Shown: piece by piece, positions 1-64,000 of the stretch
Position numbering within the stretch: the first letter of the stretch is position 1
How the letters are laid out: each line of letters starts with the position of its first letter
From: Catellatospora sp. TT07R-123
GTDB lineage: Bacteria > Actinomycetota > Actinomycetes > Mycobacteriales > Micromonosporaceae
Direction: 5' to 3'
DNA: 64,000 nucleotides
Assembly (NCBI RefSeq): GCF_018327705.1
Contig: NZ_BNEM01000001.1
Span: 1,240,001 to 1,304,000 of the forward strand
The notes under the pieces: model-generated
What the model saw: only the letters and a program-made list of their open reading frames with translations
Databases searched by the model: none
Told to the model about the DNA's origin: nothing
Made by a program: the position numbers and the translations under genes

Positions 1-241
1 CGTACTGGTAGCCGGCATCGCGCATGCCGGAGCTGACCATCGCATCGGCCATCTGGCGGATGAGTGCCTCGTTGATGCTGCAGCCGAAGGTGTTCCAAGA
101 GTTCCAGCCCATCGGTGGCGTTCGGGCGACGCCGTTCTCCAACGCCTGGACGGCGGTGGCCTGCCAGCCGACGGCGGCAGCCGCCAGCAGCGCGGCCACC
201 ATGGCGGCGCCGGTGCGCCACCTGCGGGGTCGGTGATCCAT
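1..241 (-). CDS. GH27 alpha-galactosidase / beta-L-arabinopyranosidase family enzyme, N-terminal part only
   Basis: The reverse strand reads from ATG at 241 to the window edge, giving 80 residues. A secretion signal (about residues 1-34, Arg-rich then Ala/Val-rich) is followed by ENGVARTPPMGWNSWNTFGC, the N-terminal signature of glycoside hydrolase family 27, and by the INEALIRQMADAMV helix. An AGGAGA ribosome binding site lies at 246-251. GH27 holds retaining alpha-galactosidases and, in streptomycetes, beta-L-arabinopyranosidases; the arabinose context makes the latter plausible, but the catalytic region lies outside the window. An AraR-type operator lies 280 bp upstream. The family is clear, the substrate is not. 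Confidence 0.9.
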   Translation of the reverse strand, partial: MDHRPRRWRTGAAMVAALLAAAAVGWQATAVQALENGVARTPPMGWNSWNTFGCSINEALIRQMADAMVSSGMRDAGYQY

Positions 242-506
242 CAGTCTCTCCTGCGTCGTTCGGGCGGAAACGGACGCGAGGCGACCGGTCTGCCCGTCGA
301 TGGGTTGCCTGCGGAAACCGCGACCGCCATCGCCACCGGGTGCGCTTCGCGAGTGCGCCGCCGTCGCGCGGGTCCGCGCCGCGCCCGGTCAGCGGGCGCC
401 TCGGCGACTCACTCGACAAGACTGTGAGCGATCACATCCATAATCGTCAAGACGTAACGACGAAATTGCACGTACACGAGCCCCAGAGGTCCATCTTGAT
501 CAATGA

Positions 507-534
507 TTGACATCTGTAGGGTGACCGCTAACAT
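507..534 (+). promoter_or_regulatory. Promoter with AraR-type operator overlapping its -10 box
   Basis: TTGACA (507-512), a 16-bp spacer and TAACAT (529-534) form a good sigma-70-type promoter reading toward the LacI gene. The operator GGGTGACCGCTAACAT (519-534; complement ATGTTAGCGGTCACCC) covers the -10 box, so binding would block transcription. This suggests autoregulation of the LacI gene and possibly control of GH27 on the other side. Confidence 0.65.
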
Positions 535-636
535 GGCGCTACCCGACAACCACGGCGCCAGGCCGGGCAGCCCAGGCTTCGTGGTCGCGATGCCGCCGCA
601 CGGGTCTGTCAGACCCCGCCGCAGGCGGCACGCGCT

Positions 637-674
637 GGACCTCCCCGGTCGGCGAAGACCGGCCGGGGAGGTCC
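637..674. other. Strong stem-loop in the leader of the LacI gene
   Basis: Twelve-base arms GGACCTCCCCGG (637-648) and CCGGGGAGGTCC (663-674) pair perfectly. An alternative pairing, CCGGTC (645-650) with GACCGG (657-662), overlaps the first. It lies between the 507-534 promoter and the LacI start, without a T-run, so it could be an attenuator, a leader structure or a terminator. Confidence 0.5.
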
Positions 675-837
675 ACCTCCGTCGGTCACGCACCCGCTCG
701 CCCTGGCACCGCCAGGTGCCCTGCGACCGGCCACCGCCAGCCGTCGCATCCGCGTGCGGGTGACCGCACCCTGAACTGGCAGTTCCATGGCGGCCCGGAA
801 ACATACCTGCGCTAGCATGCCGTCTCAGGGGGTCGCC

Positions 838-1872
838 ATGAGCCAGCAGCCACGCAGTGCGGTCATCCGGGACGTCGCGCGGCTCGCCGGGGTGTCGCAC
901 CAGACCGTCTCCCGCGTGATGAACAATCATCCGAGCGTACGGCCGGAGACACGTGACCGCGTGATGAAGGCGGTTCACCAGCTGAACTTCCGGCCCAATG
1001 CGAACGCCCGCGGCCTGGCCAATCGTCGTTCGCGTCTGATCGGCGTCATCAGCTTCGAGCCGCTGCTGTTCGGCCCGGCGTCAACCCTGCTCGGCGTCGA
1101 ACGGGCAGCCAGGGCCGCAGACTACGGCGTCAGTGTCGTCGCGTTGGAGCAGCTCGACCACCATGCCGTCGTCGAGGCACTCGACCGGCTCACCGCACAG
1201 GCTGTCGCCGGTGTGGCCGTCATCGCGCCCCTGTTGAGCGTCTCTGAAGCGACGCAGACTCTGCTGGCCGCCGTCCCCGCGGTCCTGGTCGAGCCCGACG
1301 CGGAAGCCCACCTCTCGACCGTGGCGGTCGACCAGGTCGCCGGCGCGCACCTGGCGGTCGAGCATCTGCTCGGCCTCGGGCATGAGACGGTCTGGCACCT
1401 GTCCGGGCCGCAGAACTGGTCGCAGGCACGCAGCCGTGAGGACGGATGGCGTCAGGCGTTGCAGGCGGCGCAGCGGCGAGTCCCACCGGTCCTGGCGGGT
1501 GACTGGAGCCCCCGCTCAGGCTACGAGGTCGGGCTGGACCTGGCCCAGCGGCCGGAGGTGTCAGCGGTGTTCTGCGCCAATGACCACCAGGCGCTGGGTC
1601 TGCTCCGGGCACTGCACGAGCGCCGGGTCCGCGTGCCCGAGGACGTCAGCGTCGTCGGCTTCGACGACATCCCCGAATCGCGCTACCTGTCTCCGCCGTT
1701 GACGACGGTGCGCCAGGACTTCGACGAGGTCGGTCGACGCTGCCTGGGAACGCTTCTCGAAGTGATCGAGGCAGGCTCGGCCACCGCGACTTCACGTCAC
1801 CTTCGCGTGCAGCCGACCCTGATGGTGCGTGCCAGCAGCAGCCCGCCGTCCCGGGTGGTCCTGAGCCGGTGA
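838..1872 (+). CDS. LacI-family transcriptional regulator, AraR-like (paralogue 1)
   Basis: A 344-residue repressor. Residues 11-31 (DVARLAGVSHQTVSRVMNNH) are the LacI helix-turn-helix, about 50-63 the hinge helix, and 67-344 a periplasmic-binding-protein-like sugar sensor ending in the DISVVGFDD-type and LTTVRQDFDEVG motifs. ATG 838 was chosen over the upstream ATG at 787 because AGGGGG precedes it at good spacing and the paralogue at 8500 also begins MSQQ. It stands between GH27 and GH127. It is a candidate binder of the palindromes found throughout the first 30 kb; LacI-type AraR of Corynebacterium glutamicum is known to bind a very similar sequence. The ligand is inferred to be L-arabinose or an arabinose phosphate. 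Confidence 0.93.
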   Translation: MSQQPRSAVIRDVARLAGVSHQTVSRVMNNHPSVRPETRDRVMKAVHQLNFRPNANARGLANRRSRLIGVISFEPLLFGPASTLLGVERAARAADYGVSVVALEQLDHHAVVEALDRLTAQAVAGVAVIAPLLSVSEATQTLLAAVPAVLVEPDAEAHLSTVAVDQVAGAHLAVEHLLGLGHETVWHLSGPQNWSQARSREDGWRQALQAAQRRVPPVLAGDWSPRSGYEVGLDLAQRPEVSAVFCANDHQALGLLRALHERRVRVPEDVSVVGFDDIPESRYLSPPLTTVRQDFDEVGRRCLGTLLEVIEAGSATATSRHLRVQPTLMVRASSSPPSRVVLSR

Positions 1873-1877
1873 CCGCG

Positions 1878-1896
1878 CCGACGGGACTGCCGTCGG
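1878..1896 (+). terminator. Hairpin after the LacI gene
   Basis: CCGACGG (1878-1884) and CCGTCGG (1890-1896) form a 7-bp stem with a 5-nt loop just after the stop codon. No T-tract follows, so it is a modest terminator candidate. Confidence 0.4.
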
Positions 1897-2012
1897 GTCA
1901 GTCTGCGCCATCCTGCCATGAGCGGCCAACGGATCGACTGCTCCGGATCAGCTCTGGCGACCGGCACTCCGCATAGCGGACCACTCCGGCCGCAGGTCAA
2001 GCCAAGCGCAGA

Positions 2013-2028
2013 ATGTTAACGATAACAG
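2013..2028. promoter_or_regulatory. AraR-type operator upstream of GH127 (distal)
   Basis: ATGTTAACGATAACAG matches the window consensus ATGTTAnCGnTAACAT at 15 of 16 positions. It is centred 254 bp upstream of the second site at 2267-2282, an arrangement that could allow repression by looping. Confidence 0.7.
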
Positions 2029-2242
2029 CGCGGTCATCGCCGGCCTTCGTCGAGCTCCGCCCGCATGGCCCGGACGACCGCTCCGCATTCACCGCCAGGC
2101 GCCGACCTTAGACGGCTTCCATTCATCAAGATGAGTCAGGCGTTTGTTTTATCGCATGTGGATGACCGTATGTGCGAATGCGTCTCATCAGGAGATGATC
2201 AGATAACACTTCTCTGATCGAATTTTGGAAATCGACCGATCA

Positions 2243-2282
2243 TTGCGAGCGCTTTTCAGGTCGGTTATGTTAACGGTCTCAT
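2243..2282 (+). promoter_or_regulatory. GH127 promoter with proximal AraR-type operator
   Basis: TTGCGA (2243-2248), a 17-bp spacer and TATGTT (2266-2271) make a plausible promoter. The operator ATGTTAACGGTCTCAT (2267-2282) overlaps the -10 box; its left half is perfect and its right half has one mismatch. About 120 bp of leader would precede the GH127 start at 2402. Confidence 0.55.
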
Positions 2283-2401
2283 CGCCGGGCGCCTGCCCGC
2301 GTTCGGCGGTGTGGCGCCGGCGGTTCGAGACAGGAGGCGCGGCCTCCCGGCTCGGCGTCGCACCCCTCCCTGTCCCGCCTTCCCCATCTTGTGGAGAGCC
2401 C

Positions 2402-5140
2402 ATGTCATCGTCCATCAACAGGCGCCGGGTACTACAGGCTGCTGGGGTGGCGGCAGCAGCCACCACCCTGCCCGCCCTCACCGCCACCGAGGCGGCGGCG
2501 GCGCTTCCGCCCGCGCGCGCCGACCTCGGCGTCTCGGCGTACCCGTTCGACCTCGGCCAGGTCCGGCTCACCAGTAGCCGGTGGCTGGACAACCAGAACC
2601 GGACCCTGGCATACCTGCGGTTCGTCGACGTCGACCGGCTGCTGTACGTGCTGCGGGCCAACCACCGCCTGTCGACCAACGGCGCCGCCGCCACCGGCGG
2701 CTGGGAGGCGCCGACGTTCCCGTTCCGCAGCCACAGCCAGGGGCACTTCCTCACCGCCTGGGCGCAGGCCTGGGCCGTGCTCGGCGACACCACCTGCCGG
2801 GACAAGGCCACCCAGATGGTCGCCGCCATGGCCGCCTGCCAGGCCAACAACAGCGCGGCCGGGTTCAGCGCCGGCTACCTGGCCGGCTTCCCCGAGTCCG
2901 ACTTCACCGCCCTGGAGAACCGGACCCTCAGTAACGGCAACGTGCCGTATTACGCCGTACACAAGACCCTCGCAGGCCTCCTGGACGTGTGGCGGCTGAT
3001 CGGCAGCACGCAGGCCCGCGACGTGCTGCTCGCGCTGGCCGGCTGGGTCGACACCAGAACCGCGCGGCTGACCTCCACCCAGATGCAGGCGCAGCTCGGC
3101 ACCGAGTTCGGCGGCATGAACGCGGTGCTGACCGACCTCTACCAGCAGACCGGCGACAGCCGCTGGCTGACCGCCGCGCAGCGTTTCGACCACGCCGCCG
3201 TGTTCAACCCGCTGGCCGCCAACTCCGACCAGCTCAACGGACTGCACGCCAACACGCAGGTGCCCAAGTGGATCGGCGCCGCCCGCGAGTACAAGGCGAC
3301 CGGCACCACCCGCTACCGCGACATCGCCGTCAACGCCTGGAACATCACCGTCAACGCGCACACCTATGTGATCGGCGGCAACAGCCAGGCCGAGCACTTC
3401 CGGGCCCCGAACGCCATCGCCGGATACCTCAACAGCGACGCGTGCGAGGCCTGCAACTCGTACAACATGCTGAAACTGACCCGGGAGCTGTGGCTGCTCA
3501 ACCCCGACCAGGCCGCCTACTTCGACTTCTACGAACGTGCCCTGCTCAACCACCTGCTCGGCCAGCAGAACCCGGCCGACAGCCACGGCCACGTCACCTA
3601 CTTCACCCCGCTCAACCCCGGCGGTCGCCGAGGCGTCGGTCCGGCCTGGGGCGGCGGCACCTGGAGCACCGACTACGGCACCTTCTGGTGCTGCCAGGGC
3701 ACCGGCATCGAGACCAACACCAAGCTCATGGACTCGATCTACTTCTACAACGGCACCACGCTCACGGTGAACCTGTTCACCCCGTCGGTGCTGGACTGGT
3801 CGCAGCGGGGCATCACGGTCACCCAGAACACGGCCTTCCCGGTCAGCGACACCACCACCCTGACGGTCACCGGAAGCGTCAGCGGCAGCTGGTCGATGCG
3901 CATCAGGATCCCCGGCTGGACCACCGGCGCCACGATCAGCGTCAACGGCACGGCGCAGAGCATCACCACCACCCCTGGCACGTATGCCACCCTCACCCGC
4001 TCCTGGACCTCCGGTGACACGGTGACGGTGACCCTGCCGATGCGAGTGGTCATGCGGGCCGCCAACGACGACGCCAACGTCGCCGCGGTCACCTACGGTC
4101 CGGTCGTGCTCGCCGGCAACTACGGCAACACCTCCCTGTCGTCGCTGCCGGTGCTGACGACCAGCTCGGTGACCCGTACGAGCACCACCGCCCTGGCTTT
4201 CACGGCCACCGCCAACGGTGCCAGCGTCAACCTCGGCCCGTTCCACGACGCTCAGGGCTACAACTACACCGTCTACTGGAACGCCACCGGCCAGGGCTCG
4301 ACCGGCGGAAACGCCGCCTTCCGGCTCCTGAACGCCGCCAGCGGACTGGTGCTCGGCGTGCAGAACATGTCGACCGCCGACGGCGGCCTGGCCATTCAGT
4401 GGGCCGACAGCGGCACCGCGGACCACGACTGGGAGCTGCTGGTCAGCGGCTCGGCGCTGCGGCTGCGCAACGCCAACAGCGGCAAGGTCCTCGGCGTGGA
4501 GAACATGTCCACCGCCGACAACGCCCGCGTGCTGCAGTGGACCGACAACGGCACGGCCGACCACAACTGGACCCTGGTCGACGTCGGCGACGGTACCCAC
4601 AAGATCCGCAACGCCAACAGCGGCAAGCTGCTGGCGATCCTCAGCGGCTCGACCACACAGGGCGCCCAGGCCGTCCAGGACCCGGACAACGGCGGCGCCG
4701 ACAACCTGTGGCGGCTCATCCCCGACGGTGCGCGGCGCATCCAGAACGTCGCCAGCGGCCTGGTGCTGGGGGTCCAGAACATGTCCACCGCCGACGGCGG
4801 CCTGGTCATCCAGTGGGGTGACAGCGGCACCGCCGACCACCTGTGGTCCGCGGTCGTGGACACCGGCGGTTACCTGCGGCTGCGCAACGCCAACAGCGGC
4901 AAGGTCCTCGCCGTGGAGAACGCCTCGACCGCCGCCGGCGCCCGGGTCCTGCAGTGGTCCGACAACGGCACCGCCGACCACCGCTGGCGGCTGCGCCACG
5001 GCGGCAACGGCTGCTTCCGTATCCAGTGCGCCAACGGCGGCAGGCTCCTGGCCGTCAGCGGCGGATCGACCGGTCAGGGTGCTCAGATCGTGACCGCCGA
5101 CGACGCCGGCTCCGACGACCGGCTCTGGCGCTTCCTGTAA
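2402..5140 (+). CDS. Secreted GH127 beta-L-arabinofuranosidase with C-terminal RICIN lectin repeats
   Basis: A 912-residue protein. It starts with a Tat signal (NRRRVLQAAG at 6-15, then an Ala-rich stretch). Residues about 45-620 are a GH127 domain: the SDACEACNS segment (Glu349, Cys351) and the FWCCQGTG segment (Cys430, Cys431) match the Glu and three Cys that hold zinc in bifidobacterial HypBA1, where the first of the paired Cys is the nucleophile; Glu331 is a candidate acid/base. Residues about 640-912 are two beta-trefoil sets of RICIN repeats (LRNANSGKVLGVENMSTA and similar). GH127 releases beta-L-arabinofuranose from plant hydroxyproline-rich glycoproteins and related glycans. GGAGAG precedes ATG 2402. 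An AraR-type operator sits in its promoter. Confidence 0.92.
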   Translation: MSSSINRRRVLQAAGVAAAATTLPALTATEAAAALPPARADLGVSAYPFDLGQVRLTSSRWLDNQNRTLAYLRFVDVDRLLYVLRANHRLSTNGAAATGGWEAPTFPFRSHSQGHFLTAWAQAWAVLGDTTCRDKATQMVAAMAACQANNSAAGFSAGYLAGFPESDFTALENRTLSNGNVPYYAVHKTLAGLLDVWRLIGSTQARDVLLALAGWVDTRTARLTSTQMQAQLGTEFGGMNAVLTDLYQQTGDSRWLTAAQRFDHAAVFNPLAANSDQLNGLHANTQVPKWIGAAREYKATGTTRYRDIAVNAWNITVNAHTYVIGGNSQAEHFRAPNAIAGYLNSDACEACNSYNMLKLTRELWLLNPDQAAYFDFYERALLNHLLGQQNPADSHGHVTYFTPLNPGGRRGVGPAWGGGTWSTDYGTFWCCQGTGIETNTKLMDSIYFYNGTTLTVNLFTPSVLDWSQRGITVTQNTAFPVSDTTTLTVTGSVSGSWSMRIRIPGWTTGATISVNGTAQSITTTPGTYATLTRSWTSGDTVTVTLPMRVVMRAANDDANVAAVTYGPVVLAGNYGNTSLSSLPVLTTSSVTRTSTTALAFTATANGASVNLGPFHDAQGYNYTVYWNATGQGSTGGNAAFRLLNAASGLVLGVQNMSTADGGLAIQWADSGTADHDWELLVSGSALRLRNANSGKVLGVENMSTADNARVLQWTDNGTADHNWTLVDVGDGTHKIRNANSGKLLAILSGSTTQGAQAVQDPDNGGADNLWRLIPDGARRIQNVASGLVLGVQNMSTADGGLVIQWGDSGTADHLWSAVVDTGGYLRLRNANSGKVLAVENASTAAGARVLQWSDNGTADHRWRLRHGGNGCFRIQCANGGRLLAVSGGSTGQGAQIVTADDAGSDDRLWRFL

Positions 5141-5163
5141 GCCTGCCGACCTGCCTGCCGTCC

Positions 5164-5193
5164 GTGCCGCCGCCGCGGTGGCGGTGGCGGCAC
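5164..5193 (+). terminator. Hairpin between GH127 and GH43 genes
   Basis: GTGCCGCCGCC (5164-5174) pairs with GGTGGCGGCAC (5183-5193), 11 bp with one G-U pair. It lies 25 bp after the GH127 stop and may end or attenuate transcription before the GH43 gene. Confidence 0.45.
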
Positions 5194-5242
5194 GGCCACG
5201 CCTGAGACAGCCCGCGGCCAGGCCCGGCCTGGCCTTCCAGCG

Positions 5243-5830
5243 AAGGAGGATGCCTTGACCGGCATCAGCACCGTTCCCCGATCCGCCCCACACCGACGAG
5301 CCTGGCGCACCGCGATCGCCGCCCTCGTCGTCACCGCGATGGCCACCGCGGGCCTGGTCGCCGTCACCACCAGCGGCGCCCAGGCCGCCACCGTCGACAC
5401 CACCGCCTGGTACGTCCTGGTCAACCGCACCAGCGGCAAGGCCCTCGACCTCTACAACTCCGCCACCGCCGACGGGGCCCGCATCACCCAGTGGACCCGC
5501 AACGACGGCAACAACCAGCAGTGGCAGTTCGTCGACTCCGGCAGCGGCTACTACCGCCTCAAGTCACGCCACTCGGGCAAGGTCCTCGACGACTACAACT
5601 TCTCCACCACCAACGGCACCGCCGTCGTCCAGTGGACCGACCTCAACGGCGACAACCAGCAATGGCGCCTGGCCGACTCCACCGGCGGCTACGTCCGCCT
5701 CATCAACCGCCACAGCAGCAAGGCCCTCGAGGTCCAGAACGCCTCCACCGCCGACAACGCCAACGTCGTCCAGTACGACGACTGGGGCGGCAACAACCAG
5801 CAGTGGCAACTCGTCAAAGTCGGCGGCGCC
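5243..5830 (+). repeat. Duplicated 5' module (SD, signal peptide, RICIN), copy 1
   Basis: From the ribosome binding site GAAGGAGGATGCC through the signal peptide and the RICIN domain, this stretch is closely similar at DNA level to 30664-31245, which fronts the GH62 gene. The catalytic domains that follow are unrelated, so the module was copied and joined to a different enzyme. Confidence 0.75.
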
Positions 5831-7459
5831 AGCCCCACCCCGTCGACCTCGCCGTCGAACAACTCGCCGTACGGCAACCCCGTCGTCTGGCAGGACTTCG
5901 CCGACCTCGACATCATCCGGGTCGGCGACACCTACTACTACTCCGCGTCGACGATGCACTACTCCCCCGGTGCCCCGATCCTGCGCTCGTACGACCTGGT
6001 GAACTGGGAGTACGCCGGGCACTCCGTACCGTCGCTCGACTTCGGCGCGAAGTACAACCTCAACGGCAGCGGCCAAGGCTACGTCGACGGGATCTGGGCC
6101 TCGGCGTTCAACTACCGGCCGAGCAACAACACGTTCTACTGGCTGGGCTGCATCGACTTCAACCAGACGTACGTGTACACGTCGACCACCGTGGACGGCA
6201 CCTGGTCGAAGCGGTCGACGATCAACAACTGCTACTACGACGCCGGCCTGCTCGTCGACGACAACGACACGATGTACGTCGCCTACGGCAACACCACCAT
6301 CAGCGTCGCGCAGCTGTCGGCCGACGGGCTCAGCCAGGTCCGGACCCAGCAGGTCTTCACCACGCCGTCCAGCGTCGGCACGCTTGAGGGTTCCCGGTTC
6401 TACAAGCGCAACGGCTACTACTACATCTTCGTCACCAAGCCGGCGAACGGCCAGTACATCCTCAGGGCGACCAGCCCGTTCGGTCCGTACACGATGCAGC
6501 AGGTCCTGCTGAACCTGTCCGGACCGGTCTCCGGCGGCGGGGTGCCGCATCAGGGCGGGCTCGTGCAGACGCAGAACGGCGACTGGTACTACATGGCCTT
6601 CGTCGACTCCTACCCCGGCGGCCGGATCCCGGTGCTGGCGCCGGTCACGTGGACCGCCGACGGCTGGCCGCAGATCCAGCTGGTCAACAACGCCTGGGGT
6701 GCCTCGTACCCGCGCCCGAATCTGCCGGCACCTCCCCGCGCGGTCAAGCCGATGACCGGCACCGACACGTTCACCGGCACCACGCTCGGCCCGCAGTGGG
6801 AGTGGAACCACAACCCGGACAACACCAAGTGGTCGGTCAACAACGGCCTGCGCCTGCAGACCGCGACCGTCACCGGTGACCTCTACGCGGCCCGCAACAC
6901 GCTGACCCACCGCATCCAGGGGCCGACGTCGACCGCCACGATCGAACTCGACTATTCCACGATGAAGGACGGTGACCGCGCCGGGCTGGCGGTGCTGCGC
7001 AACTCGTCGGCGTGGATCGGCGTCAAACGCGACAACGGCACCACCAGAGTCGTGATGACCAACGGGCTCTCCATGGACCGCAACAACAACTGGGCCACGT
7101 CCGGTACCGGATCCGAGCAGGCCGGGGCCGCGGTGTCCGGCGGCCGCATCTGGTTGCGGGCCACCGCCGACATCCGGCCGGGTTCGGCGAGCCGTCAGGC
7201 GACGTTCTCCTACAGTACGAACGGCACCACGTTCACGCCGCTCGGCAATGCCCTCACGCTGAACAACGAGTGGTATTTCTTCATGGGCTACCGGTTCGCC
7301 ATCTTCAACTACGCGAGCCAGTCGCTTGGCGGAACCGTGGGAGTCAGCCAGTTCAGCCTGACGACGCCGTATCGGCGCAGGGCGGCAGCGAACAGAGTCC
7401 GATGCCGACGTCGGCGGGCCGGGTCACCCCGGCCCGCCGACGTCGTTTGCGCCTCGTGA
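5255..7459 (+). CDS. Secreted GH43 arabinofuranosidase/xylosidase with N-terminal RICIN domain
   Basis: A 734-residue protein read from TTG 5255; the start is set by AAGGAGGA at 5243-5250 and by the homologous GTG start of the GH62 gene (both MTGIST). A signal peptide (1-45) is followed by a RICIN domain with three QQW motifs (about 50-188), a short Pro/Thr/Ser linker, a GH43 five-blade propeller (about 205-500) with Asp217 (ADLDIIRV), Asp329 and Glu378 (LEGSRFYK) as likely base, modulator and acid, then a GH43-associated beta-sandwich (about 515-705). The exact activity cannot be read. The last 28 residues are Arg/Ala-rich, run through a terminator hairpin and look like 3' non-coding sequence, so the original stop may have been lost. 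Confidence 0.9.
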   Translation: MTGISTVPRSAPHRRAWRTAIAALVVTAMATAGLVAVTTSGAQAATVDTTAWYVLVNRTSGKALDLYNSATADGARITQWTRNDGNNQQWQFVDSGSGYYRLKSRHSGKVLDDYNFSTTNGTAVVQWTDLNGDNQQWRLADSTGGYVRLINRHSSKALEVQNASTADNANVVQYDDWGGNNQQWQLVKVGGASPTPSTSPSNNSPYGNPVVWQDFADLDIIRVGDTYYYSASTMHYSPGAPILRSYDLVNWEYAGHSVPSLDFGAKYNLNGSGQGYVDGIWASAFNYRPSNNTFYWLGCIDFNQTYVYTSTTVDGTWSKRSTINNCYYDAGLLVDDNDTMYVAYGNTTISVAQLSADGLSQVRTQQVFTTPSSVGTLEGSRFYKRNGYYYIFVTKPANGQYILRATSPFGPYTMQQVLLNLSGPVSGGGVPHQGGLVQTQNGDWYYMAFVDSYPGGRIPVLAPVTWTADGWPQIQLVNNAWGASYPRPNLPAPPRAVKPMTGTDTFTGTTLGPQWEWNHNPDNTKWSVNNGLRLQTATVTGDLYAARNTLTHRIQGPTSTATIELDYSTMKDGDRAGLAVLRNSSAWIGVKRDNGTTRVVMTNGLSMDRNNNWATSGTGSEQAGAAVSGGRIWLRATADIRPGSASRQATFSYSTNGTTFTPLGNALTLNNEWYFFMGYRFAIFNYASQSLGGTVGVSQFSLTTPYRRRAAANRVRCRRRRAGSPRPADVVCAS
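7406..7445. terminator. Very strong bidirectional terminator hairpin
   Basis: A perfect 18-bp stem (7406-7423 with 7428-7445) and TCAC loop lie between the convergent GH43 and LacI genes. A short TTT follows on the + strand. It lies inside the annotated 3' end of the GH43 reading frame. Confidence 0.8.
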
Positions 7460-7462
7460 CCC

Positions 7463-8500
7463 CTACCGGCCTCGCCGGGACGGCGGTGGGCCGCTGCTGG
7501 CTCGCGCGACCAGGGTCGGCGGCACGCGCGGATGACGCAGCGGCGAGTCCGGCCCCTGGGCGTCGAGCATGTCCAGCAGCGCGGCCAGGCATCGCCGTCC
7601 GACCTCATCGAAGTCCTGGCGGATGGTGGTCAGGGGGGGCGACAGGTAGGCGGCTTCCGGGATGTCGTCGAAGCCGACGACGCTGACGTCCTCGGGGACG
7701 CGGATGCCGCGCTCGTGCAGGGCGCGCAGCATTCCCAGGGCCTGCTGGTCGTTGGCGCAGAAGACGGCGGTCACATCCGGGCGCTCGGCGATGTGGTGGC
7801 CCGCCTCGTAGCCCGAGTTCGGGCTCCAGTCACCGGGGATCGCGACGGGCACACGGCGCCCGGCTCCTTCGAGTGCCTGGCGCCAGCCGTCGACCCGGTC
7901 GCGGGCCTCCAGCCAGTCCCGGGGGCCGGTCAGGTGCCACACGGTCTCGTGTCCCAGGTCGAGCAGGTGCTGGACGGCCAGGCGGGCGCCCGCGACCTGG
8001 TCGACGGAGATGGTCGGCAGGTCACCTGCCATATCGGACTCCACGACCACCGCCGGCACACCGGTCGGGAGACTGTGTGCGGCGGCGGCCGCGGTCATCA
8101 GCGGCGCGATGATCACGACTCCGGCGACGGACTGCTCGGTGAGCCGGTTCACCGCCGCGGCGACCCCGGCGCGGTCGAGCTGCTCCAGGGCCACGATGCT
8201 GATGCCGTATCCGGCCCGCCGCGCCGCCCGCTCGACGCCGAGCAGGGTCGCGGCGGGACCGTACAGGATGGTGTCGAAGCTGACCACGCCGATGACGCGC
8301 GAGCGCCGCCCGGCCAGCCCCCGGGCCAGCGCGTTGGGCCGGTAGTTGAGCTGGGCCACCGCGCGCAGGACCCGCTCACGGGTCTCCTCGCGCACACTCG
8401 GGTGGTTGTTGAGGACCCGGGACACCGTCTGGTGCGACACGCCCGCGAGCCGGGCCACGTCGTTCATGACCGCGGCGCGCGCGGCCGGCTGCTGGCTCAT
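7463..8500 (-). CDS. LacI-family transcriptional regulator, AraR-like (paralogue 2)
   Basis: A 345-residue repressor very similar to the one at 838. Residues 14-33 (DVARLAGVSHQTVSRVLNNH) are the helix-turn-helix, LNYRPNALARGLA the hinge, and the rest the sugar-binding domain with the SVVGFDDIPEAAYLSPPLTT segment. GGGGAG precedes ATG 8500. It lies downstream of araA on the same strand behind a terminator and is therefore probably transcribed on its own. Its recognition helix is identical to paralogue 1 (SHQTVSRV), so both may bind the same operators; they could differ in ligand. No clear operator of the common type was found in its own short promoter region. Confidence 0.93.
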   Translation of the reverse strand: MSQQPAARAAVMNDVARLAGVSHQTVSRVLNNHPSVREETRERVLRAVAQLNYRPNALARGLAGRRSRVIGVVSFDTILYGPAATLLGVERAARRAGYGISIVALEQLDRAGVAAAVNRLTEQSVAGVVIIAPLMTAAAAAHSLPTGVPAVVVESDMAGDLPTISVDQVAGARLAVQHLLDLGHETVWHLTGPRDWLEARDRVDGWRQALEGAGRRVPVAIPGDWSPNSGYEAGHHIAERPDVTAVFCANDQQALGMLRALHERGIRVPEDVSVVGFDDIPEAAYLSPPLTTIRQDFDEVGRRCLAALLDMLDAQGPDSPLRHPRVPPTLVARASSGPPPSRRGR

Positions 8501-8566
8501 TGCGTCTCCCCTGACGGCACATCATAGCGCAATATGATCATCTGGCTTGGTGCGGTGACTGAAAGC

Positions 8567-8611
8567 GCGACGGATGCGTGGCCCACGCTTGGCGTGGCAC
8601 GCATCCGTCGC
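8567..8611 (-). terminator. Terminator after araA
   Basis: GCGACGGATGCGTG (8567-8580) pairs perfectly with CACGCATCCGTCGC (8598-8611), with a further small stem inside the loop. It lies 16 bp after the araA stop and ends the araB-to-araA gene series. Confidence 0.75.
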
Positions 8612-8626
8612 GTTGTCAGACCGGCG

Positions 8627-10129
8627 TCAGAATCCGCGGGCCAGGCGGTAGTACGCCTGGTTCCATCGCAGCTCGTCGGCGAACCGGCGCGGGGTGGTGT
8701 CGGCGTCGATGACGACCAGCTCGGTCCGGCTCATCTCCGCCAGGTCGTGCAGCTCCTCGACCCCCACCGCCTGCGACAGCACCGTGTGGTGCGGGGCGCC
8801 CGCGGTGATCCAGGCCTCGGCCGAGCCGGGCAGGTCGGGGCGGGGCCGCCACACGGCGCGGGCCACCGGCAGCTTCGGCAGCGGCTGCGGCGGGGCGATC
8901 ACGTCGACCTCGTTGGCGACCAGCCGGAACCGCTCCCCCATGTCGGCCAGGCCCATCACCACGGCCGGACCGGCCGCGGCGTCGAAGACCAGGCGGACCG
9001 GGTCCTCCCGCCCGCCGATGCCCAGCGGGTGGATCTCCACCTTCGGGGTGTCGGCCGCGATGGACGGGCAGACCTCCAGCATGTGCGCGCCGAGCACCAG
9101 CTCGTTGCCGGGGGTGAGGTCGTAGGTGTAGTCCTCCATGAACGAGGTGCCGCCGGTCGTGCCGACCGCCATCGCCTTGAGCGTGCGGACCAGCACCGAC
9201 GTCTTCCAGTCACCCTCGCCGCCGAAGCCGTAGCCGTCGGCCATCAGCCGCTGCACCGCGATGCCGGGCAGCTGGCGCAGCCCGCCGAGGTCCTCGAAGT
9301 TGGTGGTGAAGGCCCGGAAGCCGCCTGCCTCCAGGAAGCCGCGCAGGCCGGCCTCGATGCGGGCGGCGTAGCGCAGCGAGTCGTGCCGGTCGCCGCCGGG
9401 CCGCAGCTCGGGGGCGAGGCGGTAGCTGTCGTCGTACTCCTTGACCAGGGCGTCGATCTGGGCGTCGGCGACGGCGTCGACTGCGGCGACCAGGTCGTTG
9501 ACACCGTACGTGTTGACCGAGACGCCGAAGCGCAGCTCCGCCTCGACCTTGTCGCCCTCGGTCACCGCCACGTCGCGCATGTTGTCGCCGAAGCGGGCCA
9601 GCCGCAGCGAGCGCATCGCCGACCAGCCCAGCGCCGCCCGGGTCCACGCGCCGATGCGGGCGGTGACCCGGGGGTCGCTGACGTGCCCGGCGACGGTCTT
9701 GCGGGCGACCCCGAGCCGGGTCTGCACGAACCCGAACTCGCGGTCGCCGTGCGCGGCCTGGTTGAGGTTCATGAAGTCCATGTCGATCTCGTCCCAGGGC
9801 AGCACCACGTTGGCCTGGGTGTGCAGGTGCAGCAGCGGGGTGCGCAGCGCATCCAATCCCGAGATCCACATCTTGGCCGGGGAGAACGTGTGCATCCACG
9901 CGATCACCCCGACGGCGCCCTGCACCGCGGCGTCCCGGCACACGGCCAGGATGTCCGCGCTGGAGGTGAGGACCGGCTTCCACACCACACGGGCGGGGAT
10001 GTCCGGCGACTCGTCGAGCCGGCGCGCGATCTCGCGCGACTGGTCGGCCACCTGGCGCAGGGTCTCGGGACCGTACAGGCCCTGGCTGCCGGTGAGGAAC
10101 CAGACCTCGGGGTGAGCGTGCGTTGTCAT
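8627..10129 (-). CDS. araA: L-arabinose isomerase
   Basis: A 500-residue enzyme, the same length as E. coli AraA, that converts L-arabinose to L-ribulose in the cytoplasm with Mn2+. The metal and catalytic residues are present in order: Glu in [10 protein letters not shown], Glu in [10 protein letters not shown], His in [10 protein letters not shown] and His in [12 protein letters not shown]. The N-terminal [13 protein letters not shown] motif is typical. The start was taken as [10 protein letters not shown] rather than the ATG 90 bp upstream, which would overlap the permease gene. It lies 31 bp downstream of the transporter operon and with araB and araD completes the route to D-xylulose 5-phosphate. 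Confidence 0.97.
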
Positions 10130-10160
10130 GGGGGCTGCCTTCCGCGTTACGGGTCGAGGG

Positions 10161-11156
10161 TTACTTCTTGCGGATGCCGATGAGGCGTTGGAGCAGGATG
10201 AACGCGAACAGCAGGCCACCGATCACGATCTTGGTCCACCAGGAGCTGAGCGTGCCGTCGAAGGTGATCAGCGTCTGGATGACGCCGAGCACCAGCACTC
10301 CGAGCACGGTGCCGAAGACATAGCCGGAGCCGCCGGTGAGCACGGTGCCGCCGATGACGACCGCGGCGATGACGTCGAGTTCCATCCCGACGGCGATCAG
10401 CGGGGCACCGGACAGGGTGTAGAAGGACAGCAGGATGCCGCCGATCGCCGCGCACAGGCCGCTGATGGTGTAGACCGCGATCCGGGTCCGCGCCACCGGC
10501 AGGCCCATCAGCAGCGCCGACTGCGGGTTGCCGCCGATGGCGTACACGTTGCGCCCCAGGCGGGTGTACGCGAGGACGTACGCCGCGACCAGGACCACCA
10601 CGAACGCGATCAGCACGCTGATCGACACGAAGTTGCCGTGCGGATCGCCGATGCGCTGCTGGGCCGCGACGGTCCAGAACTCGTCGGTGATCGGGATGGA
10701 CGACTTGCTGATCAGGGTGCACATGCCGCGGGCGAAGAACATGCCGGCGAGGGTGACGATGAACGGCTGGATCTCGAAGAAGTGGATCACCAGGCCCATC
10801 AGGAACCCGAGCGTCGGGCCGATGAGCAGCGCGATCACCAGCACCAGCGGTGCGGGCGTTCCGGCCTGCAGCAGTGAGGCGCACACCATGGCGGTCATCG
10901 CCACCACCGACCCGACCGACAGGTCGATGCCGCCGGTGAGGATCACGAACGTCATGCCGACCGCGACGACCAGCAGGAAGCCGTTGTCGATGAAGACGTT
11001 GAAGACGACCTGGACGTTGGAGAAGGCGCGGTACTGCGAGACGCCCACGGCGTACATGACCAGCAGCAGGGCGAGGGTGGCCAGCACCGGCACGTGCCGC
11101 TGCGGGATCCGCCACCGCTGGCGGCCGGAGATCTGCGACGGGGTGGTGGTCGTCAT
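10161..11156 (-). CDS. Sugar ABC transporter permease, YjfF-like
   Basis: A 331-residue inner-membrane protein of the BPD_transp_2 (ribose/galactofuranose) family with about nine to ten hydrophobic segments and the [19 protein letters not shown] signature. It starts at ATG 11156 and overlaps the stop of the preceding permease by 4 bp (ATGA), so the two are translationally coupled. With the second permease, the ATPase and the binding protein upstream it forms an importer most like E. coli YtfQRT-YjfF, which carries galactofuranose, and related arabinofuranose transporters. Arabinose or arabino-oligosaccharides are the likely cargo given the ara genes on both sides. Confidence 0.93.
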
Positions 11157-12219
11157 GCCGGCACCTGCTCCTTCGGCTGGTCGGTGACGGCCGGCGCGGC
11201 GGGACCGGCTGCTCGGCGGGGGACGATCCGGGCCCGGAACGCGGGGGCCTGGACCAGGCATACGATGATCACGACGACCGCCTTGAACAGCAGCGACGTC
11301 TGCGGCGAGATGTTCATGGCGTACACGGTCGTGGTCAGGGTCTGGATGATCAGCGCGCCGAGGATCGTGCCGCCGAGGGAGAACCGGCCACCGGCCAGTG
11401 ACGTGCCGCCGATGACGACCGCGAGAATGGCGTCCAGTTCGATCCACTGACCGGCGGCGTTGCCGTCGGCGCTGGAGACGTTCGCGGTGATCATGAATCC
11501 GGCGATGGCGGCGCAGACCGCGCTGATGACGTAGACCAGGAACATGATCCGGCCCGACCGGATACCGGCCAGCCGGCTGGCCTGGGCGTTGCCACCGACC
11601 GACTCGATGATCAGCCCCAGGGCCGTACGCCTGGTCACCAGCATGATCAGCACCGTCACGGCCGCCGCGATGAAGATCGATAGCGGCAGCGTGAGCAGGT
11701 GCCCCACGCCGATCGCCTTGTACGGGTCGGAGTTGATCGTGATGATCTGACCCTCGGTGATCAGCTGCGCCAGCCCGCGCCCCGCCACCATCAGGATCAG
11801 CGTGGCGATGATCGGCTGGATGCCGATCACCGCGACCAGCGCCCCGTTCCAGGCACCGAGGACGAGTGCGAGACCGACCCCCAGCACCAGGGAGATCAGC
11901 ACGCCGCCGACGGCGTTCTGATCCGGCTGCTTGCTGATGTAGAGGCAGGCCACGGCGCCGCTGATCGCGCACATCGAGCCGACCGACAGGTCGATCCCAC
12001 CGGTGGCGATCACCAGGGTCATGCCCAGCGCCACCAGGATCAGCGGCGCCGACAGCCGAAGGATGTCGACCAGGCTGCCGTACAGGTGGCCGTCCTTCAT
12101 CTCGACGGCCAGGAACCCGGGCCGGTAGACCGTGTTGGCGACGACCAACGCGATGAGCGCGAGGGCGGGCCAGAACAGCGAATGGCCGGCGATCGCATCG
12201 CGGCGTGCGGTCCAGGTGC

Positions 12220-12223
<4 letters not shown>
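11153..12223 (-). CDS. Sugar ABC transporter permease, YtfT-like
   Basis: A 356-residue membrane protein, partner of the next permease. It shows the family hallmark [18 protein letters not shown] near residue 90 and multiple hydrophobic helices; the C-terminal 25 residues are polar, Pro/Ala-rich and cytoplasmic. Its start overlaps the ATPase stop by 4 bp and its own stop overlaps the next start by 4 bp, so ATPase and both permeases are one coupled operon. Use of two different permeases is characteristic of the YtfQRT-YjfF group rather than the RbsABC group. Confidence 0.93.
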
Positions 12224-13761
<1,538 letters not shown>

Positions 13762-13793
13762 CCCATCAGACCTTTCACTGGGTTCATGAGGAA

Positions 13794-13823
13794 GGGGCCG
13801 CCGCGACCGTCCGCGGCGGCCCC
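13794..13823 (-). terminator. Hairpin 1 between binding-protein and ATPase genes
   Basis: GGGGCCGCCGCG (13794-13805) pairs perfectly with CGCGGCGGCCCC (13812-13823), loop of 6 nt. It sits within the operon, so it probably stabilises or attenuates the transcript rather than ending it fully. Confidence 0.6.
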
Positions 13824-13836
13824 GGTCATTGGGGGT

Positions 13837-13866
13837 GGGTCGCCGCACAGTGCCGTGCGGCGACCC
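13837..13866 (-). terminator. Hairpin 2 between binding-protein and ATPase genes
   Basis: GGGTCGCCGCAC (13837-13848) pairs perfectly with GTGCGGCGACCC (13855-13866), loop of 6 nt, 9 bp after the binding-protein stop. The two tandem stems would favour high binding-protein levels over the membrane components. Confidence 0.6.
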
Positions 13867-13875
13867 GGAGGTGGA

Positions 13876-14868
13876 TCAGTACTTGCGGTTGGGCAGAGCG
13901 GCCTTGGCCTGCTCGGAGGTGAAGGTGCCTTCCTGGGTCTCGATGCGGGTCGGGATGGTCTCGCCCGCCTTGACCTTCTTCACCAGGTCCATCAGCTGGG
14001 GCCCGAGCAGCGGGCTGCACTCCGCGATGAAGTTGAACTTCCCGTCGGCGAGGGCCTGCATGCCGTCGTGGACCGCGTCGATGGTGATGATGGTGATGTC
14101 CTTGCCGGGCACCTTGCCCGCCGCGGTGATCGCCTCAAGCGCGCCCAGGCCCATGTCGTCGTTGTGCGCGAACAGCACGTCGATCTTCGGGTTGGCCTTG
14201 AGGAACTGCTCCATGACGGCCTTGCCGCCGGCCCGGGTGAAGTCACCGGTCTGCGACGCGATGACCTTCAGGTTCGGGTTGGCCGCGATGGCGTCGCCGA
14301 AGCCCTTCTTCCGGTCGTTGGCCGGGGCCGACCCGGTGGTGCCCTGCAGCTCGACGATGTTCACGGGGGCGGTCGCGCTCTTGGTCTGCTCCACCAGCCA
14401 CTCGCCGGCGAGCTTGCCTTCCTTGATGAAGTCCGACCCGATGAACGTCTTGTACAGCGACTTGTCGGCCGAGTCGACCGAGCGGTCGGTCAGGATCACC
14501 GGGATGCCGGCGTCCTTGGCCTCCTTGAGCACGGTGTCCCAGCCCGACGACACCACCGGCGAGAAGGCGATGACGTCGACCTTCTGCTGGATGAAGTTGC
14601 GGATGGCCTTGATCTGGTTCTCCTGCTTGCCCTGCGCGTCGTCGAACTTCAGCTCGATCCCGGCCGCCGTGGCGGACTCCTTGATCGAGTTCGTGTTCGC
14701 GGTGCGCCAGCCGCTCTCGGCGCCGACCTGCGAGAAGCCGAGGGTGAGCTTGCCGTCGTCGGCCGGCTTGTCGCCGGTGTCGCTGTTGCCGCACGCGGCC
14801 ATACCGGCCACGAGCAGCCCCGCGGTGACCACGGCCAGGCCGCGGCGGGTAAAGCTCTTGGTGAGCAT
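13876..14868 (-). CDS. Sugar ABC transporter substrate-binding lipoprotein, YtfQ-like
   Basis: A 330-residue lipoprotein: Arg-containing n-region, hydrophobic stretch and lipobox ending at Cys26 (GMAACG). The mature part is a type-I periplasmic binding fold with motifs of the galactofuranose-binding YtfQ group (LGFSQVGAESGWRTANTNSIK at the N-terminus, AHNDDMGLGALEAI near 220). It delivers the sugar to the YtfT/YjfF-like permeases encoded downstream. The Trp-Arg-Thr-Ala motif is typical of the furanose-binding members, so L-arabinofuranose or a short oligosaccharide is a reasonable guess, not shown by the sequence. It is followed by the two hairpins at 13794-13866. Confidence 0.94.
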   Translation of the reverse strand: MLTKSFTRRGLAVVTAGLLVAGMAACGNSDTGDKPADDGKLTLGFSQVGAESGWRTANTNSIKESATAAGIELKFDDAQGKQENQIKAIRNFIQQKVDVIAFSPVVSSGWDTVLKEAKDAGIPVILTDRSVDSADKSLYKTFIGSDFIKEGKLAGEWLVEQTKSATAPVNIVELQGTTGSAPANDRKKGFGDAIAANPNLKVIASQTGDFTRAGGKAVMEQFLKANPKIDVLFAHNDDMGLGALEAITAAGKVPGKDITIITIDAVHDGMQALADGKFNFIAECSPLLGPQLMDLVKKVKAGETIPTRIETQEGTFTSEQAKAALPNRKY

Positions 14869-15004
14869 GCAATCTCCTTGGATGATGTGGGCCTACCCCC
14901 GCGCGCCGAAGGGACGACGGTGCGCGGCCTTTCCTGTGGAGCGGTGTTGCTGCGGTGAGAGGTGCAGGGGACGGTCCGCCTCGGGGCGGCCTGTCGTCGG
15001 AGGA

Positions 15005-15682
15005 TCAGCTACCGGCAGGCTCGGCCGACTGGCCGTAGACGTTCTGGTAGCGGTGGTAGAGGGCGTCGACGTCGGCGCCGGCGATCGGCAGCGGCTGGCC
15101 GAGCGAGCGGGCCAGGTGCGCGGTACGGGCCACGTCCTCGCACATCACCGCCGCCTTGACCGCTGCCTTCGCGTCCTTGCCGATGGTGAACACGCCGTGG
15201 TTGCGCATCAGCACGGCCGGCGACCGGTGCCCCGACAGGGTCGCCACGATCCCCTTGCCGATGTCGTCCCCGCCGATCAGCGCGAACGGCCCGATCGGGA
15301 TCTCCCCGCCGAACTCGTCGGCCTGCGCCGTCAGGTGGCACGGGATCGCCTCCCCGCGCGCCGCCCACGCCGTGGCGTACGTGCTGTGCGTGTGCACCAC
15401 CCCGCCGACCTCGGGCATCGCCCGGTACACGTAGGCGTGCGCGGCGGTGTCGCTCGACGGGGACAGCTCGCCCTCGACGACGGTGCCGTTCAGGTCGCAG
15501 ACGATCATGTTGGCCGGGCTGAGGTCGTCGTAGGACACCCCGCTGGGCTTGATCACCATCAGGTCCGCGCCGGGCACGCGGGCCGACACGTTGCCCGCCG
15601 TCCACGCGACCAGGCCGTAGCGCGTCAGCTCGGCGTGCAGTGCCGCGACCTGTTCCCGCAGCTTGAGGACCGGCTCGCTCAT
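15005..15682 (-). CDS. araD: L-ribulose-5-phosphate 4-epimerase
   Basis: A 225-residue class II aldolase-fold enzyme that turns L-ribulose 5-phosphate into D-xylulose 5-phosphate. It shows the KPSGVSYDDL phosphate-binding segment, the zinc ligands in VVHTHSTYATAWA and a third His in the C-terminal half (MRNHGVFTIG), and a C-terminal HRYQNVYGQ. The start ATG 15682 overlaps the araB stop by 4 bp, so the two are co-translated. Length is close to E. coli AraD (231). The gene order araB-araD-importer-araA on one strand suggests a single long unit driven from the araB promoter, with possible internal promoters. Confidence 0.95.
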   Translation of the reverse strand: MSEPVLKLREQVAALHAELTRYGLVAWTAGNVSARVPGADLMVIKPSGVSYDDLSPANMIVCDLNGTVVEGELSPSSDTAAHAYVYRAMPEVGGVVHTHSTYATAWAARGEAIPCHLTAQADEFGGEIPIGPFALIGGDDIGKGIVATLSGHRSPAVLMRNHGVFTIGKDAKAAVKAAVMCEDVARTAHLARSLGQPLPIAGADVDALYHRYQNVYGQSAEPAGS

Positions 15683-17331
15683 GCCTTCTCCCCCCGGGCC
15701 GCGTTGCGGACCGCGCGCAGGCGCAGCATCATGTCGTCGCCGCCGCGCCCGAAGTGGTCGTGCAGCGCGCGGTACTCGGCGTAGAGGGCGTCGTAGGCGC
15801 GGGCGCGCTCCGGGTCGGGGCGGAAGACCGCGCGCTCGACCCTGCCCATCGCCGCCGAGGCCGCGGCCACGTCCGGGTAGGCGCCCGCCGCGACCGCGGC
15901 GTGGATCGCCGAGCCCAGCGCCGGGCCCTGCGCCGAGCCGATCAGGCTCAGCGGCCGGTCGGTCACGTCGGCGTAGATCTGCATCAGCAGGCTGTTGGCG
16001 GCCAGGCCGCCCGCGATGACCAGCTCGGTCACGGGCACGCCCGCCCCGGCGAACGCCTCCATGATCATGCGGGTGCCGTACGCGGTGGACTCCAGCAGCG
16101 CGCGGTAGATCTCGTGCGGGCGGGTGGCCAGGGTCAGGCCGACGATCAGGCCGGACAGCTCGTGGTTGACCAGCAGCGAGCGGTTGCCGTTCCACCAGTC
16201 CAGGGCCACCAGGCCGTGCGCGCCGACGGGCTGCGCGGCGGCCAGCTCGGACAGCGTCTCGTGCGAGTCGTGTCCGGCCGGCGCGGCGTGCTCGACGAAC
16301 CAGCCGAAGATGTCGCCGACCCCGGACTGGCCCGCCTCGTAGCCCCAGGCACCCGCGCTGATGCCGCCCTCGACGACGCCGCACATGCCCGGCACCTCGG
16401 CCAGCTTCTCGCCGTTGACGACGTGGCAGGTGGAGGTGCCCATGATGGCGACCAGGCGGCCGGGCTCGATGGCCTGCGCGGCGGCCGCGGTGACGTGCGC
16501 GTCGACGTTGCCGGCCGCGACCGCGATGCCCTCGGGCAGCCCGGTCCAGGCGGCGGCCTGCGCGGTCAGCGATCCGGCCCGCTCCCCCAGCTCCAGCAGC
16601 GGACCGTCGAGCTTGGCGGTGAAACCGGTGAAGCCGGGGTTGAGCGCGGCCAGGTAGTCGGCCGACGGGTACTGCCCGTCCTGGCGGATGCCCTTGTAGC
16701 CGGCGGTGCAGACGTTGCGCGTCTCGGCGCCGCACAGCTGCCACACGATCCAGTCCGCCGCCTCGATCCAGCGGTCGGCCCGGTGGTAGACCTCCGGGTC
16801 CTCCTCCAGCAGCTGCAGGCCCTTGGCGAACTGCCACTCCGAGGAGATCTTCCCGCCGTAGCGGGCCAGCCACGGCTCGCCGCGCTCGGCGGCGACCGCG
16901 TTGATCCGGTCGGCGTGCGACTGGGCGGCGTGGTGCTTCCACAGCTTGACGTACGCGTGCGGCCGGGTGCGCAGCCCGTCGAGCTCGCACAGCGGCGTGC
17001 CGTCGGCCAGCACGGGCAGCACCGTGCACGCGGTGAAGTCGGTGGCGATGCCCACGACCCGCGCCGGGTCGATCCCGGCGGCGGCGACCGCGGCGGGCAC
17101 CGCGTGGCGCAGCACGTCGCGGTAGTCGTCGGGGTCCTGCAGCGCCCAGTCGGGCGGCAGCGCCTTCCCGTCGGCGGCCAGCACCGTGTCCATCACCGCG
17201 TGGCGGTACGGGTGCACCGCCGTGCCGACCTCGGCGCCGTCGGACACGCGCACCACCAGCGCCCGGCCCGACAGGGTGCCGTAGTCGACGCCGACGACGT
17301 ACCGGTCGCGCGGGTCTGCGGCAATGCTCAT
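15679..17331 (-). CDS. araB: Ribulokinase
   Basis: A 550-residue FGGY-family carbohydrate kinase that phosphorylates L-ribulose with ATP. The N-terminal phosphate loop VVGVDYGTLSGRALVV, the GIATDFTACTVLPV segment, GNVDAHV and the C-terminal ELVIAGGLAANSLLMQIYADV adenosine region are all typical of ribulokinase. ATG 17331 was chosen because GGAGG lies just upstream; the in-frame ATG at 17376 would fall inside the operator. It is the first gene of the araB-araD series, and its promoter (17361-17389) carries a perfect palindromic operator over the -10 box. Confidence 0.96.
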   Translation of the reverse strand: MSIAADPRDRYVVGVDYGTLSGRALVVRVSDGAEVGTAVHPYRHAVMDTVLAADGKALPPDWALQDPDDYRDVLRHAVPAAVAAAGIDPARVVGIATDFTACTVLPVLADGTPLCELDGLRTRPHAYVKLWKHHAAQSHADRINAVAAERGEPWLARYGGKISSEWQFAKGLQLLEEDPEVYHRADRWIEAADWIVWQLCGAETRNVCTAGYKGIRQDGQYPSADYLAALNPGFTGFTAKLDGPLLELGERAGSLTAQAAAWTGLPEGIAVAAGNVDAHVTAAAAQAIEPGRLVAIMGTSTCHVVNGEKLAEVPGMCGVVEGGISAGAWGYEAGQSGVGDIFGWFVEHAAPAGHDSHETLSELAAAQPVGAHGLVALDWWNGNRSLLVNHELSGLIVGLTLATRPHEIYRALLESTAYGTRMIMEAFAGAGVPVTELVIAGGLAANSLLMQIYADVTDRPLSLIGSAQGPALGSAIHAAVAAGAYPDVAAASAAMGRVERAVFRPDPERARAYDALYAEYRALHDHFGRGGDDMMLRLRAVRNAARGEKA

Positions 17332-17360
17332 CTCATCCTCCAGCTCTTGTGCCGCCAACA

Positions 17361-17389
17361 GTGTTAGCGCTAACACAAGTACTCGTCAA
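17361..17389 (-). promoter_or_regulatory. araB promoter with perfect AraR-type operator
   Basis: On the minus strand TTGACG (17389-17384), a 17-bp spacer and TAACAC (17366-17361) form the promoter. The operator GTGTTAGCGCTAACAC (17361-17376) is a perfect 16-bp palindrome covering the -10 box, about 30 bp before the araB start. This is the best operator copy in the window. Confidence 0.8.
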
Positions 17390-17447
17390 GATATGAGTCG
17401 GCAACGTCTAGGTAACGGTCAGCAGCCAAATTCAGTCCGAAAACGTG

Positions 17448-17459
17448 CGAAAGCTTTCG
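17448..17459. promoter_or_regulatory. CGAAAGCTTTCG palindrome upstream of araB
   Basis: A perfect 12-bp palindrome, extended by GTG on one side and TGC on the other, about 117 bp upstream of the araB start. Its core resembles GAAA-n-TTTC elements found before actinobacterial xylanase genes. Its role here is a guess. Confidence 0.35.
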
Positions 17460-17497
17460 TGCGTGCGTCCAATGTGCAATGCCTGTAACGCAACGTC

Positions 17498-17526
17498 TTG
17501 ACGCCGCCCCATGTGTGCGTTAACAC
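17498..17526 (+). promoter_or_regulatory. Orphan + strand promoter with AraR-type operator
   Basis: TTGACG (17498-17503), a 17-bp spacer and TAACAC (17521-17526) mirror the araB promoter, and ATGTGTGCGTTAACAC (17511-17526) is an operator over the -10 box. It points away from araB into 17530-17850, where no gene is recognised, and toward the 3' end of the convergent permease gene. Confidence 0.5.
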
Positions 17527-17809
17527 TGAGTCGCCCGACGCGAGCCGGCTCCCAGCGGATGGCGGCAGACCGTCGCCGCAAGCCCGTTCGGCGATGGCAC
17601 TCGACTGCGGGCGGGGGTGCACCTTCATGCGGTGAGAGCGGCATCCCCGCCCGCTCCAACCATCGTCGCGGGCGCACGGACGCCGATGCCGTCGCCTCTC
17701 GCCGGCCAAGGGGGCAAGACTCCCGGACACCGGAGAACCTCATCGGTGAACGCGCCTCGGCTGCCGCCTCCGTCGATGAGGTGTCCAGGCAGGACGCCGA
17801 AACGCGCGG

Positions 17810-17841
17810 CAGCGGGCGGCGCTGTCCGGCGCCGCCCGCTG
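17810..17841. terminator. Terminator after the GguB-like permease
   Basis: CAGCGGGCGGCGC (17810-17822) pairs perfectly with GCGCCGCCCGCTG (17829-17841), loop of 6 nt. It lies 12 bp past the permease stop and would also stop any transcript from the orphan promoter at 17498. Confidence 0.7.
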
Positions 17842-17852
17842 GTCCGCCGGGG

Positions 17853-19115
17853 TCATCCCGCGACGGCTCCGGCCCGGCGCTTGGTGTAGACGTCGAATGC
17901 GACGGCAGCCAGCAGTACCAGCCCTTTGAACAACATGACCTGCTCGGTCGGCGCGCCGATGAGGGACATGCCGTTGTTGATGACGCCCATGATGAGCCCG
18001 CCGGTGATCGCGCCGGTCACCCGGCCGACGCCGCCCTGCACCGCCGCCCCGCCGATGAACGCCGCGGCGATGGCGTCGAGTTCGAACCCGTTTCCGGCGG
18101 TCGGCCCGGCCTGGTTGAGCCGCCCGGCGAACACCATGCCGGCTATCGCGGCGAGCACTCCCATGTTGACGAACAGCCAGAACGTGACGGATTTGACCTT
18201 GATGCCGGACAGACTCGCGGCATTGAGGTTGCCGCCGATGGCGTAGATGTGGCGGCCGAACACGATACGGTCGGTGAGCAGTGAGTACGCGAGCACGAGC
18301 ACGGCCAGCAGCACCAGCACCCATGGCAGGTTCTTGAACCGGGCCAACTGCACGATGACGGTCATGACGACGACGGCGGCGACGGCGAGCTTGGCGACGA
18401 ACAGGGCGATCGGATCGACGCCCTGGCCGTAGCGGGCCCGTCCGGCCCGGGTGCGCCACTGCGCGACCCCGATTCCCGCGACGAACATCAGCCCGATCAG
18501 CAGGGTGAACAGGTCGGCGCCGTCAAGCGGCCCGAGGCCGATGTTGCCCAGGTAGGTGGGCATGAAGCCGTTGGCGATCGTGCTCACCTCGGTCGGGAAC
18601 GGCCCGATGCCCTGGTTGCCCAGCACGGCCAGGGTCAGCGCCCGGAACACCAGCATGCCCGCCAGGGTGACGATGAAGGCGGGGATGCCGAAGTAGGCGA
18701 CCCAGTAGCCCTGCCAGGCGCCGATCAGCCCGCCGCAGACCAGCGTGACGAGGATCGCCAGCGGCCAGGGCACATCGTTGTCGACCATGAGCACGGCCGA
18801 GATCGCGCCGGTGACGGCGACGACCGAACCGGCGGACAGGTCGATGTGCCCGGCGATGATGATCAGAATCATGCCGATGGCGAGGATCAGGATGTAGGAG
18901 TTCTGCACCACCAGGTTGGAGATGTTCTGTGGTGCCAGCAGGTCTCCGCCGGTGAGGATCGAGAACAGCACGATGATCAGCGCGAACGCGATGTAGATGC
19001 CGTTCTGGCGCAGGTTGGCCGAGAACAGCCGGCCGCCGAGACGGCCGGGCGCCGCGGGCTCGGCCGGCTGGTCGGCGGACGCGGTCGTCACGGCATAGGG
19101 TCCGACACCGGTCAT
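17853..19115 (-). CDS. Sugar ABC transporter permease, GguB/XylH type
   Basis: A 420-residue membrane protein of the BPD_transp_2 family with 10 or more hydrophobic helices and the IGMILIIIAGHIDLSAGSVVAVTGA signature. The [23 protein letters not shown] block is typical of the multiple-sugar permease MmsB/GguB and of XylH. It follows the ATPase gene with a 5-bp gap and ends the three-gene chvE-gguA-gguB-like operon. Such transporters carry arabinose, xylose, galactose and other monosaccharides; L-arabinopyranose or a mixed pentose specificity would complement the furanose-type importer next door. Confidence 0.93.
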   Translation of the reverse strand: MTGVGPYAVTTASADQPAEPAAPGRLGGRLFSANLRQNGIYIAFALIIVLFSILTGGDLLAPQNISNLVVQNSYILILAIGMILIIIAGHIDLSAGSVVAVTGAISAVLMVDNDVPWPLAILVTLVCGGLIGAWQGYWVAYFGIPAFIVTLAGMLVFRALTLAVLGNQGIGPFPTEVSTIANGFMPTYLGNIGLGPLDGADLFTLLIGLMFVAGIGVAQWRTRAGRARYGQGVDPIALFVAKLAVAAVVVMTVIVQLARFKNLPWVLVLLAVLVLAYSLLTDRIVFGRHIYAIGGNLNAASLSGIKVKSVTFWLFVNMGVLAAIAGMVFAGRLNQAGPTAGNGFELDAIAAAFIGGAAVQGGVGRVTGAITGGLIMGVINNGMSLIGAPTEQVMLFKGLVLLAAVAFDVYTKRRAGAVAG

Positions 19116-19120
19116 CGCTT

Positions 19121-20653
19121 CTACTGCTCCTTCACCTTGGTCATGTATTGCATGAGGCGCTCGGGGGTCGCCTCCGCACGCGTGAGCTGGCCGGTGATGC
19201 GACCGGCGGACATCGCGTACACGCGGTCGCAGATCCCCAGCAGTTCTGGTAGTTCGGACGAGATGACCAGCACGGCTTTGCCCTGGTCGGCCATCTGGTT
19301 GACGATCGAATAGATCTCGTACTTGGCGCCCACGTCGATGCCGCGGGTGGGTTCGTCGAGGATGAGCACGTCAGCGTCGGTGAACAGCCACTTCGACAGC
19401 ACGACCTTCTGCTGGTTGCCGCCGCTAAGCTTGCCCGTGACCGCCGAGACGCTGGGAGCCTTGATGTTCATGCTGGCCCGGAATCCGTCGGCGACCCGGT
19501 ACTCCTCGTTGTCGTGAACCCACCCGCCGGTCGCGAGCTTGTCGAGCGCCGCCGCTGACACGTTGCGCTTGATGTCCTCGATCAGGTTCAGGCCGTAGCG
19601 CTTGCGGTCCTCGGTGGCGTACGCGATGCCGTGACGGATCGCGTCGCGCACCGTCCGGAGGTGTATCTCGCGGCCGTCTTTGAAGACCCGGCCGGAGATG
19701 CCGATGCCGTAGCTGCGGCCGAACACGCTCATCGCGAGTTCGGTGCGCCCGGCGCCCATCAGGCCGGCCAACCCGACGATCTCGCCCCGGCGCAGGCTGA
19801 GGTTCGCACCGCTGACCACGACCCGGCCGTGCTGCGTCGGGCTGTGTACGGTCCAGTCCTCGATCCGCAGCACCTCGTCGCCGATGTTCGGCTCGTGTTC
19901 GGGGAACCGGTGCTCCAGGTCCCGGCCGACCATGCCGGAGATGATGCGGTCCTCGGTGACCTGGTCCCGTTTCATGTCGAGGGTCTCGATGGTGCGCCCG
20001 TCGCGCAGGATCGTCGTGGAGTCGGCGATCGCTTCGATCTCGTTGAGCTTGTGCGAGATGATGACGCAGGTGATGCCCTGCTCGCGCAGCCCGCGCAGCA
20101 GGTCGAGCAGGTGCGCGGAGTCCTCGTCGTTGAGCGCCGCGGTCGGCTCGTCGAGGATGAGCAGCCGCACCCGCTTGGACAGCGCCTTGGCGATCTCGAC
20201 CAGCTGCTGCTTGCCCACGCCGAGGTCCATCGCGAGGGCGGCCGGGTTCTCGCGCAGCCCCACCCGCTCCAGCAGCTGCGCCGCCTGGGCGTGGGTGCGG
20301 TTCCAGTCCACGACACCACGCGCGGCGCGTTCGTTGCCCAGGAAGATGTTCTCCGCGATGGACAGATTCGGGCAGAGCGCCAGTTCCTGGTGGATGATGA
20401 CGATGCCGAGGTGCTCGCTGTCACGGATGCCGGAGAAGCGGCACGGCTGCCCGTCGAAGCTGATCTCACCGCTGTAGGAGCCGTGCGGGTAGACGCCGGA
20501 CAGCACCTTCATCAGGGTCGACTTGCCGGCGCCGTTCTCTCCGCAGATCGCGTGGATCTCGCCGCGGCGTACCGTGAGATTGACGTCTTTGAGGGCGGTG
20601 ACGCCCGGGAACGTCTTGGTGATCTCGCGCATCTGCAGGACCACGTCGGTCAA
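19121..20653 (-). CDS. Sugar ABC transporter ATP-binding protein, GguA/XylG type
   Basis: A 510-residue tandem ATPase. Walker [10 protein letters not shown] sits near residues 38-46 and the first signature is replaced by [16 protein letters not shown] with DEPTAALND; the C-terminal half has [24 protein letters not shown] and [10 protein letters not shown]. The insert [14 protein letters not shown] after Walker A is characteristic of the xylose/multiple-sugar (MmsA/GguA) branch. It is translated from ATG 20653 after a strong GGAGGA and separated from the binding-protein gene by a hairpin. Confidence 0.95.
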
Positions 20654-20674
20654 GGTCGTCCTCCTCCGGAACGG

Positions 20675-20704
20675 GCGCCCGGCCGGTCGTGACCGGCCGG
20701 GCGC
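20675..20704 (-). terminator. Hairpin between ChvE-like and GguA-like genes
   Basis: GCGCCCGGCCGGTC (20675-20688) and GACCGGCCGGGCGC (20691-20704) form a 14-bp stem just after the binding-protein stop. As in the other importer, it lies inside the operon and probably sets component ratios. Confidence 0.6.
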
Positions 20705-20710
20705 GGGCGC

Positions 20711-21832
20711 CTACTTCAGCTTGTCCTCGGTGTAGTAACCGGTGTCGATCAGGGCCGCCTTGTAGTTGTCCTTGTAGACGATCACCGGCTCCAGCAGGTA
20801 GGACGGCACGACCTTGACGCCGTTGTCGTAGTCCTTGGTGTTGTTGACCTCGGGCTTGCCGCCCTTCAGCACCGCGTCGGCCATCTTCACGGTGACCTTC
20901 GCCAGCTCGCGCGTGTCCTTGTAGATCGTGGCGTACTGCTCACCGGCGATGATCGACTTGACCGACGCGACCTCGGCGTCCTGTCCGGTGACGATCGGGT
21001 ACGGCTGGCCGGCGGTGCCGTAGCCGCTGCTCTTCAGCGCGGAGAGGATGCCGATGGACAGACCGTCGTAGGGCGACAGCACCCCCTGGACCTTGGCGCC
21101 CTTGGCGTAGGTCTTGGTGAGCAGGTCCTCCATCCGCTTCTGCGCGGTCTCCGGGTTCCAGCGCAGGATCGCGACGGTCTTGAAGTCCGTCTCACCGCTC
21201 TTGACCACCAGCGTGCCCTTGTCGAGGTAGGGCTTGAGCGTGTCCATGGCGCCGTTGAAGAAGAACGTCGCGTTGTTGTCGTCGGGCGAGCCGGCGAACA
21301 GCTCGACGTTGAACGGGCCCTTCGCGGTGCCGTCCGAGCCGTCCTGCTTCTTCAGGCCCAGGCCGACCAGCAGCGAGGTCGCCTGCTGCACGCCGACCTT
21401 GTAGTTGTCGAACGTCGCGTAGTAGTCGACGTTCGCCGACTTGCGGATCAGGCGGTCGTAGGCGATGACCGGGATGTGCTTGTCGGCCGCCTCCTGTAGC
21501 TGCGTGGTGATGGCCGTGCCGTCGATCGACGCGATGATCAGCAGCTTGGCGCCCTTGGTGATCTGGTTCTCGATCTGGTTGACCTGGGTCGGGATGTCGT
21601 TCTCCGCGTACTGCAGGTCGACCTTGTAACCGAGCGCCTCCAGCTGGCTCTTGAGGTTGTCCCCGTCGTGGATCCACCGCTCGGACGACCTCGTCGGCAT
21701 CGTCACGCCCACCAGCGCGGCACCACCGCCGGTCTGCTCCTGGTCCCCGGTCTTGGTGCTCGAACCACAGGCGGCCAGGCCCATGACGACGATCAGGCCC
21801 ACCGTGGCGGCAGCCAGCTTCACGATCTTCAT
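20711..21832 (-). CDS. Sugar-binding lipoprotein, ChvE-like
   Basis: A 373-residue lipoprotein with lipobox ending at Cys22 (MGLAACG) and a periplasmic-binding-protein type I fold. Sequence such as [48 protein letters not shown] and [13 protein letters not shown] follows the ChvE/multiple-monosaccharide-binding group, which in agrobacteria binds L-arabinose, galactose and glucose. ATG 21832 was chosen because GGGAG precedes it and the signal peptide starts there; 26 upstream in-frame residues are not signal-like. An AraR-type operator lies 97 bp upstream and another at 22265. Confidence 0.94.
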
Positions 21833-21928
21833 CTCACTCCCTACGACATGAACGGCCCGCGGGCCGGAAGATCCCTTGTCGCCGGCTGGACGACCGCGAG
21901 CGACCGACATCTCGTGGCAATCCGGCGA

Positions 21929-21944
21929 CTGTTAACGCTCACAC
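21929..21944. promoter_or_regulatory. AraR-type operator upstream of the ChvE-like gene
   Basis: CTGTTAACGCTCACAC matches the consensus with its core TGTTAACGCTCACA. It lies 97 bp before the binding-protein start, where the promoter should be, though no clear -35/-10 pair could be assigned. Confidence 0.65.
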
Positions 21945-22264
21945 ACTTTCGATCGACCGCCTGGCACGGTCAATGGCACGGCTGTAACGGTTGGGTTACA
22001 ACACTCAGCCCAGTCTGCCCAGACCGGAAACTCCGAGCCGGCCCCTCGCGCACGACGGCACGGGCGCGACCGGGACGCACACCGTATTACCTGGCCACAT
22101 CCATGAACGAACAGAGCCGCCCGCCTCCGCGAGGCGAGCGGCCCGTCCCCACCGCAGCGGGAAGCCATCTTCGGCAATCGATATTTTAAATACGAACCGG
22201 TCTATGCGATGATATACGTCCGCACCGGATCAGCCGCAAAACGATGCCGGACAGCGGCGCTCAG

Positions 22265-22280
22265 ATGTTATCGATAACAG
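22265..22280. promoter_or_regulatory. AraR-type operator between FucU-like and ChvE-like genes
   Basis: ATGTTATCGATAACAG contains the perfect 14-bp palindrome TGTTATCGATAACA. It lies downstream of the FucU-like gene and 433 bp upstream of the ChvE-like start, so it may act as an auxiliary site with 21929-21944. Confidence 0.65.
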
Positions 22281-22358
22281 ATACCAGATGTCCCAGGTGA
22301 CCCCGGAAAGCGCTGAGCCGTCGCATTCGATGCCCTTCACGCCTCAGCAGCCGGTCGG

Positions 22359-22787
22359 CTAGTGCGCAGGTGGCGCGATGTAGCCCACGGTCAGCAGCAG
22401 GTTGGCGTAAAGGCGCTCGTCGCCGGTGGCGACGGCCACGGCCAGTTCGGGCGCGCGCGCCGCCGCGTAGAAGTCCTGGCGGCCGATGGGATTCAGCGCG
22501 AGATCCGGCCCGAGCAGATCCGCATAGCGGCTCCACACGTCGGGGGTCGAGCCGTCGTCAGGCCGCATTGTGGACACCGATTCGAGCGGCACGAATTCGA
22601 CGATGAGCCCCAGTATCTCGTCGACGGTGACCATGCCCGGCCGGAGGTTGAGATGGATGACCGTCGCTCCGGTCCTGACGTTGACGTCGTGGGCGTAGTT
22701 GGCGTCGGCGAGAAGGATCCGCGATCCGTGCCCCGTCCCGGCGAGTGCGGCAAGCAGCGGCGGATGGATGAGGCGTGTGCGCAGCAT
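22359..22787 (-). CDS. RbsD/FucU family sugar mutarotase
   Basis: A 142-residue cytoplasmic protein. The family core is clear: HPPLLAALAGTGHGSRILLADANYAHD, with His20 and Asp28 at the positions used for catalysis in RbsD/FucU, and a C-terminal YANLLLTVGYIAPP. These enzymes interconvert sugar anomers or pyranose and furanose forms so that imported sugar fits the next enzyme. It lies downstream of the GH29 fucosidase gene on the same strand with its own operator-bearing promoter (22838-22877). L-fucose is the usual FucU substrate; in this locus an arabinose role is also possible. Confidence 0.88.
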   Translation of the reverse strand: MLRTRLIHPPLLAALAGTGHGSRILLADANYAHDVNVRTGATVIHLNLRPGMVTVDEILGLIVEFVPLESVSTMRPDDGSTPDVWSRYADLLGPDLALNPIGRQDFYAAARAPELAVAVATGDERLYANLLLTVGYIAPPAH

Positions 22788-22837
22788 TTACGGCATCCCT
22801 CTCATGGGCGGCTCGAAGTGACATCTCCGGCGCGGCG

Positions 22838-22877
22838 ATGTGATCGTTAACATACGCTTCGCCGGATCACCGTGCAA
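22838..22877 (-). promoter_or_regulatory. Promoter of the FucU-like gene with AraR-type operator
   Basis: On the minus strand TTGCAC (22877-22872), a 17-bp spacer and TATGTT (22854-22849) form the promoter. The operator ATGTGATCGTTAACAT (22838-22853) overlaps the -10 box, about 50 bp before the start codon. Confidence 0.65.
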
Positions 22878-22950
22878 GCCGGGCCACCGAGTGGCGACAA
22901 CAGCTCGCGGAACACCCCGACCCGCGCCACGAGCAGCGCAGAGCCGTCTA

Positions 22951-22966
22951 CTGTTATCGCTAACAT
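22951..22966. promoter_or_regulatory. AraR-type operator, upstream partner of 22838
   Basis: CTGTTATCGCTAACAT, one mismatch from the consensus, centred 113 bp from the site at 22838-22853. It lies between the GH29 stop and the FucU-like promoter, so it probably works with the promoter-proximal site. Confidence 0.65.
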
Positions 22967-23019
22967 CAGAATCGTGGCGCCGCCGGGGTTTCTCGCGGGC
23001 GCCCATCCCCCGCGACCAC

Positions 23020-23054
23020 GCCCGGCCACATCGATCGCTGTCGTATGGCCGGGC
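23020..23054 (-). terminator. Hairpin after the GH29 gene
   Basis: GCCCGGCCA (23020-23028) pairs with TGGCCGGGC (23046-23054), 9 bp with a 17-nt loop, 22 bp after the GH29 stop. Confidence 0.45.
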
Positions 23055-23075
23055 AGGGCTGCGAGCGGCGCCGGA

Positions 23076-25067
23076 TCAGATCGCCGTGACGGTCCACTGG
23101 AGGTTCGTGCTGGCGTCGGGTGCCCAGAGGCCGACCGTGGTGCCGGAGGGCATGCTGCCCCGGCCGTCGAGGGCCATGCCGCAGCCGCGGTTCACGAGCT
23201 GGTACCGGCCGTTGCCCATGCTGTTGAGCCGCCACTGCTGGTTCACGCCGCCGTTCCAGGGCGCCTGCAGCGCGTTGGCGCCGTTGGTCGTGCTGCCCCA
23301 GCTGTCCACCACCATGCCGTTGGTGCGGTTGACGATGCGGTAATACCCGCTGCCGGAGTCGACGAGCTGCCATTGGAGGTTGGTGCTGCCGTCCCAGGTC
23401 CACTCCTTGACAACCGAGCCGTAGCCCACGCTGCCGCCGCCGTCCAGGGCGAGGCCGTTGGTGACGTTCGTGAGCCGGACCCAACCGGTGGGGATGGCGG
23501 CGCCGCCCAGGACCGGGATCTGGCCGGAGAAGGTCAGCTTCACGACGTACGCCGGTGCGCTGAACGGTGCGGTCGACGACGGCATCGACAGGTGCAGGCC
23601 GAAGCCGTCCTGGCTGCGGGTGGGCAGGTCGATGTACGAGCCGGCGGTGGAGCCGAGCAGCTGCGCCGAGGTCAGGGCGCCGAGGTTGACACGTCCCGCG
23701 GCCAAGGTGGTGATGTTGAGGCTGGCGCCCGGCCAGCCCAGGACGGTCGCGTAGAGGACGGTGTTCGCCTTGTTGCGGGTGAACCGGATGTCGGTGTTCG
23801 TGCCGGGACGCGGGGTGACGAACGAGCCGCCGCCCATCTGCGTCGGGCCCTCGCCGTACTGGCCCCAGGCGCGGGTCGAGTAGATCGACTCCCCGAACCG
23901 CCTGAGGTAGTCGCCCATGCCGAGCAGCACGGTCCGCTGGCCCGAGGGAATCGTCCCGTCTGCCATCGGCGCGATGTTGAGCAGCATGTTGCCGCCCTTG
24001 CTCACCCGGTCGATCAGCGAGTGCAGCATCGCGTTGAGGGAGTAGTAGCCGATGCCCACCGTGTAGCACCAGCTGGAGCTGGAGATGCTGTCGTCGGTGA
24101 GCCAGTACGGCGTCTGGATGGCGGCAGGGCCGCCGCGCTCGTAGTCGACGACCTCGCCGGTGGTGTTGAACCCGTCCTTGTAGGTGGCCACGACCTCCTT
24201 GTCCCAGGCGACCGCGCGGTTGTAGTAGTACGCCAGGAACTTGAGCCGCTGCGCTTCGCTGATGCGCGACAGGTTGAAGTCCTGCCACAGGATGTCGGGC
24301 TGGTAGCCGTCCACGACCTCGCGCAGCTTGTCGTACCAGAGCTGTTCCTGGGTGGCGGTGTCGAGCTGGCCGTACAGCTTGCGCAGGCTGGTCGTCGACT
24401 GCTGCGGGACACGGTCGTAGAACCCGGTGAAGTTGTACGCGTGATGCATCGCGACCAGCAGTTTCAGGCCTTTGGCGCGGATCGCGTCGGCGTGCAGCCG
24501 CAGCAGGTCGAGCCGGGGGCCCTTGGCTACCGAGTTCCACTCGTTGACGGTGCTGTTCCACATGGAGAAGCCGTCGTGGTGCTCGGCGACCGGGCCGGCG
24601 AACCTGGCTCCGGCGTCGGCGAACAGCTGCGCCCACTCGTCAGGGTCGAAGTTCCCACCGGCTGACCTGAGCTTCGGGGCGAACTGAACGAAGTTGCCGG
24701 CCCGGTCGTCGGCTCCGTTGATGAAGTTGTGGTACGGCCACGCCGACGGGTCTCCGTAGACGCTCTTGTGGTGGTTGTTCTCGTTGGAGCCCGCGTAGTA
24801 CATGTTGCGCGGGTACCACTCGTTGGCGTAAGCGGGGACGCTGAAGACTCCCCAGTGGTAGTAGATGCCGAACTTCGCGTCCTGGAACCATTCGGCCGCG
24901 GCCGGGTGCTGGTTCACCGATGCCCACGTGGTGGTGTAGAAGGCCGGTCCGGGGATCGCGGCTTGCGCGGACTCGGCGAGCAGGACGGCCGGCAGTCCGG
25001 CGGCGGCCGCGCCGCCGACGCCCAAGGCGGCCAGGAACGCCCGACGGCTGTAGGGAGATGTGTGCAT
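23076..25067 (-). CDS. Secreted GH29 alpha-L-fucosidase with C-terminal RICIN domain
   Basis: A 663-residue protein with a Tat signal (SRRAFLAALG at 7-16). Residues about 40-390 form the GH29 barrel: FGIYYHWGVFSVPAYANEWYP, EHHDGFSMW (162-170), and PDILWQDFN with Asp263 as the probable nucleophile. A beta-sandwich (about 400-520) follows, then a RICIN trefoil (about 530-663) with three LQW/QQW repeats. GH29 enzymes remove alpha-linked L-fucose from plant cell wall or glycoprotein glycans. It is controlled by an AraR-type operator, and a FucU-like mutarotase follows, linking fucose release to the arabinose regulon. The acid/base Glu was not assigned. Confidence 0.92.
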   Translation of the reverse strand: MHTSPYSRRAFLAALGVGGAAAAGLPAVLLAESAQAAIPGPAFYTTTWASVNQHPAAAEWFQDAKFGIYYHWGVFSVPAYANEWYPRNMYYAGSNENNHHKSVYGDPSAWPYHNFINGADDRAGNFVQFAPKLRSAGGNFDPDEWAQLFADAGARFAGPVAEHHDGFSMWNSTVNEWNSVAKGPRLDLLRLHADAIRAKGLKLLVAMHHAYNFTGFYDRVPQQSTTSLRKLYGQLDTATQEQLWYDKLREVVDGYQPDILWQDFNLSRISEAQRLKFLAYYYNRAVAWDKEVVATYKDGFNTTGEVVDYERGGPAAIQTPYWLTDDSISSSSWCYTVGIGYYSLNAMLHSLIDRVSKGGNMLLNIAPMADGTIPSGQRTVLLGMGDYLRRFGESIYSTRAWGQYGEGPTQMGGGSFVTPRPGTNTDIRFTRNKANTVLYATVLGWPGASLNITTLAAGRVNLGALTSAQLLGSTAGSYIDLPTRSQDGFGLHLSMPSSTAPFSAPAYVVKLTFSGQIPVLGGAAIPTGWVRLTNVTNGLALDGGGSVGYGSVVKEWTWDGSTNLQWQLVDSGSGYYRIVNRTNGMVVDSWGSTTNGANALQAPWNGGVNQQWRLNSMGNGRYQLVNRGCGMALDGRGSMPSGTTVGLWAPDASTNLQWTVTAI

Positions 25068-25213
25068 TGCGGTCCCTCCGGGTCAGGGATGAATGTCGGT
25101 GCATGGCGCGTCCACCGGCCCACGGTTCGAGCGTTCGTGATCGCTCACAAGGGCACCGGGCTTGCATGCCACTCACCGCACCTGGATACAGCGGGTGCGG
25201 CAGGCCGTCTGAA

Positions 25214-25242
25214 ATGTTAACGGTCACATCAACGTTGGTCAA
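25214..25242 (-). promoter_or_regulatory. GH29 promoter with AraR-type operator
   Basis: On the minus strand TTGACC (25242-25237), a 17-bp spacer and TAACAT (25219-25214) form the promoter. The operator ATGTTAACGGTCACAT (25214-25229) overlaps the -10 box. The promoter overlaps the 3' end of the LacI-like gene at 25239. Confidence 0.75.
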
Positions 25243-26219
25243 CGGCTCTGCGACCGCGGCGGCCCGCTGCTGGCCCGGACGACCAGCGTGGGCACCGCCC
25301 ACGGGCACCCTGCCGCCGTCGGCAGTTCGCGTTGCTCGATCGTTGCCAGCAGTGTCGTCAGACACGACCGCCCGAGCGCGTCGAAGTCCTGCCGGACGGT
25401 GGTCAGCGACGGGGTCAGGTATTCGCCTTCGGGGATGCCGTCGCAGCCCACGACGCTGACGTCGTCGGGTACCCGCACGCCGCGCTCGCACAGCGCGCGC
25501 AGCATGCCCATGGCCTGCTGGTCGCTGGCGCAGAACACCGCGCTCACGTCGGCGCGCTCGGCCAGCAGCCGGCCCGCCTCGTATCCGGACTCCGCGCCCC
25601 AGCCGCCGAGCATGATCGGCGGTATGCGCCGCCCGGCCTGTCGCAGCGCGGCACGCCATCCGTCAGCGCGGTGTCGTGCCTGCTGCCAGTCCTGAGGTCC
25701 CGACAGGTGCCACACCGTCTCGTGTCCGAGGTCCAGCAGGTGTTCGACAGCCAGTCGCGCACCGAGCGCGTGGTCCACGGTGGGGACCTGGACGTGCCCG
25801 AAGGTACCGGCGCCTACGACGACGGTGGGAACAGCCGAGTGCAGAATGCCGGCTGCCACCCCCGGGGTCAGGGGGGCGATGATCACGGTGCCGACCACCG
25901 GCTGGCGGGCGAGTCGGCCGATCGCCTCCGCCATGCCGACGTCGTCCGGCCGCGCGAGTTCGACGATGCAGGTGCCGTATCCGGCGCGTCTGGCCGCCTG
26001 TTCGACGCCTCGCATGGTCACGGCCGTGCTGTACCTGACGGCATCGAACGCGACCACCCCGATGAGGTCTCGGTGTCGGCCGGTACGGCCCTGGGGCATG
26101 GGCTGCAGCCGACGGGACGGCCGTGCGCTGAGCATGGCCCCGCCCCTGGCAGCGGCGGCCCCCGGGGCCGACGCCGCCTCCCGCCGCCGCGAGCTGGCTC
26201 TGGCCACACGTCCGTCCAT
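25239..26219 (-). CDS. LacI-like sugar-sensing protein lacking the DNA-binding domain
   Basis: A 326-residue protein. From about residue 50 (DLIGVVAFDAVRYSTAVTMRGVEQAARRAGYG) to the end (VVGCDGIPEGEYLTPSLTTVRQDFDALGRSC) it is closely similar to the sensor domains of the two LacI paralogues at 838 and 7463. The first 50 residues are Arg/Ala/Ser-rich with no DVARLAGVSHQTVSRV helix-turn-helix or hinge, and no such motif appears in the other frames nearby. A strong GAAGGAGG (26222-26229) sets ATG 26219, so the short form is properly translated rather than a missed start. It may be a decaying repressor, or a co-repressor forming mixed dimers with the full paralogues. Function is not known. Confidence 0.75.
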   Translation of the reverse strand: MDGRVARASSRRREAASAPGAAAARGGAMLSARPSRRLQPMPQGRTGRHRDLIGVVAFDAVRYSTAVTMRGVEQAARRAGYGTCIVELARPDDVGMAEAIGRLARQPVVGTVIIAPLTPGVAAGILHSAVPTVVVGAGTFGHVQVPTVDHALGARLAVEHLLDLGHETVWHLSGPQDWQQARHRADGWRAALRQAGRRIPPIMLGGWGAESGYEAGRLLAERADVSAVFCASDQQAMGMLRALCERGVRVPDDVSVVGCDGIPEGEYLTPSLTTVRQDFDALGRSCLTTLLATIEQRELPTAAGCPWAVPTLVVRASSGPPRSQSR

Positions 26220-26395
26220 CGCGCCTCCTTCGCATCCGGGCCCGGGCGGCCGCGGTCGTCGGACACGCCTGCGCTCTCCGCACCGTCCATCTGCTAGGAC
26301 GCGAGAGTCAGGGTGCCCTCGTGGGCAGGAGGCTTCGAGCCGGGGGTGCCGTAACGGAAACTGCGCGGTGACAACCACGACATACGAGTGCGGTG

Positions 26396-27991
26396 TCAGC
26401 CCGCCCAGGCGGGTTGTCTGATGAAGGAACTCTGCCCGGCGAACTCGGCGCTGCCGTCGGGCACATCGATGTAGAAGGCACCGTCGCGGAAGCGGATGAC
26501 CAATGCGGGGTAGTTGTGCGCCTGCAACTCGACCGACCCGGCTATCCGGCCGGGCCGGGGGCAGAACGTGGCATCCTCCCGGAACAGCGCGGTGGTGTCC
26601 TCGGGGCTGAGCCGCAACCGCAGCTCGTAGTGGCGCAGATAGCGGCCGTCGGCGGCACGGAGGGTGACACAGTTCGCGTCCGCGAGCCCCCTGACGACCG
26701 TGAACGTCGCCTGCCTGCGGACCTGCTCGCTACTCGATCCGTCGACGGCGCCGAGCGCCGCGTACATCCCGGCGTAGGTCAAGTAGGTGCCGCGAGCACC
26801 TGCCGATTCCAGCGACCACGTTCCCCACGGCAGGGTGGGTCCCGGCGACGCGCCGGCAGATGGACTGTGCTGCGGCGCGGACGGGCTGGCCGGTCCTGGC
26901 GACGGCGAGGGCGTCGGCGAGGGCGACACCGCGGCCGGCGACGGGGAGCGGGTCGGAGCGGCAGGGCTCGGGTCCGCGACGACCTGCGGCGGCTGTGGTG
27001 ACGGTGGCCAGTTCGCATACACCGCGGTGGCGCCCACCGCGAGTGCCAGGCCTGCGGCGAGGCTCGGCAGCGGGTGAGCGGACACGCCCGCCGCGAGTTT
27101 GCCGATCACCGAGGTGCGGGGGCCGACGGCCGACGCCGCGGCCACGGAACCGATCAGTGCCTGACCGGACGACCCGGCTGCGCCTGCCAGCAGGCCCTTG
27201 GCCGCGAGCGCGGCGGTGAGCGCGGCGGGAACGGCCAGTGGTGCCACGCTGAGCAGCAGGCGCTCGAGCGGCACGCGGTCGGCGGTGCCGGCCGTGCACA
27301 CCGGGCAGGTGCGGACATGACGGCCGAGCCGTTTGCGCCATACCGAGGTATGGCCGCCGTCCCAGCCGGCCGCGGCCGCGGCCAGCTGGGGGCAGCGGGG
27401 CTGCGCGGTCAGGGCCACCTCGATCGCCCACGCGGTGTCGAGCTGCTCACGCATGCGCTGCAGGCGCACGCCGGCGTGGGCGATCGTCAGTCCCATCGCG
27501 GCGGCCACCTCACCGCGGGTGAGCAACCCGGCCTGTTCCTGCCACCACAGTGAGAGGACCAGGCGGTACTCGGGGTCCAGCCAGTTGCTCGCCTCGGCGA
27601 CCTGGCGGCGCTGGCCGGCCAGCTGCAGGTGGAGGACGGCCGTGTCTTCGAAACCGGCGTCGGTGTCGGCGAACTGTTCCATGCCGGCGACCGCGGTGTC
27701 GACGGCAGCCCGCCGACGCCGCCGGTGCCGGTAGGAACTGATCTGATGGACCGTTATCGCGACCAGCCAGGACCGGAAGCTGTCCGGCTCGCGCAGCTTC
27801 GGCAGGTCGCGCGCGACGCGCAGCATCGTCTCCTGGACGACGTCGTCGACGTCGGCGTGGCCGCCGAGCGCGCGCCCGACGATGTTGTAGACCAGCGGAA
27901 GGTAGGCCGAGATCAGGTCACCCTGTGCCCGCCGGTCGCCGTCGCGCGCCGCGATGACCAGTTCCGAGTGGTCCAGGTCCCTGATCGTCAA
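26396..27991 (-). CDS. ECF sigma factor fused to zinc finger, hydrophobic segments and AbfB arabinose-binding domain (1)
   Basis: About 531 residues from TTG 27991, chosen because AGAGGTG lies 6 nt upstream and the paralogue begins at the same place; GTG 28000 and ATG 28048 are alternatives. In order: sigma region 2 (about 12-95, LREPDSFRSWLVAIT), sigma region 4 (about 135-190, LTRGEVAAAMGLTIAHAGVRLQRM), a zf-HC2-like HVRTCPVC motif (His225, Cys229, Cys232), hydrophobic stretches at about 245-272 and 308-327, a Pro/Ser linker (328-390), and an AbfB/CBM42 domain (391-527, RAADGRYLRHYELRLRLSPEDTTALFREDATF). AbfB domains bind arabinofuranose side chains. The protein could sense arabinan outside the cell and release or activate its own sigma part. 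The number of membrane spans is uncertain. Confidence 0.88.
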   Translation of the reverse strand: MTIRDLDHSELVIAARDGDRRAQGDLISAYLPLVYNIVGRALGGHADVDDVVQETMLRVARDLPKLREPDSFRSWLVAITVHQISSYRHRRRRRAAVDTAVAGMEQFADTDAGFEDTAVLHLQLAGQRRQVAEASNWLDPEYRLVLSLWWQEQAGLLTRGEVAAAMGLTIAHAGVRLQRMREQLDTAWAIEVALTAQPRCPQLAAAAAGWDGGHTSVWRKRLGRHVRTCPVCTAGTADRVPLERLLLSVAPLAVPAALTAALAAKGLLAGAAGSSGQALIGSVAAASAVGPRTSVIGKLAAGVSAHPLPSLAAGLALAVGATAVYANWPPSPQPPQVVADPSPAAPTRSPSPAAVSPSPTPSPSPGPASPSAPQHSPSAGASPGPTLPWGTWSLESAGARGTYLTYAGMYAALGAVDGSSSEQVRRQATFTVVRGLADANCVTLRAADGRYLRHYELRLRLSPEDTTALFREDATFCPRPGRIAGSVELQAHNYPALVIRFRDGAFYIDVPDGSAEFAGQSSFIRQPAWAG

Positions 27992-28737
27992 CCGCCCCAC
28001 CTCTGCCCATGCCCCCTGCGACGCGGCGCCGCAGACCGCCTGCGGCATGGCGGCGTTCGACTACCGTCCGGGGCCGGTGTCCGCGGCGGCAGTTCCGGCC
28101 TTCGGGAGTGGCAGCCAAATTACTGCCAGTTGCCACCGAGGGTCAACAAGGCTCCTCTTCACGAGCGCGGTGGATTCGCCCGGCGATGCCGTCGAGGCGC
28201 CGGGCGTGGGTGGCAGCAACGAGCCGAGGTGCGGGGCGACGCGCCTCGACCCTTCGCTTATTCGTACAAATCTATGTTAGCGCTCACATTACAGGCCAGG
28301 CTGCGGACCGTGAGGCGGCATGTGCCCGAGGCGGGCGCCGGGCGCACCCATTCGGTAACCGAGGAGATTGCCAGAGTGTCACCCCACGTTCAAGAGGGCA
28401 CTGACGATCGACCGGCCAGCGCACTGCTCCGGCCACCTCCCCCGGTCGGCTCTCCTGCGCCGTTTCCAGAGGCAGAGGGCACGTCGTCATGCCCGGCAGA
28501 ATCCAACGCCGCAGGAAGTGAGTGCCTGCGACCATCTCGGCAGGACGGCCATAACACTATCGCCGCCAAAATCCACCGTCCTCGCGCGGTGAAGGATTGT
28601 CATCAGAATCCGTTACACAGTGCCGGCGGCGAAGTCGCCCACGTGCCACGGCGTGCCCGCCCCGCCGCGTCTTGACGCCGGAGCGATCCTGGGCGACAGT
28701 CAACCCCCTCCATCCACTGCCGACAGCGATACGGACC
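27992..28737. other. Divergent promoter region between the two sigma-AbfB genes
   Basis: About 745 bp without a supported gene. It carries one AraR-type operator near the middle (28274-28289) and AT-richer patches at 28255-28290 and 28545-28570. Each sigma gene may also have its own sigma-dependent promoter here, but the recognition sequence is unknown. Confidence 0.6.
28274..28289. promoter_or_regulatory. AraR-type operator between the sigma-AbfB genes
   Basis: ATGTTAGCGCTCACAT matches the consensus with one mismatch in the right half. Its position between the divergent genes would let the AraR-like repressor control one or both sigma factors. Confidence 0.75.
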
Positions 28738-30276
28738 ATGCCAGCCACCAGCCCAGACCACGCCGCTCTCGTCATCGCGGCCCAAGCCGGCGACCGCCGC
28801 GCCCTCGAAACCCTGTTCCGGGCGTACCTGCCGTTCGTCTACACCATCGCGCGCCGAGCGCTCGACTCCGACGACGTCGACGACGTCGTCCAGGACACGA
28901 TGGTCCGGGCCGTTCGCGAGCTGCGGGGACTGCGCGAGCCGCACACCTTCCGGGCCTGGTTGGGCACCATCGCCGTCCGGCAGGTCAGCACCTGCCTGCA
29001 TCGACGGCGAACCTCGCCGGAACGCGCCGACGGCCTCAACGATCTGGTCGAAGTGCCGGACGCGGACCCGGCTTTCGAAGAGCTGACCATGCTGCGCCTG
29101 GACCTGGCCGCACAAAGAGGCCAGACGACGCGGGCCGCACACTGGCTGGACGACGACGACCGCGTACTGCTGTCGCTGTGGTGGCTGGAGGTGGCGGGCG
29201 GGCTCACCCGCACCGAACTGGCCGCGGCCGCCGGTGTCAGCGTCGCCCACGCCGGGGTACGCGTTCAGCGTATGCGCCGACAACTGGAGCTGTGCCGCGC
29301 CCTCGTGGCGGCACTCGACCAACAGCCGCGGTGCGCCTCGCTCGAGAGTCTGACGGCCGGCTGGGACGGCACGCCGACCTCGGCGTGGCGCAAGCGCCTG
29401 ATCCGGCACGTACGTGCCTGCCAGACCTGCGATCAGGCAGCCGACGACCTGCTGCCCGCCGAGCAGCTGCTCATCGGGCTCGCCCTGCTGCCCGTCCCGG
29501 CCGCGATCACGGCCGCGGTGATCGGCAAGGGCATCGGCGCAGCCGCGTCGGCGGCGCCCCTCGCCGGTGCGGCGAAGACGGGGCTGCTCGGCAGTGTGGC
29601 GAAGGCGTTCGCGGCCGCGCCGGTCGCCTCGACGGTAGCCGGGTCCGTGGCGGCGGCTGCCGTCGTCACCGCGATCGCCTGGCCGGCACCCGCGCCCGCG
29701 CCACCCGCCGCGGTCGAGACACCCCGGCCGTCAGCCGCGACGGCCGCGCCCGCGGCGACCGCCACGGTGAGCCCTTCAGCCGTACGCCCCACCCCGAGCA
29801 CCACACGGCCCCGGCCGCTGCCCAGCCCGGCTGGACTGCTGGCGACCGGGCCGGTGTCGCTGGAGGCCGGTGACTCCCCCGGCCGGTATGTGACCACCGC
29901 CGACGGGTTCGGCGTGCTGCAGCCGCTGTCGGCCACCAGCGTCATGACGGCTCGCCAGCAGGCGACCTTCGAGGTGGTGCCGGGTCTGGCCGACCCGAGG
30001 TGCTTCTCGTTCCGCGCCGCTGACGGACGTTATCTCCGCCATTCGTCGTGGCGGCTGCGGTTGGATCCCAGGATCGACACCGCGCTGTTCCGCGGTGACG
30101 CGACGTTCTGTGTACGGGCGGGAGCCCTCCCCGGCACGGTCCTGCTCGAGGCGTCGAACTACCCCGGCTGGTTCATGCACCGGCGAGACGCCCAGATGTG
30201 GGTCGACCAGAGTGACGGCTCGGCCGCCTTCCGTGCCGCCGGTTCCTTCCGGGTCCGGTCGGCGCTGGCCGGATAG
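28738..30276 (+). CDS. ECF sigma factor fused to zinc finger, hydrophobic segments and AbfB arabinose-binding domain (2)
   Basis: A 512-residue paralogue of the divergent gene, same architecture: sigma region 2 (about 11-95, LREPHTFRAWLGTIAV), region 4 (about 135-190, LTRTELAAAAGVSVAHAGVRVQRM), HVRACQTC zinc motif (His224, Cys228, Cys231), hydrophobic stretches at about 241-265 and 296-315, an Ala/Pro/Thr/Ser linker (316-370) and an AbfB/CBM42 domain (371-508) with FRAADGRYLRHSSWRLRLDP and LEASNYPGWFMHRRDAQMWVD. ATG 28738 begins the conserved sequence; the in-frame start at 28597 gives an unsupported extension. Keeping two diverged copies suggests two ligands or two promoter sets. Its AbfB has two clear repeats with His residues in the ligand positions, more canonical than copy 1. 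Confidence 0.88.
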   Translation: MPATSPDHAALVIAAQAGDRRALETLFRAYLPFVYTIARRALDSDDVDDVVQDTMVRAVRELRGLREPHTFRAWLGTIAVRQVSTCLHRRRTSPERADGLNDLVEVPDADPAFEELTMLRLDLAAQRGQTTRAAHWLDDDDRVLLSLWWLEVAGGLTRTELAAAAGVSVAHAGVRVQRMRRQLELCRALVAALDQQPRCASLESLTAGWDGTPTSAWRKRLIRHVRACQTCDQAADDLLPAEQLLIGLALLPVPAAITAAVIGKGIGAAASAAPLAGAAKTGLLGSVAKAFAAAPVASTVAGSVAAAAVVTAIAWPAPAPAPPAAVETPRPSAATAAPAATATVSPSAVRPTPSTTRPRPLPSPAGLLATGPVSLEAGDSPGRYVTTADGFGVLQPLSATSVMTARQQATFEVVPGLADPRCFSFRAADGRYLRHSSWRLRLDPRIDTALFRGDATFCVRAGALPGTVLLEASNYPGWFMHRRDAQMWVDQSDGSAAFRAAGSFRVRSALAG

Positions 30277-30334
30277 GCGACATCCGCCGACTGACGCAGC
30301 CGCATCGCCGCCTCCCGCGCCGATCGCCAGCTTT

Positions 30335-30350
30335 GTGTGAGCGCTCGCAG
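30335..30350. promoter_or_regulatory. Weak AraR-type operator upstream of GH62
   Basis: GTGTGAGCGCTCGCAG keeps the GAGCGCTC core but departs from the consensus at the right flank. It is centred 103 bp from the better site at 30438-30453. Confidence 0.45.
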
Positions 30351-30424
30351 CCCCGATAGGGCTCGACATCAGCGCGCCCTGAAGGCATGCAGCAGAGACG
30401 GGGCCTGAAACATTTTCGTAACCC

Positions 30425-30453
30425 TTGACGAGCGCCCATGTTATCGGTCACAT
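30425..30453 (+). promoter_or_regulatory. GH62 promoter region with AraR-type operator
   Basis: The operator ATGTTATCGGTCACAT (30438-30453) is a near-consensus copy. TTGACG (30425-30430) with a 17-bp spacer to TCACAT (30448-30453) is a possible promoter with a poor -10 box; the leader to GTG 30676 would be about 215 nt. Confidence 0.6.
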
Positions 30454-30663
30454 TCGACGAGCGGGACAGTCCGGCGCGCAGGCAACGTGGCGCCACAGTG
30501 ACCGCCTGGAGCGGGCGGCGTCTTCCATGACGTGCTCCACGGCGCACCCACGACCCCGTCTCCGGGCAGCACCACAGTGGTCGGCCGTCCGACGCATCAC
30601 GACGGCCGATCACGGCGATACGTCGCGCCCTGGACCGTCCCGTCGTGCCCTGACCGATCCCCG

Positions 30664-31245
30664 AAGGAGGATGCCGTGACCGGCATCAGCACACCGCCCA
30701 CTACCCGCCGGCGAGGCTGGCGTGCCGCGCTGACCATGGCCGTGGTCACCGCCCTGGCCACCGCGGGCATGGCAGCCGTCAGCACCAGCAGTGCCCAGGC
30801 CGCGACCGTGGACACCAACGCCTGGTACTACCTGGTCAACCGCAACAGCGGCAAGGCGATCGACGTCTACAACTTCTCCACCGCCGACGGCGGCCGCATC
30901 ACCCAGTGGACCCGCAGCACCGCCAACAACCAGCAGTGGCAGTTCGTCGACTCCGGCGGCGGCTACTACCGCATCAAGTCCCGCCACTCCGGCAAGGTGC
31001 TCGACGTCTACAACCTCTCCACCGCCAACGGCGGCTCGATCGTCCAGTGGTCCGATCTCAACGGCACCAACCAGCAGTGGCGCCTGGCCGACTCCCCCGA
31101 CGGCTACGTCCGGTTCATCAACCGCAACAGCAGCAAGGCCCTCGAAGTCCAGGGCGCCTCCACCGCCGACGGCGGCAACATCGTCCAGTACGACGACTGG
31201 GGCGGCACCAACCAGCAGTGGCAGCTCGTCCCCGTCGGCGCGACC
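30664..31245 (+). repeat. Duplicated 5' module (SD, signal peptide, RICIN), copy 2
   Basis: Closely similar at DNA level to 5243-5830, including GAAGGAGGATGCC before the start codon. The two copies lie 25 kb apart, in front of unrelated catalytic domains. Confidence 0.75.
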
Positions 31246-32184
31246 CCCAGCCCGTCCACGTCCACCCCGCCCGGCCAGTGCTCGCTGCCGTCCAGCTACC
31301 GCTGGACCTCCACCGGCGCCCTGGCCACCCCCAAATCAGGCTGGGCCTCACTCAAAGACTTCACCACCGTCCCCTACAACGGCAGACACCTCGTCTACGC
31401 CACCACCCACGACAACGGCTCCACCTGGGGCTCCATGAACTTCAGCCCGTTCACCAACTGGACCGACATGGCCACCGCCACCCAGAACACCATGACATCC
31501 GGCACCGTCGCACCCCACCTGTTCTACTTCGCCCCCAAGAACACCTGGGTCCTCACCTACCAATGGGGCCCCACCGCGTTCTCCTACCGCACCACCAGCG
31601 ACCCCACCAACGCCAACGGCTGGTCCGCCGCACAACCCCTGTTCACCGGCACCATCACCGGCTCCGGCACCGGACCCATCGACCAGACCATCATCGGCGA
31701 CAACACCAACATGTACCTGTTCTTCGCCGGCGACAACGGCAAGATCTACCGCGCCAGCATGCCCATCGCCAACTTCCCCGGCAACTTCGGCACCACCTAC
31801 ACCACCATCCTGACCGACACCACCAACAACCTCTTCGAAGCACCCCAGGTCTACAAAATCGCCGGCCAGAACCAATACCTCATGATCGTCGAAGCCATCG
31901 GCAACAACGGCCGCTACTTCCGCTCCTTCACCACCACCACCCTCAACGGAACCTGGACCCCCCAGGCCGCCACCGAGAGCAACCCCTTCGCGGGCAAAAC
32001 CAACAGCGGCGCCACCTGGACCAACGACATCAGCCACGGCGAAATCATCCGCAACACCGCCGACCAGACCATGACCATCGACCCCTGCAACCTCCAACTG
32101 CTCTACCAAGGCCGCGCCACCAACTCCGGCGGCGACTACGGCCTACTGCCCTACCGACCCGGCGTACTCACCCTCCAGCGCTGA
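30676..32184 (+). CDS. Secreted GH62 alpha-L-arabinofuranosidase with N-terminal RICIN domain
   Basis: A 502-residue protein read from GTG 30676, fixed by GAAGGAGG at 30663-30670. Signal peptide 1-43; RICIN trefoil about 48-187 with QQW repeats; Pro/Ser/Thr linker about 188-200; GH62 domain about 201-502 ([25 protein letters not shown]). Asp228 in LKDFT is the likely base, the Asp in [12 protein letters not shown] the modulator and the Glu in [10 protein letters not shown] the acid. GH62 enzymes remove single alpha-L-arabinofuranosyl groups from arabinoxylan and arabinan. It is transcribed after the second sigma-AbfB gene on the same strand, but from its own operator-bearing promoter. Its front module is a near copy of that of the GH43 gene at 5255. 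Confidence 0.95.
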
Positions 32185-32278
32185 GGTCGTGAGCCCGGCC
32201 ACGGCCGCCCACAGCTGATCAACCGCAGCGGCGGCGGTTCCACGCTGCTGCCCCAGACACGCTCTCACCGCTGAAAAC

Positions 32279-32309
32279 GCCGGTGCGCGGACACCGGCCG
32301 CGCACCGGC
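32279..32309 (+). terminator. Hairpin after the GH62 gene
   Basis: A 12-bp stem (32279-32290 with 32298-32309) and 7-nt loop, 95 bp past the GH62 stop and 85 bp before the esterase start. Confidence 0.5.
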
Positions 32310-32393
32310 TCAGCCGCTTCCGCTCTCCGCGGGAGCAGCCGATTCGTTCGAAGCGCCACACCGAGTCCGTTTGATCACAGCGAAGGGATTGAG

Positions 32394-33497
32394 ATGTACA
32401 CGTATAAACGCTGGCTCGTCGCGGCAGCGGCGACACTGACGCTGACCGCGGCGGTGGTCGCGACACAGAGCGGCGCCGCCGTAGCCGAGTCCAACGGCGG
32501 GGTACGGGTGATGCCGCTGGGTGACTCCATCACCGAGGGGACCCAGGTGCCGGGCGGCTACCGGACGGGCCTGTGGCAGCGGATGGCCGCGGGCGGCTAC
32601 CGGGTCGACCTGGTGGGCTCGCAGTTCAACGGGCCGTCCGGCCTCGGCGACCACGACCACGAGGGACACCCCGGATGGCGGATCGACCAGATCGACGCCA
32701 ACATCACCGGCTGGCTCCAGACGACGACCCCGCACACCGTGCTGCTGCACATCGGCACCAACGACGTGCTGCAGAACTACAACCTGTCCGGCGCACCCGG
32801 CAGACTGTCGACCCTGATCGATCGCGTCACCGCCGCGGCGCCCAGCGCGGAGGTCTTCGTCGCGACCATCATCCCCCTGAGCAACAGCGGCCAGGAGTCC
32901 GCCGCGCGGACGTACAACGCCGCCATCCCCGGCATCGTGCAGAACAAGGCCAACGCCGGCAAGCACGTCCACCTCGTGGACATGCACAGCGCGCTCACCA
33001 CCGCCGACCTCATCGACGGCATCCACCCCACCGCGACCGGCTACGACAAGATGGCCGCCACCTGGTACGCCGCGCTGCGCTCGGTATCCGGCAGCATCGG
33101 CACGGGCGGCACCGACCCGGCGTCGTCCACACTGGTCAGCGCGGCCTCCGGACGCTGCCTCGACGTGCCCAACAGCCGCACGACCAATGGTGTCCAGCCC
33201 ATCATCTGGGACTGCAGCGGCCGCCCGAACCAGCAGTGGACCGTCAGCGGCCAGGCCATCCAGTCGCTCGGCAAATGCCTGGACGCGCCCACGGGGGCCT
33301 CGCCCGGGTCGAAGGTGCAGATCTGGACCTGCAGCGGCGCGGCCAACCAGCGGTGGACCCTCAACGCCAACGGCACCGTCAGCAATGCCGGCTCCGGGCT
33401 CTGCCTGGACGTCTCCGGCGCCGCCACCGCCAACGGCACACCCGTGATCCTGTGGACCTGCACCACCGCCGCGAACCAGCGGTGGACTCGGGCATAG
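32394..33497 (+). CDS. Secreted SGNH/GDSL esterase (CE3-like acetylxylan esterase) with RICIN domain
   Basis: A 367-residue protein. Signal peptide 1-31 (Sec type, AVAES cleavage region). The SGNH domain spans about 36-230: MPLGDSITEG with Ser45, GTND block III (121-124) and IDGIHP with Asp208 and His211. The DHDHEGHPGWRID stretch (86-99) is typical of carbohydrate esterase family 3. A RICIN trefoil (about 245-367) of the CLDVPNS / NQQW type follows. Such enzymes remove acetyl groups from xylan, opening it to arabinofuranosidases and xylanases. ATG 32394 follows GAAGGG at good distance. No operator of either common type was found directly upstream. Confidence 0.88.
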   Translation: MYTYKRWLVAAAATLTLTAAVVATQSGAAVAESNGGVRVMPLGDSITEGTQVPGGYRTGLWQRMAAGGYRVDLVGSQFNGPSGLGDHDHEGHPGWRIDQIDANITGWLQTTTPHTVLLHIGTNDVLQNYNLSGAPGRLSTLIDRVTAAAPSAEVFVATIIPLSNSGQESAARTYNAAIPGIVQNKANAGKHVHLVDMHSALTTADLIDGIHPTATGYDKMAATWYAALRSVSGSIGTGGTDPASSTLVSAASGRCLDVPNSRTTNGVQPIIWDCSGRPNQQWTVSGQAIQSLGKCLDAPTGASPGSKVQIWTCSGAANQRWTLNANGTVSNAGSGLCLDVSGAATANGTPVILWTCTTAANQRWTRA

Positions 33498-33544
33498 GCC
33501 CTCGCAGACACCCGCTCCACCCCGCTGCCCAGCCCGCTGAACCA

Positions 33545-33566
33545 CATCAGACATCACATGACCTGC
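33545..33566. promoter_or_regulatory. Possible GntR-type operator, distal to the GH141-like gene
   Basis: ACATCACATGACCTGC (33551-33566) resembles the sites at 44010 and 59842. It lies in the 300-bp gap between the esterase and the beta-helix gene, about 95 bp upstream of a better site. Confidence 0.4.
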
Positions 33567-33634
33567 CGTATGCGGGCGTGCTGAAGTTTGCTGAGAACCG
33601 TTAGCAGGCTGGGCAGTTCCGTGTTTCCGCGACA

Positions 33635-36196
<2,562 letters not shown>

Positions 36197-36312
36197 CCAG
36201 GGTCGGCATCGCGACGCCGTGACAGCAGCCGCCGTGCGGACCGAACCGGTCGGCACGGCGGCCGCCGCAGGTCCGAGCGCCGGGACAGCGCGCTGCGGGG
36301 TGCCCCACATGT

Positions 36313-36347
36313 TGCCGACACCATGTCGATAAGATGCCGACATGATG
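36313..36347. promoter_or_regulatory. Direct-repeat operator candidate before the ABC exporter
   Basis: TGCCGACACCATG (36313-36325) and TGCCGACATGATG (36335-36347) repeat with 22-bp spacing, two turns of the helix. Inside them ATGTCG (36323-36328) and CGACAT (36338-36343) are inverted. This is a likely site for the TetR regulator encoded at 38237. Confidence 0.55.
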
Positions 36348-36367
36348 TCAGTAAAAAATGCTGGGCG

Positions 36368-37493
36368 ATGCCCGTGTTCCTAGCCGTCCGCGAGCTCCGC
36401 TTCGCCCGCGCCCGTTTCGCACTGATGGGAGCGGTCATCGCCCTCATCGCCGTGCTCATGGTCCTCCTCTCCGGCCTGTCCCAGGGCCTGGTCCGCGACG
36501 GCGTGTCCGGGCTGCAACAGCTGCCGGTCACCTCCCTCGCCTTCAGCCACGGCGTCGCGCGCGACGCCGCGTTCACCCGCAGCGTCATCGGCCTCGACAC
36601 CGTGGACAGCTGGTCCCGGCAGCCGGGCGTCACCCAGGCCGCCCCTTTCGGCAGCGCCCTCATCAACGCCCGCAGCGGCTCCGGCGTCGAGATCGACCTC
36701 GCGTTGTTCGGGGTCGAGCCGGACTCTTTCCTCGCACCCGAAGGTCGCCAGCGGGTCCGTGCTGGCAGATGCCGACGGCATCGTGGTCAGCAGCACCGCC
36801 GCTGACGCGGGCCTGCGGCTCGGTGACATCGTCACCGTGGACCGGCTCGGCACCCGGCTCACCGTCGTCGGCGTGCTGGCCGGACAGCACACCTTCGGCC
36901 ACGTCGACGTCGCGTATCTGCCGCTGGCCGCCTGGCAGGCGATCCACGCGGGCGCCGGTCCGGGCGAGCCCGTCCCCGATCGCGCCCGTCAGGAGATCAC
37001 CGCGGTCGCGGTGCGGGGCACCGGCGTCGACCTCGCCGCGGGCGACGCCGCTGCGGGCACCGAAAGCATGACCCTGTCCGAGTCGTACGGAGCCTCGCCC
37101 GGCTACACCGCCGAGACGTCGACGCTGAGCCTCATCCAGGTCTTCCTGTACCTGATCTGCGCACTCGTCGCGGGCGCGTTCTTCACCGTCTGGACCATCC
37201 AGCGCAAGCACGAGCTCGCCGTACTGCGCGCCCTGGGCGCGCCCACCGGCTACCTGCTGCGCGACGGGCTGGCGCAGGCGCTGGTGCTGCTGCTGGCCGC
37301 TGCCGCCGTCGGTATCGGGGCCGGAGTCGGGCTGGGCTCCCTGGTCGGCGGCGGCGTGCCGTTCGCGCTGGACGTCCAGGCCGTGGCGGTCGCCGCCGCG
37401 CTGCTGGTGGGCCTGGGACTGACCGGAGCCGCAGTGGCCGTAGCCCGCATCGCCGCCGTCGACCCGGCGACCGCACTGGGAGGAAACCGATGA
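36368..37493 (+). pseudogene. FtsX-type ABC exporter permease, interrupted by a frameshift
   Basis: Two frames together encode one FtsX/MacB-type permease. The first (36368-36805) has the N-terminal membrane helix (FALMGAVIALIAVLMVLLSG) and the start of the extracellular domain, ending in unrelated Arg-rich sequence. The second (from about 36745) continues the domain (VLADADGIVVSSTAADAGLRLGD) and has the last three helices with the FFTVWTIQRKHELAVLRALGAP signature. Removing one G near 36743 (GAAGGTCGCC) restores one frame. This is either a real disabling mutation or a sequencing error; intact ATPase and TetR genes follow, and the ATPase start overlaps this stop by 4 bp, which argues for recent damage or error. 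Confidence 0.82.
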
Positions 37494-38221
37494 ACGCAGA
37501 CACCGTGACCACCCGACAGGCCTTCGCTGGAGACCCGCACGACACCGCGCAGCAGGACGGCCTCGTCATGAGGGACGTGACCATGCTGCTCGGCGATGGC
37601 GAGGACACCGTGCGTGCGCTCGACAGCGTGTGCCTCACCGTGGCCGCGGGCGAGTTCGCGGCCATCGTCGGCCCCTCCGGATCCGGCAAGTCCAGTCTGC
37701 TGGCAGTCGCCGGTGGGCTGGCCGTCCCGGCGTCGGGGACGGTGACCGTCGCCGGGCGGCCGATGACGACGGCTTCCCGCAGGGCCCGCACCACGCTGCG
37801 GCGGGACCTGGTGGGTTTCGTCTTCCAGTCGGGCAACCTGCTGCCCGCGCTGACCGCCGTCGACCAACTGCGCCTGCCGATCCGCTTCGCCTCCGCGGGC
37901 ACCGTGCCGCGCGATCCGATGGAACTGCTGGCCGAGGTCGGTATGGCGGGCAAGGCCGACCGGCGGCCCCACCAGCTTTCCGGCGGCGAGCGCCAGCGCG
38001 TCGGGATAGCTCGCGCGCTGGTCACCGGGCCGCGGCTGCTGCTGGTCGACGAGCCGACCGCCGCGCTGGACCAGGCGCGCAGCCGCGACATCGTGCAGAT
38101 GCTCGCTCGGGAGACCCGCCGGCACCGGGTCGCCACGGTGATGGTCACGCACGACACCGAGGTGCTGCAGTACTGCGACTCCGTCTACGAGATGATGGAC
38201 GGCGCACTGAGCAGGGTTTGA
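37490..38221 (+). CDS. ABC exporter ATP-binding protein, MacB/LolD type
   Basis: A 243-residue ATPase with Walker A GPSGSGKSS (about 64-72), Q-loop FVFQSGNLLPALT, signature LSGGERQRVGIARAL and Walker B LLLVDEPTAALD, then the switch His in VTHD. It would power the FtsX-type permease encoded just upstream, with which it overlaps by 4 bp. Such pairs export peptides, lipids or drugs, or act in cell-envelope processes; nothing in the sequence links this one to sugars. The first 25 residues before the ATPase fold are variable. Confidence 0.92.
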   Translation: MNADTVTTRQAFAGDPHDTAQQDGLVMRDVTMLLGDGEDTVRALDSVCLTVAAGEFAAIVGPSGSGKSSLLAVAGGLAVPASGTVTVAGRPMTTASRRARTTLRRDLVGFVFQSGNLLPALTAVDQLRLPIRFASAGTVPRDPMELLAEVGMAGKADRRPHQLSGGERQRVGIARALVTGPRLLLVDEPTAALDQARSRDIVQMLARETRRHRVATVMVTHDTEVLQYCDSVYEMMDGALSRV

Positions 38222-38236
38222 CCGCCGGGAGGGTGT

Positions 38237-38836
38237 GTGCCGAGGATTCAGGCCGCTACGGTCGCCGAGCACCGCTCGTTGCAGCACCGCGCTCTGCTGG
38301 ACGCTGCCCGTGACATCCTGGCCTCGGGCGCGCCCGAGACGCCGAGCCTGTCCGCTGTCGCGCAGCGGGCGGGCTTGGCGCGTTCGAGCGTCTACCAGTA
38401 CTTCAGATCACGCGAAGACCTGCTCGAAGCGGTCATCGCCGACATGTTCCCCCGCTGGGCGAGCTTCGTCGCCCAGCGCATGAACAGTGCGGCGACCGCG
38501 GCTGAGCAGGTCCTGGCATACGCCGACGCCAACCTGGAGTTGGTCGCCCAGGGCGAGCACGCCGTCATGCGCGGCCTGGCCATGGCGGCGCCCGGAGCCG
38601 CCCTGGCCGAGTCGAGCAGGGTGCTGCATGATCAGTTGCGCGTGCCGCTCGTCGACGCGCTCGCCCGGTCGGGAGCGACGCAGGCACCGCACATGGCTGA
38701 GCTGATCCAGGCAGTGGTGCGGACCGGATCCCAGATGATCGAGAACGGAGTCCCGCCGGACGGCGTTCGAGGTCTCGTCAAGGAGATGCTCGAGCCGTAC
38801 CTGCACGGCGTGGGCGGGCTCCAGTCCGGGAGTTAG
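38237..38836 (+). CDS. TetR-family transcriptional regulator
   Basis: A 199-residue protein from GTG 38237, with GGGAGGG at 38227-38233. Residues about 19-65 form the TetR helix-turn-helix (LLDAARDILASGAPETPSLSAVAQRAGLARSSVYQYFRSREDLLEAVI). The C-terminal helical domain is of no recognised ligand class. It is the third gene of the exporter operon and probably represses it through the direct repeats at 36313-36347. Confidence 0.9.
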   Translation: MPRIQAATVAEHRSLQHRALLDAARDILASGAPETPSLSAVAQRAGLARSSVYQYFRSREDLLEAVIADMFPRWASFVAQRMNSAATAAEQVLAYADANLELVAQGEHAVMRGLAMAAPGAALAESSRVLHDQLRVPLVDALARSGATQAPHMAELIQAVVRTGSQMIENGVPPDGVRGLVKEMLEPYLHGVGGLQSGS

Positions 38837-38868
38837 CTTCTGCCCCGGTTGTGCGCGCAGCGTCTGGC

Positions 38869-38915
38869 GGCTGCTTCGCCACCGCCGCGATACCGGCCAC
38901 GGTGGCGAAGCAGCC
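38869..38915. terminator. Bidirectional terminator between TetR and esterase genes
   Basis: A perfect 16-bp stem (GGCTGCTTCGCCACCG at 38869-38884 with 38900-38915) and 15-nt loop lie between the convergent genes. Confidence 0.75.
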
Positions 38916-38934
38916 TGTCACGGCGCCCTTCGCG

Positions 38935-40290
38935 TCAGGTGCGCAGGCTCCATCGCTGATTCGTGCCGCCGTGGCAGCTCCACAGCTGGATCTTCGTCCC
39001 GTTGGCGGTGGCGGCGCCTGCCGCGTCTGCGCAGAGCCCCGACTGGACCCCGGTGATGGTGCCGTCGGCGTTGAGATTCCACTGCTGGTTCGCCTGGCCG
39101 TTGCAGTCCCAGATGATCACCTGGGTCCCGTTGGTCGTGCCGTGGCCGCTGGCGTCCAGGCACTTGCCGGAAATGGTCAACTGCCTGTTCGACGTGTACG
39201 TCCACCGTTGTGAGCTGCCACCCCAGCAGTCATACAGCTGCATCTGGGTTCCGTTGGCGGTGGAGCCGTTCGGATCGTCGAGGCAGCGGCCGGACTCGGT
39301 CCCGACGATCATCACGTTCGAGCGGCTCGGGGGCGGGCTGCTCGGGGGCGGGCTGCTGGGTGGTGCGCTGCCGTCCAGACCGAGGAACGAGATGGAATAG
39401 GCCAGCATTCCGGCTTGCGGCAGCGTGTGCCCGGTGCCGGAGATGCTCACCGCCTCGACAGTGGCCTGTGTGCCCGTGTTGCCGTAGCGCGCCCGGGTCC
39501 AGCTCGCCTGCGGGCTGTCAGTGTACGACGGCGTCTGGCCCAGCCCGTTCAGGTTGGTCCACTGCTTGACCTCTTCGTTGAAGTTCGGGTAGGCCAGCGT
39601 GGTGTCCGTGGTGCCGTGCCACAGTTGCATGCGGGGGTAGCGGCCGGTGTAGCCGGGATACATCGCACGCGCGACATCTCCCCACTGCTGCGCCGTCTTG
39701 CTGATGTTGCCGCCGGAGCACTGGCTGTTCCACAGCGAACCGTCGGTGGTGGCGAAGCATCCGGCCGGTACGCCGGAGAACGCCGAGGCGGCCGCGAAGA
39801 CGTCCGGGTACTCGGCGGCCAGGACGTTGGTCATCATCGCCCCGGACGAGAAGCCGCTCACCACGATCCGGGACGAGTCGACGTTGTACCGCGTGCGTGC
39901 CCAGCTGACCATCGACATGATGCCGGTGGAGTCGCCACCGCCGTCACGCCGCAGCGCCTGGGCCGTGGAGACGTCGAAGCAGTGGCCTGAGCGGGTGGCC
40001 TCCGGCAGGACGATGACGTAGCCGTACCGGTCCGCGGCGGTCGCGTAGTCGTGGCCGTTGCCTCCGAAGATCTGCGACGCCGATCCGCCGCAGTAGTGGA
40101 CCAGCACCAGCAGCGCCGGGCGCGATGCCGTCGTGTCCGGCGCGTACACGTACATGTTGAGGTTGGTGGGATTGTTGCCGAAGTTCACCACCTGTGTCAG
40201 CGTCGCGGCTGACGCGGGCTGGGCGGCCACGGCCACGAAGCCCAGCGTGACCAGTGCCGCGGCCGCCGCCGCGGCGAATGTTCGTTTCAT
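38935..40290 (-). CDS. Secreted PHB-depolymerase-like esterase (CE1) with RICIN domain
   Basis: A 451-residue protein with a Sec signal (1-29). The alpha/beta-hydrolase domain (about 30-300) has the LVLVHYCGGSASQIFG oxyanion region, the nucleophile elbow GFSSG with Ser148, a WHGTTDTT segment for the Asp and GTGHTLPQ for the His. This is the PHB-depolymerase-like group within CE1, which contains acetylxylan and feruloyl esterases. A repeated PPSS linker (about 305-320) leads to a RICIN trefoil (325-451). AGGAG precedes ATG 40290. It is the last gene of a three-gene operon with the GH43 and esterase genes upstream on the minus strand. Confidence 0.88.
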   Translation of the reverse strand: MKRTFAAAAAAALVTLGFVAVAAQPASAATLTQVVNFGNNPTNLNMYVYAPDTTASRPALLVLVHYCGGSASQIFGGNGHDYATAADRYGYVIVLPEATRSGHCFDVSTAQALRRDGGGDSTGIMSMVSWARTRYNVDSSRIVVSGFSSGAMMTNVLAAEYPDVFAAASAFSGVPAGCFATTDGSLWNSQCSGGNISKTAQQWGDVARAMYPGYTGRYPRMQLWHGTTDTTLAYPNFNEEVKQWTNLNGLGQTPSYTDSPQASWTRARYGNTGTQATVEAVSISGTGHTLPQAGMLAYSISFLGLDGSAPPSSPPPSSPPPSRSNVMIVGTESGRCLDDPNGSTANGTQMQLYDCWGGSSQRWTYTSNRQLTISGKCLDASGHGTTNGTQVIIWDCNGQANQQWNLNADGTITGVQSGLCADAAGAATANGTKIQLWSCHGGTNQRWSLRT

Positions 40291-40332
40291 GAGCAGCTCC
40301 TTGCCTGCCGGGGGCGGGATGCGCCCCTGCTG

Positions 40333-42150
40333 TCAGCGCGGTGAGAAGTCCTGGTTGTTGCCGGGGGCGTTCTTGCACTGCCACTGGTCGAGCTGCTGGC
40401 CGACGGTGCTGTTGGCGCCGTACACGTCCAGGCACAGGCCGCTGTTCTGATTCCGGAACGAGTACGAGCCGTCCGACTGCTGGACCGGGAGCCACAGGCT
40501 GTTCGACGCGCTGTTGGGCACCTGCTGGACGATGTTGAGGACTCCGGCGGCGGTGGAACTGTTGGCCACGGCCACGTCGTAGCCCGAGTGCTGCGCCTGA
40601 AGGCGGCCGTAGCCGCCGGACACCGGCACGAACTGGAACTTCTGGCTGTTCTGGCCGCCGCAGGTGCTCTGGACGATCGCCGCGCCGGCCGCGGTCGACA
40701 TGCCGCTCACGTCCACGCACAGGCCGTTGTTGCCGATGACGAGCGGGTGGTAGCCGGTCGGGTAGCCGGTGGCCTGGCCGGTGGTGAACTGCCACCAGTT
40801 CATGTTGAACAGGTACCCGCTGCCGCCGGTGAAGCGCAGGTAGAGGTCATGGGTGCCGGTCGCGCCGGTCACCGGGCACGACACCGTCGCCCAGGTCTGC
40901 CAGCCGCCGGTGCCCGCGACGGTGCAGGTCGCGACTGTCGTCCCGGTCGCGCTGTCGATCCGCGCCTCGATCCGGCCGCCGCCGGCTCCCGAGGCCACCC
41001 TGGCGGTGAACGAGCTGGCACCGGTGCCGAAGGCGACGCCCTTGACCTTGACGTAGTCGCCGTTCTCGATCCAGCCGATGTTCATCCCGCCCTCGCCCGC
41101 GGCCTCGGTCTCGATGCCGCTGCCCCACGCGATGGTCTCCGCCTCCTGCCGGACGTAGGGGTCGAGCGTGCCGGCCTGCGGCGCACCGGTCGCCGTCATG
41201 TTGATCGTCGGGATCGTGCCGTCGCTGTTGTAGCTGAACTTCTCCACGGCGACCGACCGCGTGTAGCCGCCGCCGCCGGGCAGCGCGCCGTTGTGGTAGA
41301 AGAAGTAGGAGCCGCCGTTGAAGTCGACGACCCCGGGGTGATTGGTGAAGCTGCCGCCCTGCGTGGGCATGATGGTCCCGCGGTAGGTCCACGGCCCGGT
41401 CGGGCTGGTCGAGGTGGAGTAGGCGATGAACTCAGAGCAGCACTTCGCCGCGAACACCATGTAGTAGAGGCTGTTGCGCTTGTAGAACCACGGCCCCTCC
41501 TCGTACAGGGTCGGCCGGTTCGCGTCTCCGCTGCGGGTGCCGAAGCCCGAGGTGGTCAGCGGGATCTGCGTCGGACTGCCCGAGTACGAGATCATGTCGG
41601 CGTTGAGCCGCACATACCACAGGTGCGGGTTGCCGTAGTACAGGTACGCCTGCCCGTCGGTGTCGATGAAGACGGTCGGGTCGATCTCGGAGCCCTGGAT
41701 CAGCGGACGGCCGAGGGCGTCGCGGAACGGTCCGGTCGGGCTGTCCGACACCCCGACGCCGATCGCCTGCGATCCGTTGGACATCCGCATCGGCACATAC
41801 CAGTAGAACTTGCCGTTGCGGTAGACGGCCTGGCCCGCCCAGGCGTCGGAGCTGGCCCAGCTGAAGGTCGCCAGGCTCATCGGCGAACCGTGGTCGGTCC
41901 AGTTCACCATGTCCGCCGACGACCACACGCGCCAGTCGCGCATCGTGAAGTAGGTCGAGGCGTCTTCGTCGTGTCCGGTGTACAGGTAGACCCGGCCGTT
42001 GTAGACCAGCGGCGCCGGGTCGGCGGTGTAGATGTGCTGCACGATCGGGTTGTCCGCGCGGGCCGTGTGTGGAGCGGCTACCGCCAGGCACGACAGGCCC
42101 ACGACCAGGGCGAGCGCGCGCATCGACGCCCGCCGCAAGGTGATTCTCAC
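40333..42150 (-). CDS. Secreted GH43 arabinofuranosidase/xylanase-type enzyme with CBM6 and RICIN
   Basis: A 605-residue protein from GTG 42150 (ACGGAG upstream). Signal about 1-32; GH43 propeller about 35-335 with Asp44 (TADPAPLVY), Asp157 (EIDPTVFIDTDG) and Glu218 (YEEGPWFYK) as the expected catalytic trio, and the YLYTGHDED motif of arabinoxylan-active members. A CBM6 (about 345-460; RQEAETIAWGSGIETE, GGMNIGWIENGDYVKVKGV, WQTWATVSC) and a RICIN trefoil (about 470-605) follow. CBM6 usually binds xylan. It lies between two esterase genes, and the set would debranch and deacylate feruloylated arabinoxylan. A 42-bp gap to the next gene supports one transcript. Confidence 0.9.
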   Translation of the reverse strand: MRITLRRASMRALALVVGLSCLAVAAPHTARADNPIVQHIYTADPAPLVYNGRVYLYTGHDEDASTYFTMRDWRVWSSADMVNWTDHGSPMSLATFSWASSDAWAGQAVYRNGKFYWYVPMRMSNGSQAIGVGVSDSPTGPFRDALGRPLIQGSEIDPTVFIDTDGQAYLYYGNPHLWYVRLNADMISYSGSPTQIPLTTSGFGTRSGDANRPTLYEEGPWFYKRNSLYYMVFAAKCCSEFIAYSTSTSPTGPWTYRGTIMPTQGGSFTNHPGVVDFNGGSYFFYHNGALPGGGGYTRSVAVEKFSYNSDGTIPTINMTATGAPQAGTLDPYVRQEAETIAWGSGIETEAAGEGGMNIGWIENGDYVKVKGVAFGTGASSFTARVASGAGGGRIEARIDSATGTTVATCTVAGTGGWQTWATVSCPVTGATGTHDLYLRFTGGSGYLFNMNWWQFTTGQATGYPTGYHPLVIGNNGLCVDVSGMSTAAGAAIVQSTCGGQNSQKFQFVPVSGGYGRLQAQHSGYDVAVANSSTAAGVLNIVQQVPNSASNSLWLPVQQSDGSYSFRNQNSGLCLDVYGANSTVGQQLDQWQCKNAPGNNQDFSPR

Positions 42151-42242
42151 TGTTCGACTCCGTTATCGGGTAGTGATGGGGGAAGGGGTGGCGGCGGCGT
42201 GGGCTGCCGTACCGCGGCTCGCCGCCGCCACCGGTCAGGTGA

Positions 42243-43781
<1,539 letters not shown>

Positions 43782-43850
43782 TCACCACACGGCTGCTTCG
43801 ACGGCGCTCGGCCCTCTGCCCTGGGCCGTATGTCCCCAAGGGACAGCACC

Positions 43851-43880
43851 ACGGTAGCGACATATCACGTCACATGTCAA
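43851..43880 (-). promoter_or_regulatory. Operon promoter with GntR-type operator
   Basis: On the minus strand TTGACA (43880-43875), an 18-bp spacer and TACCGT (43856-43851) form the promoter. The spacer holds TGTGACGTGATATGTC, a palindrome-like relative of the fucose-cluster operator ACATATGACATCATATGT. Confidence 0.55.
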
Positions 43881-44009
43881 CGACTGCCTATCGACCGCCG
43901 CGCGGTCGGGAATTACCTGATCAGACCCACTTCACGGCAGCGGCACGGGCGGCCCGACCGAGGGCGATGCCATGGCCAGGGCGGACTTTCTACGCGAAAG
44001 TCGTGGGTT

Positions 44010-44027
44010 ACACATCACATGACTTGC
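44010..44027. promoter_or_regulatory. Possible second GntR-type operator of the esterase operon
   Basis: ACACATCACATGACTTGC closely resembles the complement of the site before the fucose-type binding-protein gene (ACATCATATGACTTAGC at 59842). It lies about 150 bp from the operator at 43851. Confidence 0.45.
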
Positions 44028-44146
44028 GGCGGTAGCAGTGGGATTCCCCGGCGGCCCGATGCGGAGGCTCGCACGATCCGGAACTCGGCAGGAGGGGGCT
44101 GCGGCCAGGTCGGCGGCGAGCGGGTCCGGCTCGCCGTACGGGATGA

Positions 44147-44182
44147 CCGGAGCCCGGACGTCGGGCGACGTCCGGGCTCCGG
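44147..44182 (-). terminator. Very strong terminator after the GH6 gene
   Basis: A perfect 17-bp stem (44147-44163 with 44166-44182) with a tight loop, 7 bp after the GH6 stop. Confidence 0.8.
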
Positions 44183-44188
44183 CACGGT

Positions 44189-45592
44189 TCAGCTGCAGGT
44201 GGTGCCGTTGAGCTTGAACACGGTCGGACTGGTGTTGGTGCCGCTGTAGGTCGCCTGGAAGCCGAAGCTGGTGCTGCCGTTGGTGGCGACCGAGCCGTTG
44301 TAACCGACGTTCTTGGCCGTGACCGCGGTGCCGCTCTGGGTCAGCACGGTGTTCCAGGCGCTGGTGACCTGCTGGTTACCCGCGTAGGACCAGGTGACGG
44401 TCCAGGCGGTGATGGCCGGGCCGCGGTTGGTCAGGGTGACCGAGGCGGTGAAGCCGTTGTCCCACTGGTTCTCCACCCGGTATGCCACCGTGCAGGCCCC
44501 GGCCGGAGTGCTCCCCGACGGCGACGGGGAGGCCGACCGCGACGGGGAGGCTGACGGCGAGGCCGACCGGGACGGGGAGGCCGACGTGCTCGGCGGTGGG
44601 CTGGTCACCACACCGTTCTGGGCCAGCGAGTACGCCAGGTCCGGCACGAACGTGCCCGCCGCGGCGGCGCAGCCGTCGGCCTCACCCGGCGGCTTGATCC
44701 ACAGCAGCGCGTCCACGGTCGACTCGTTGGTCGCCGTGGTCGGCGCGGCACCGGTACCGCGACCGGCCGGGTCGCACCACTCGCTGCCCAGCGCGCCCTT
44801 GCCGTTGCGGCTGACGTCGACGACCTGGTGCAGGTTCCCGTTGCCGAGCGCGTTGAGCACGTTGCGCCCGAAGTTGACCTCGTCGGCGGTCCAGTGGAAG
44901 TTGGACACGTTCGAGAAGAACCCGGCGGCGTTGGCCACACCGGCGGCCTGCAGCCGCGACGCGGTGTCGGAGGCACTGTTCCAGGCCGAATGCCCCGCGT
45001 CGAGGTACACCTTCACACTCGGGTCGGCCTGCTTGAGCCTGCCGACCGCGTAGCTGAGCGCCGAGTTGCGCTCGGACTTCTCACTGGCCGACAGGCACGT
45101 CTGCAACGCCAGCGAGTCGGGTTCGAGGATCACCACCGCGGTACGGCTGCCCAGACCGGCGGCGAACGCGTCCACCCAGGTCCGGTACGCCGAGTAGCTC
45201 GGCGCGCCGCCGGCGCTGGCGCCGCCGCAGTCCCGGTTCGGGATCATGTACGCCACCAGCACCGGAATCTGGTTCACCGCGTTGGCGGCGCCGACGTACG
45301 AGGCGACCTGCGACTGGATCGTGCTCTGGTTGTACGACGCGAACCACCGCGCCTGCGGCTGGCTGCCGATGCGCTGGCTGATCAGCGAGGCCCGCGAGTC
45401 GTTGGGGTTCGCGGCCAGCCACTGGTTCACGGCCGAGGTGGGATCGCGGTAGAAGCTGCCGGACAGGGTGCCGGCCGCGGCCTCACCCGCACCGAGCAGC
45501 AACCCGGCCGTGGCGGCGGCCACGACGGATACCGCGGAGACCGCGGCGGCGAGGATCCGGCGCCGGGGCGAGGACATGAGATCGGGTTTCAA
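44189..45592 (-). CDS. Secreted GH6 cellulase (endoglucanase or cellobiohydrolase) with CBM2
   Basis: A 467-residue protein. CCAGGAG lies 6 nt before TTG 45592, so that start is preferred over ATG 45577, which has no such site. Signal about 6-40 (SPRRRILAAAVSAVS). The GH6 barrel (about 41-330) shows VVILEPDSLALQ with the acid Asp, VYLDAGHSAW, and WIKPPGEADG near the C-terminal loop. A 30-residue Ser/Pro/Arg linker encoded by a repetitive stretch leads to a CBM2 cellulose-binding domain (about 370-467, with CTVAYRVENQWDNGFTASV and a terminal Cys). Most GH6 of this size and loop pattern are endoglucanases. No operator of the two common types was found. Confidence 0.93.
   Translation of the reverse strand: MKPDLMSSPRRRILAAAVSAVSVVAAATAGLLLGAGEAAAGTLSGSFYRDPTSAVNQWLAANPNDSRASLISQRIGSQPQARWFASYNQSTIQSQVASYVGAANAVNQIPVLVAYMIPNRDCGGASAGGAPSYSAYRTWVDAFAAGLGSRTAVVILEPDSLALQTCLSASEKSERNSALSYAVGRLKQADPSVKVYLDAGHSAWNSASDTASRLQAAGVANAAGFFSNVSNFHWTADEVNFGRNVLNALGNGNLHQVVDVSRNGKGALGSEWCDPAGRGTGAAPTTATNESTVDALLWIKPPGEADGCAAAAGTFVPDLAYSLAQNGVVTSPPPSTSASPSRSASPSASPSRSASPSPSGSTPAGACTVAYRVENQWDNGFTASVTLTNRGPAITAWTVTWSYAGNQQVTSAWNTVLTQSGTAVTAKNVGYNGSVATNGSTSFGFQATYSGTNTSPTVFKLNGTTCS
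44512..44592 (-). repeat. Repetitive Ser/Pro linker-coding DNA in the GH6 gene
   Basis: Repeats of a GACGGGGAGGCCGACCGC-like unit encode the SASPSRSASPSASPSRS linker. Such tandem DNA can expand or contract and changes linker length only. Confidence 0.6.
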
Positions 45593-46017
45593 CGCATCTC
45601 CTGGAGGATCTGTGCGTGCAGGATCGGGTACCGCCCGGATCTGTCTGCTACAGAGGCGTGCCATGACGAAGCCGCCGCCGTCGGATGGTTCTGCCCTCAC
45701 CCACGGCGCCGCCTATCGGGCTCCACGGCCATCATTCCCGCCACATTAATCCGGTGTCAACGACTGTCCACAAACGTTCTCGGCCCAACCTCCGTCGCGG
45801 GCGACAAGCAATGTCATTCGCATTGATCCAAAAAAGAGTCGTGCCCGTTCTGTTATCGCCCATCTACCTCAGGAGTCGCACTCCGGTACAGGCCATGACG
45901 CTGAAGTCTGCCGTATTGACCTTGCCGATGTGAGCGCTACCATCGCTCTGAATCGATTCGACAAGCACCGCAGTCCGGACGTCTTCACCCGGCCCAACGA
46001 ACTCAAGGAACCCGGCC
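45593..46017. other. Divergent region between the GH6 and GH54 genes
   Basis: About 425 bp without a gene. It holds the GH54 promoter/operator (45916-45943) and AT-richer DNA at 45815-45860. A half-site CTGTTATCGC at 45850 is too incomplete to call as an operator. Confidence 0.55.
45916..45943 (+). promoter_or_regulatory. GH54 promoter with AraR-type operator
   Basis: TTGACC (45916-45921), a 16-bp spacer and TACCAT (45938-45943) form the promoter; ATGTGAGCGCTACCAT (45928-45943) is an AraR-type operator overlapping the -10 box. This is the only copy found beyond 31 kb. Confidence 0.6.
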
Positions 46018-47523
46018 ATGGACTATTCGAATCAGCGAAGTGCCCAGCGGAGGCGATGGTCGCCCGCATCGGGCGCCACGCTCGTCGCCCTCCTCATCGG
46101 CAGCCTGACCCTGCTGGCCGCTGGTGGCGTCGCTTCGGCGGCGACAGTCGGCACACCCACGCCGATCACCGGCGGCCAGTCCGGCCGCTGCCTGGACGTG
46201 CCCAACTCCAGCACCGACAACGGAGTCCAGATCCAGCTGTGGGATTGCAGCGGTCAGGCCAATCAGTCGTGGACCTACACGTCCGGCAAGCAGCTGCAGG
46301 TGTACGGCGGCAAGTGCCTCGACGCGAGCGGCCGCGGCACGACCAACGGCACCCAGGTGATCATCTGGGACTGCAACGGCCAGACCAACCAGCAGTGGAA
46401 CCTCAACACCAACGGCACGATCACCGGCGTGCAGTCCGGGCTGTGCCTGGACGCCAACGGCGCCGCCACCGCCAACGGCACGAAGATCATCATCTGGTCG
46501 TGCGGCGGCGGCGCCAACCAACAGTGGAGTCAGTCCACGACGACCACACCGCCGCCCGGCTCGGGCCCCTGTGACATCTACGCCGCCGGCGGGACGCCCT
46601 GCGTGGCCGCCCACAGCACCACCCGGGCGCTCTACCAGTCGTACAGCGGCAATCTCTACCAGGTGCGACGGTCCTCGGACAACACGACCAGGAACATCGC
46701 CGTGCTGAGCACCGGCGGCGTGGCGAACGCCGGCACCCAGGACTCCTTCTGCGCCGGCACGACCTGTGTCATCACCGTCGTGTACGACCAGTCCGGTCGC
46801 GGCAACGACCTGTGGTACCAGGGCTCCAGCGTCGTGCCCGGCTCCAGCCAGAGCAGTCCGGCCAGAGCGACCTCGGAGTCGCTCACGGTCGGCGGCAGCA
46901 AGGCGTACTCGCTGTACATCAATCCGGGCAACAGCTACTGGCGCGACGGGCACCTGACCGGCGTGCCGACCGGCAGCGCGCCGGAGGGCATGTACATGGT
47001 GACCAGCGGTGTCCATGCCAACGGCGGCTGCTGCTTCGACTACGGCAACAGCGAGACCACCCGCAGCGCCGACGCCGCCGGGGCGATGGACGCCATCAAC
47101 TTCAGCACGCAGTGCTGGTTCGGCGGCTGCTCCGGAGCAGGTCCGTGGGTCCAGGCAGACCTCGAGTGGGGCCTGTACTCCGGTGGCAGCCAGTCCTGGA
47201 ACTCGAACCAGCGGGCGTTCACGAGCAAGTTCGTCACCGCCACGCTGAAGAACAACGGCACCTCGCGCTTCGCCATGAAGGGCAGCAACTCCCAGTCCGG
47301 CAGCCTGTTCACCCTGTGGGACGGAGGCCTGCCCGGCGGGTACAGCCCCATGAAGAAGCAGGGCGCCATCATCCTCGGCAGCGGGGGCGACTGCTGCAAG
47401 CCGGGCGGCGGCGCGAACCTCAGCGCCGGCACCTTCTACGAGGGCGCGATCGTCGCCGGCTACCCGTCCGACGCGACCGAGAACGCGGTTCAGGCCAACA
47501 TCGTGGCCGCCGGCTACCGCTGA
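46018..47523 (+). CDS. Secreted GH54 alpha-L-arabinofuranosidase with N-terminal RICIN domain
   Basis: A 501-residue protein. Signal about 1-42 (after Arg-rich QRRRW); RICIN trefoil about 45-170 (CLDVPNSSTDNG, NQQW); Thr/Pro linker; GH54 domain about 183-501, starting GPCDIYAAGGTPCVAAHSTTRALY as in fungal AbfB. The vicinal Cys338-Cys339 (GGCCFDYGN) and Glu383 (QADLEWGLYSGG, probable nucleophile) match that family. Fungal GH54 proteins carry a C-terminal AbfB/CBM42 domain; here that position is empty and a RICIN domain is placed in front instead. It releases alpha-L-arabinofuranose from arabinan and arabinoxylan. AAGGAA precedes ATG 46018. Confidence 0.95.
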   Translation: MDYSNQRSAQRRRWSPASGATLVALLIGSLTLLAAGGVASAATVGTPTPITGGQSGRCLDVPNSSTDNGVQIQLWDCSGQANQSWTYTSGKQLQVYGGKCLDASGRGTTNGTQVIIWDCNGQTNQQWNLNTNGTITGVQSGLCLDANGAATANGTKIIIWSCGGGANQQWSQSTTTTPPPGSGPCDIYAAGGTPCVAAHSTTRALYQSYSGNLYQVRRSSDNTTRNIAVLSTGGVANAGTQDSFCAGTTCVITVVYDQSGRGNDLWYQGSSVVPGSSQSSPARATSESLTVGGSKAYSLYINPGNSYWRDGHLTGVPTGSAPEGMYMVTSGVHANGGCCFDYGNSETTRSADAAGAMDAINFSTQCWFGGCSGAGPWVQADLEWGLYSGGSQSWNSNQRAFTSKFVTATLKNNGTSRFAMKGSNSQSGSLFTLWDGGLPGGYSPMKKQGAIILGSGGDCCKPGGGANLSAGTFYEGAIVAGYPSDATENAVQANIVAAGYR

Positions 47524-47540
47524 CGTCTGCATCGTCCGCA

Positions 47541-47570
47541 CCGTCCGCGTCGGCGAGCCGGCGCGGACGG
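47541..47570 (+). terminator. Hairpin between GH54 and GH59 genes
   Basis: CCGTCCGCG (47541-47549) pairs with CGCGGACGG (47562-47570), with extra pairing inside the loop, 18 bp past the GH54 stop. Confidence 0.5.
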
Positions 47571-47639
47571 CGGAGTCCGCAGCACCGGCGCCGTGCCCGG
47601 TCCGGCGCATCCGTTCCGCTTCCCGAAGGGATCCATTCC

Positions 47640-50045
47640 ATGCTGAGAACGAGACGAATTCTTCACTGGTCGCGGCCGGCGGCAGCACTGGCCGCGGCCG
47701 CCCTGGCGGCCACGGGCCTGGTGGCGGTGGCCGCCGACCCAGCGCAGGCCGCCACGTCGATCACCATCAACGGTTCCTCCGGCGGACAGACGTTCGACGG
47801 AGTGGGGGCGGTCAGCGGCGGCGGCGGCAACAGCCGACTGCTCATCGACTACCCGGAGCCACAGCGCGGCCAGATCCTCGACTACCTGTTCAAGCCCGGC
47901 TACGGTGCCGCCCTGCAGATCCTCAAGGTCGAGATGGGCGGCGACACCAACTCCACCAGCGGCTCCGAGCCGAGCCACGAGCACGTCCGCGGGGACCTCG
48001 ACTGCAACCGCGGCTACGAGTGGTGGATCATGGAGCAGGCCAAGGCCCGCAACCCCAACATCAGGCTGGCCGCGCTGCCCTGGGGCGCCCCGGGCTGGAT
48101 CGGCAACGGCAACTTCATGTCCCAGGACATGATCAACTACTATCTGGACTGGCTGGGCTGCGCCCGGCAGCACAACCTGACCATGGACTACATCACCGCC
48201 GCGCAGAACGAGAAGCGCACCGACGCGACCTGGACCATCAACCTCCGTTCCGCGCTCAACAGCAACGGCTACAGCGGCGTGAAGATCATCTTCGGTGACG
48301 ACTACCCCGGCAGCTGGGGCCCGGCCAACACGGTCGCCGGCAACTCCACCCTGCGCAGCAGCATCGACGTGCTCAGCGCCCACTACGTGTGCGGCTACCT
48401 CAGCGCGCAGAGCTCCTGCCCGGTGTCGTCGACCGCCACCGGCACGGGCAAGACGCTGTGGAACAGCGAGGGCGGCTCGCAGGACTACAACGACGGCGCC
48501 AAGCCACTGGCCCGGGGCATCAACCGCGGCTACATCGACGGCAGGATGGTCGCCTACCTCAACTGGGACCTGATCGCGGCGATCACCCCGAACCTCCCGT
48601 GGGCCACCGTCGGGCTGATCCTGGCCAACCAGCCGTGGTCGGGCTGGTATTCCGTGGGCAAGAACAACTGGGCCCTGGCGCACACGACCCAGTTCACCGC
48701 GCCGGGCTGGAAGTACCTGGACTCCTCCAGCGGCTACCTCGGCGGCAACCGCAACAACGGCAGTTACGTGTCGCTGAAGTCGACCAACAACACCGACTAC
48801 AGCACGATCATCGAGACGATGGATGCCACGAGCGCCCAGCAGCTCAACCTCAACGTCACCGGCGGCCTGTCCACCGGCCAGGTACACGTCTGGGCGACCA
48901 ACCTGAACTCGAACAACACCGGCGACTTCTTCGTGCACACGAGCGACATCACCCCGTCGGGCGGTGCCTTCTCGCTGACCGTACAGCCCGGCTACCTCTA
49001 CAGCATCACCACGACCACCGGACAGGGCAAGGGCACCGCGACCAGCCCGGGGCAGGGCTCGCTGAACCTCCCGTACAGCGACACTTTCGACGGGTACGCC
49101 ACCGGCCGGATGCCGAGGTACCTACAGGACATGCAGGGCGCCTTCGAGGTCGTCTCCTGCGGTGGCGGCCGGTCCGGCATGTGCCTGCGCCAGATGTCGC
49201 AGCAGGCTCCCATCACCTGGAAGACCCTCGCCGACCCCGCGACCTACGGCGGGAACCTGAACTGGGGCAACTACACCGTCTCCGCCGAGGTCATGCTCGA
49301 ACGGTCCGGATACGCCCAGCTGGAAGGCCACGTCGGGTCGACGAACCTGGACCCGATCGGCAACTACAACGCCTACTTCCTGCGGGTCACCGACACCGGC
49401 TCCTGGTCGATCCTGCGCAACAACACCAGCGGACAGCTGACCACCCTGCGCAGCGGCACGGTCTCGGCGCTGGGCACCAACCGCTGGCACAGCCTCTCCC
49501 TCGCCTTCTCCAACGGCAGCATCACCGCCGCCGTCGACGGCACCACGGTCGGCACCGCCACCGACTCCACCTTCGGCACCGGCCAGGTCGGGTTCGGCAC
49601 CAGCCAGGGTGAGACCGCCCAGTTCGACAACCTGTCCGTGGTGGGCGGGCCGGGCGGCAGCACGAGTCCGGTCCTCAACACCAACTCCGGCAGGTGCCTG
49701 GACGTGCCCGGCCAGGCCCAGACCAACGGCACCCAGGTGACCCTGTGGGACTGCAACGGCGGCGCCAACCAGCAGTGGACCTACACGGCAGGCAAGCAGC
49801 TGCAGGTGTACGGCAGCAAGTGCCTGGACGCCAACGCGCAGGGCACCGGCTCCGGCACCAAGGTCATCATCTGGGACTGCAACGGAGGCGCCAACCAGCA
49901 GTGGAACGTCAACACCAACGGCACCATCACCGGCGTCCAGTCCGGCATCTGCCTGGCTCCCAGCGGCGCAGGGGGCGCCAACAGCACCCCGATCGTCCTG
50001 GCGACCTGCACCGGCGGCAACGACCAGAAGTGGAGCCGAGGCTGA
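47640..50045 (+). CDS. Secreted GH59 galactocerebrosidase-like beta-galactosidase with RICIN domain
   Basis: An 801-residue protein. Signal 1-38; GH59 barrel from ITINGSSGGQTFDGVGAVSGGGGNSRLLIDYPEP (about 40-360), with Glu191 in TAAQNEKRT as acid/base and Glu277 in LWNSEGGSQDYND as nucleophile. A beta-sandwich and a lectin-like domain (about 360-670, YSDTFDGYATGRMPRYLQDMQGAFEVV) follow as in mammalian galactocerebrosidase, then a RICIN trefoil (about 675-801). In bacteria GH59 probably acts on beta-galactosides of plant polymers such as arabinogalactan; this is inference. The open frame extends upstream into the GH54 gene, but the signal peptide begins at ATG 47640. It may share a transcript with GH54 if the hairpin between them leaks. 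Confidence 0.92.
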   Translation: MLRTRRILHWSRPAAALAAAALAATGLVAVAADPAQAATSITINGSSGGQTFDGVGAVSGGGGNSRLLIDYPEPQRGQILDYLFKPGYGAALQILKVEMGGDTNSTSGSEPSHEHVRGDLDCNRGYEWWIMEQAKARNPNIRLAALPWGAPGWIGNGNFMSQDMINYYLDWLGCARQHNLTMDYITAAQNEKRTDATWTINLRSALNSNGYSGVKIIFGDDYPGSWGPANTVAGNSTLRSSIDVLSAHYVCGYLSAQSSCPVSSTATGTGKTLWNSEGGSQDYNDGAKPLARGINRGYIDGRMVAYLNWDLIAAITPNLPWATVGLILANQPWSGWYSVGKNNWALAHTTQFTAPGWKYLDSSSGYLGGNRNNGSYVSLKSTNNTDYSTIIETMDATSAQQLNLNVTGGLSTGQVHVWATNLNSNNTGDFFVHTSDITPSGGAFSLTVQPGYLYSITTTTGQGKGTATSPGQGSLNLPYSDTFDGYATGRMPRYLQDMQGAFEVVSCGGGRSGMCLRQMSQQAPITWKTLADPATYGGNLNWGNYTVSAEVMLERSGYAQLEGHVGSTNLDPIGNYNAYFLRVTDTGSWSILRNNTSGQLTTLRSGTVSALGTNRWHSLSLAFSNGSITAAVDGTTVGTATDSTFGTGQVGFGTSQGETAQFDNLSVVGGPGGSTSPVLNTNSGRCLDVPGQAQTNGTQVTLWDCNGGANQQWTYTAGKQLQVYGSKCLDANAQGTGSGTKVIIWDCNGGANQQWNVNTNGTITGVQSGICLAPSGAGGANSTPIVLATCTGGNDQKWSRG

Positions 50046-50119
50046 CGCCCTGATCACCCGGCCCAGCCGCACCGGGGCGGCCGGGCCGGGGGGTGCGGAT
50101 CTTCCATGACCGCCCCATG

Positions 50120-50159
50120 CGGTCCGTCGGGCAGGGCGTCGACCCTGTCCGACGGACCG
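50120..50159. terminator. Bidirectional terminator between GH59 and aldo/keto reductase genes
   Basis: A 17-bp stem with one G-U pair (50120-50136 with 50143-50159) and 6-nt loop lies between the convergent genes. Confidence 0.7.
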
Positions 50160-50178
50160 CGTCGTCTCCTGCCGACGA

Positions 50179-51150
50179 TCAGCCGACCGCGTGCCACAGA
50201 GCGTCCGGCAGCCGGGCGAACGCGCCCGTCACCACGGAGTCGACGTGACGCGCCGACCGCATCCCGGTGACGACCGATGCCACCGCGGGATGGCGCAGCG
50301 GGAACTGCACCGCCGCGGCGGGCAGCACGGTGCCGTGCGCCTGGCACGTCCCGGCTATGCGCCGGGCCTGCCGCAACACGTCCTGCGGGGCGGGGCCGTA
50401 GTCGTAGCGCGCGTCGTCGGGTGGCCACGGCCGGGCCAGCAGGCCGGAGTTGAAGGGAGCCGCGGCCACCACCGCGACCCCGCGCCGGGCGCATTCGTCG
50501 AGCAGCCGCGTCCCCGACCGGTCGAGCAGCGTGTACCGGCCGGCGAGCATGACCACGTCGAGGTCGGTCTCCCCGACCATGCGCAGCGGCGCCTGCCACT
50601 GGTTCATGCCGACGCCCACCGCACCGATCACTCCCTGGTCCCGCAGCTTCACCAGCGCGGGGATCGCGTGCCTGACCGCGTCGTCGACGGCATCGTCGGG
50701 GTCATGGACGTAGACGATGTCGATGCGGTCCACGCCGAGCCGGCGCAGACTCTCCTCCAGGCTGCGTTCGACCCCGGCCGCCGTGAAGTCCCATCCCCTG
50801 GTCAGGTCGTCGGGGACGGCGAAGCCGCCGGAAGCGAGGTCCGATCCGGTGGGTGCCGGGTTGGGGCGCAGTAGCCGGCCGACCTTGGTCGACAGCACGT
50901 ATTCGCTGCGGGGGTACCGTCGCAGTGCCTCGCCCAGGCGGCGTTCGGACAGCCCCAGGCCGTAGTGGGGGGCGGTGTCGAACATCCGGATGCCGGCGTC
51001 CCAGGCCGCGCCGACGGCAGCTGCGGCGTCGCCGTCCGCGGTGGCATAGCCCAGGTTGCCGATGCCGGAAGCACCGAAGCCCAGCACGGTGACGTCGATG
51101 CCGGTACGGCCGAGCGGACGCTGCGGCATCCGGTGATCGGCTCCGGTCAC
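50179..51150 (-). CDS. Aldo/keto reductase, probable L-fucose (D-threo-aldose) 1-dehydrogenase
   Basis: A 323-residue protein from GTG 51150, which overlaps the preceding stop by 4 bp and follows GGGGAGG. The AKR tetrad is present: Asp58, Tyr63 (FDTAPHYGLGLSE), Lys89 (LSTKVG) and His149 (IVYVHD). The sequence follows the D-threo-aldose 1-dehydrogenase group, which oxidises L-fucose and related sugars to the lactone with NAD(P)+. Being coupled to a sugar mutarotase gene and next to a lactonase-type gene fits oxidation of L-fucose to L-fucono-lactone. It is the last gene of the five-gene minus-strand series beginning at 53348. Confidence 0.85.
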   Translation of the reverse strand: MTGADHRMPQRPLGRTGIDVTVLGFGASGIGNLGYATADGDAAAAVGAAWDAGIRMFDTAPHYGLGLSERRLGEALRRYPRSEYVLSTKVGRLLRPNPAPTGSDLASGGFAVPDDLTRGWDFTAAGVERSLEESLRRLGVDRIDIVYVHDPDDAVDDAVRHAIPALVKLRDQGVIGAVGVGMNQWQAPLRMVGETDLDVVMLAGRYTLLDRSGTRLLDECARRGVAVVAAAPFNSGLLARPWPPDDARYDYGPAPQDVLRQARRIAGTCQAHGTVLPAAAVQFPLRHPAVASVVTGMRSARHVDSVVTGAFARLPDALWHAVG

Positions 51151-51497
51151 GCGGCCTCCCCTGTCCGGTCGTCGGCCGGCGTGGCGGCGGTATGTTCGGG
51201 CAGCTTCCAGACCAGCGGCAGCGGCCCTCGCTGAGACACCGCCAGGTCGAGCATCGGGTGGATGACGTCGTGCCACCGGTGCGTCAGCTCCAGTCTGCCC
51301 ATCGCCTCCTCCATGCCTGCCCAGTCCGCGCAGACGATCGTGTGGAACAGGTCGAGACCGTCCCGCCAGATGTGCCAGGAGTGCACACCGCTGTCGCGTA
51401 GGGCCTGCTCATGCTCGGGCGACAGCCTCGCATGGATCCGTTCGTAGGTCTCTTCGAGACCAGGGCGGAGTCGGGTGTGTAAGCCGATGACCTGCAC
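51147..51497 (-). CDS. RhaM-family sugar mutarotase (L-rhamnose/L-fucose mutarotase type)
   Basis: A 116-residue protein of the DUF718/COG3254 family: LHTRLRPGLEETYERIHARLSPEHEQALRDSGVHSWHIWRDGLDLFHTIVC, with the conserved His and Tyr of the dimeric alpha/beta fold, and the WHDVIHPMLD segment. Members interconvert anomers of L-rhamnose or L-fucose. In the Xanthomonas non-phosphorylating L-fucose pathway a COG3254 protein fills this role alongside a COG3618 lactonase, as here. Polar C-terminal tail of about 15 residues. Confidence 0.88.
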   Translation of the reverse strand: MQVIGLHTRLRPGLEETYERIHARLSPEHEQALRDSGVHSWHIWRDGLDLFHTIVCADWAGMEEAMGRLELTHRWHDVIHPMLDLAVSQRGPLPLVWKLPEHTAATPADDRTGEAA

Positions 51498-51561
51498 GGT
51501 TCCTCCAGTGTGTGTGACGCTCGGCTGCCGGTCCGCGACGGCGGGTGGGAGCCCGGCCCGT

Positions 51562-52326
51562 TCACCTGCTCAGCCAGCCGCCGTCGACCGGGATGAGCGC
51601 TCCATGCACGTAGTCCGATGCCGCCGAGGAAAGGAACACCGCCACGCCGGCGAGGTCGGCCGGCGTCCCCCACCGTCCGGCGGGGATGCGGTCGAGGATC
51701 GCCGTGTTGCGCCGGGCGTCGTCGCGCAGGGCCTGGTTGTTGTCGGTGGCTATGTAGCCGGGCACGATGGCGTTGACGTTCACCCCGTGCGGTGCCCATT
51801 CGTTGGCCAGCGCCCGAGTCAGTCCCGCCACGCCGGACTTCGCCGCGGCGTAGCCCGGGACGGTGATACCGCCCTGGAAGCTGAGCAGCGAGGCGGTGAA
51901 TACGATCTTCCCGGTGCTGCGGGCCAGCATCGCCCGGCCGACTTCGCGCGCGAGGACGAACTGGGCGGTCAGGTCCACGGCCAGGACTCGGTCCCAGTCT
52001 TCGTCGCTGTGCTCGGCCGCCGGAGCCCGGGCGATGGTGCCCGCGTTGTTGATGAGGATGTCGACGGGCCGGTGCCGCCGCGTCAGCTCCGCCGCCAGGC
52101 CGGCGACCGCGTCTCTGCGGGCGAAGTCGACGGCCCGCACCTCGCAGTGCCGGCCGTGTCGCGTCACGCGGCGGGCCACCTCGCTGCCTTCGTGCTCAAG
52201 CTGCGCGCTGACGGCGACGATGTCGGCACCGGCCGCTGCCAGCGCATCGGCGATGGCCAACCCGATGCCGCGGCGAGCGCCGGTGACGACGGCGAGTCTT
52301 CCGCTCAGGTCGAACATCGTGCTCAC
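51562..52326 (-). CDS. KduD-like short-chain dehydrogenase
   Basis: A 254-residue SDR. The nucleotide-binding motif is TGARRGIG (15-22); NNAG at 93-96; the catalytic set is Ser146, Tyr159 and Lys163. FQGGITVPGYAAAKSGVAGLTRALANEWAPHGVNVNAIVPGYIATDNNQALR and ILDRIPAGRWGTP closely follow 2-dehydro-3-deoxy-D-gluconate 5-dehydrogenase (KduD). In fucose clusters of this layout a KduD-like SDR oxidises 2-keto-3-deoxy-L-fuconate, which would fit between the dehydratase and the final cleavage. Its ATG overlaps the upstream stop by 4 bp. Substrate is inferred; a true KduD role in pectin breakdown is the alternative. Confidence 0.86.
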   Translation of the reverse strand: MSTMFDLSGRLAVVTGARRGIGLAIADALAAAGADIVAVSAQLEHEGSEVARRVTRHGRHCEVRAVDFARRDAVAGLAAELTRRHRPVDILINNAGTIARAPAAEHSDEDWDRVLAVDLTAQFVLAREVGRAMLARSTGKIVFTASLLSFQGGITVPGYAAAKSGVAGLTRALANEWAPHGVNVNAIVPGYIATDNNQALRDDARRNTAILDRIPAGRWGTPADLAGVAVFLSSAASDYVHGALIPVDGGWLSR

Positions 52327-53348
52327 CGCTGCCCCCCGCAGTCGAGGAGGATCTTCATCATTCCTGCTCCGGACGCCAAGGCGGCGAAGGCGCCGTCGAC
52401 CTGCCCCAGCGGTTCGATCCGGGTGATCAGGTCGGCGGCCGGGATCTGTCCGGAGGCGACCAGCGCCACCGCGGTCTGCATGTCGTCCTGGCTGTAGAGA
52501 CGGGCGCCCAGCATCGTCAGTTCGCGCCAGAAGAACCGGTGCAGGTCGACGTTTCGGGGGGTGGGGTGGATCGCCACCATGACGAGCCTGCCGCGCGGCG
52601 CCAGGGCTTCCACGGCGACGTTCACCCCTGCCGCCGCGCCGGAGACCTCGAACGCGACGGCCGCGCCGTGGCCGCCGCTCCAGTCACGGACGGCATCGGC
52701 CGTGTCGCCGCGGGAGGGGTCGATGGTGGTGAAGCCGAGCCGGTCGGCTGTCGCCCGCCGTGGGGCGCTGGGCTCCAGTATGAGGACCTGGGCACCGGCG
52801 TGGCGGGCGACGACCGCGATGAGCAGGCCGACCGGGCCGCCGCCGACCACGACGGCGCGCTCGCCCCCGGCCAGTCCGCTGCGCCGCACGTCGTGCACGG
52901 CGACCGCCGTCGGCTCGGCCAGCGCGCCGTGGGCGAGGTCCAGCCCGTCGGGCAGACCGATGAGCGCTCGCGCGAGCACGTTCCAGCGCTGCTGCATCGA
53001 ACCGACGCTGTCGATGCCGATGAAGGTCAGGCGGGGGCAGACGTTGCCGTGACCGGCGCGGCAGGTGGGGCAGTCATCGCAGGGCAGGACGGGAAGGACG
53101 GTGACGGGAGCGCCGACGGCCCAGCCGTGCACTCCTTCGCCGAGTCGCGCGACGGTTCCGGACATCTCGTGGCCGATGACGGCGGGGACGGCGACCCGGT
53201 GGTCCATGGCGCCGTGCAGGATGTGCAGATCGGTGCCGCAGATGCCGGTATAGGCGACGTCGATCTGCACCTCGCCGGCGGCCGGGGGCTGCTCGGGCAC
53301 GTCCACGACGCTGATGCGCCCGGTGCCCTGATATATGGCCTGCTGCAT
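52323..53348 (-). CDS. Zinc-dependent alcohol dehydrogenase (MDR family)
   Basis: A 341-residue MDR enzyme. Catalytic zinc ligands are Cys37 (GICGTDLH), His60 and Glu61 (GHEMSG); the structural zinc is held by Cys90, Cys93, Cys96 and Cys104. The Rossmann motif is VVGGGPVGLL. It resembles sorbitol/threonine dehydrogenase-type enzymes acting on sugar alcohols or sugars. GAAGGA precedes ATG 53348, chosen over an ATG 66 bp upstream. It is the first gene of the minus-strand series and faces the lactonase gene across an operator. Its step in the pathway is unclear: it may be a second sugar dehydrogenase or act on a different sugar. Confidence 0.85.
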   Translation of the reverse strand: MQQAIYQGTGRISVVDVPEQPPAAGEVQIDVAYTGICGTDLHILHGAMDHRVAVPAVIGHEMSGTVARLGEGVHGWAVGAPVTVLPVLPCDDCPTCRAGHGNVCPRLTFIGIDSVGSMQQRWNVLARALIGLPDGLDLAHGALAEPTAVAVHDVRRSGLAGGERAVVVGGGPVGLLIAVVARHAGAQVLILEPSAPRRATADRLGFTTIDPSRGDTADAVRDWSGGHGAAVAFEVSGAAAGVNVAVEALAPRGRLVMVAIHPTPRNVDLHRFFWRELTMLGARLYSQDDMQTAVALVASGQIPAADLITRIEPLGQVDGAFAALASGAGMMKILLDCGGQR

Positions 53349-53440
53349 GACGTTCCTTCCAGGGCGGAGCACTTCGTGCCGAACTCGGGCCGGTTGCCGC
53401 CGGCTCGTCGCCATGCGGTGGGGGCTTCAGCTGGCGGCGC

Positions 53441-53458
53441 ACATATGACATCATATGT
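53441..53458. promoter_or_regulatory. Perfect GntR-type operator between divergent catabolic genes
   Basis: ACATATGACATCATATGT is a perfect palindrome with 8-bp arms. It lies midway between the divergent alcohol dehydrogenase and amidohydrolase genes and would control both. It is the best copy of the second motif and the likely target of the GntR regulator at 54521. Confidence 0.75.
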
Positions 53459-53551
53459 TTAGCGAGTTGACAAGGTCAGCTCCCACCCGCCGCCCGGACT
53501 CGCGTCCACTGCGGACGCGACGTCAGCCAACCGCTGCTCAGGAGTCACTTC

Positions 53552-54442
53552 ATGCCGGACATCAGCAATGTCAAGGTGATCGACTCACACATCCACGTGT
53601 GGGATCCGTCGCGGGGCCGATACCCCTGGCTCACGCCGGAGCTTTCTCCCATCGACCGCACCATGACGCTGAGCGAGCTGCTTCCCGGCCTCGCCGGGCA
53701 CGGTGTCGGAGCGGTCGTGCTGGTGCAGTCGGCCGACGACGACTTCGACACCGACCTCATGCTGGAAACCGCCGACGCACATCCGCAGGTCGTCGGCGTG
53801 GTGGGCTGGGTCCCCCTGGACCAGCCGGCCCGCGCGGCGGCCCGGCTGGCGCGGCTGAGGGAGAACCCCCTCCTGGTCGGGGTGCGCAACCTCATCCACG
53901 AGCGACCGGACCCGCACTGGATATTGGGTGCCGAGGTGGACGCGGGCCTGGATCTGCTGGAGCAGTCCGGGATCCCGTTCGACTTCGTGACGGCCGGGCC
54001 GCAGGCGGTGGCCGTCGCCGCCGAGGTGGCACGGCGGCATCCCGGTCTTCACCTGATACTGGACCATCTGGGTTCGCCGCCCGTGTCGGGTGACGCCTCC
54101 CCGTCGCGGCAGTGGCTGCGCTCGCTGGAGGCGCTGGCCGAGCACCCGCTGGCCTGCGCCAAGCTGTCGGGGCTGTACCTCAGGCGGGACCCGGACCGGT
54201 CCGCGCTGGCGCGGGTCGGCGGGTGCATCGGTGCGGCGCTGGACCTGTTCGGTTCGCGCCGGCTCATGTACGGCGGCGACTGGCCGATCTGCCTGCTCCA
54301 CGAACCCTATGGCCGGACGCTGGAGATCGTCCGGCACAGCCTGCCCGACCTCGACGACGCGGGATGGAACGACATCCTTGCGGCGACCGCGGCGCGCGTC
54401 TACGGCATCGATGAGCGGCGTCTGGCCGCCGCCTTCGGATGA
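53552..54442 (+). CDS. Amidohydrolase-family sugar lactonase (COG3618, L-fuconolactonase-like)
   Basis: A 296-residue TIM-barrel hydrolase. The metal motif HIH (His13, His15 in VIDSHIHVWDP) opens the protein; LILDHLGSPP holds the next His and YGGDWPICLL the final Asp, the standard order of COG3618. Members hydrolyse sugar lactones such as L-fucono-1,5-lactone and L-rhamnono-lactone. It faces the alcohol dehydrogenase gene across the 53441 operator, and its product would be the substrate of the dehydratase encoded at 55582. Confidence 0.86.
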   Translation: MPDISNVKVIDSHIHVWDPSRGRYPWLTPELSPIDRTMTLSELLPGLAGHGVGAVVLVQSADDDFDTDLMLETADAHPQVVGVVGWVPLDQPARAAARLARLRENPLLVGVRNLIHERPDPHWILGAEVDAGLDLLEQSGIPFDFVTAGPQAVAVAAEVARRHPGLHLILDHLGSPPVSGDASPSRQWLRSLEALAEHPLACAKLSGLYLRRDPDRSALARVGGCIGAALDLFGSRRLMYGGDWPICLLHEPYGRTLEIVRHSLPDLDDAGWNDILAATAARVYGIDERRLAAAFG

Positions 54443-54520
54443 CGGGCCGCGCCCGGGTGGTCCGCTGTGTCGAACCGCCCGGGCGACGCACGTCCGACGC
54501 GCCGGCCGGCAGTGGCTCGA

Positions 54521-55345
54521 TCAGCGTGCCCGTTTGCGCGCGGCGGTCGCGGGCTGGTCGGCGTCCAGGTTCGGGCGGCGGCGGTTCCAGGAGCCGACGA
54601 TGTGTGCGCGCATGGCCGCCGCGGCACCCTCGGCGTCGCCGGCCAGGACCGCGTCGTGCACCGCCTGGTGCTCGGCCAGCGTGCGCAGCATGACGGCCTC
54701 GTTGTACTCCCCGTGGTAGCGCATGCTGCCGCGCGCCTTGTCGTGGATGCTGTTCACGATGGCCCGCCCGAGGCGGTTGCGCGAGGCCGCCATGACCATG
54801 TCATGGAAGTGGGCGTCGGCCGCGCCGAACTCCGGCACATTGTTGATCTTGGAGCGCATGAGCTCGAGTGCCCCGCTGATGCGCAGCCTGTCCTCGTGGG
54901 TGTGCGACCTCGCCGCCGCGGCGGCCATGTCAGCCTCGAGCGCCGTGCGCGTGGCCACCAGCTCGTCCAGGAACGACAGGTTCGCGTCGTGGGCGATGAT
55001 GGCCGTGAGCACCACGTCGTCGAGCAGGTTCCACTGGCGCGGGTCGGTGACCTGGGTGCCCCGGCCGTGCTCGATCCGAACCAGGCCCTTCTCCTGCACC
55101 ACCTTGACCGACTCGCGGATCACCGTGCGGCTGACGCCGAACTGATCGCAGAGCTCGTTCTCCGGGGACAGGGTCGAGCCCGGCGGCAGCGCGCCGCGCA
55201 CGATGTCGTTGACGATCTGCTGCACCACGTTGATGCCCAGCTTCGTGCCGCGCACCCGGGGCGGGACGACCTCACCGGACGCGGCATGGGCCATGCCGAA
55301 CGGACCAGCCGCAACCTGCCGTGCCAACGAAGCCCCCTGGAACAT
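54521..55345 (-). CDS. GntR-family regulator, FadR subfamily (FCD domain)
   Basis: A 274-residue protein. The winged helix-turn-helix spans about 36-102 (INVVQQIVNDIVRGALPPGSTLSPENELCDQFGVSRTVIRESVKVVQEKGLVRIEHGRGTQV), followed by an FCD ligand-binding domain (about 120-240) with the metal-binding His/Asp pattern (DAHFHDMVMAAS, AEHQAVHDAVL). FadR-type regulators of sugar-acid pathways usually respond to uronates or aldonates. It lies beside its likely targets, and the operator at 55401-55425 just upstream suggests autoregulation. ATG 55345 is used; an in-frame ATG 51 bp downstream is an alternative. Confidence 0.92.
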   Translation of the reverse strand: MFQGASLARQVAAGPFGMAHAASGEVVPPRVRGTKLGINVVQQIVNDIVRGALPPGSTLSPENELCDQFGVSRTVIRESVKVVQEKGLVRIEHGRGTQVTDPRQWNLLDDVVLTAIIAHDANLSFLDELVATRTALEADMAAAAARSHTHEDRLRISGALELMRSKINNVPEFGAADAHFHDMVMAASRNRLGRAIVNSIHDKARGSMRYHGEYNEAVMLRTLAEHQAVHDAVLAGDAEGAAAAMRAHIVGSWNRRRPNLDADQPATAARKRAR

Positions 55346-55400
55346 GAATCAGAATCGCCTGCCCCGACACGGGACATGGTATGCCCCCGAGGACGTCACA

Positions 55401-55426
55401 GGTAAGATGTCATATGTCACTTACCT
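55401..55426. promoter_or_regulatory. GntR-type operator upstream of the regulator gene
   Basis: GGTAAG and CTTACC are inverted around ATGTCATATGTCA (55401-55425), which contains TGACATATGACAT on the other strand, the core shared with 53441-53458. It lies 56 bp before the GntR start. Confidence 0.65.
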
Positions 55427-55581
55427 GCCAGCTCACCGCGCAGAGCCATAATTCTCGCACAAAAGTGTTATGCGTGGCCATCGGCGGGAGCCGCTCACCA
55501 CTCAGGTGAGCCTGTCCGCGCCCTGCGGCGCGTCCACCGCGAGACTTCGCCCGGTGGACGCGTCTGCCACGACACCCGCGA

Positions 55582-56727
55582 TCAGGCTGCCGCCGGCATC
55601 CGCTGGCCAGCCCGCTCCGGCCGGACGCCCGGCCCGTCGTAGGCGACCGTGGTGGGCCGCGCCGAGCAGGCGGCGACAGCGTCCTCGTCCACGACGATGC
55701 CCAGGCCGGGGCTGTCTCCCAGGACGAAGGCACCGTCCTCGACCCGGACGTCCACCGCCACCCCGACCGGCGGCTGGATGATCTGCAGCTCGGTGGACAG
55801 ATGGTTGGGCACCGACGTGGCGGCGTGCACCAGACCGACCGGGTGGGTTCCGATGGGGCTGACCGGCAGGTCGTGGGCATGGGCCAGGGCCGCCACCCGC
55901 AGGAAGTGCGTCACGCCCCACACCGACGCGGTCTGCACGATGTCCAGTGCGCCGGCGGCCAGCAGGCCGCGGAACTGCTCCAGGCCGCTCAGGTTCTCAC
56001 CGCCGGCCACCGCCGCCCGCACCCCGCATCCCACCGCGGCCAGGCCCTCGGCATCCCAGCGGCGCACCGGCTCCTCGACCCAGATGAGGTCCAGCGTGCG
56101 CTCGAGCTCGCTGACGTAGCGGACTGCCTGCTTGCGGTTCCAGCACTCGTTCGCGTCGAGCATCAGGCCCGGCCGCGAGACGCCGCCGGTGTCGGCGAGC
56201 ACATCACGCACCAGGGCGAGGCGGTGCCGGTCGCGCTCGACGTCCAGGCCCCCCTTCAGCTTGGCCGCACGCATGCCGCGTTCGGCGTAGGCCTGGTAGG
56301 CGGCGACCAGCTCCTCGTCGTCGAGGCCGATATCCAGACCGGAGGCGTACGCCGGCACTGCCCGGTCCCGTCCGCCCAGCAGCCGCCACAGGGGCTCCCC
56401 CGCCGCCTTGGCCTTGATGTCCCACAGCGCGGTGTCGAACGCTCCGATGGTGCCGGACACCGCCCCGGCATGCCCCGCCTTGAACGTCTGCCGCTGCATG
56501 CGGTCGTACAGTGCCGTCACACTCCGCGGGTCCTCGCCTTCGATCGCCGCGAAGACGGCCTCCAGTTGCACGTGCGAGCCCATGCCGACACCGGTGATGC
56601 CTTCGTCGGTGGTCACCAGCACGATGGGGACCTCGGTGACGCCGTCGGCGAAGACACCGTTGGCGTCACCGACAGCGCGGCCCCATTCCTGGACGGTGGT
56701 CAGGGCGCGAAACCCAGTGATGCGCAT
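55582..56727 (-). CDS. Enolase-superfamily sugar-acid dehydratase (mandelate racemase group)
   Basis: A 381-residue enzyme. The capping domain is about 1-120; the barrel has Lys156 and Lys158 (AAKLKGG), metal ligands Asp191 (LMLDANECW), Glu218 (WVEEPV) and Glu244 (AGGENLSG), and His295 (PIGTHPVG). This Lys-x-Lys plus His set is that of sugar-acid dehydratases, which remove water from aldonates to give 2-keto-3-deoxy acids. L-fuconate is the expected substrate from context. The residues after about 350 are Arg/Ala-rich and not conserved. The start lies one base from the stop of the permease gene upstream, so transporter and dehydratase form one operon. Confidence 0.9.
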   Translation of the reverse strand: MRITGFRALTTVQEWGRAVGDANGVFADGVTEVPIVLVTTDEGITGVGMGSHVQLEAVFAAIEGEDPRSVTALYDRMQRQTFKAGHAGAVSGTIGAFDTALWDIKAKAAGEPLWRLLGGRDRAVPAYASGLDIGLDDEELVAAYQAYAERGMRAAKLKGGLDVERDRHRLALVRDVLADTGGVSRPGLMLDANECWNRKQAVRYVSELERTLDLIWVEEPVRRWDAEGLAAVGCGVRAAVAGGENLSGLEQFRGLLAAGALDIVQTASVWGVTHFLRVAALAHAHDLPVSPIGTHPVGLVHAATSVPNHLSTELQIIQPPVGVAVDVRVEDGAFVLGDSPGLGIVVDEDAVAACSARPTTVAYDGPGVRPERAGQRMPAAA

Positions 56728-56728
56728 G

Positions 56729-57556
56729 TCAGCCTTTCGTCGAACCGGCGGTGACAGCGTCGGCGATCCGGCGCTGGAAGAACAGGTAGACCGCCAGTAC
56801 GGGCACCGCGGCGATCAGCACTCCCGAGGCGAACGTGGGAATGTCAGCCGAGTACTGCCCTCTCAGCGAGGTCACCCCGACCATGAGAGTCCGGTGCTCC
56901 GCCGAGGGCATCAGCAGCAGGGCGATGAGCACGTCATTCCAGCAGAACAGCGCGTTGAGCACGCCGACCGACAGCAGAGCCGGCAGCCCCATGGGCAGCA
57001 TGATCCTGAGATAGACGCCGTAGGTGGTGTTGCCGTCGATGCGCGCCGCGTCCACGATCTCGGCCGGAATGGCACTGTAGTAGCTGGCCATCAGGTAGAT
57101 CGTGAACGGGAGGAACTGCGCGACGTAGGCCAGGATCAGTCCGGGATAGGTGTCGACCAGCCCGGTGTCGGCCATGGTCCGCACCAGCGGAACCATGATG
57201 ACCTGGAACGGCACGAACAGCGCCGCCAGGCAGCCGAGCAGCAGCGCCCGCGAGCCGCGGAAGCGGAGATGGCTCAGCGCGAACCCGGCCATCGAGCCGA
57301 ACAGCAGCAGCAGAGCCACGGCGCCGGTCACCGCGATGACGGAGTTGAGGAAATAGCGCGCCGTGCCGGCGCTGGTCCACGCCGTCACCACATTGTCCCA
57401 GCGCAGCGAGTCGGCCAGGGAGAACCTGTCGAGGACGTAGTCGTGGCGCGTCTTCATGGCCGCGTTGGCGGTGAAGACCAGGGGGTAGATCGTGGCCAGC
57501 GCGAGCAGTGCCATGGGGGCTGCGATCAGCCACCGGCTGATTCGGGCGCCTCGCAT
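56729..57556 (-). CDS. Carbohydrate ABC transporter permease, MalG type
   Basis: A 275-residue membrane protein with six hydrophobic helices and the EAA loop EIVDAARIDGNTTYGVYLRIMLPMGLPAL. Its ATG overlaps the stop of the MalF-type gene (TGATG). With that partner it forms the channel of a CUT1-family importer. CUT1 systems usually carry oligosaccharides. No ATPase gene is in the cluster, so a shared MsiK-type ATPase encoded elsewhere is likely, as in streptomycetes. Confidence 0.93.
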   Translation of the reverse strand: MRGARISRWLIAAPMALLALATIYPLVFTANAAMKTRHDYVLDRFSLADSLRWDNVVTAWTSAGTARYFLNSVIAVTGAVALLLLFGSMAGFALSHLRFRGSRALLLGCLAALFVPFQVIMVPLVRTMADTGLVDTYPGLILAYVAQFLPFTIYLMASYYSAIPAEIVDAARIDGNTTYGVYLRIMLPMGLPALLSVGVLNALFCWNDVLIALLLMPSAEHRTLMVGVTSLRGQYSADIPTFASGVLIAAVPVLAVYLFFQRRIADAVTAGSTKG

Positions 57557-58518
57557 CAGTCCTCCCTTCCGGTACGTCGCAGGATGCTGACCTGGGCGAG
57601 CCCGACGACGAGCATGACCAGGAAGAGCACTGTCGAGGCGGCCGAGGCGTAGGCCGGGCGGTTCATCTGGCCCTGCTGGATCCAGATGTAGTACTCGGGC
57701 AGGTACGTCGACCCGCCCGGGCCTCCGCTGGTCATCACGTAGATCAGGCCGAACATGGAGGTCAGCATGCCGATCATGGTGGTCACGAAGACGAACTGGA
57801 TGGTGCGCGACAGGCCCGGCACGATGACGTGGCGGATCACCTGCGGCAGGGTGGCGCCGTCCGACCTGGCGGCGTCGAGCAGCGCCGGGTCGAGGGTCGC
57901 GAACCCGGACAGGAAGACCACCAGCGCCATGCCGAAGGTCGCCCAGATGTGGACGCCGACCACGGTGAACATCGCGACGTGCGAGTCGCCCAGCCAGTCG
58001 ACCGGGCCGATGCCCAGCACGTCCAGGAGGCGGTTGAGCGGGCCGCCGAACGACAGCAGGAGGTTGAAGATGGAACCGACGATGACCGGGGACAGCACCG
58101 CGGGGAAGAAGTAGACGCTGCGGTAGAACCGGTGGCCGGGCACCCGGAGGTAGATGAAGGTCGCCAGGATGCCGGGGATCGCCACCGCGACGGGCAGCAG
58201 CAGCACCAGCCATCCGACGTTGCGCAGCGCACCGAGGAACAGCGGATCGGCGAACAGCTCGACGTAGTTGTCCAGGCCGACGACGACACCGTTGCGGTCG
58301 CCGTCACCGGTCAGGGAGAAGTTGACTCCCAGCAGCAGCGGCCACAACCTGAACAGCACGATGACGAGGACGGCGGGGGCCATCAGCACGAACGGGGACA
58401 GTCGTTCCCCGGACAGCAGACCGGCCCGTCGCGTCTTGCGGTGGGCGTGTCCTGTTCCATCGGCCCGCCCCAGCGGGGCGGGGCGGGCCGAAAGCGGCGG
58501 AGAATCACCGAGCTGCAC
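57556..58518 (-). CDS. Carbohydrate ABC transporter permease, MalF type
   Basis: A 320-residue membrane protein, six hydrophobic helices, with the EAA loop ALLDAARSDGATLPQVIRHVIVPGLSRT. GTG 58518 is the apparent start with CGGAG upstream, 3 bp after the binding-protein stop; the first 35 residues are polar and basic, so an internal start is possible. Works with the MalG-type partner encoded downstream. Confidence 0.92.
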   Translation of the reverse strand: MQLGDSPPLSARPAPLGRADGTGHAHRKTRRAGLLSGERLSPFVLMAPAVLVIVLFRLWPLLLGVNFSLTGDGDRNGVVVGLDNYVELFADPLFLGALRNVGWLVLLLPVAVAIPGILATFIYLRVPGHRFYRSVYFFPAVLSPVIVGSIFNLLLSFGGPLNRLLDVLGIGPVDWLGDSHVAMFTVVGVHIWATFGMALVVFLSGFATLDPALLDAARSDGATLPQVIRHVIVPGLSRTIQFVFVTTMIGMLTSMFGLIYVMTSGGPGGSTYLPEYYIWIQQGQMNRPAYASAASTVLFLVMLVVGLAQVSILRRTGRED

Positions 58519-58521
58519 GTG

Positions 58522-59784
58522 TCAGCTCCGGTCCGATTCACCGAGCTGCTTGAGCGCGTCGTCGACGCTGACCGTGCCTTCGAGGATCTGCTGGGACAGC
58601 CGGCCCATCAGCTCGATGGTCTTCGACGACAGCGCGACGTGCAGGGCCGGCTTGCCGGTCTTGAGGTCGGCCACGATGGCGCTGATCGCCGCTCCGCCGC
58701 TCGAGGTCTGCACGGTGGTGTCGGAGACCACCGCACCGGCGTCGGCATAGAACGCGGTGAGGGCCTCGGTCGAGGTCAGCGAGCGGACGAGGTCGGCGGC
58801 CAGGGCCGGGTCCTTGGTCCACTTGGCGACGGCGTAGCCGATGCCGCCGTCGAACGGCAGGCTGGGGGTGGCGCCCGCGGCGATGACCGGGGACTTCATG
58901 ACACCGACGTTGTCGGGTCCGAGGAACTCGTTGAAGTCCTTCCAGTGCCCGATGTCGGACATCAGGCCGATGATGTTGACGGCCTTGCCCGACTGGAAGA
59001 TGCCGAAGGCGTCGGTGAACAGCGTGGTCGAGTTGCCGCCCTTGCTGTTCAGGCCCCGGTCGTTGACGTCCTTCCACAGCTGGAAGACCTGCTTGACGTG
59101 CGGGGACGTCCAGTCACGCTGCCCGGCGATCCAGCTGTCGTACTCCTGGGGGGTGAGGATGCCCGACCCGAACGCCGACAGGAAGAACTGGATGCCGATG
59201 CCCTCCTTGTTGCCCAGGGCGAAGCAGCTGGCCTTGGTGGCCTTGGTGATGGTGGCGCAGTCGGCGGTGAACCCGTCCCAGGTGGTGGCCGGACGCTGGG
59301 GGTCGAGCCCGGCCGTCTTGTACAGGGTCTTGTTGAAGTAGACGGGGTAGCCCTGCAGCGTGACGGGCGCGCCGTAGGTCTTGCCGTCCTTGGCGAAGGC
59401 ATCCCATCCGGTGAGGCGCTGCTGGTCCGGTGCGACGAACCCGTCCAGGGGCACCAGGGCGTCCACCCGGTCGCGAATCTGGCCGCCCCCGTTGAACATC
59501 ATGACGTCCGGACCCTTTCCGGCCTGGATCGCCGCACCGAGCAGCGTGTAGTACTGATCGAACGGCTGGGCGACGAATTCGACGGTCACCCCTGGGTGCT
59601 TCTTGACGAAGTCGGCCTTCGCCTTCGCCACGTACGCGGTCGCGGTCTTGTCACCGGATTTCCAGTCCCACACGACGAGCTTGCCGCTCGTGCTGTTGGA
59701 GGAGTCTGTGCCAGTGGCACTTCCGCAGCCGGCCAAGGCCAGTGTCGCCGCCACGGCGACCGACCAGAATGCTCGCTGCTTCAT
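58522..59784 (-). CDS. Sugar ABC transporter substrate-binding lipoprotein, CUT1 family
   Basis: A 420-residue lipoprotein with lipobox ending at Cys20 (LALAGCG). The mature part is a MalE-like fold (LVVWDWKSGDKTATAYVAKAKADFVKKHPGVTVEFVAQPFDQYYTLL) with the PDVMMFNGGG and GYPVYFNKTLYKTAGL segments. It would capture a sugar or oligosaccharide for the two permeases. The fucose-type enzymes in the same cluster suggest a fucosylated or free deoxysugar ligand. Its promoter at 59840-59868 carries a GntR-type operator. Confidence 0.93.
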   Translation of the reverse strand: MKQRAFWSVAVAATLALAGCGSATGTDSSNSTSGKLVVWDWKSGDKTATAYVAKAKADFVKKHPGVTVEFVAQPFDQYYTLLGAAIQAGKGPDVMMFNGGGQIRDRVDALVPLDGFVAPDQQRLTGWDAFAKDGKTYGAPVTLQGYPVYFNKTLYKTAGLDPQRPATTWDGFTADCATITKATKASCFALGNKEGIGIQFFLSAFGSGILTPQEYDSWIAGQRDWTSPHVKQVFQLWKDVNDRGLNSKGGNSTTLFTDAFGIFQSGKAVNIIGLMSDIGHWKDFNEFLGPDNVGVMKSPVIAAGATPSLPFDGGIGYAVAKWTKDPALAADLVRSLTSTEALTAFYADAGAVVSDTTVQTSSGGAAISAIVADLKTGKPALHVALSSKTIELMGRLSQQILEGTVSVDDALKQLGESDRS

Positions 59785-59839
59785 CGATGCTCGCTTCTCG
59801 GGAAGGGGCCGACGGCCCGGCCCTCGCTGAATGCAGCCA

Positions 59840-59868
59840 AAGCTAAGTCATATGATGTGTGATGTCAA
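59840..59868 (-). promoter_or_regulatory. Promoter of the transporter/dehydratase operon with GntR-type operator
   Basis: On the minus strand TTGACA (59868-59863), a 17-bp spacer and TAGCTT (59845-59840) form the promoter. The spacer contains ACATCATATGACT, the half-site common to 33651, 44010 and 53441. It lies about 60 bp before the binding-protein start. Confidence 0.7.
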
Positions 59869-59879
59869 CGAGCATCAGA

Positions 59880-59917
59880 CTGCCCCGGCCGGCGGTTGGT
59901 CCCGCCTGCCGGGGCAG
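59880..59917. terminator. Terminator after the GH11 gene
   Basis: CTGCCCCGGC (59880-59889) pairs with GCCGGGGCAG (59908-59917), 10 bp with an 18-nt loop, 37 bp past the GH11 stop and just upstream of the transporter promoter. Confidence 0.6.
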
Positions 59918-59953
59918 CCGCCCTCAGGGGTTGCGCCTATGCGGTCTTGCTGA

Positions 59954-61207
<1,254 letters not shown>

Positions 61208-61282
61208 CTACGGCCGAGGTCCGACGAGCGTCGACTTTCATCGATGCACGCAGTATTGGACCGTCCCGACGGGACTGTCAAC

Positions 61283-61296
61283 AACTTCCGGAAGTT
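61283..61296. promoter_or_regulatory. AACTTCCGGAAGTT palindrome upstream of GH11
   Basis: A perfect 14-bp palindrome 235 bp upstream of the GH11 start. It differs from both other operator families in the window and may be a separate xylan-response site. Confidence 0.4.
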
Positions 61297-61493
61297 CTGC
61301 GGTAACCCGGCGCGGGCCCCATCTCCGCATAATGCCTGAACAATCGATATGCGAGCGCGCCAATGGCGCCCGTGGCCCATTAGACCTTGAAACAATTCCG
61401 GGAATGTCAAGCACGCAGTGATCGACATGACTCGACCGGAACGGTCGGAAGTTTCGGTGCCCGCTGCGGGGCCGCCTCGGCACCACGGGTAAA

Positions 61494-61522
61494 GGCGCGG
61501 CGCGGACGGTCCGCGCCGCGCC
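61494..61522 (-). terminator. Terminator after the EF-hand gene
   Basis: GGCGCGGCGCGGAC (61494-61507) and GTCCGCGCCGCGCC (61509-61522) are perfect inverted repeats, 20 bp past the EF-hand stop. Confidence 0.7.
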
Positions 61523-61541
61523 GTGCCGTGCCGCCGGGGGC

Positions 61542-62087
61542 TCAGACGGTGCCGAAGAACCAGTTGCCGGGGGCGGTCTCGTCGGCGCCGATGTAGAACT
61601 GGCGGACGCCGACCATCATTTCGTCGACGGTGAGGAAGCCGTCCTCGTCGGCGTCGAGCTTGTCGAAGGCGAGGCTGATCTCGCCGACGGGCGTGCCGAA
61701 GGCGCGCTGCATGGTGGCGAACTCGTCGCGGCTGACCAGGCCGTCGTCGTCGGTGTCGGCCAGGCGCAGCACCGCGAGCGCGCCGGGGCGGAAGCTGCGG
61801 TCGAAGGCGTCGCCGTGTACGAACGCCGAGGTCATGCCCGCGCGCCACTCCTGGAGGCTGAGCCGCCGGTCGTGGTCGACGTCGAGCGTCTTGGCCAGTT
61901 CCTGCCAGAACATGCCGAAGTCCTCGGCCATCCGCCGGGCCTTGGGCGCGTCGCCGTCGACGCCGAAGTTCGCCAGCAGCCGCACGCCGAGGTTGTGCAG
62001 GTCCTGCTGCTCGACGTAGCCGCTGCCGTCGGCGTCCAGGTGACTGAAGGCCTTGTCCAGTTTCCGTAGCTGCATCTCCGTAGCCAT
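61542..62087 (-). CDS. EF-hand calcium-binding protein, calerythrin-like
   Basis: A 181-residue cytoplasmic protein with four EF-hand loops: LDADGSGYVEQQDL (near 17-30), VDHDRRLSLQEW (near 69-80), ADTDDDGLVSRDEF (near 113-126) and LDADEDGFLTVDEM (near 147-160). Loop 2 lacks the usual Gly and may bind calcium poorly. Length and layout are those of calerythrin of Saccharopolyspora, a calcium buffer or sensor. No signal peptide. ATG 62087 was taken over ATG 62117 because the family begins there, though neither has a good ribosome binding site. Confidence 0.88.
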   Translation of the reverse strand: MATEMQLRKLDKAFSHLDADGSGYVEQQDLHNLGVRLLANFGVDGDAPKARRMAEDFGMFWQELAKTLDVDHDRRLSLQEWRAGMTSAFVHGDAFDRSFRPGALAVLRLADTDDDGLVSRDEFATMQRAFGTPVGEISLAFDKLDADEDGFLTVDEMMVGVRQFYIGADETAPGNWFFGTV

Positions 62088-62181
62088 ACCCGGAAATCTA
62101 GGGTGTCCTGCCCTCATACGTCGATATCAGACGAACACACTTCATTCGGACGAGTGCCTGGTCGCGGCCGGGCGTGTCAGG

Positions 62182-62550
62182 TCAGCCGAGTTTGGAGACC
62201 TGGTAGTGGGCCAGGCGCCAGCCGTCCTGGGCGCGGCGGGCGATCACGCTCAGGAACACCGGCAGCGGCGCCCGGCCGTCGGTGAAGGTGAACTCGACGC
62301 TCAGGTAGCCCAGGACCACGTCCTCGGCCAGCCGCCGGGTCTCGCGGATCTCGTAGGCGGCCCCCAGCCCCGGCGGCTGCGCCGCGTAGTACGCCGCCAC
62401 CCCGTCGGGCCCGACGCTGTACGGGTGCAGCCCCTGGAAGATGGCGTCGTCGGCGAACACCGCCGCCACCGCCTCGGGGTCGTGCGCGTCCACGCCGGAC
62501 TTCCAGTCCTCCAGCAGCGGGCGCAGGATCTCGGTGTCGTGGCTGGTCAT
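62182..62550 (-). CDS. SnoaL-like / NTF2-fold small protein
   Basis: A 122-residue protein of the SgcJ/DUF4440 type: LLEDWKSGVDAHDPEAVAAVFADDAIFQGLHPYSVGPDGVAAYYAAQPPGLGA and a C-terminal GWRLAHYQVS. These cone-shaped folds bind small hydrophobic ligands and have many roles; none can be assigned here. AGGCTCTC-type purine-rich DNA (GAGAGCCTC) precedes ATG 62550. It lies 30 bp downstream of the nitronate monooxygenase gene and is probably co-transcribed with it. Confidence 0.82.
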   Translation of the reverse strand: MTSHDTEILRPLLEDWKSGVDAHDPEAVAAVFADDAIFQGLHPYSVGPDGVAAYYAAQPPGLGAAYEIRETRRLAEDVVLGYLSVEFTFTDGRAPLPVFLSVIARRAQDGWRLAHYQVSKLG

Positions 62551-62580
62551 GAGGCTCTCCCAGGATTCGGTGCGGACTGG

Positions 62581-63612
62581 TCACAGCTGGGCGGACAGGC
62601 GGGCGAGGATCGCGGCGGCGGGTTCGCCGGTGGCGTGGGCGAAGCCGGTCCCGGCCCACAGGTGCAGCCGCTCGGGGTCACCGGCGGCCGCGGCGGCTCT
62701 GCGGATGGGGCTGGTCAGGTGGTGCAGCGCCGGATAGCCGGAGGGCGCCTGCGCGCTGTGGCGGTCGGTGAACCCGTTGCGCAGGGCGCGGGCGGGGCGG
62801 CCGGTGAACGCCCGGGTCAGCACGGTCTCGGTCCGGGCCGGGTCGGCCAGCGCGGCCCGGTGCGGTGCCGAGGTGCCCGCCTCGTGGCTGCGCAGCAGCA
62901 CGGTGCCGACCGCGACCGCGTCGGCGCCGGCGCGTACGGCGGCGGCGACCGCCGCCGGGGTGCCCAGTCCGCCGCATGCCAGCACGGGCAGGCCGACGGC
63001 GGCACGTACCGCTGCGACCAGGTCCGGCAGCGGCACGTCGGCCGGCAGGCGGGCCGGGGTTAGCGTGCCGGAGTGCCCGCCCGCCGCGGCGGCCTGCACG
63101 GCCAGCGCGTCCACCCCGGCCTCGGCGGCGGCCCTGGCCTCGTCGACGCTGGTGACGGTCTGTACGAGCAGCGCCCCGGTCCGGCGCAGCAGCGCGAGGT
63201 CCGGCCGGGCCGGGATGCCGAAGGTGAAGCTGACGACCGGCACCGGGTGGGCGCGCAGCACGTCGAGCTTGGCTTGCCAGCCGTCGTCGTCCTCGACCGG
63301 CGCCGCCGCGTCGAGGACGACGCCCAGGTGTTCGGCCTCCGGGGCGATGAGCTGGGCGTACCGGCGGAACCCGGCGGGGTCGACGGGCACCGGGTTGGGG
63401 GCGAACAGGTTGGCCCCGAACGGGACCCCGGCCGCGGCCGTCGCGGTCAGCTGCTCGGCGAACTGCTCCGGCGTCCGGTATCCGGCGGCGACGAAGCCCA
63501 GCGACCCGGCGCGGGCGGCCGCCGCGGCCAGCTCCGGGGTGCCCGCGCCACCGGCCATCGGCGCGGCCAGCACGGGCAGGGTGACGCCGAGATCTCGCAG
63601 CAGGGTGCGCAT
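62581..63612 (-). CDS. Nitronate monooxygenase / FMN-dependent 2-nitropropane dioxygenase family
   Basis: A 343-residue flavoenzyme. N-terminal LPVLAAPMAGGAGTPELAAAAARAGSLGFVAAGY, AAAAGGHSGT (FMN phosphate region) and VLACGGLGTPAAVAAAVRAGADAVAVGTVLLRSHEAG follow the class that oxidises alkyl nitronates with O2. The start was taken at MRTLLRDLG (63612), with AGGACGA upstream, rather than ATG 63642. It forms a small operon with the SnoaL-like gene and probably the SDR upstream. Some members are instead enoyl-reductase-like, so the substrate is open. Confidence 0.86.
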   Translation of the reverse strand: MRTLLRDLGVTLPVLAAPMAGGAGTPELAAAAARAGSLGFVAAGYRTPEQFAEQLTATAAAGVPFGANLFAPNPVPVDPAGFRRYAQLIAPEAEHLGVVLDAAAPVEDDDGWQAKLDVLRAHPVPVVSFTFGIPARPDLALLRRTGALLVQTVTSVDEARAAAEAGVDALAVQAAAAGGHSGTLTPARLPADVPLPDLVAAVRAAVGLPVLACGGLGTPAAVAAAVRAGADAVAVGTVLLRSHEAGTSAPHRAALADPARTETVLTRAFTGRPARALRNGFTDRHSAQAPSGYPALHHLTSPIRRAAAAAGDPERLHLWAGTGFAHATGEPAAAILARLSAQL

Positions 63613-63684
63613 CTTCGTCCTGTCTCGTTCGGAGGGTGGCACGGGCAGCGGCCCCCGGGCGCCGCCCGTGCGCGTGGGGCAGGC

Positions 63685-64000
63685 TCAGTGTCCCGCGCTC
63701 TGGCCGCCGTCGACGTGGAGGATCTCGCCGGTGACGAAACCGGCCTGCTCCAGGTAGATGACCGCGTCGGCGATGTCGGCGACCTCGCCGAGCCGGCCGA
63801 CCGGGTGCAGGGCGGCGAGGAACCCGTGGGTCTCGTCCGGGTGCATCGGGGTGCGGATGACGCCCGGCGACACCGCGTTGACACGGATGCCGCGGGTGGC
63901 GTACTCGATGGCCAGGGACTTCGTCACCGCATTGAGGCCGCCCTTGGTCAGCGAGGCCAGCGCGGAGGGCACGCTGCTGTTGGCGTGGTCGGTGAGGCTG
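63685..64000 (-). CDS. Short-chain dehydrogenase/reductase, C-terminal part (cut by window end)
   Basis: The C-terminal 105 codons of an SDR; the start lies beyond the window. Visible are LTKGGLNAVTKSLAIEYATRGIRVNAVSPGVIRTPMHP and the end EILHVDGGQSAGH. The usual Tyr of the Tyr-x-x-x-Lys motif is Ala (ALASLTK), with the Lys kept, so the common catalytic mechanism may not apply; the PSALASLTKGGLNAVTKSLA version occurs in a recognisable SDR subgroup rather than being random damage. Substrate unknown. Confidence 0.85.
   Translation of the reverse strand, partial: SLTDHANSSVPSALASLTKGGLNAVTKSLAIEYATRGIRVNAVSPGVIRTPMHPDETHGFLAALHPVGRLGEVADIADAVIYLEQAGFVTGEILHVDGGQSAGH

Follow-up and report, generated by a model that had tools for sequence, protein, structure and literature searches.

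Can one polypeptide serve as receptor, anti-sigma factor and sigma factor at the same time? The question is raised by two divergent genes in a 64-kb stretch of Catellatospora DNA (hereafter the window), here called sig1 and sig2, each of which encodes a sigma switch and, probably, an outside arabinose-binding domain in a single chain, an arrangement that could sense food and turn on the enzymes that digest it. Our reading is that each protein is probably, if by no means certainly, a one-component, membrane-tethered ECF sigma factor that is gated by arabinofuranose and released by proteolysis.

Architecture and occurrence of the two proteins

Both sig1 (26396-28048, minus strand; 550 aa) and sig2 (28738-30276, plus strand; 512 aa from the ATG at 28738, the ORF list beginning this gene at the TTG at 28597) are one-piece ECF sigma factors with a C-terminal AbfB domain. 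Pfam matched Sigma70_r2 (E = 6.5e-16 for sig1 and 5.9e-13 for sig2) and AbfB (8.2e-36 and 7.2e-37) in each, and the NCBIfam sigma70-ECF model TIGR02937, covering regions 2 to 4, matched above its cut-off at residues 40-203 of sig1 and 22-184 of sig2; the Pfam region-4 and zf-HC2 models gave no match in either protein at E <= 0.1. In sig1, sigma regions 2 and 4 occupy residues 24-214 (27407-27979, minus strand), on the evidence of TIGR02937, Sigma70_r2 and the helices of an AlphaFold2 model, and are followed by a zinc motif region, C219 ... H244-X3-C248-X2-C251 (27296-27394, minus strand), which has its counterpart in sig2 in C199 ... H224-X3-C228-X2-C231 (29332-29430, plus strand; sequence and alignment). 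The four zinc residues are invariant in 44/44 aligned AbfB-type proteins, and the same positions are present in 35/35 relatives without AbfB. Beyond the hydrophobic segments, a Pro/Ser-rich linker (sig1 residues 347-408; 26825-27010, minus strand) leads to the AbfB/CBM42 domain, at residues 409-546 in sig1 (26411-26824, minus strand; Pfam, AlphaFold2, Foldseek and alignment) and 374-506 in sig2 (29857-30255, plus strand; Pfam). In the sig1 model (mean pLDDT 73.7) the sigma and zinc parts are helical, residues 328-346 form a helix, the linker is of low confidence (pLDDT < 50 over 284-403) and residues 409-546 form a strand-rich domain; Foldseek matched the model to sigmaE/RseA and SigW/RsiW chains, with high rmsd over two domains. 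Pfam, TIGR02937 and the alignment confirm the preliminary description: in both proteins, ECF sigma regions and an HX3CX2C zinc motif are followed by hydrophobic stretches, a linker rich in Pro and Ser, and AbfB.

From at least 430 relatives, 80 loci with actinobacterial titles were kept by a pattern-based scan. The 44 aligned AbfB-type proteins, all matching Sigma70_r2, are those of 42 loci plus the sig1/sig2 pair; L030 (chosen start before a stop, the gene itself being intact) and L049 (frame stopping at 11224) were left out of the alignment and are included in the 44 AbfB loci of the operator and tblastn counts. Among relatives without AbfB, some carry CAP, Glyco_hydro_cc, Pel9A-like beta-helix or Lcl_C domains; their alignment (A3) omits L074, whose chosen start also lies before a stop, and the 27 tblastn control loci include it. 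Downstream genes were scored at 41 of 42 loci (L049 left out), upstream genes at 36 of 42 (L021, L022, L027, L031, L050 and L075 left out), and genes beside uncut relatives at 47 of 51. In drawing up these neighbour sets, L056, L077 and L082 showed no sigma ORF. A programmed stop was considered for the C-terminally shortened loci and rejected, as among the matches listed these are truncated relatives that retain no AbfB.

Orthologues of sig1 were found at L010/L139 and L133, and sig2-type relatives in the 10 other genomes of the genus. The divergent pairing itself did not hold up as a shared feature: among the genomes examined, two adjacent, divergent sigma-AbfB genes occur only in the source genome, and G008, G009, G013 and G023, which also have two full-length copies each, carry them on different contigs.

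A single conserved pocket in the AbfB domain

The preliminary description had asked whether ligand-contact residues survive in both AbfB domains, and they do, in one His/Asp pocket each rather than in several. The beta-pocket His and Asp (H473 and D492 in sig1) are kept in 44/44 proteins, those of the alpha pocket in 0/44 and those of the gamma pocket in 6/44, so that 38/44 sensor domains keep a single pocket. Together with Pfam matches above the cut-off, this beta-trefoil with its His/Asp pocket identifies the domain as CBM42/AbfB. Two further invariant residues, Cys 460 and Cys 496, correspond in the alignment to cysteines that form a disulphide in the AbfB structure 1wd3. By our own alignment, the pocket His and Asp occupy the positions of H70 and D89, which contact arabinose in the beta pocket of AtAbf43C (PMC12493170); a third contact there, a Tyr, is replaced by Leu (27/44), Trp (9/44) or Phe (8/44). 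We infer that the retained beta pocket binds terminal alpha-L-arabinofuranose.

All 15 comparison AbfB domains, in contrast, keep two or three pockets. These were reached from 29 AbfB matches, which gave 18 distinct domains longer than 110 aa, by dropping L107 (a repeat of the L110 domain) and two membrane-anchored proteins without a sigma part.

Linkage to arabinofuranosidase genes

Directly after sig2 lies a GH62 arabinofuranosidase gene with a ricin-type lectin domain (30676-32184, plus strand; GTG start at 30676; Pfam E = 1.3e-151), and a GH127 beta-L-arabinofuranosidase gene with ricin-type lectin domains (2402-5140, plus strand; ATG start at 2402; Pfam) stands elsewhere in the window. 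ABC transporter genes are also present in the window. By tblastn, 33/44 sigma-AbfB loci had a GH62 match, which in 31 covered at least 70% in a single piece, and 33/44 had a GH10 match, with 18 over 70%; in the control loci, which belong to relatives with an uncut C-terminus of another kind, each was found in 0/27. Since the Streptomyces loci are orthologous, these counts are not independent; when the 25 loci of the Streptomyces orthologues are set aside, 7/19 have GH62 over 70%. The nearest downstream gene matched GH10 in 26/41 and GH62 in 25/41, the gene after sigma-AbfB in Streptomyces usually being a GH10-GH62 fusion. Within the genus, sig2 is followed by GH62 in 6/10 loci with enough flank, and at one locus of G039 (L142) sigma-AbfB, GH127 and GH62 are consecutive. 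Among the sig2 loci of the genus, four (L129, L132, L136 and L137) showed no GH62 in the stretch covered, and a separate Streptomyces AbfB group (L033, L056, L066 and L075) had GH62 over 70% in 0/4 loci. The location among arabinofuranosidase genes given in the preliminary description is borne out by this strong linkage.

The pocket and linkage data bear on a different reading, in which AbfB only tethers or positions the protein on plant fibre, or on wall glycans of the cell itself, and another cue, such as envelope stress, frees the sigma part. The CAP, Glyco_hydro_cc, Pel9A-like and Lcl_C domains of the relatives are not all obvious plant-sugar sensors, and arabinose is among the whole-cell sugars of Micromonosporaceae, both of which would suit an anchor. 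However, linkage to GH62 and GH10 was seen only for the AbfB versions, a fibre anchor should gain from several pockets where most sensors keep one, and Streptomyces walls are not known to contain arabinan. We regard an anchoring role as unlikely.

Operators and an inverted repeat near the sigma genes

The AraR-type operator claimed between the two genes is real: a LacI/AraR-type site with one mismatch to the palindrome lies at 28274-28289, and a sequence scan found another before GH62 (30438-30453). Nine such sites with at most three mismatches occur in the window vs 0.06 expected; when up to one mismatch to the core is allowed, the window has 14. In L128 and L134, too, an operator like that at 28274-28289 is found, some 460-490 bp upstream of sig2, and the sig2-GH62 gap contains one (at most one core mismatch) in 6/6 loci of the genus having both genes, with a conserved TTGACG immediately before it.

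Also before sig2 is an inverted repeat, RTAACRYTW...GTTAYR (28551-28617, plus strand), one of two matches in the 9.17-Mb genome; the form RTAAC...61 bp...GTTAY occurs only there and before the GH127 gene (2203-2269, plus strand; pattern search). The repeat was found before the Streptomyces GH10-GH62 gene as well, once in each of the two Streptomyces genomes searched, and its half-site spacings are 61, 52 and 41 bp. The GH127 copy alone could be due to chance, because the pattern was derived from these same sites and a whole-genome control gave one chance match (G023) in seven genomes. No half-site was found before the Streptomyces sigma gene in 24 loci, and the window has no match to the footprint pattern when the interior found in Streptomyces is included, the Streptomyces and Catellatospora copies having only the two arms and their spacing in common. 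We did not read the conserved Streptomyces footprint as a -35/-10 promoter of the ECF type, since by eye the copies from these two genera have no common -10 at a fixed distance; the spacings suggest helical phasing of a regulator instead. A scan of 26200-30700 for sigma-70-type promoters and terminators found nothing.

On another reading, the adjoining hydrolases are not under the control of the sigma factors at all, the genes being linked by a common arabinoxylan role and AraR-type repressors acting locally. The density of operators, their constancy in the sig2-GH62 gap and the TTGACG beside them speak for it. Yet just 4/44 AbfB loci have an operator in the 500 bp upstream of the sigma gene, one of them from Streptomyces, a genus that keeps sigma and GH10-GH62 together along with the conserved, genome-rare inverted repeat. 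Control by AraR-type repressors alone seems to us quite unlikely.

Membrane topology

Hydrophobic segments and a Pro-rich linker are present, where the ECF52/ECF53 layout would call for one or two membrane helices ahead of a Pro-rich extension; hydropathy gave two hydrophobic stretches in 26/44 AbfB-type proteins and three in 18/44. The last is the proposed membrane span: a single one with the N-terminus inside in sig1 (residues 327-346; 27011-27070, minus strand; AlphaFold2 model, hydropathy and charge), and residues 296-314 in sig2 (29623-29679, plus strand; hydropathy). In relatives with other C-termini, lysine plus arginine (K+R) before the last segment exceeded that after it in 21/26 and equalled it in 4, with means of 4.0 before and 0.8 after (of 35 proteins, the 9 shortened ones were not counted, and in L072 and L087 the last segment probably escaped detection), a pattern that places what follows outside. 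A sigma-less relative has RRR immediately before its sole hydrophobic segment and AbfB after it. The outward-facing AbfB domain of the preliminary description is thus probable from the charge pattern of the relatives, but not from the AbfB-type sequences themselves, which would allow an even number of spans because they have two or three stretches and the same bias in just 12/44.

If there were two spans or none, AbfB would be cytoplasmic and would sense arabino-oligosaccharides inside the cell. That reading gains from the undecided bias and from the frequency of two stretches, the first of which mostly exceeds the last in hydrophobicity, and the ABC transporter genes would fit it; against it are the relatives' charge pattern, the RRR of the sigma-less protein, and the conserved Cys pair and Pro/Ser linker, and it strikes us as very improbable. 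An assembly join or chance fusion is ruled out, as both ends were matched by Pfam in 44/44 proteins and the sigma-AbfB protein occurs in 11/11 genomes of the genus and, among the matches listed, in several genera.

A model for arabinofuranose-gated release

We therefore return to the arabinofuranose-gated sigma factor. Inside the cell, the ZAS-like zinc segment would act as an anti-sigma factor in cis, preventing sigma regions 2 and 4 from engaging RNA polymerase, while one span and the Pro/Ser linker, judging from the relatives, would hold CBM42/AbfB outside. The beta pocket, whose residues are in place, may take terminal alpha-L-arabinofuranose from arabinoxylan or arabinan, or from fragments of either; binding would lead to cleavage of the stalk or the membrane span and free the sigma part, which could then activate the GH62, GH10-GH62 and GH127 genes and, in this genus, perhaps itself. 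Through the operators described above, sig2 and GH62 may in addition answer to an AraR-type repressor, which would check for arabinose a second time, inside the cell.

A wider reading, which we offer only tentatively, is that a single protein unites all three roles in the response to arabinofuranose (receptor, anti-sigma factor and sigma factor), and that its CBM42, pared to one pocket, reads chain ends or fragments rather than clinging to fibre. It would serve a tiny private regulon (itself in this genus, and GH62, GH10-GH62 and GH127) marked by the inverted repeat with its helically spaced half-sites. It would also be one of a set of one-piece sigma factors whose outer domain can be swapped: AbfB (probably acquired on more than one occasion), Pel9A-like, hydrolase-like or CAP. 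Such a set would parallel the clostridial RsgI proteins in actinobacteria and would have arisen by fusion. With a predicted ligand (terminal arabinofuranose), candidate residues, adjoining candidate target genes and a genome-rare DNA element now named, sensing of extracellular hemicellulose by actinomycetes becomes directly testable, and such a protein might serve in engineering as a one-gene sensor-actuator for arabinoxylan.

Comparison with known systems

The one-piece sigma design is already known. In the descriptions of ECF48, ECF52 and ECF53, a sigma factor is joined in one chain to a zinc finger, a membrane segment and a Pro-rich linker that leads to a carbohydrate-binding domain (PMC8999054, PMC5826349, PMC10766802); proteolytic release has been proposed (PMC8999054, PMC5826349), and glycosyl hydrolase and carbohydrate-binding domains are predicted in some ECF52/53 proteins (PMC10766802). 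Judged by layout, our proteins resemble these groups in the sigma part, the zinc motif after region 4 (44/44), the hydrophobic segment and the Pro-rich stretch, and resemble ECF52 also in the C-terminal carbohydrate-binding domain, here AbfB in 44/44. SCO4117 (ECF52), in contrast, has the binding module smart00776 and a gene beside atrA (PMC5826349), where ours have AbfB/CBM42 with one pocket and GH62, GH10 or GH127 neighbours.

The preliminary description took clostridial SigI/RsgI as the nearest known logic; the resemblance stands, and the actinobacterial ECF48/52/53 groups, which it missed, belong beside it as nearest known counterparts. The RsgI proteins of Clostridium thermocellum are membrane anti-sigma factors, with varied sensor domains among paralogues and regulated proteolysis, and RsgI5 carries CBM42 outside (PMC4711584, PMC12203970); that CBM42 (9fnk) is the best PDB match of the sig2 AbfB domain (E = 1.1e-20) and was matched by the sig1 model in Foldseek (TMt 0.86). 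Membership in SigI/RsgI was rejected, similar as the logic is: that system uses two proteins and another sigma family, whereas here an ECF sigma factor lies in the same chain and no RsgI_N domain was found in sig1 or sig2 among Pfam matches at E <= 0.1. IutY of Pseudomonas putida (ECF243) likewise has an anti-sigma part fused behind the sigma factor, freed by Prc and RseP (PMC8999054), but its cue is the siderophore aerobactin, and no sugar-binding domain is mentioned for it there. CBM42/AbfB domains of secreted arabinofuranosidases share the beta-trefoil and the beta-pocket His/Asp and, in those examined, differ from most of the sensors in pocket number. As far as the literature searched shows, both the arabinofuranose sensor and the set of genes linked to it appear novel.

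Domain Architecture and Membrane Topology

The proteins sig1 (26396-28048, minus strand) and sig2 (28738-30276, plus strand) are divergent paralogues with 50% identity by pairwise alignment. Each joins ECF sigma regions 2 and 4 to a C...HX3CX2C zinc motif and an AbfB domain (Pfam, E about 1e-36), with hydrophobic stretches and then a Pro/Ser/Ala/Thr-rich linker between the zinc motif and AbfB. A full-length alignment of proteins from 42 loci with the window pair has the same domain order, with Sigma70_r2 and AbfB both matched in 44/44, zinc residues without variation, and a linker of median 47 aa consisting on average of 69% P, S, T or A. In an AlphaFold2 model of sig1 the sigma and zinc parts are helical, and a helix at residues 328-346 is followed by the low-confidence linker and a strand-rich domain resembling CBM42 (Foldseek, TMt up to 0.87). 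For the model's helices, Foldseek gave sigmaE/RseA and SigW/RsiW chains, with a high rmsd over two domains.

Two hydrophobic stretches are found in 26 of the 44 AbfB proteins and three in 18. The first begins approximately 12 residues past the zinc motif and contains a proline that is invariant in the alignment; we infer that this stretch is part of the zinc/anti-sigma region. K+R content is higher before than after the last stretch in only 12/44, and charge bias therefore gives no clear direction within the AbfB set. The bias is clear in the 26 relatives with uncut C-termini other than AbfB: 21 carry more K+R ahead of the last segment than behind it, and 4 have equal numbers (means of 4.0 before vs 0.8 after). 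By homology to these relatives, the last segment is predicted to be a single span that places AbfB outside.

Family, Distribution and Phylogeny

The fusion defines a protein family and did not arise as an isolated accident: scanning species genomes with sig1 and sig2 yielded at least 80 loci. The AbfB version, which the preliminary description proposed to look for in related genomes, is present in all 11 genomes searched from the genus (the window's own and 10 more). In other genera of the same family, 5/26 genomes match at E<=1e-100, three of them via AbfB, and in other families of the same order 0/24 match at that threshold. A further 35 relatives share the sigma and zinc part and have no AbfB; their C-termini, classified by hand, are CAP (11), a glycosyl-hydrolase catalytic core (10), Lcl_C (1), shortened (9) or without a further Pfam domain (4; L058, L060, L085 and L089, the last deduced from counts). 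Two additional one-piece sigma factors in the window's genome, L104 (G000:C1:47649) and L105 (G000:C1:408462), end in a Pel9A-like beta helix and are possible pectin sensors.

A quick-method tree built from the sigma and zinc regions puts sig1 and sig2 in two distinct AbfB groups. The AbfB label takes four changes, of which the starred branches require at least two, with gain and loss not distinguishable. Four Streptomyces proteins (L033, L056, L066 and L075) form a separate AbfB group nested amid CAP and hydrolase types, perhaps an independent fusion, and this nesting suggests that AbfB was joined to the sigma part more than once. The nine shortened relatives (L052, L059, L063, L068, L070, L078 and L080 from Streptomyces, with L054 and L077), which retain the sigma part and zinc motif and have lost the AbfB end, form one group within the AbfB groups.

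The AbfB Pocket

In AtAbf43C, arabinose is bound in a beta pocket (H70, Y73, D89) and a gamma pocket (H118, Y121, D136) (PMC12493170). The ligand-site residues, which the preliminary description singled out for checking, are retained in the sensors at one pocket: equivalents of the beta-pocket His and Asp occur without variation in 44/44. Both alpha-pocket residues are found in 0/44, and both gamma-pocket residues in 6/44, with neither sig1 nor sig2 among the six. The position of the beta tyrosine is occupied by Leu in 27, Trp in 9 and Phe in 8. Among 15 other distinct AbfB domains, a part of those in the three genomes from which they come, eight have three pockets, seven have two and none has a single pocket. 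Two membrane-anchored AbfB proteins without a sigma part retain the beta pocket alone. The single-pocket state thus tracks membrane-bound AbfB versions: most sensors and both sigma-less anchored proteins keep the beta pocket alone, and the 15 others keep two or three. One sigma-less protein lies at G000:C2:3078606-3079337 (loci L108 and L122) and the other in G004 (L109); they have one hydrophobic segment behind Arg-rich residues, and no sigma gene was recognised beside them.

Linkage to Arabinofuranosidase Genes

The window is an arabinose region: it encodes GH127, two GH43 enzymes, arabinose isomerase, an FGGY kinase, ABC transporters and LacI-type proteins, as well as GH29, GH62, a GH141-like protein, GH6, GH59 and GH11. 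The linkage to arabinofuranosidase genes extends beyond it. By tblastn, 33/44 AbfB loci contain GH62 (31 with a single piece covering over 70%) and 33/44 contain GH10 (18 with over 70%), and each was found in 0/27 loci of non-AbfB relatives whose C-termini are uncut. The nine shortened loci hold fragments only (GH62 in 3, GH10 in 2). The separate Streptomyces AbfB group (L033, L056, L066, L075) gave no GH62 over 70%. Orthologue loci from Streptomyces, 25 in number, account for 24 of the 31 loci with GH62 over 70%; 23 of the 25 cluster together on the tree, from which L030 and L049 are absent. The remaining 19 AbfB loci supply the other 7. The closest gene downstream carries GH10 in 26/41 and GH62 in 25/41 AbfB loci, being usually a GH10-lectin-GH62 fusion in Streptomyces. 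Among the neighbours of non-AbfB relatives (47 genes, 59 families), neither GH10 nor GH62 is among the 25 commonest families.

Within the genus, ten loci have flanking sequence long enough to judge, and in six of them GH62 comes after sig2 (the window, L128, L130, L131, L134 and L138, with the contig or stretch stopping within GH62 in L131 and L138; L135 and L046 stop too early to count). GH62 was not found after sig2 in L129, L132, L136 and L137. Locus L142, from G039 in a different genus of the family, has sigma-AbfB, GH127 and GH62 in succession. Immediately downstream of sig1, at 25239-26219 (minus strand), lies the gene of a LacI-type sugar-binding protein that lacks the helix-turn-helix for DNA binding. 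The same gene adjoins sig1 in L133 and L139, and because its AAGGAGG and ATG are conserved there, it is probably genuine and not a misread start.

Associated DNA Elements

LacI/AraR-type palindromes number 9 in the window (up to three mismatches allowed) vs 0.06 expected. Allowing no more than one core mismatch gives 25 operators in the 44 AbfB loci (9 of them from L010) vs 1 in 36 other loci; in the window, 14 such operators are spread over the arabinose region from 423 to 45929. The operator reported earlier between sig1 and sig2 is present approximately 460 bp before sig2 and recurs there in L128 and L134. An operator also lies between sig2 and GH62 in all six genus loci with both genes. 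Only 4/44 AbfB loci have one in the 500 bp upstream of the sigma gene.

The second element, absent from the preliminary description, is an inverted repeat, RTAACRYT...GTTAYR, whose half-sites face each other. A first expression places it upstream of the Streptomyces GH10-GH62 gene in 23/24 loci (for example, at L019:11823), and another search recovered it in the remaining locus, L024; no half-site match was found upstream of the sigma gene in these 24 loci. Within the genus the repeat lies upstream of sig2, at the Streptomyces offset of 61 bp. An expression derived from the very sites it then finds gave 37 matches in approximately 1.96 Mb of loci (some the same place twice or on both strands) vs 0 in a reversed control. 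The window's genome has two copies, at 2203-2269 before GH127 and at 28551-28617 before sig2. The strict pattern gave 0 matches in genomes G012, G023 and G002, the last of which carries a short variant. The whole-genome control search gave one match in seven genomes (in G023), and a lone site may therefore be chance. A copy in G039 at offset 62 before GH127, found via half-sites, speaks for the GH127 site being real. Since the offsets of 61, 52 and 41 (the last by eye, in L129) suggest helical phasing, the protein that binds the repeat may be a regulator and not the sigma factor.

Proposed Mechanism

The domain order, the unvarying residues of zinc motif and beta pocket, the linked genes and the DNA elements are observed directly and are consistent with a sensor in which the zinc/anti-sigma segment would restrain the sigma part in cis and AbfB would lie outside the cell. 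Arabinofuranose may act as the trigger, with the sigma part freed by proteolysis and then controlling the linked hydrolase genes. An additional AraR check would make expression depend on arabinose outside the cell as well as within it.

Comparison With Known Systems

Two papers describe related proteins: ECF52 members with a zinc finger, a membrane region, a Pro-rich extension and a carbohydrate-binding domain, among which SCO4117, when truncated to the sigma domain, is able to modulate development on its own (PMC5826349), and ECF48, ECF52 and ECF53, for which proteolysis-based action is expected (PMC8999054). Among the matches listed in the literature searched, none reports AbfB/CBM42 on a sigma factor, the domain being described only on RsgI5; ECF classification papers may list such a protein. 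The one-piece design of sig1 and sig2 is thus already published for ECF52, and RsgI5 provides a precedent for CBM42 as a sensor domain. Because both the layout and the sensor precedent are known and their combination was not found reported, we regard the AbfB sigma factors as a new version of a published design.
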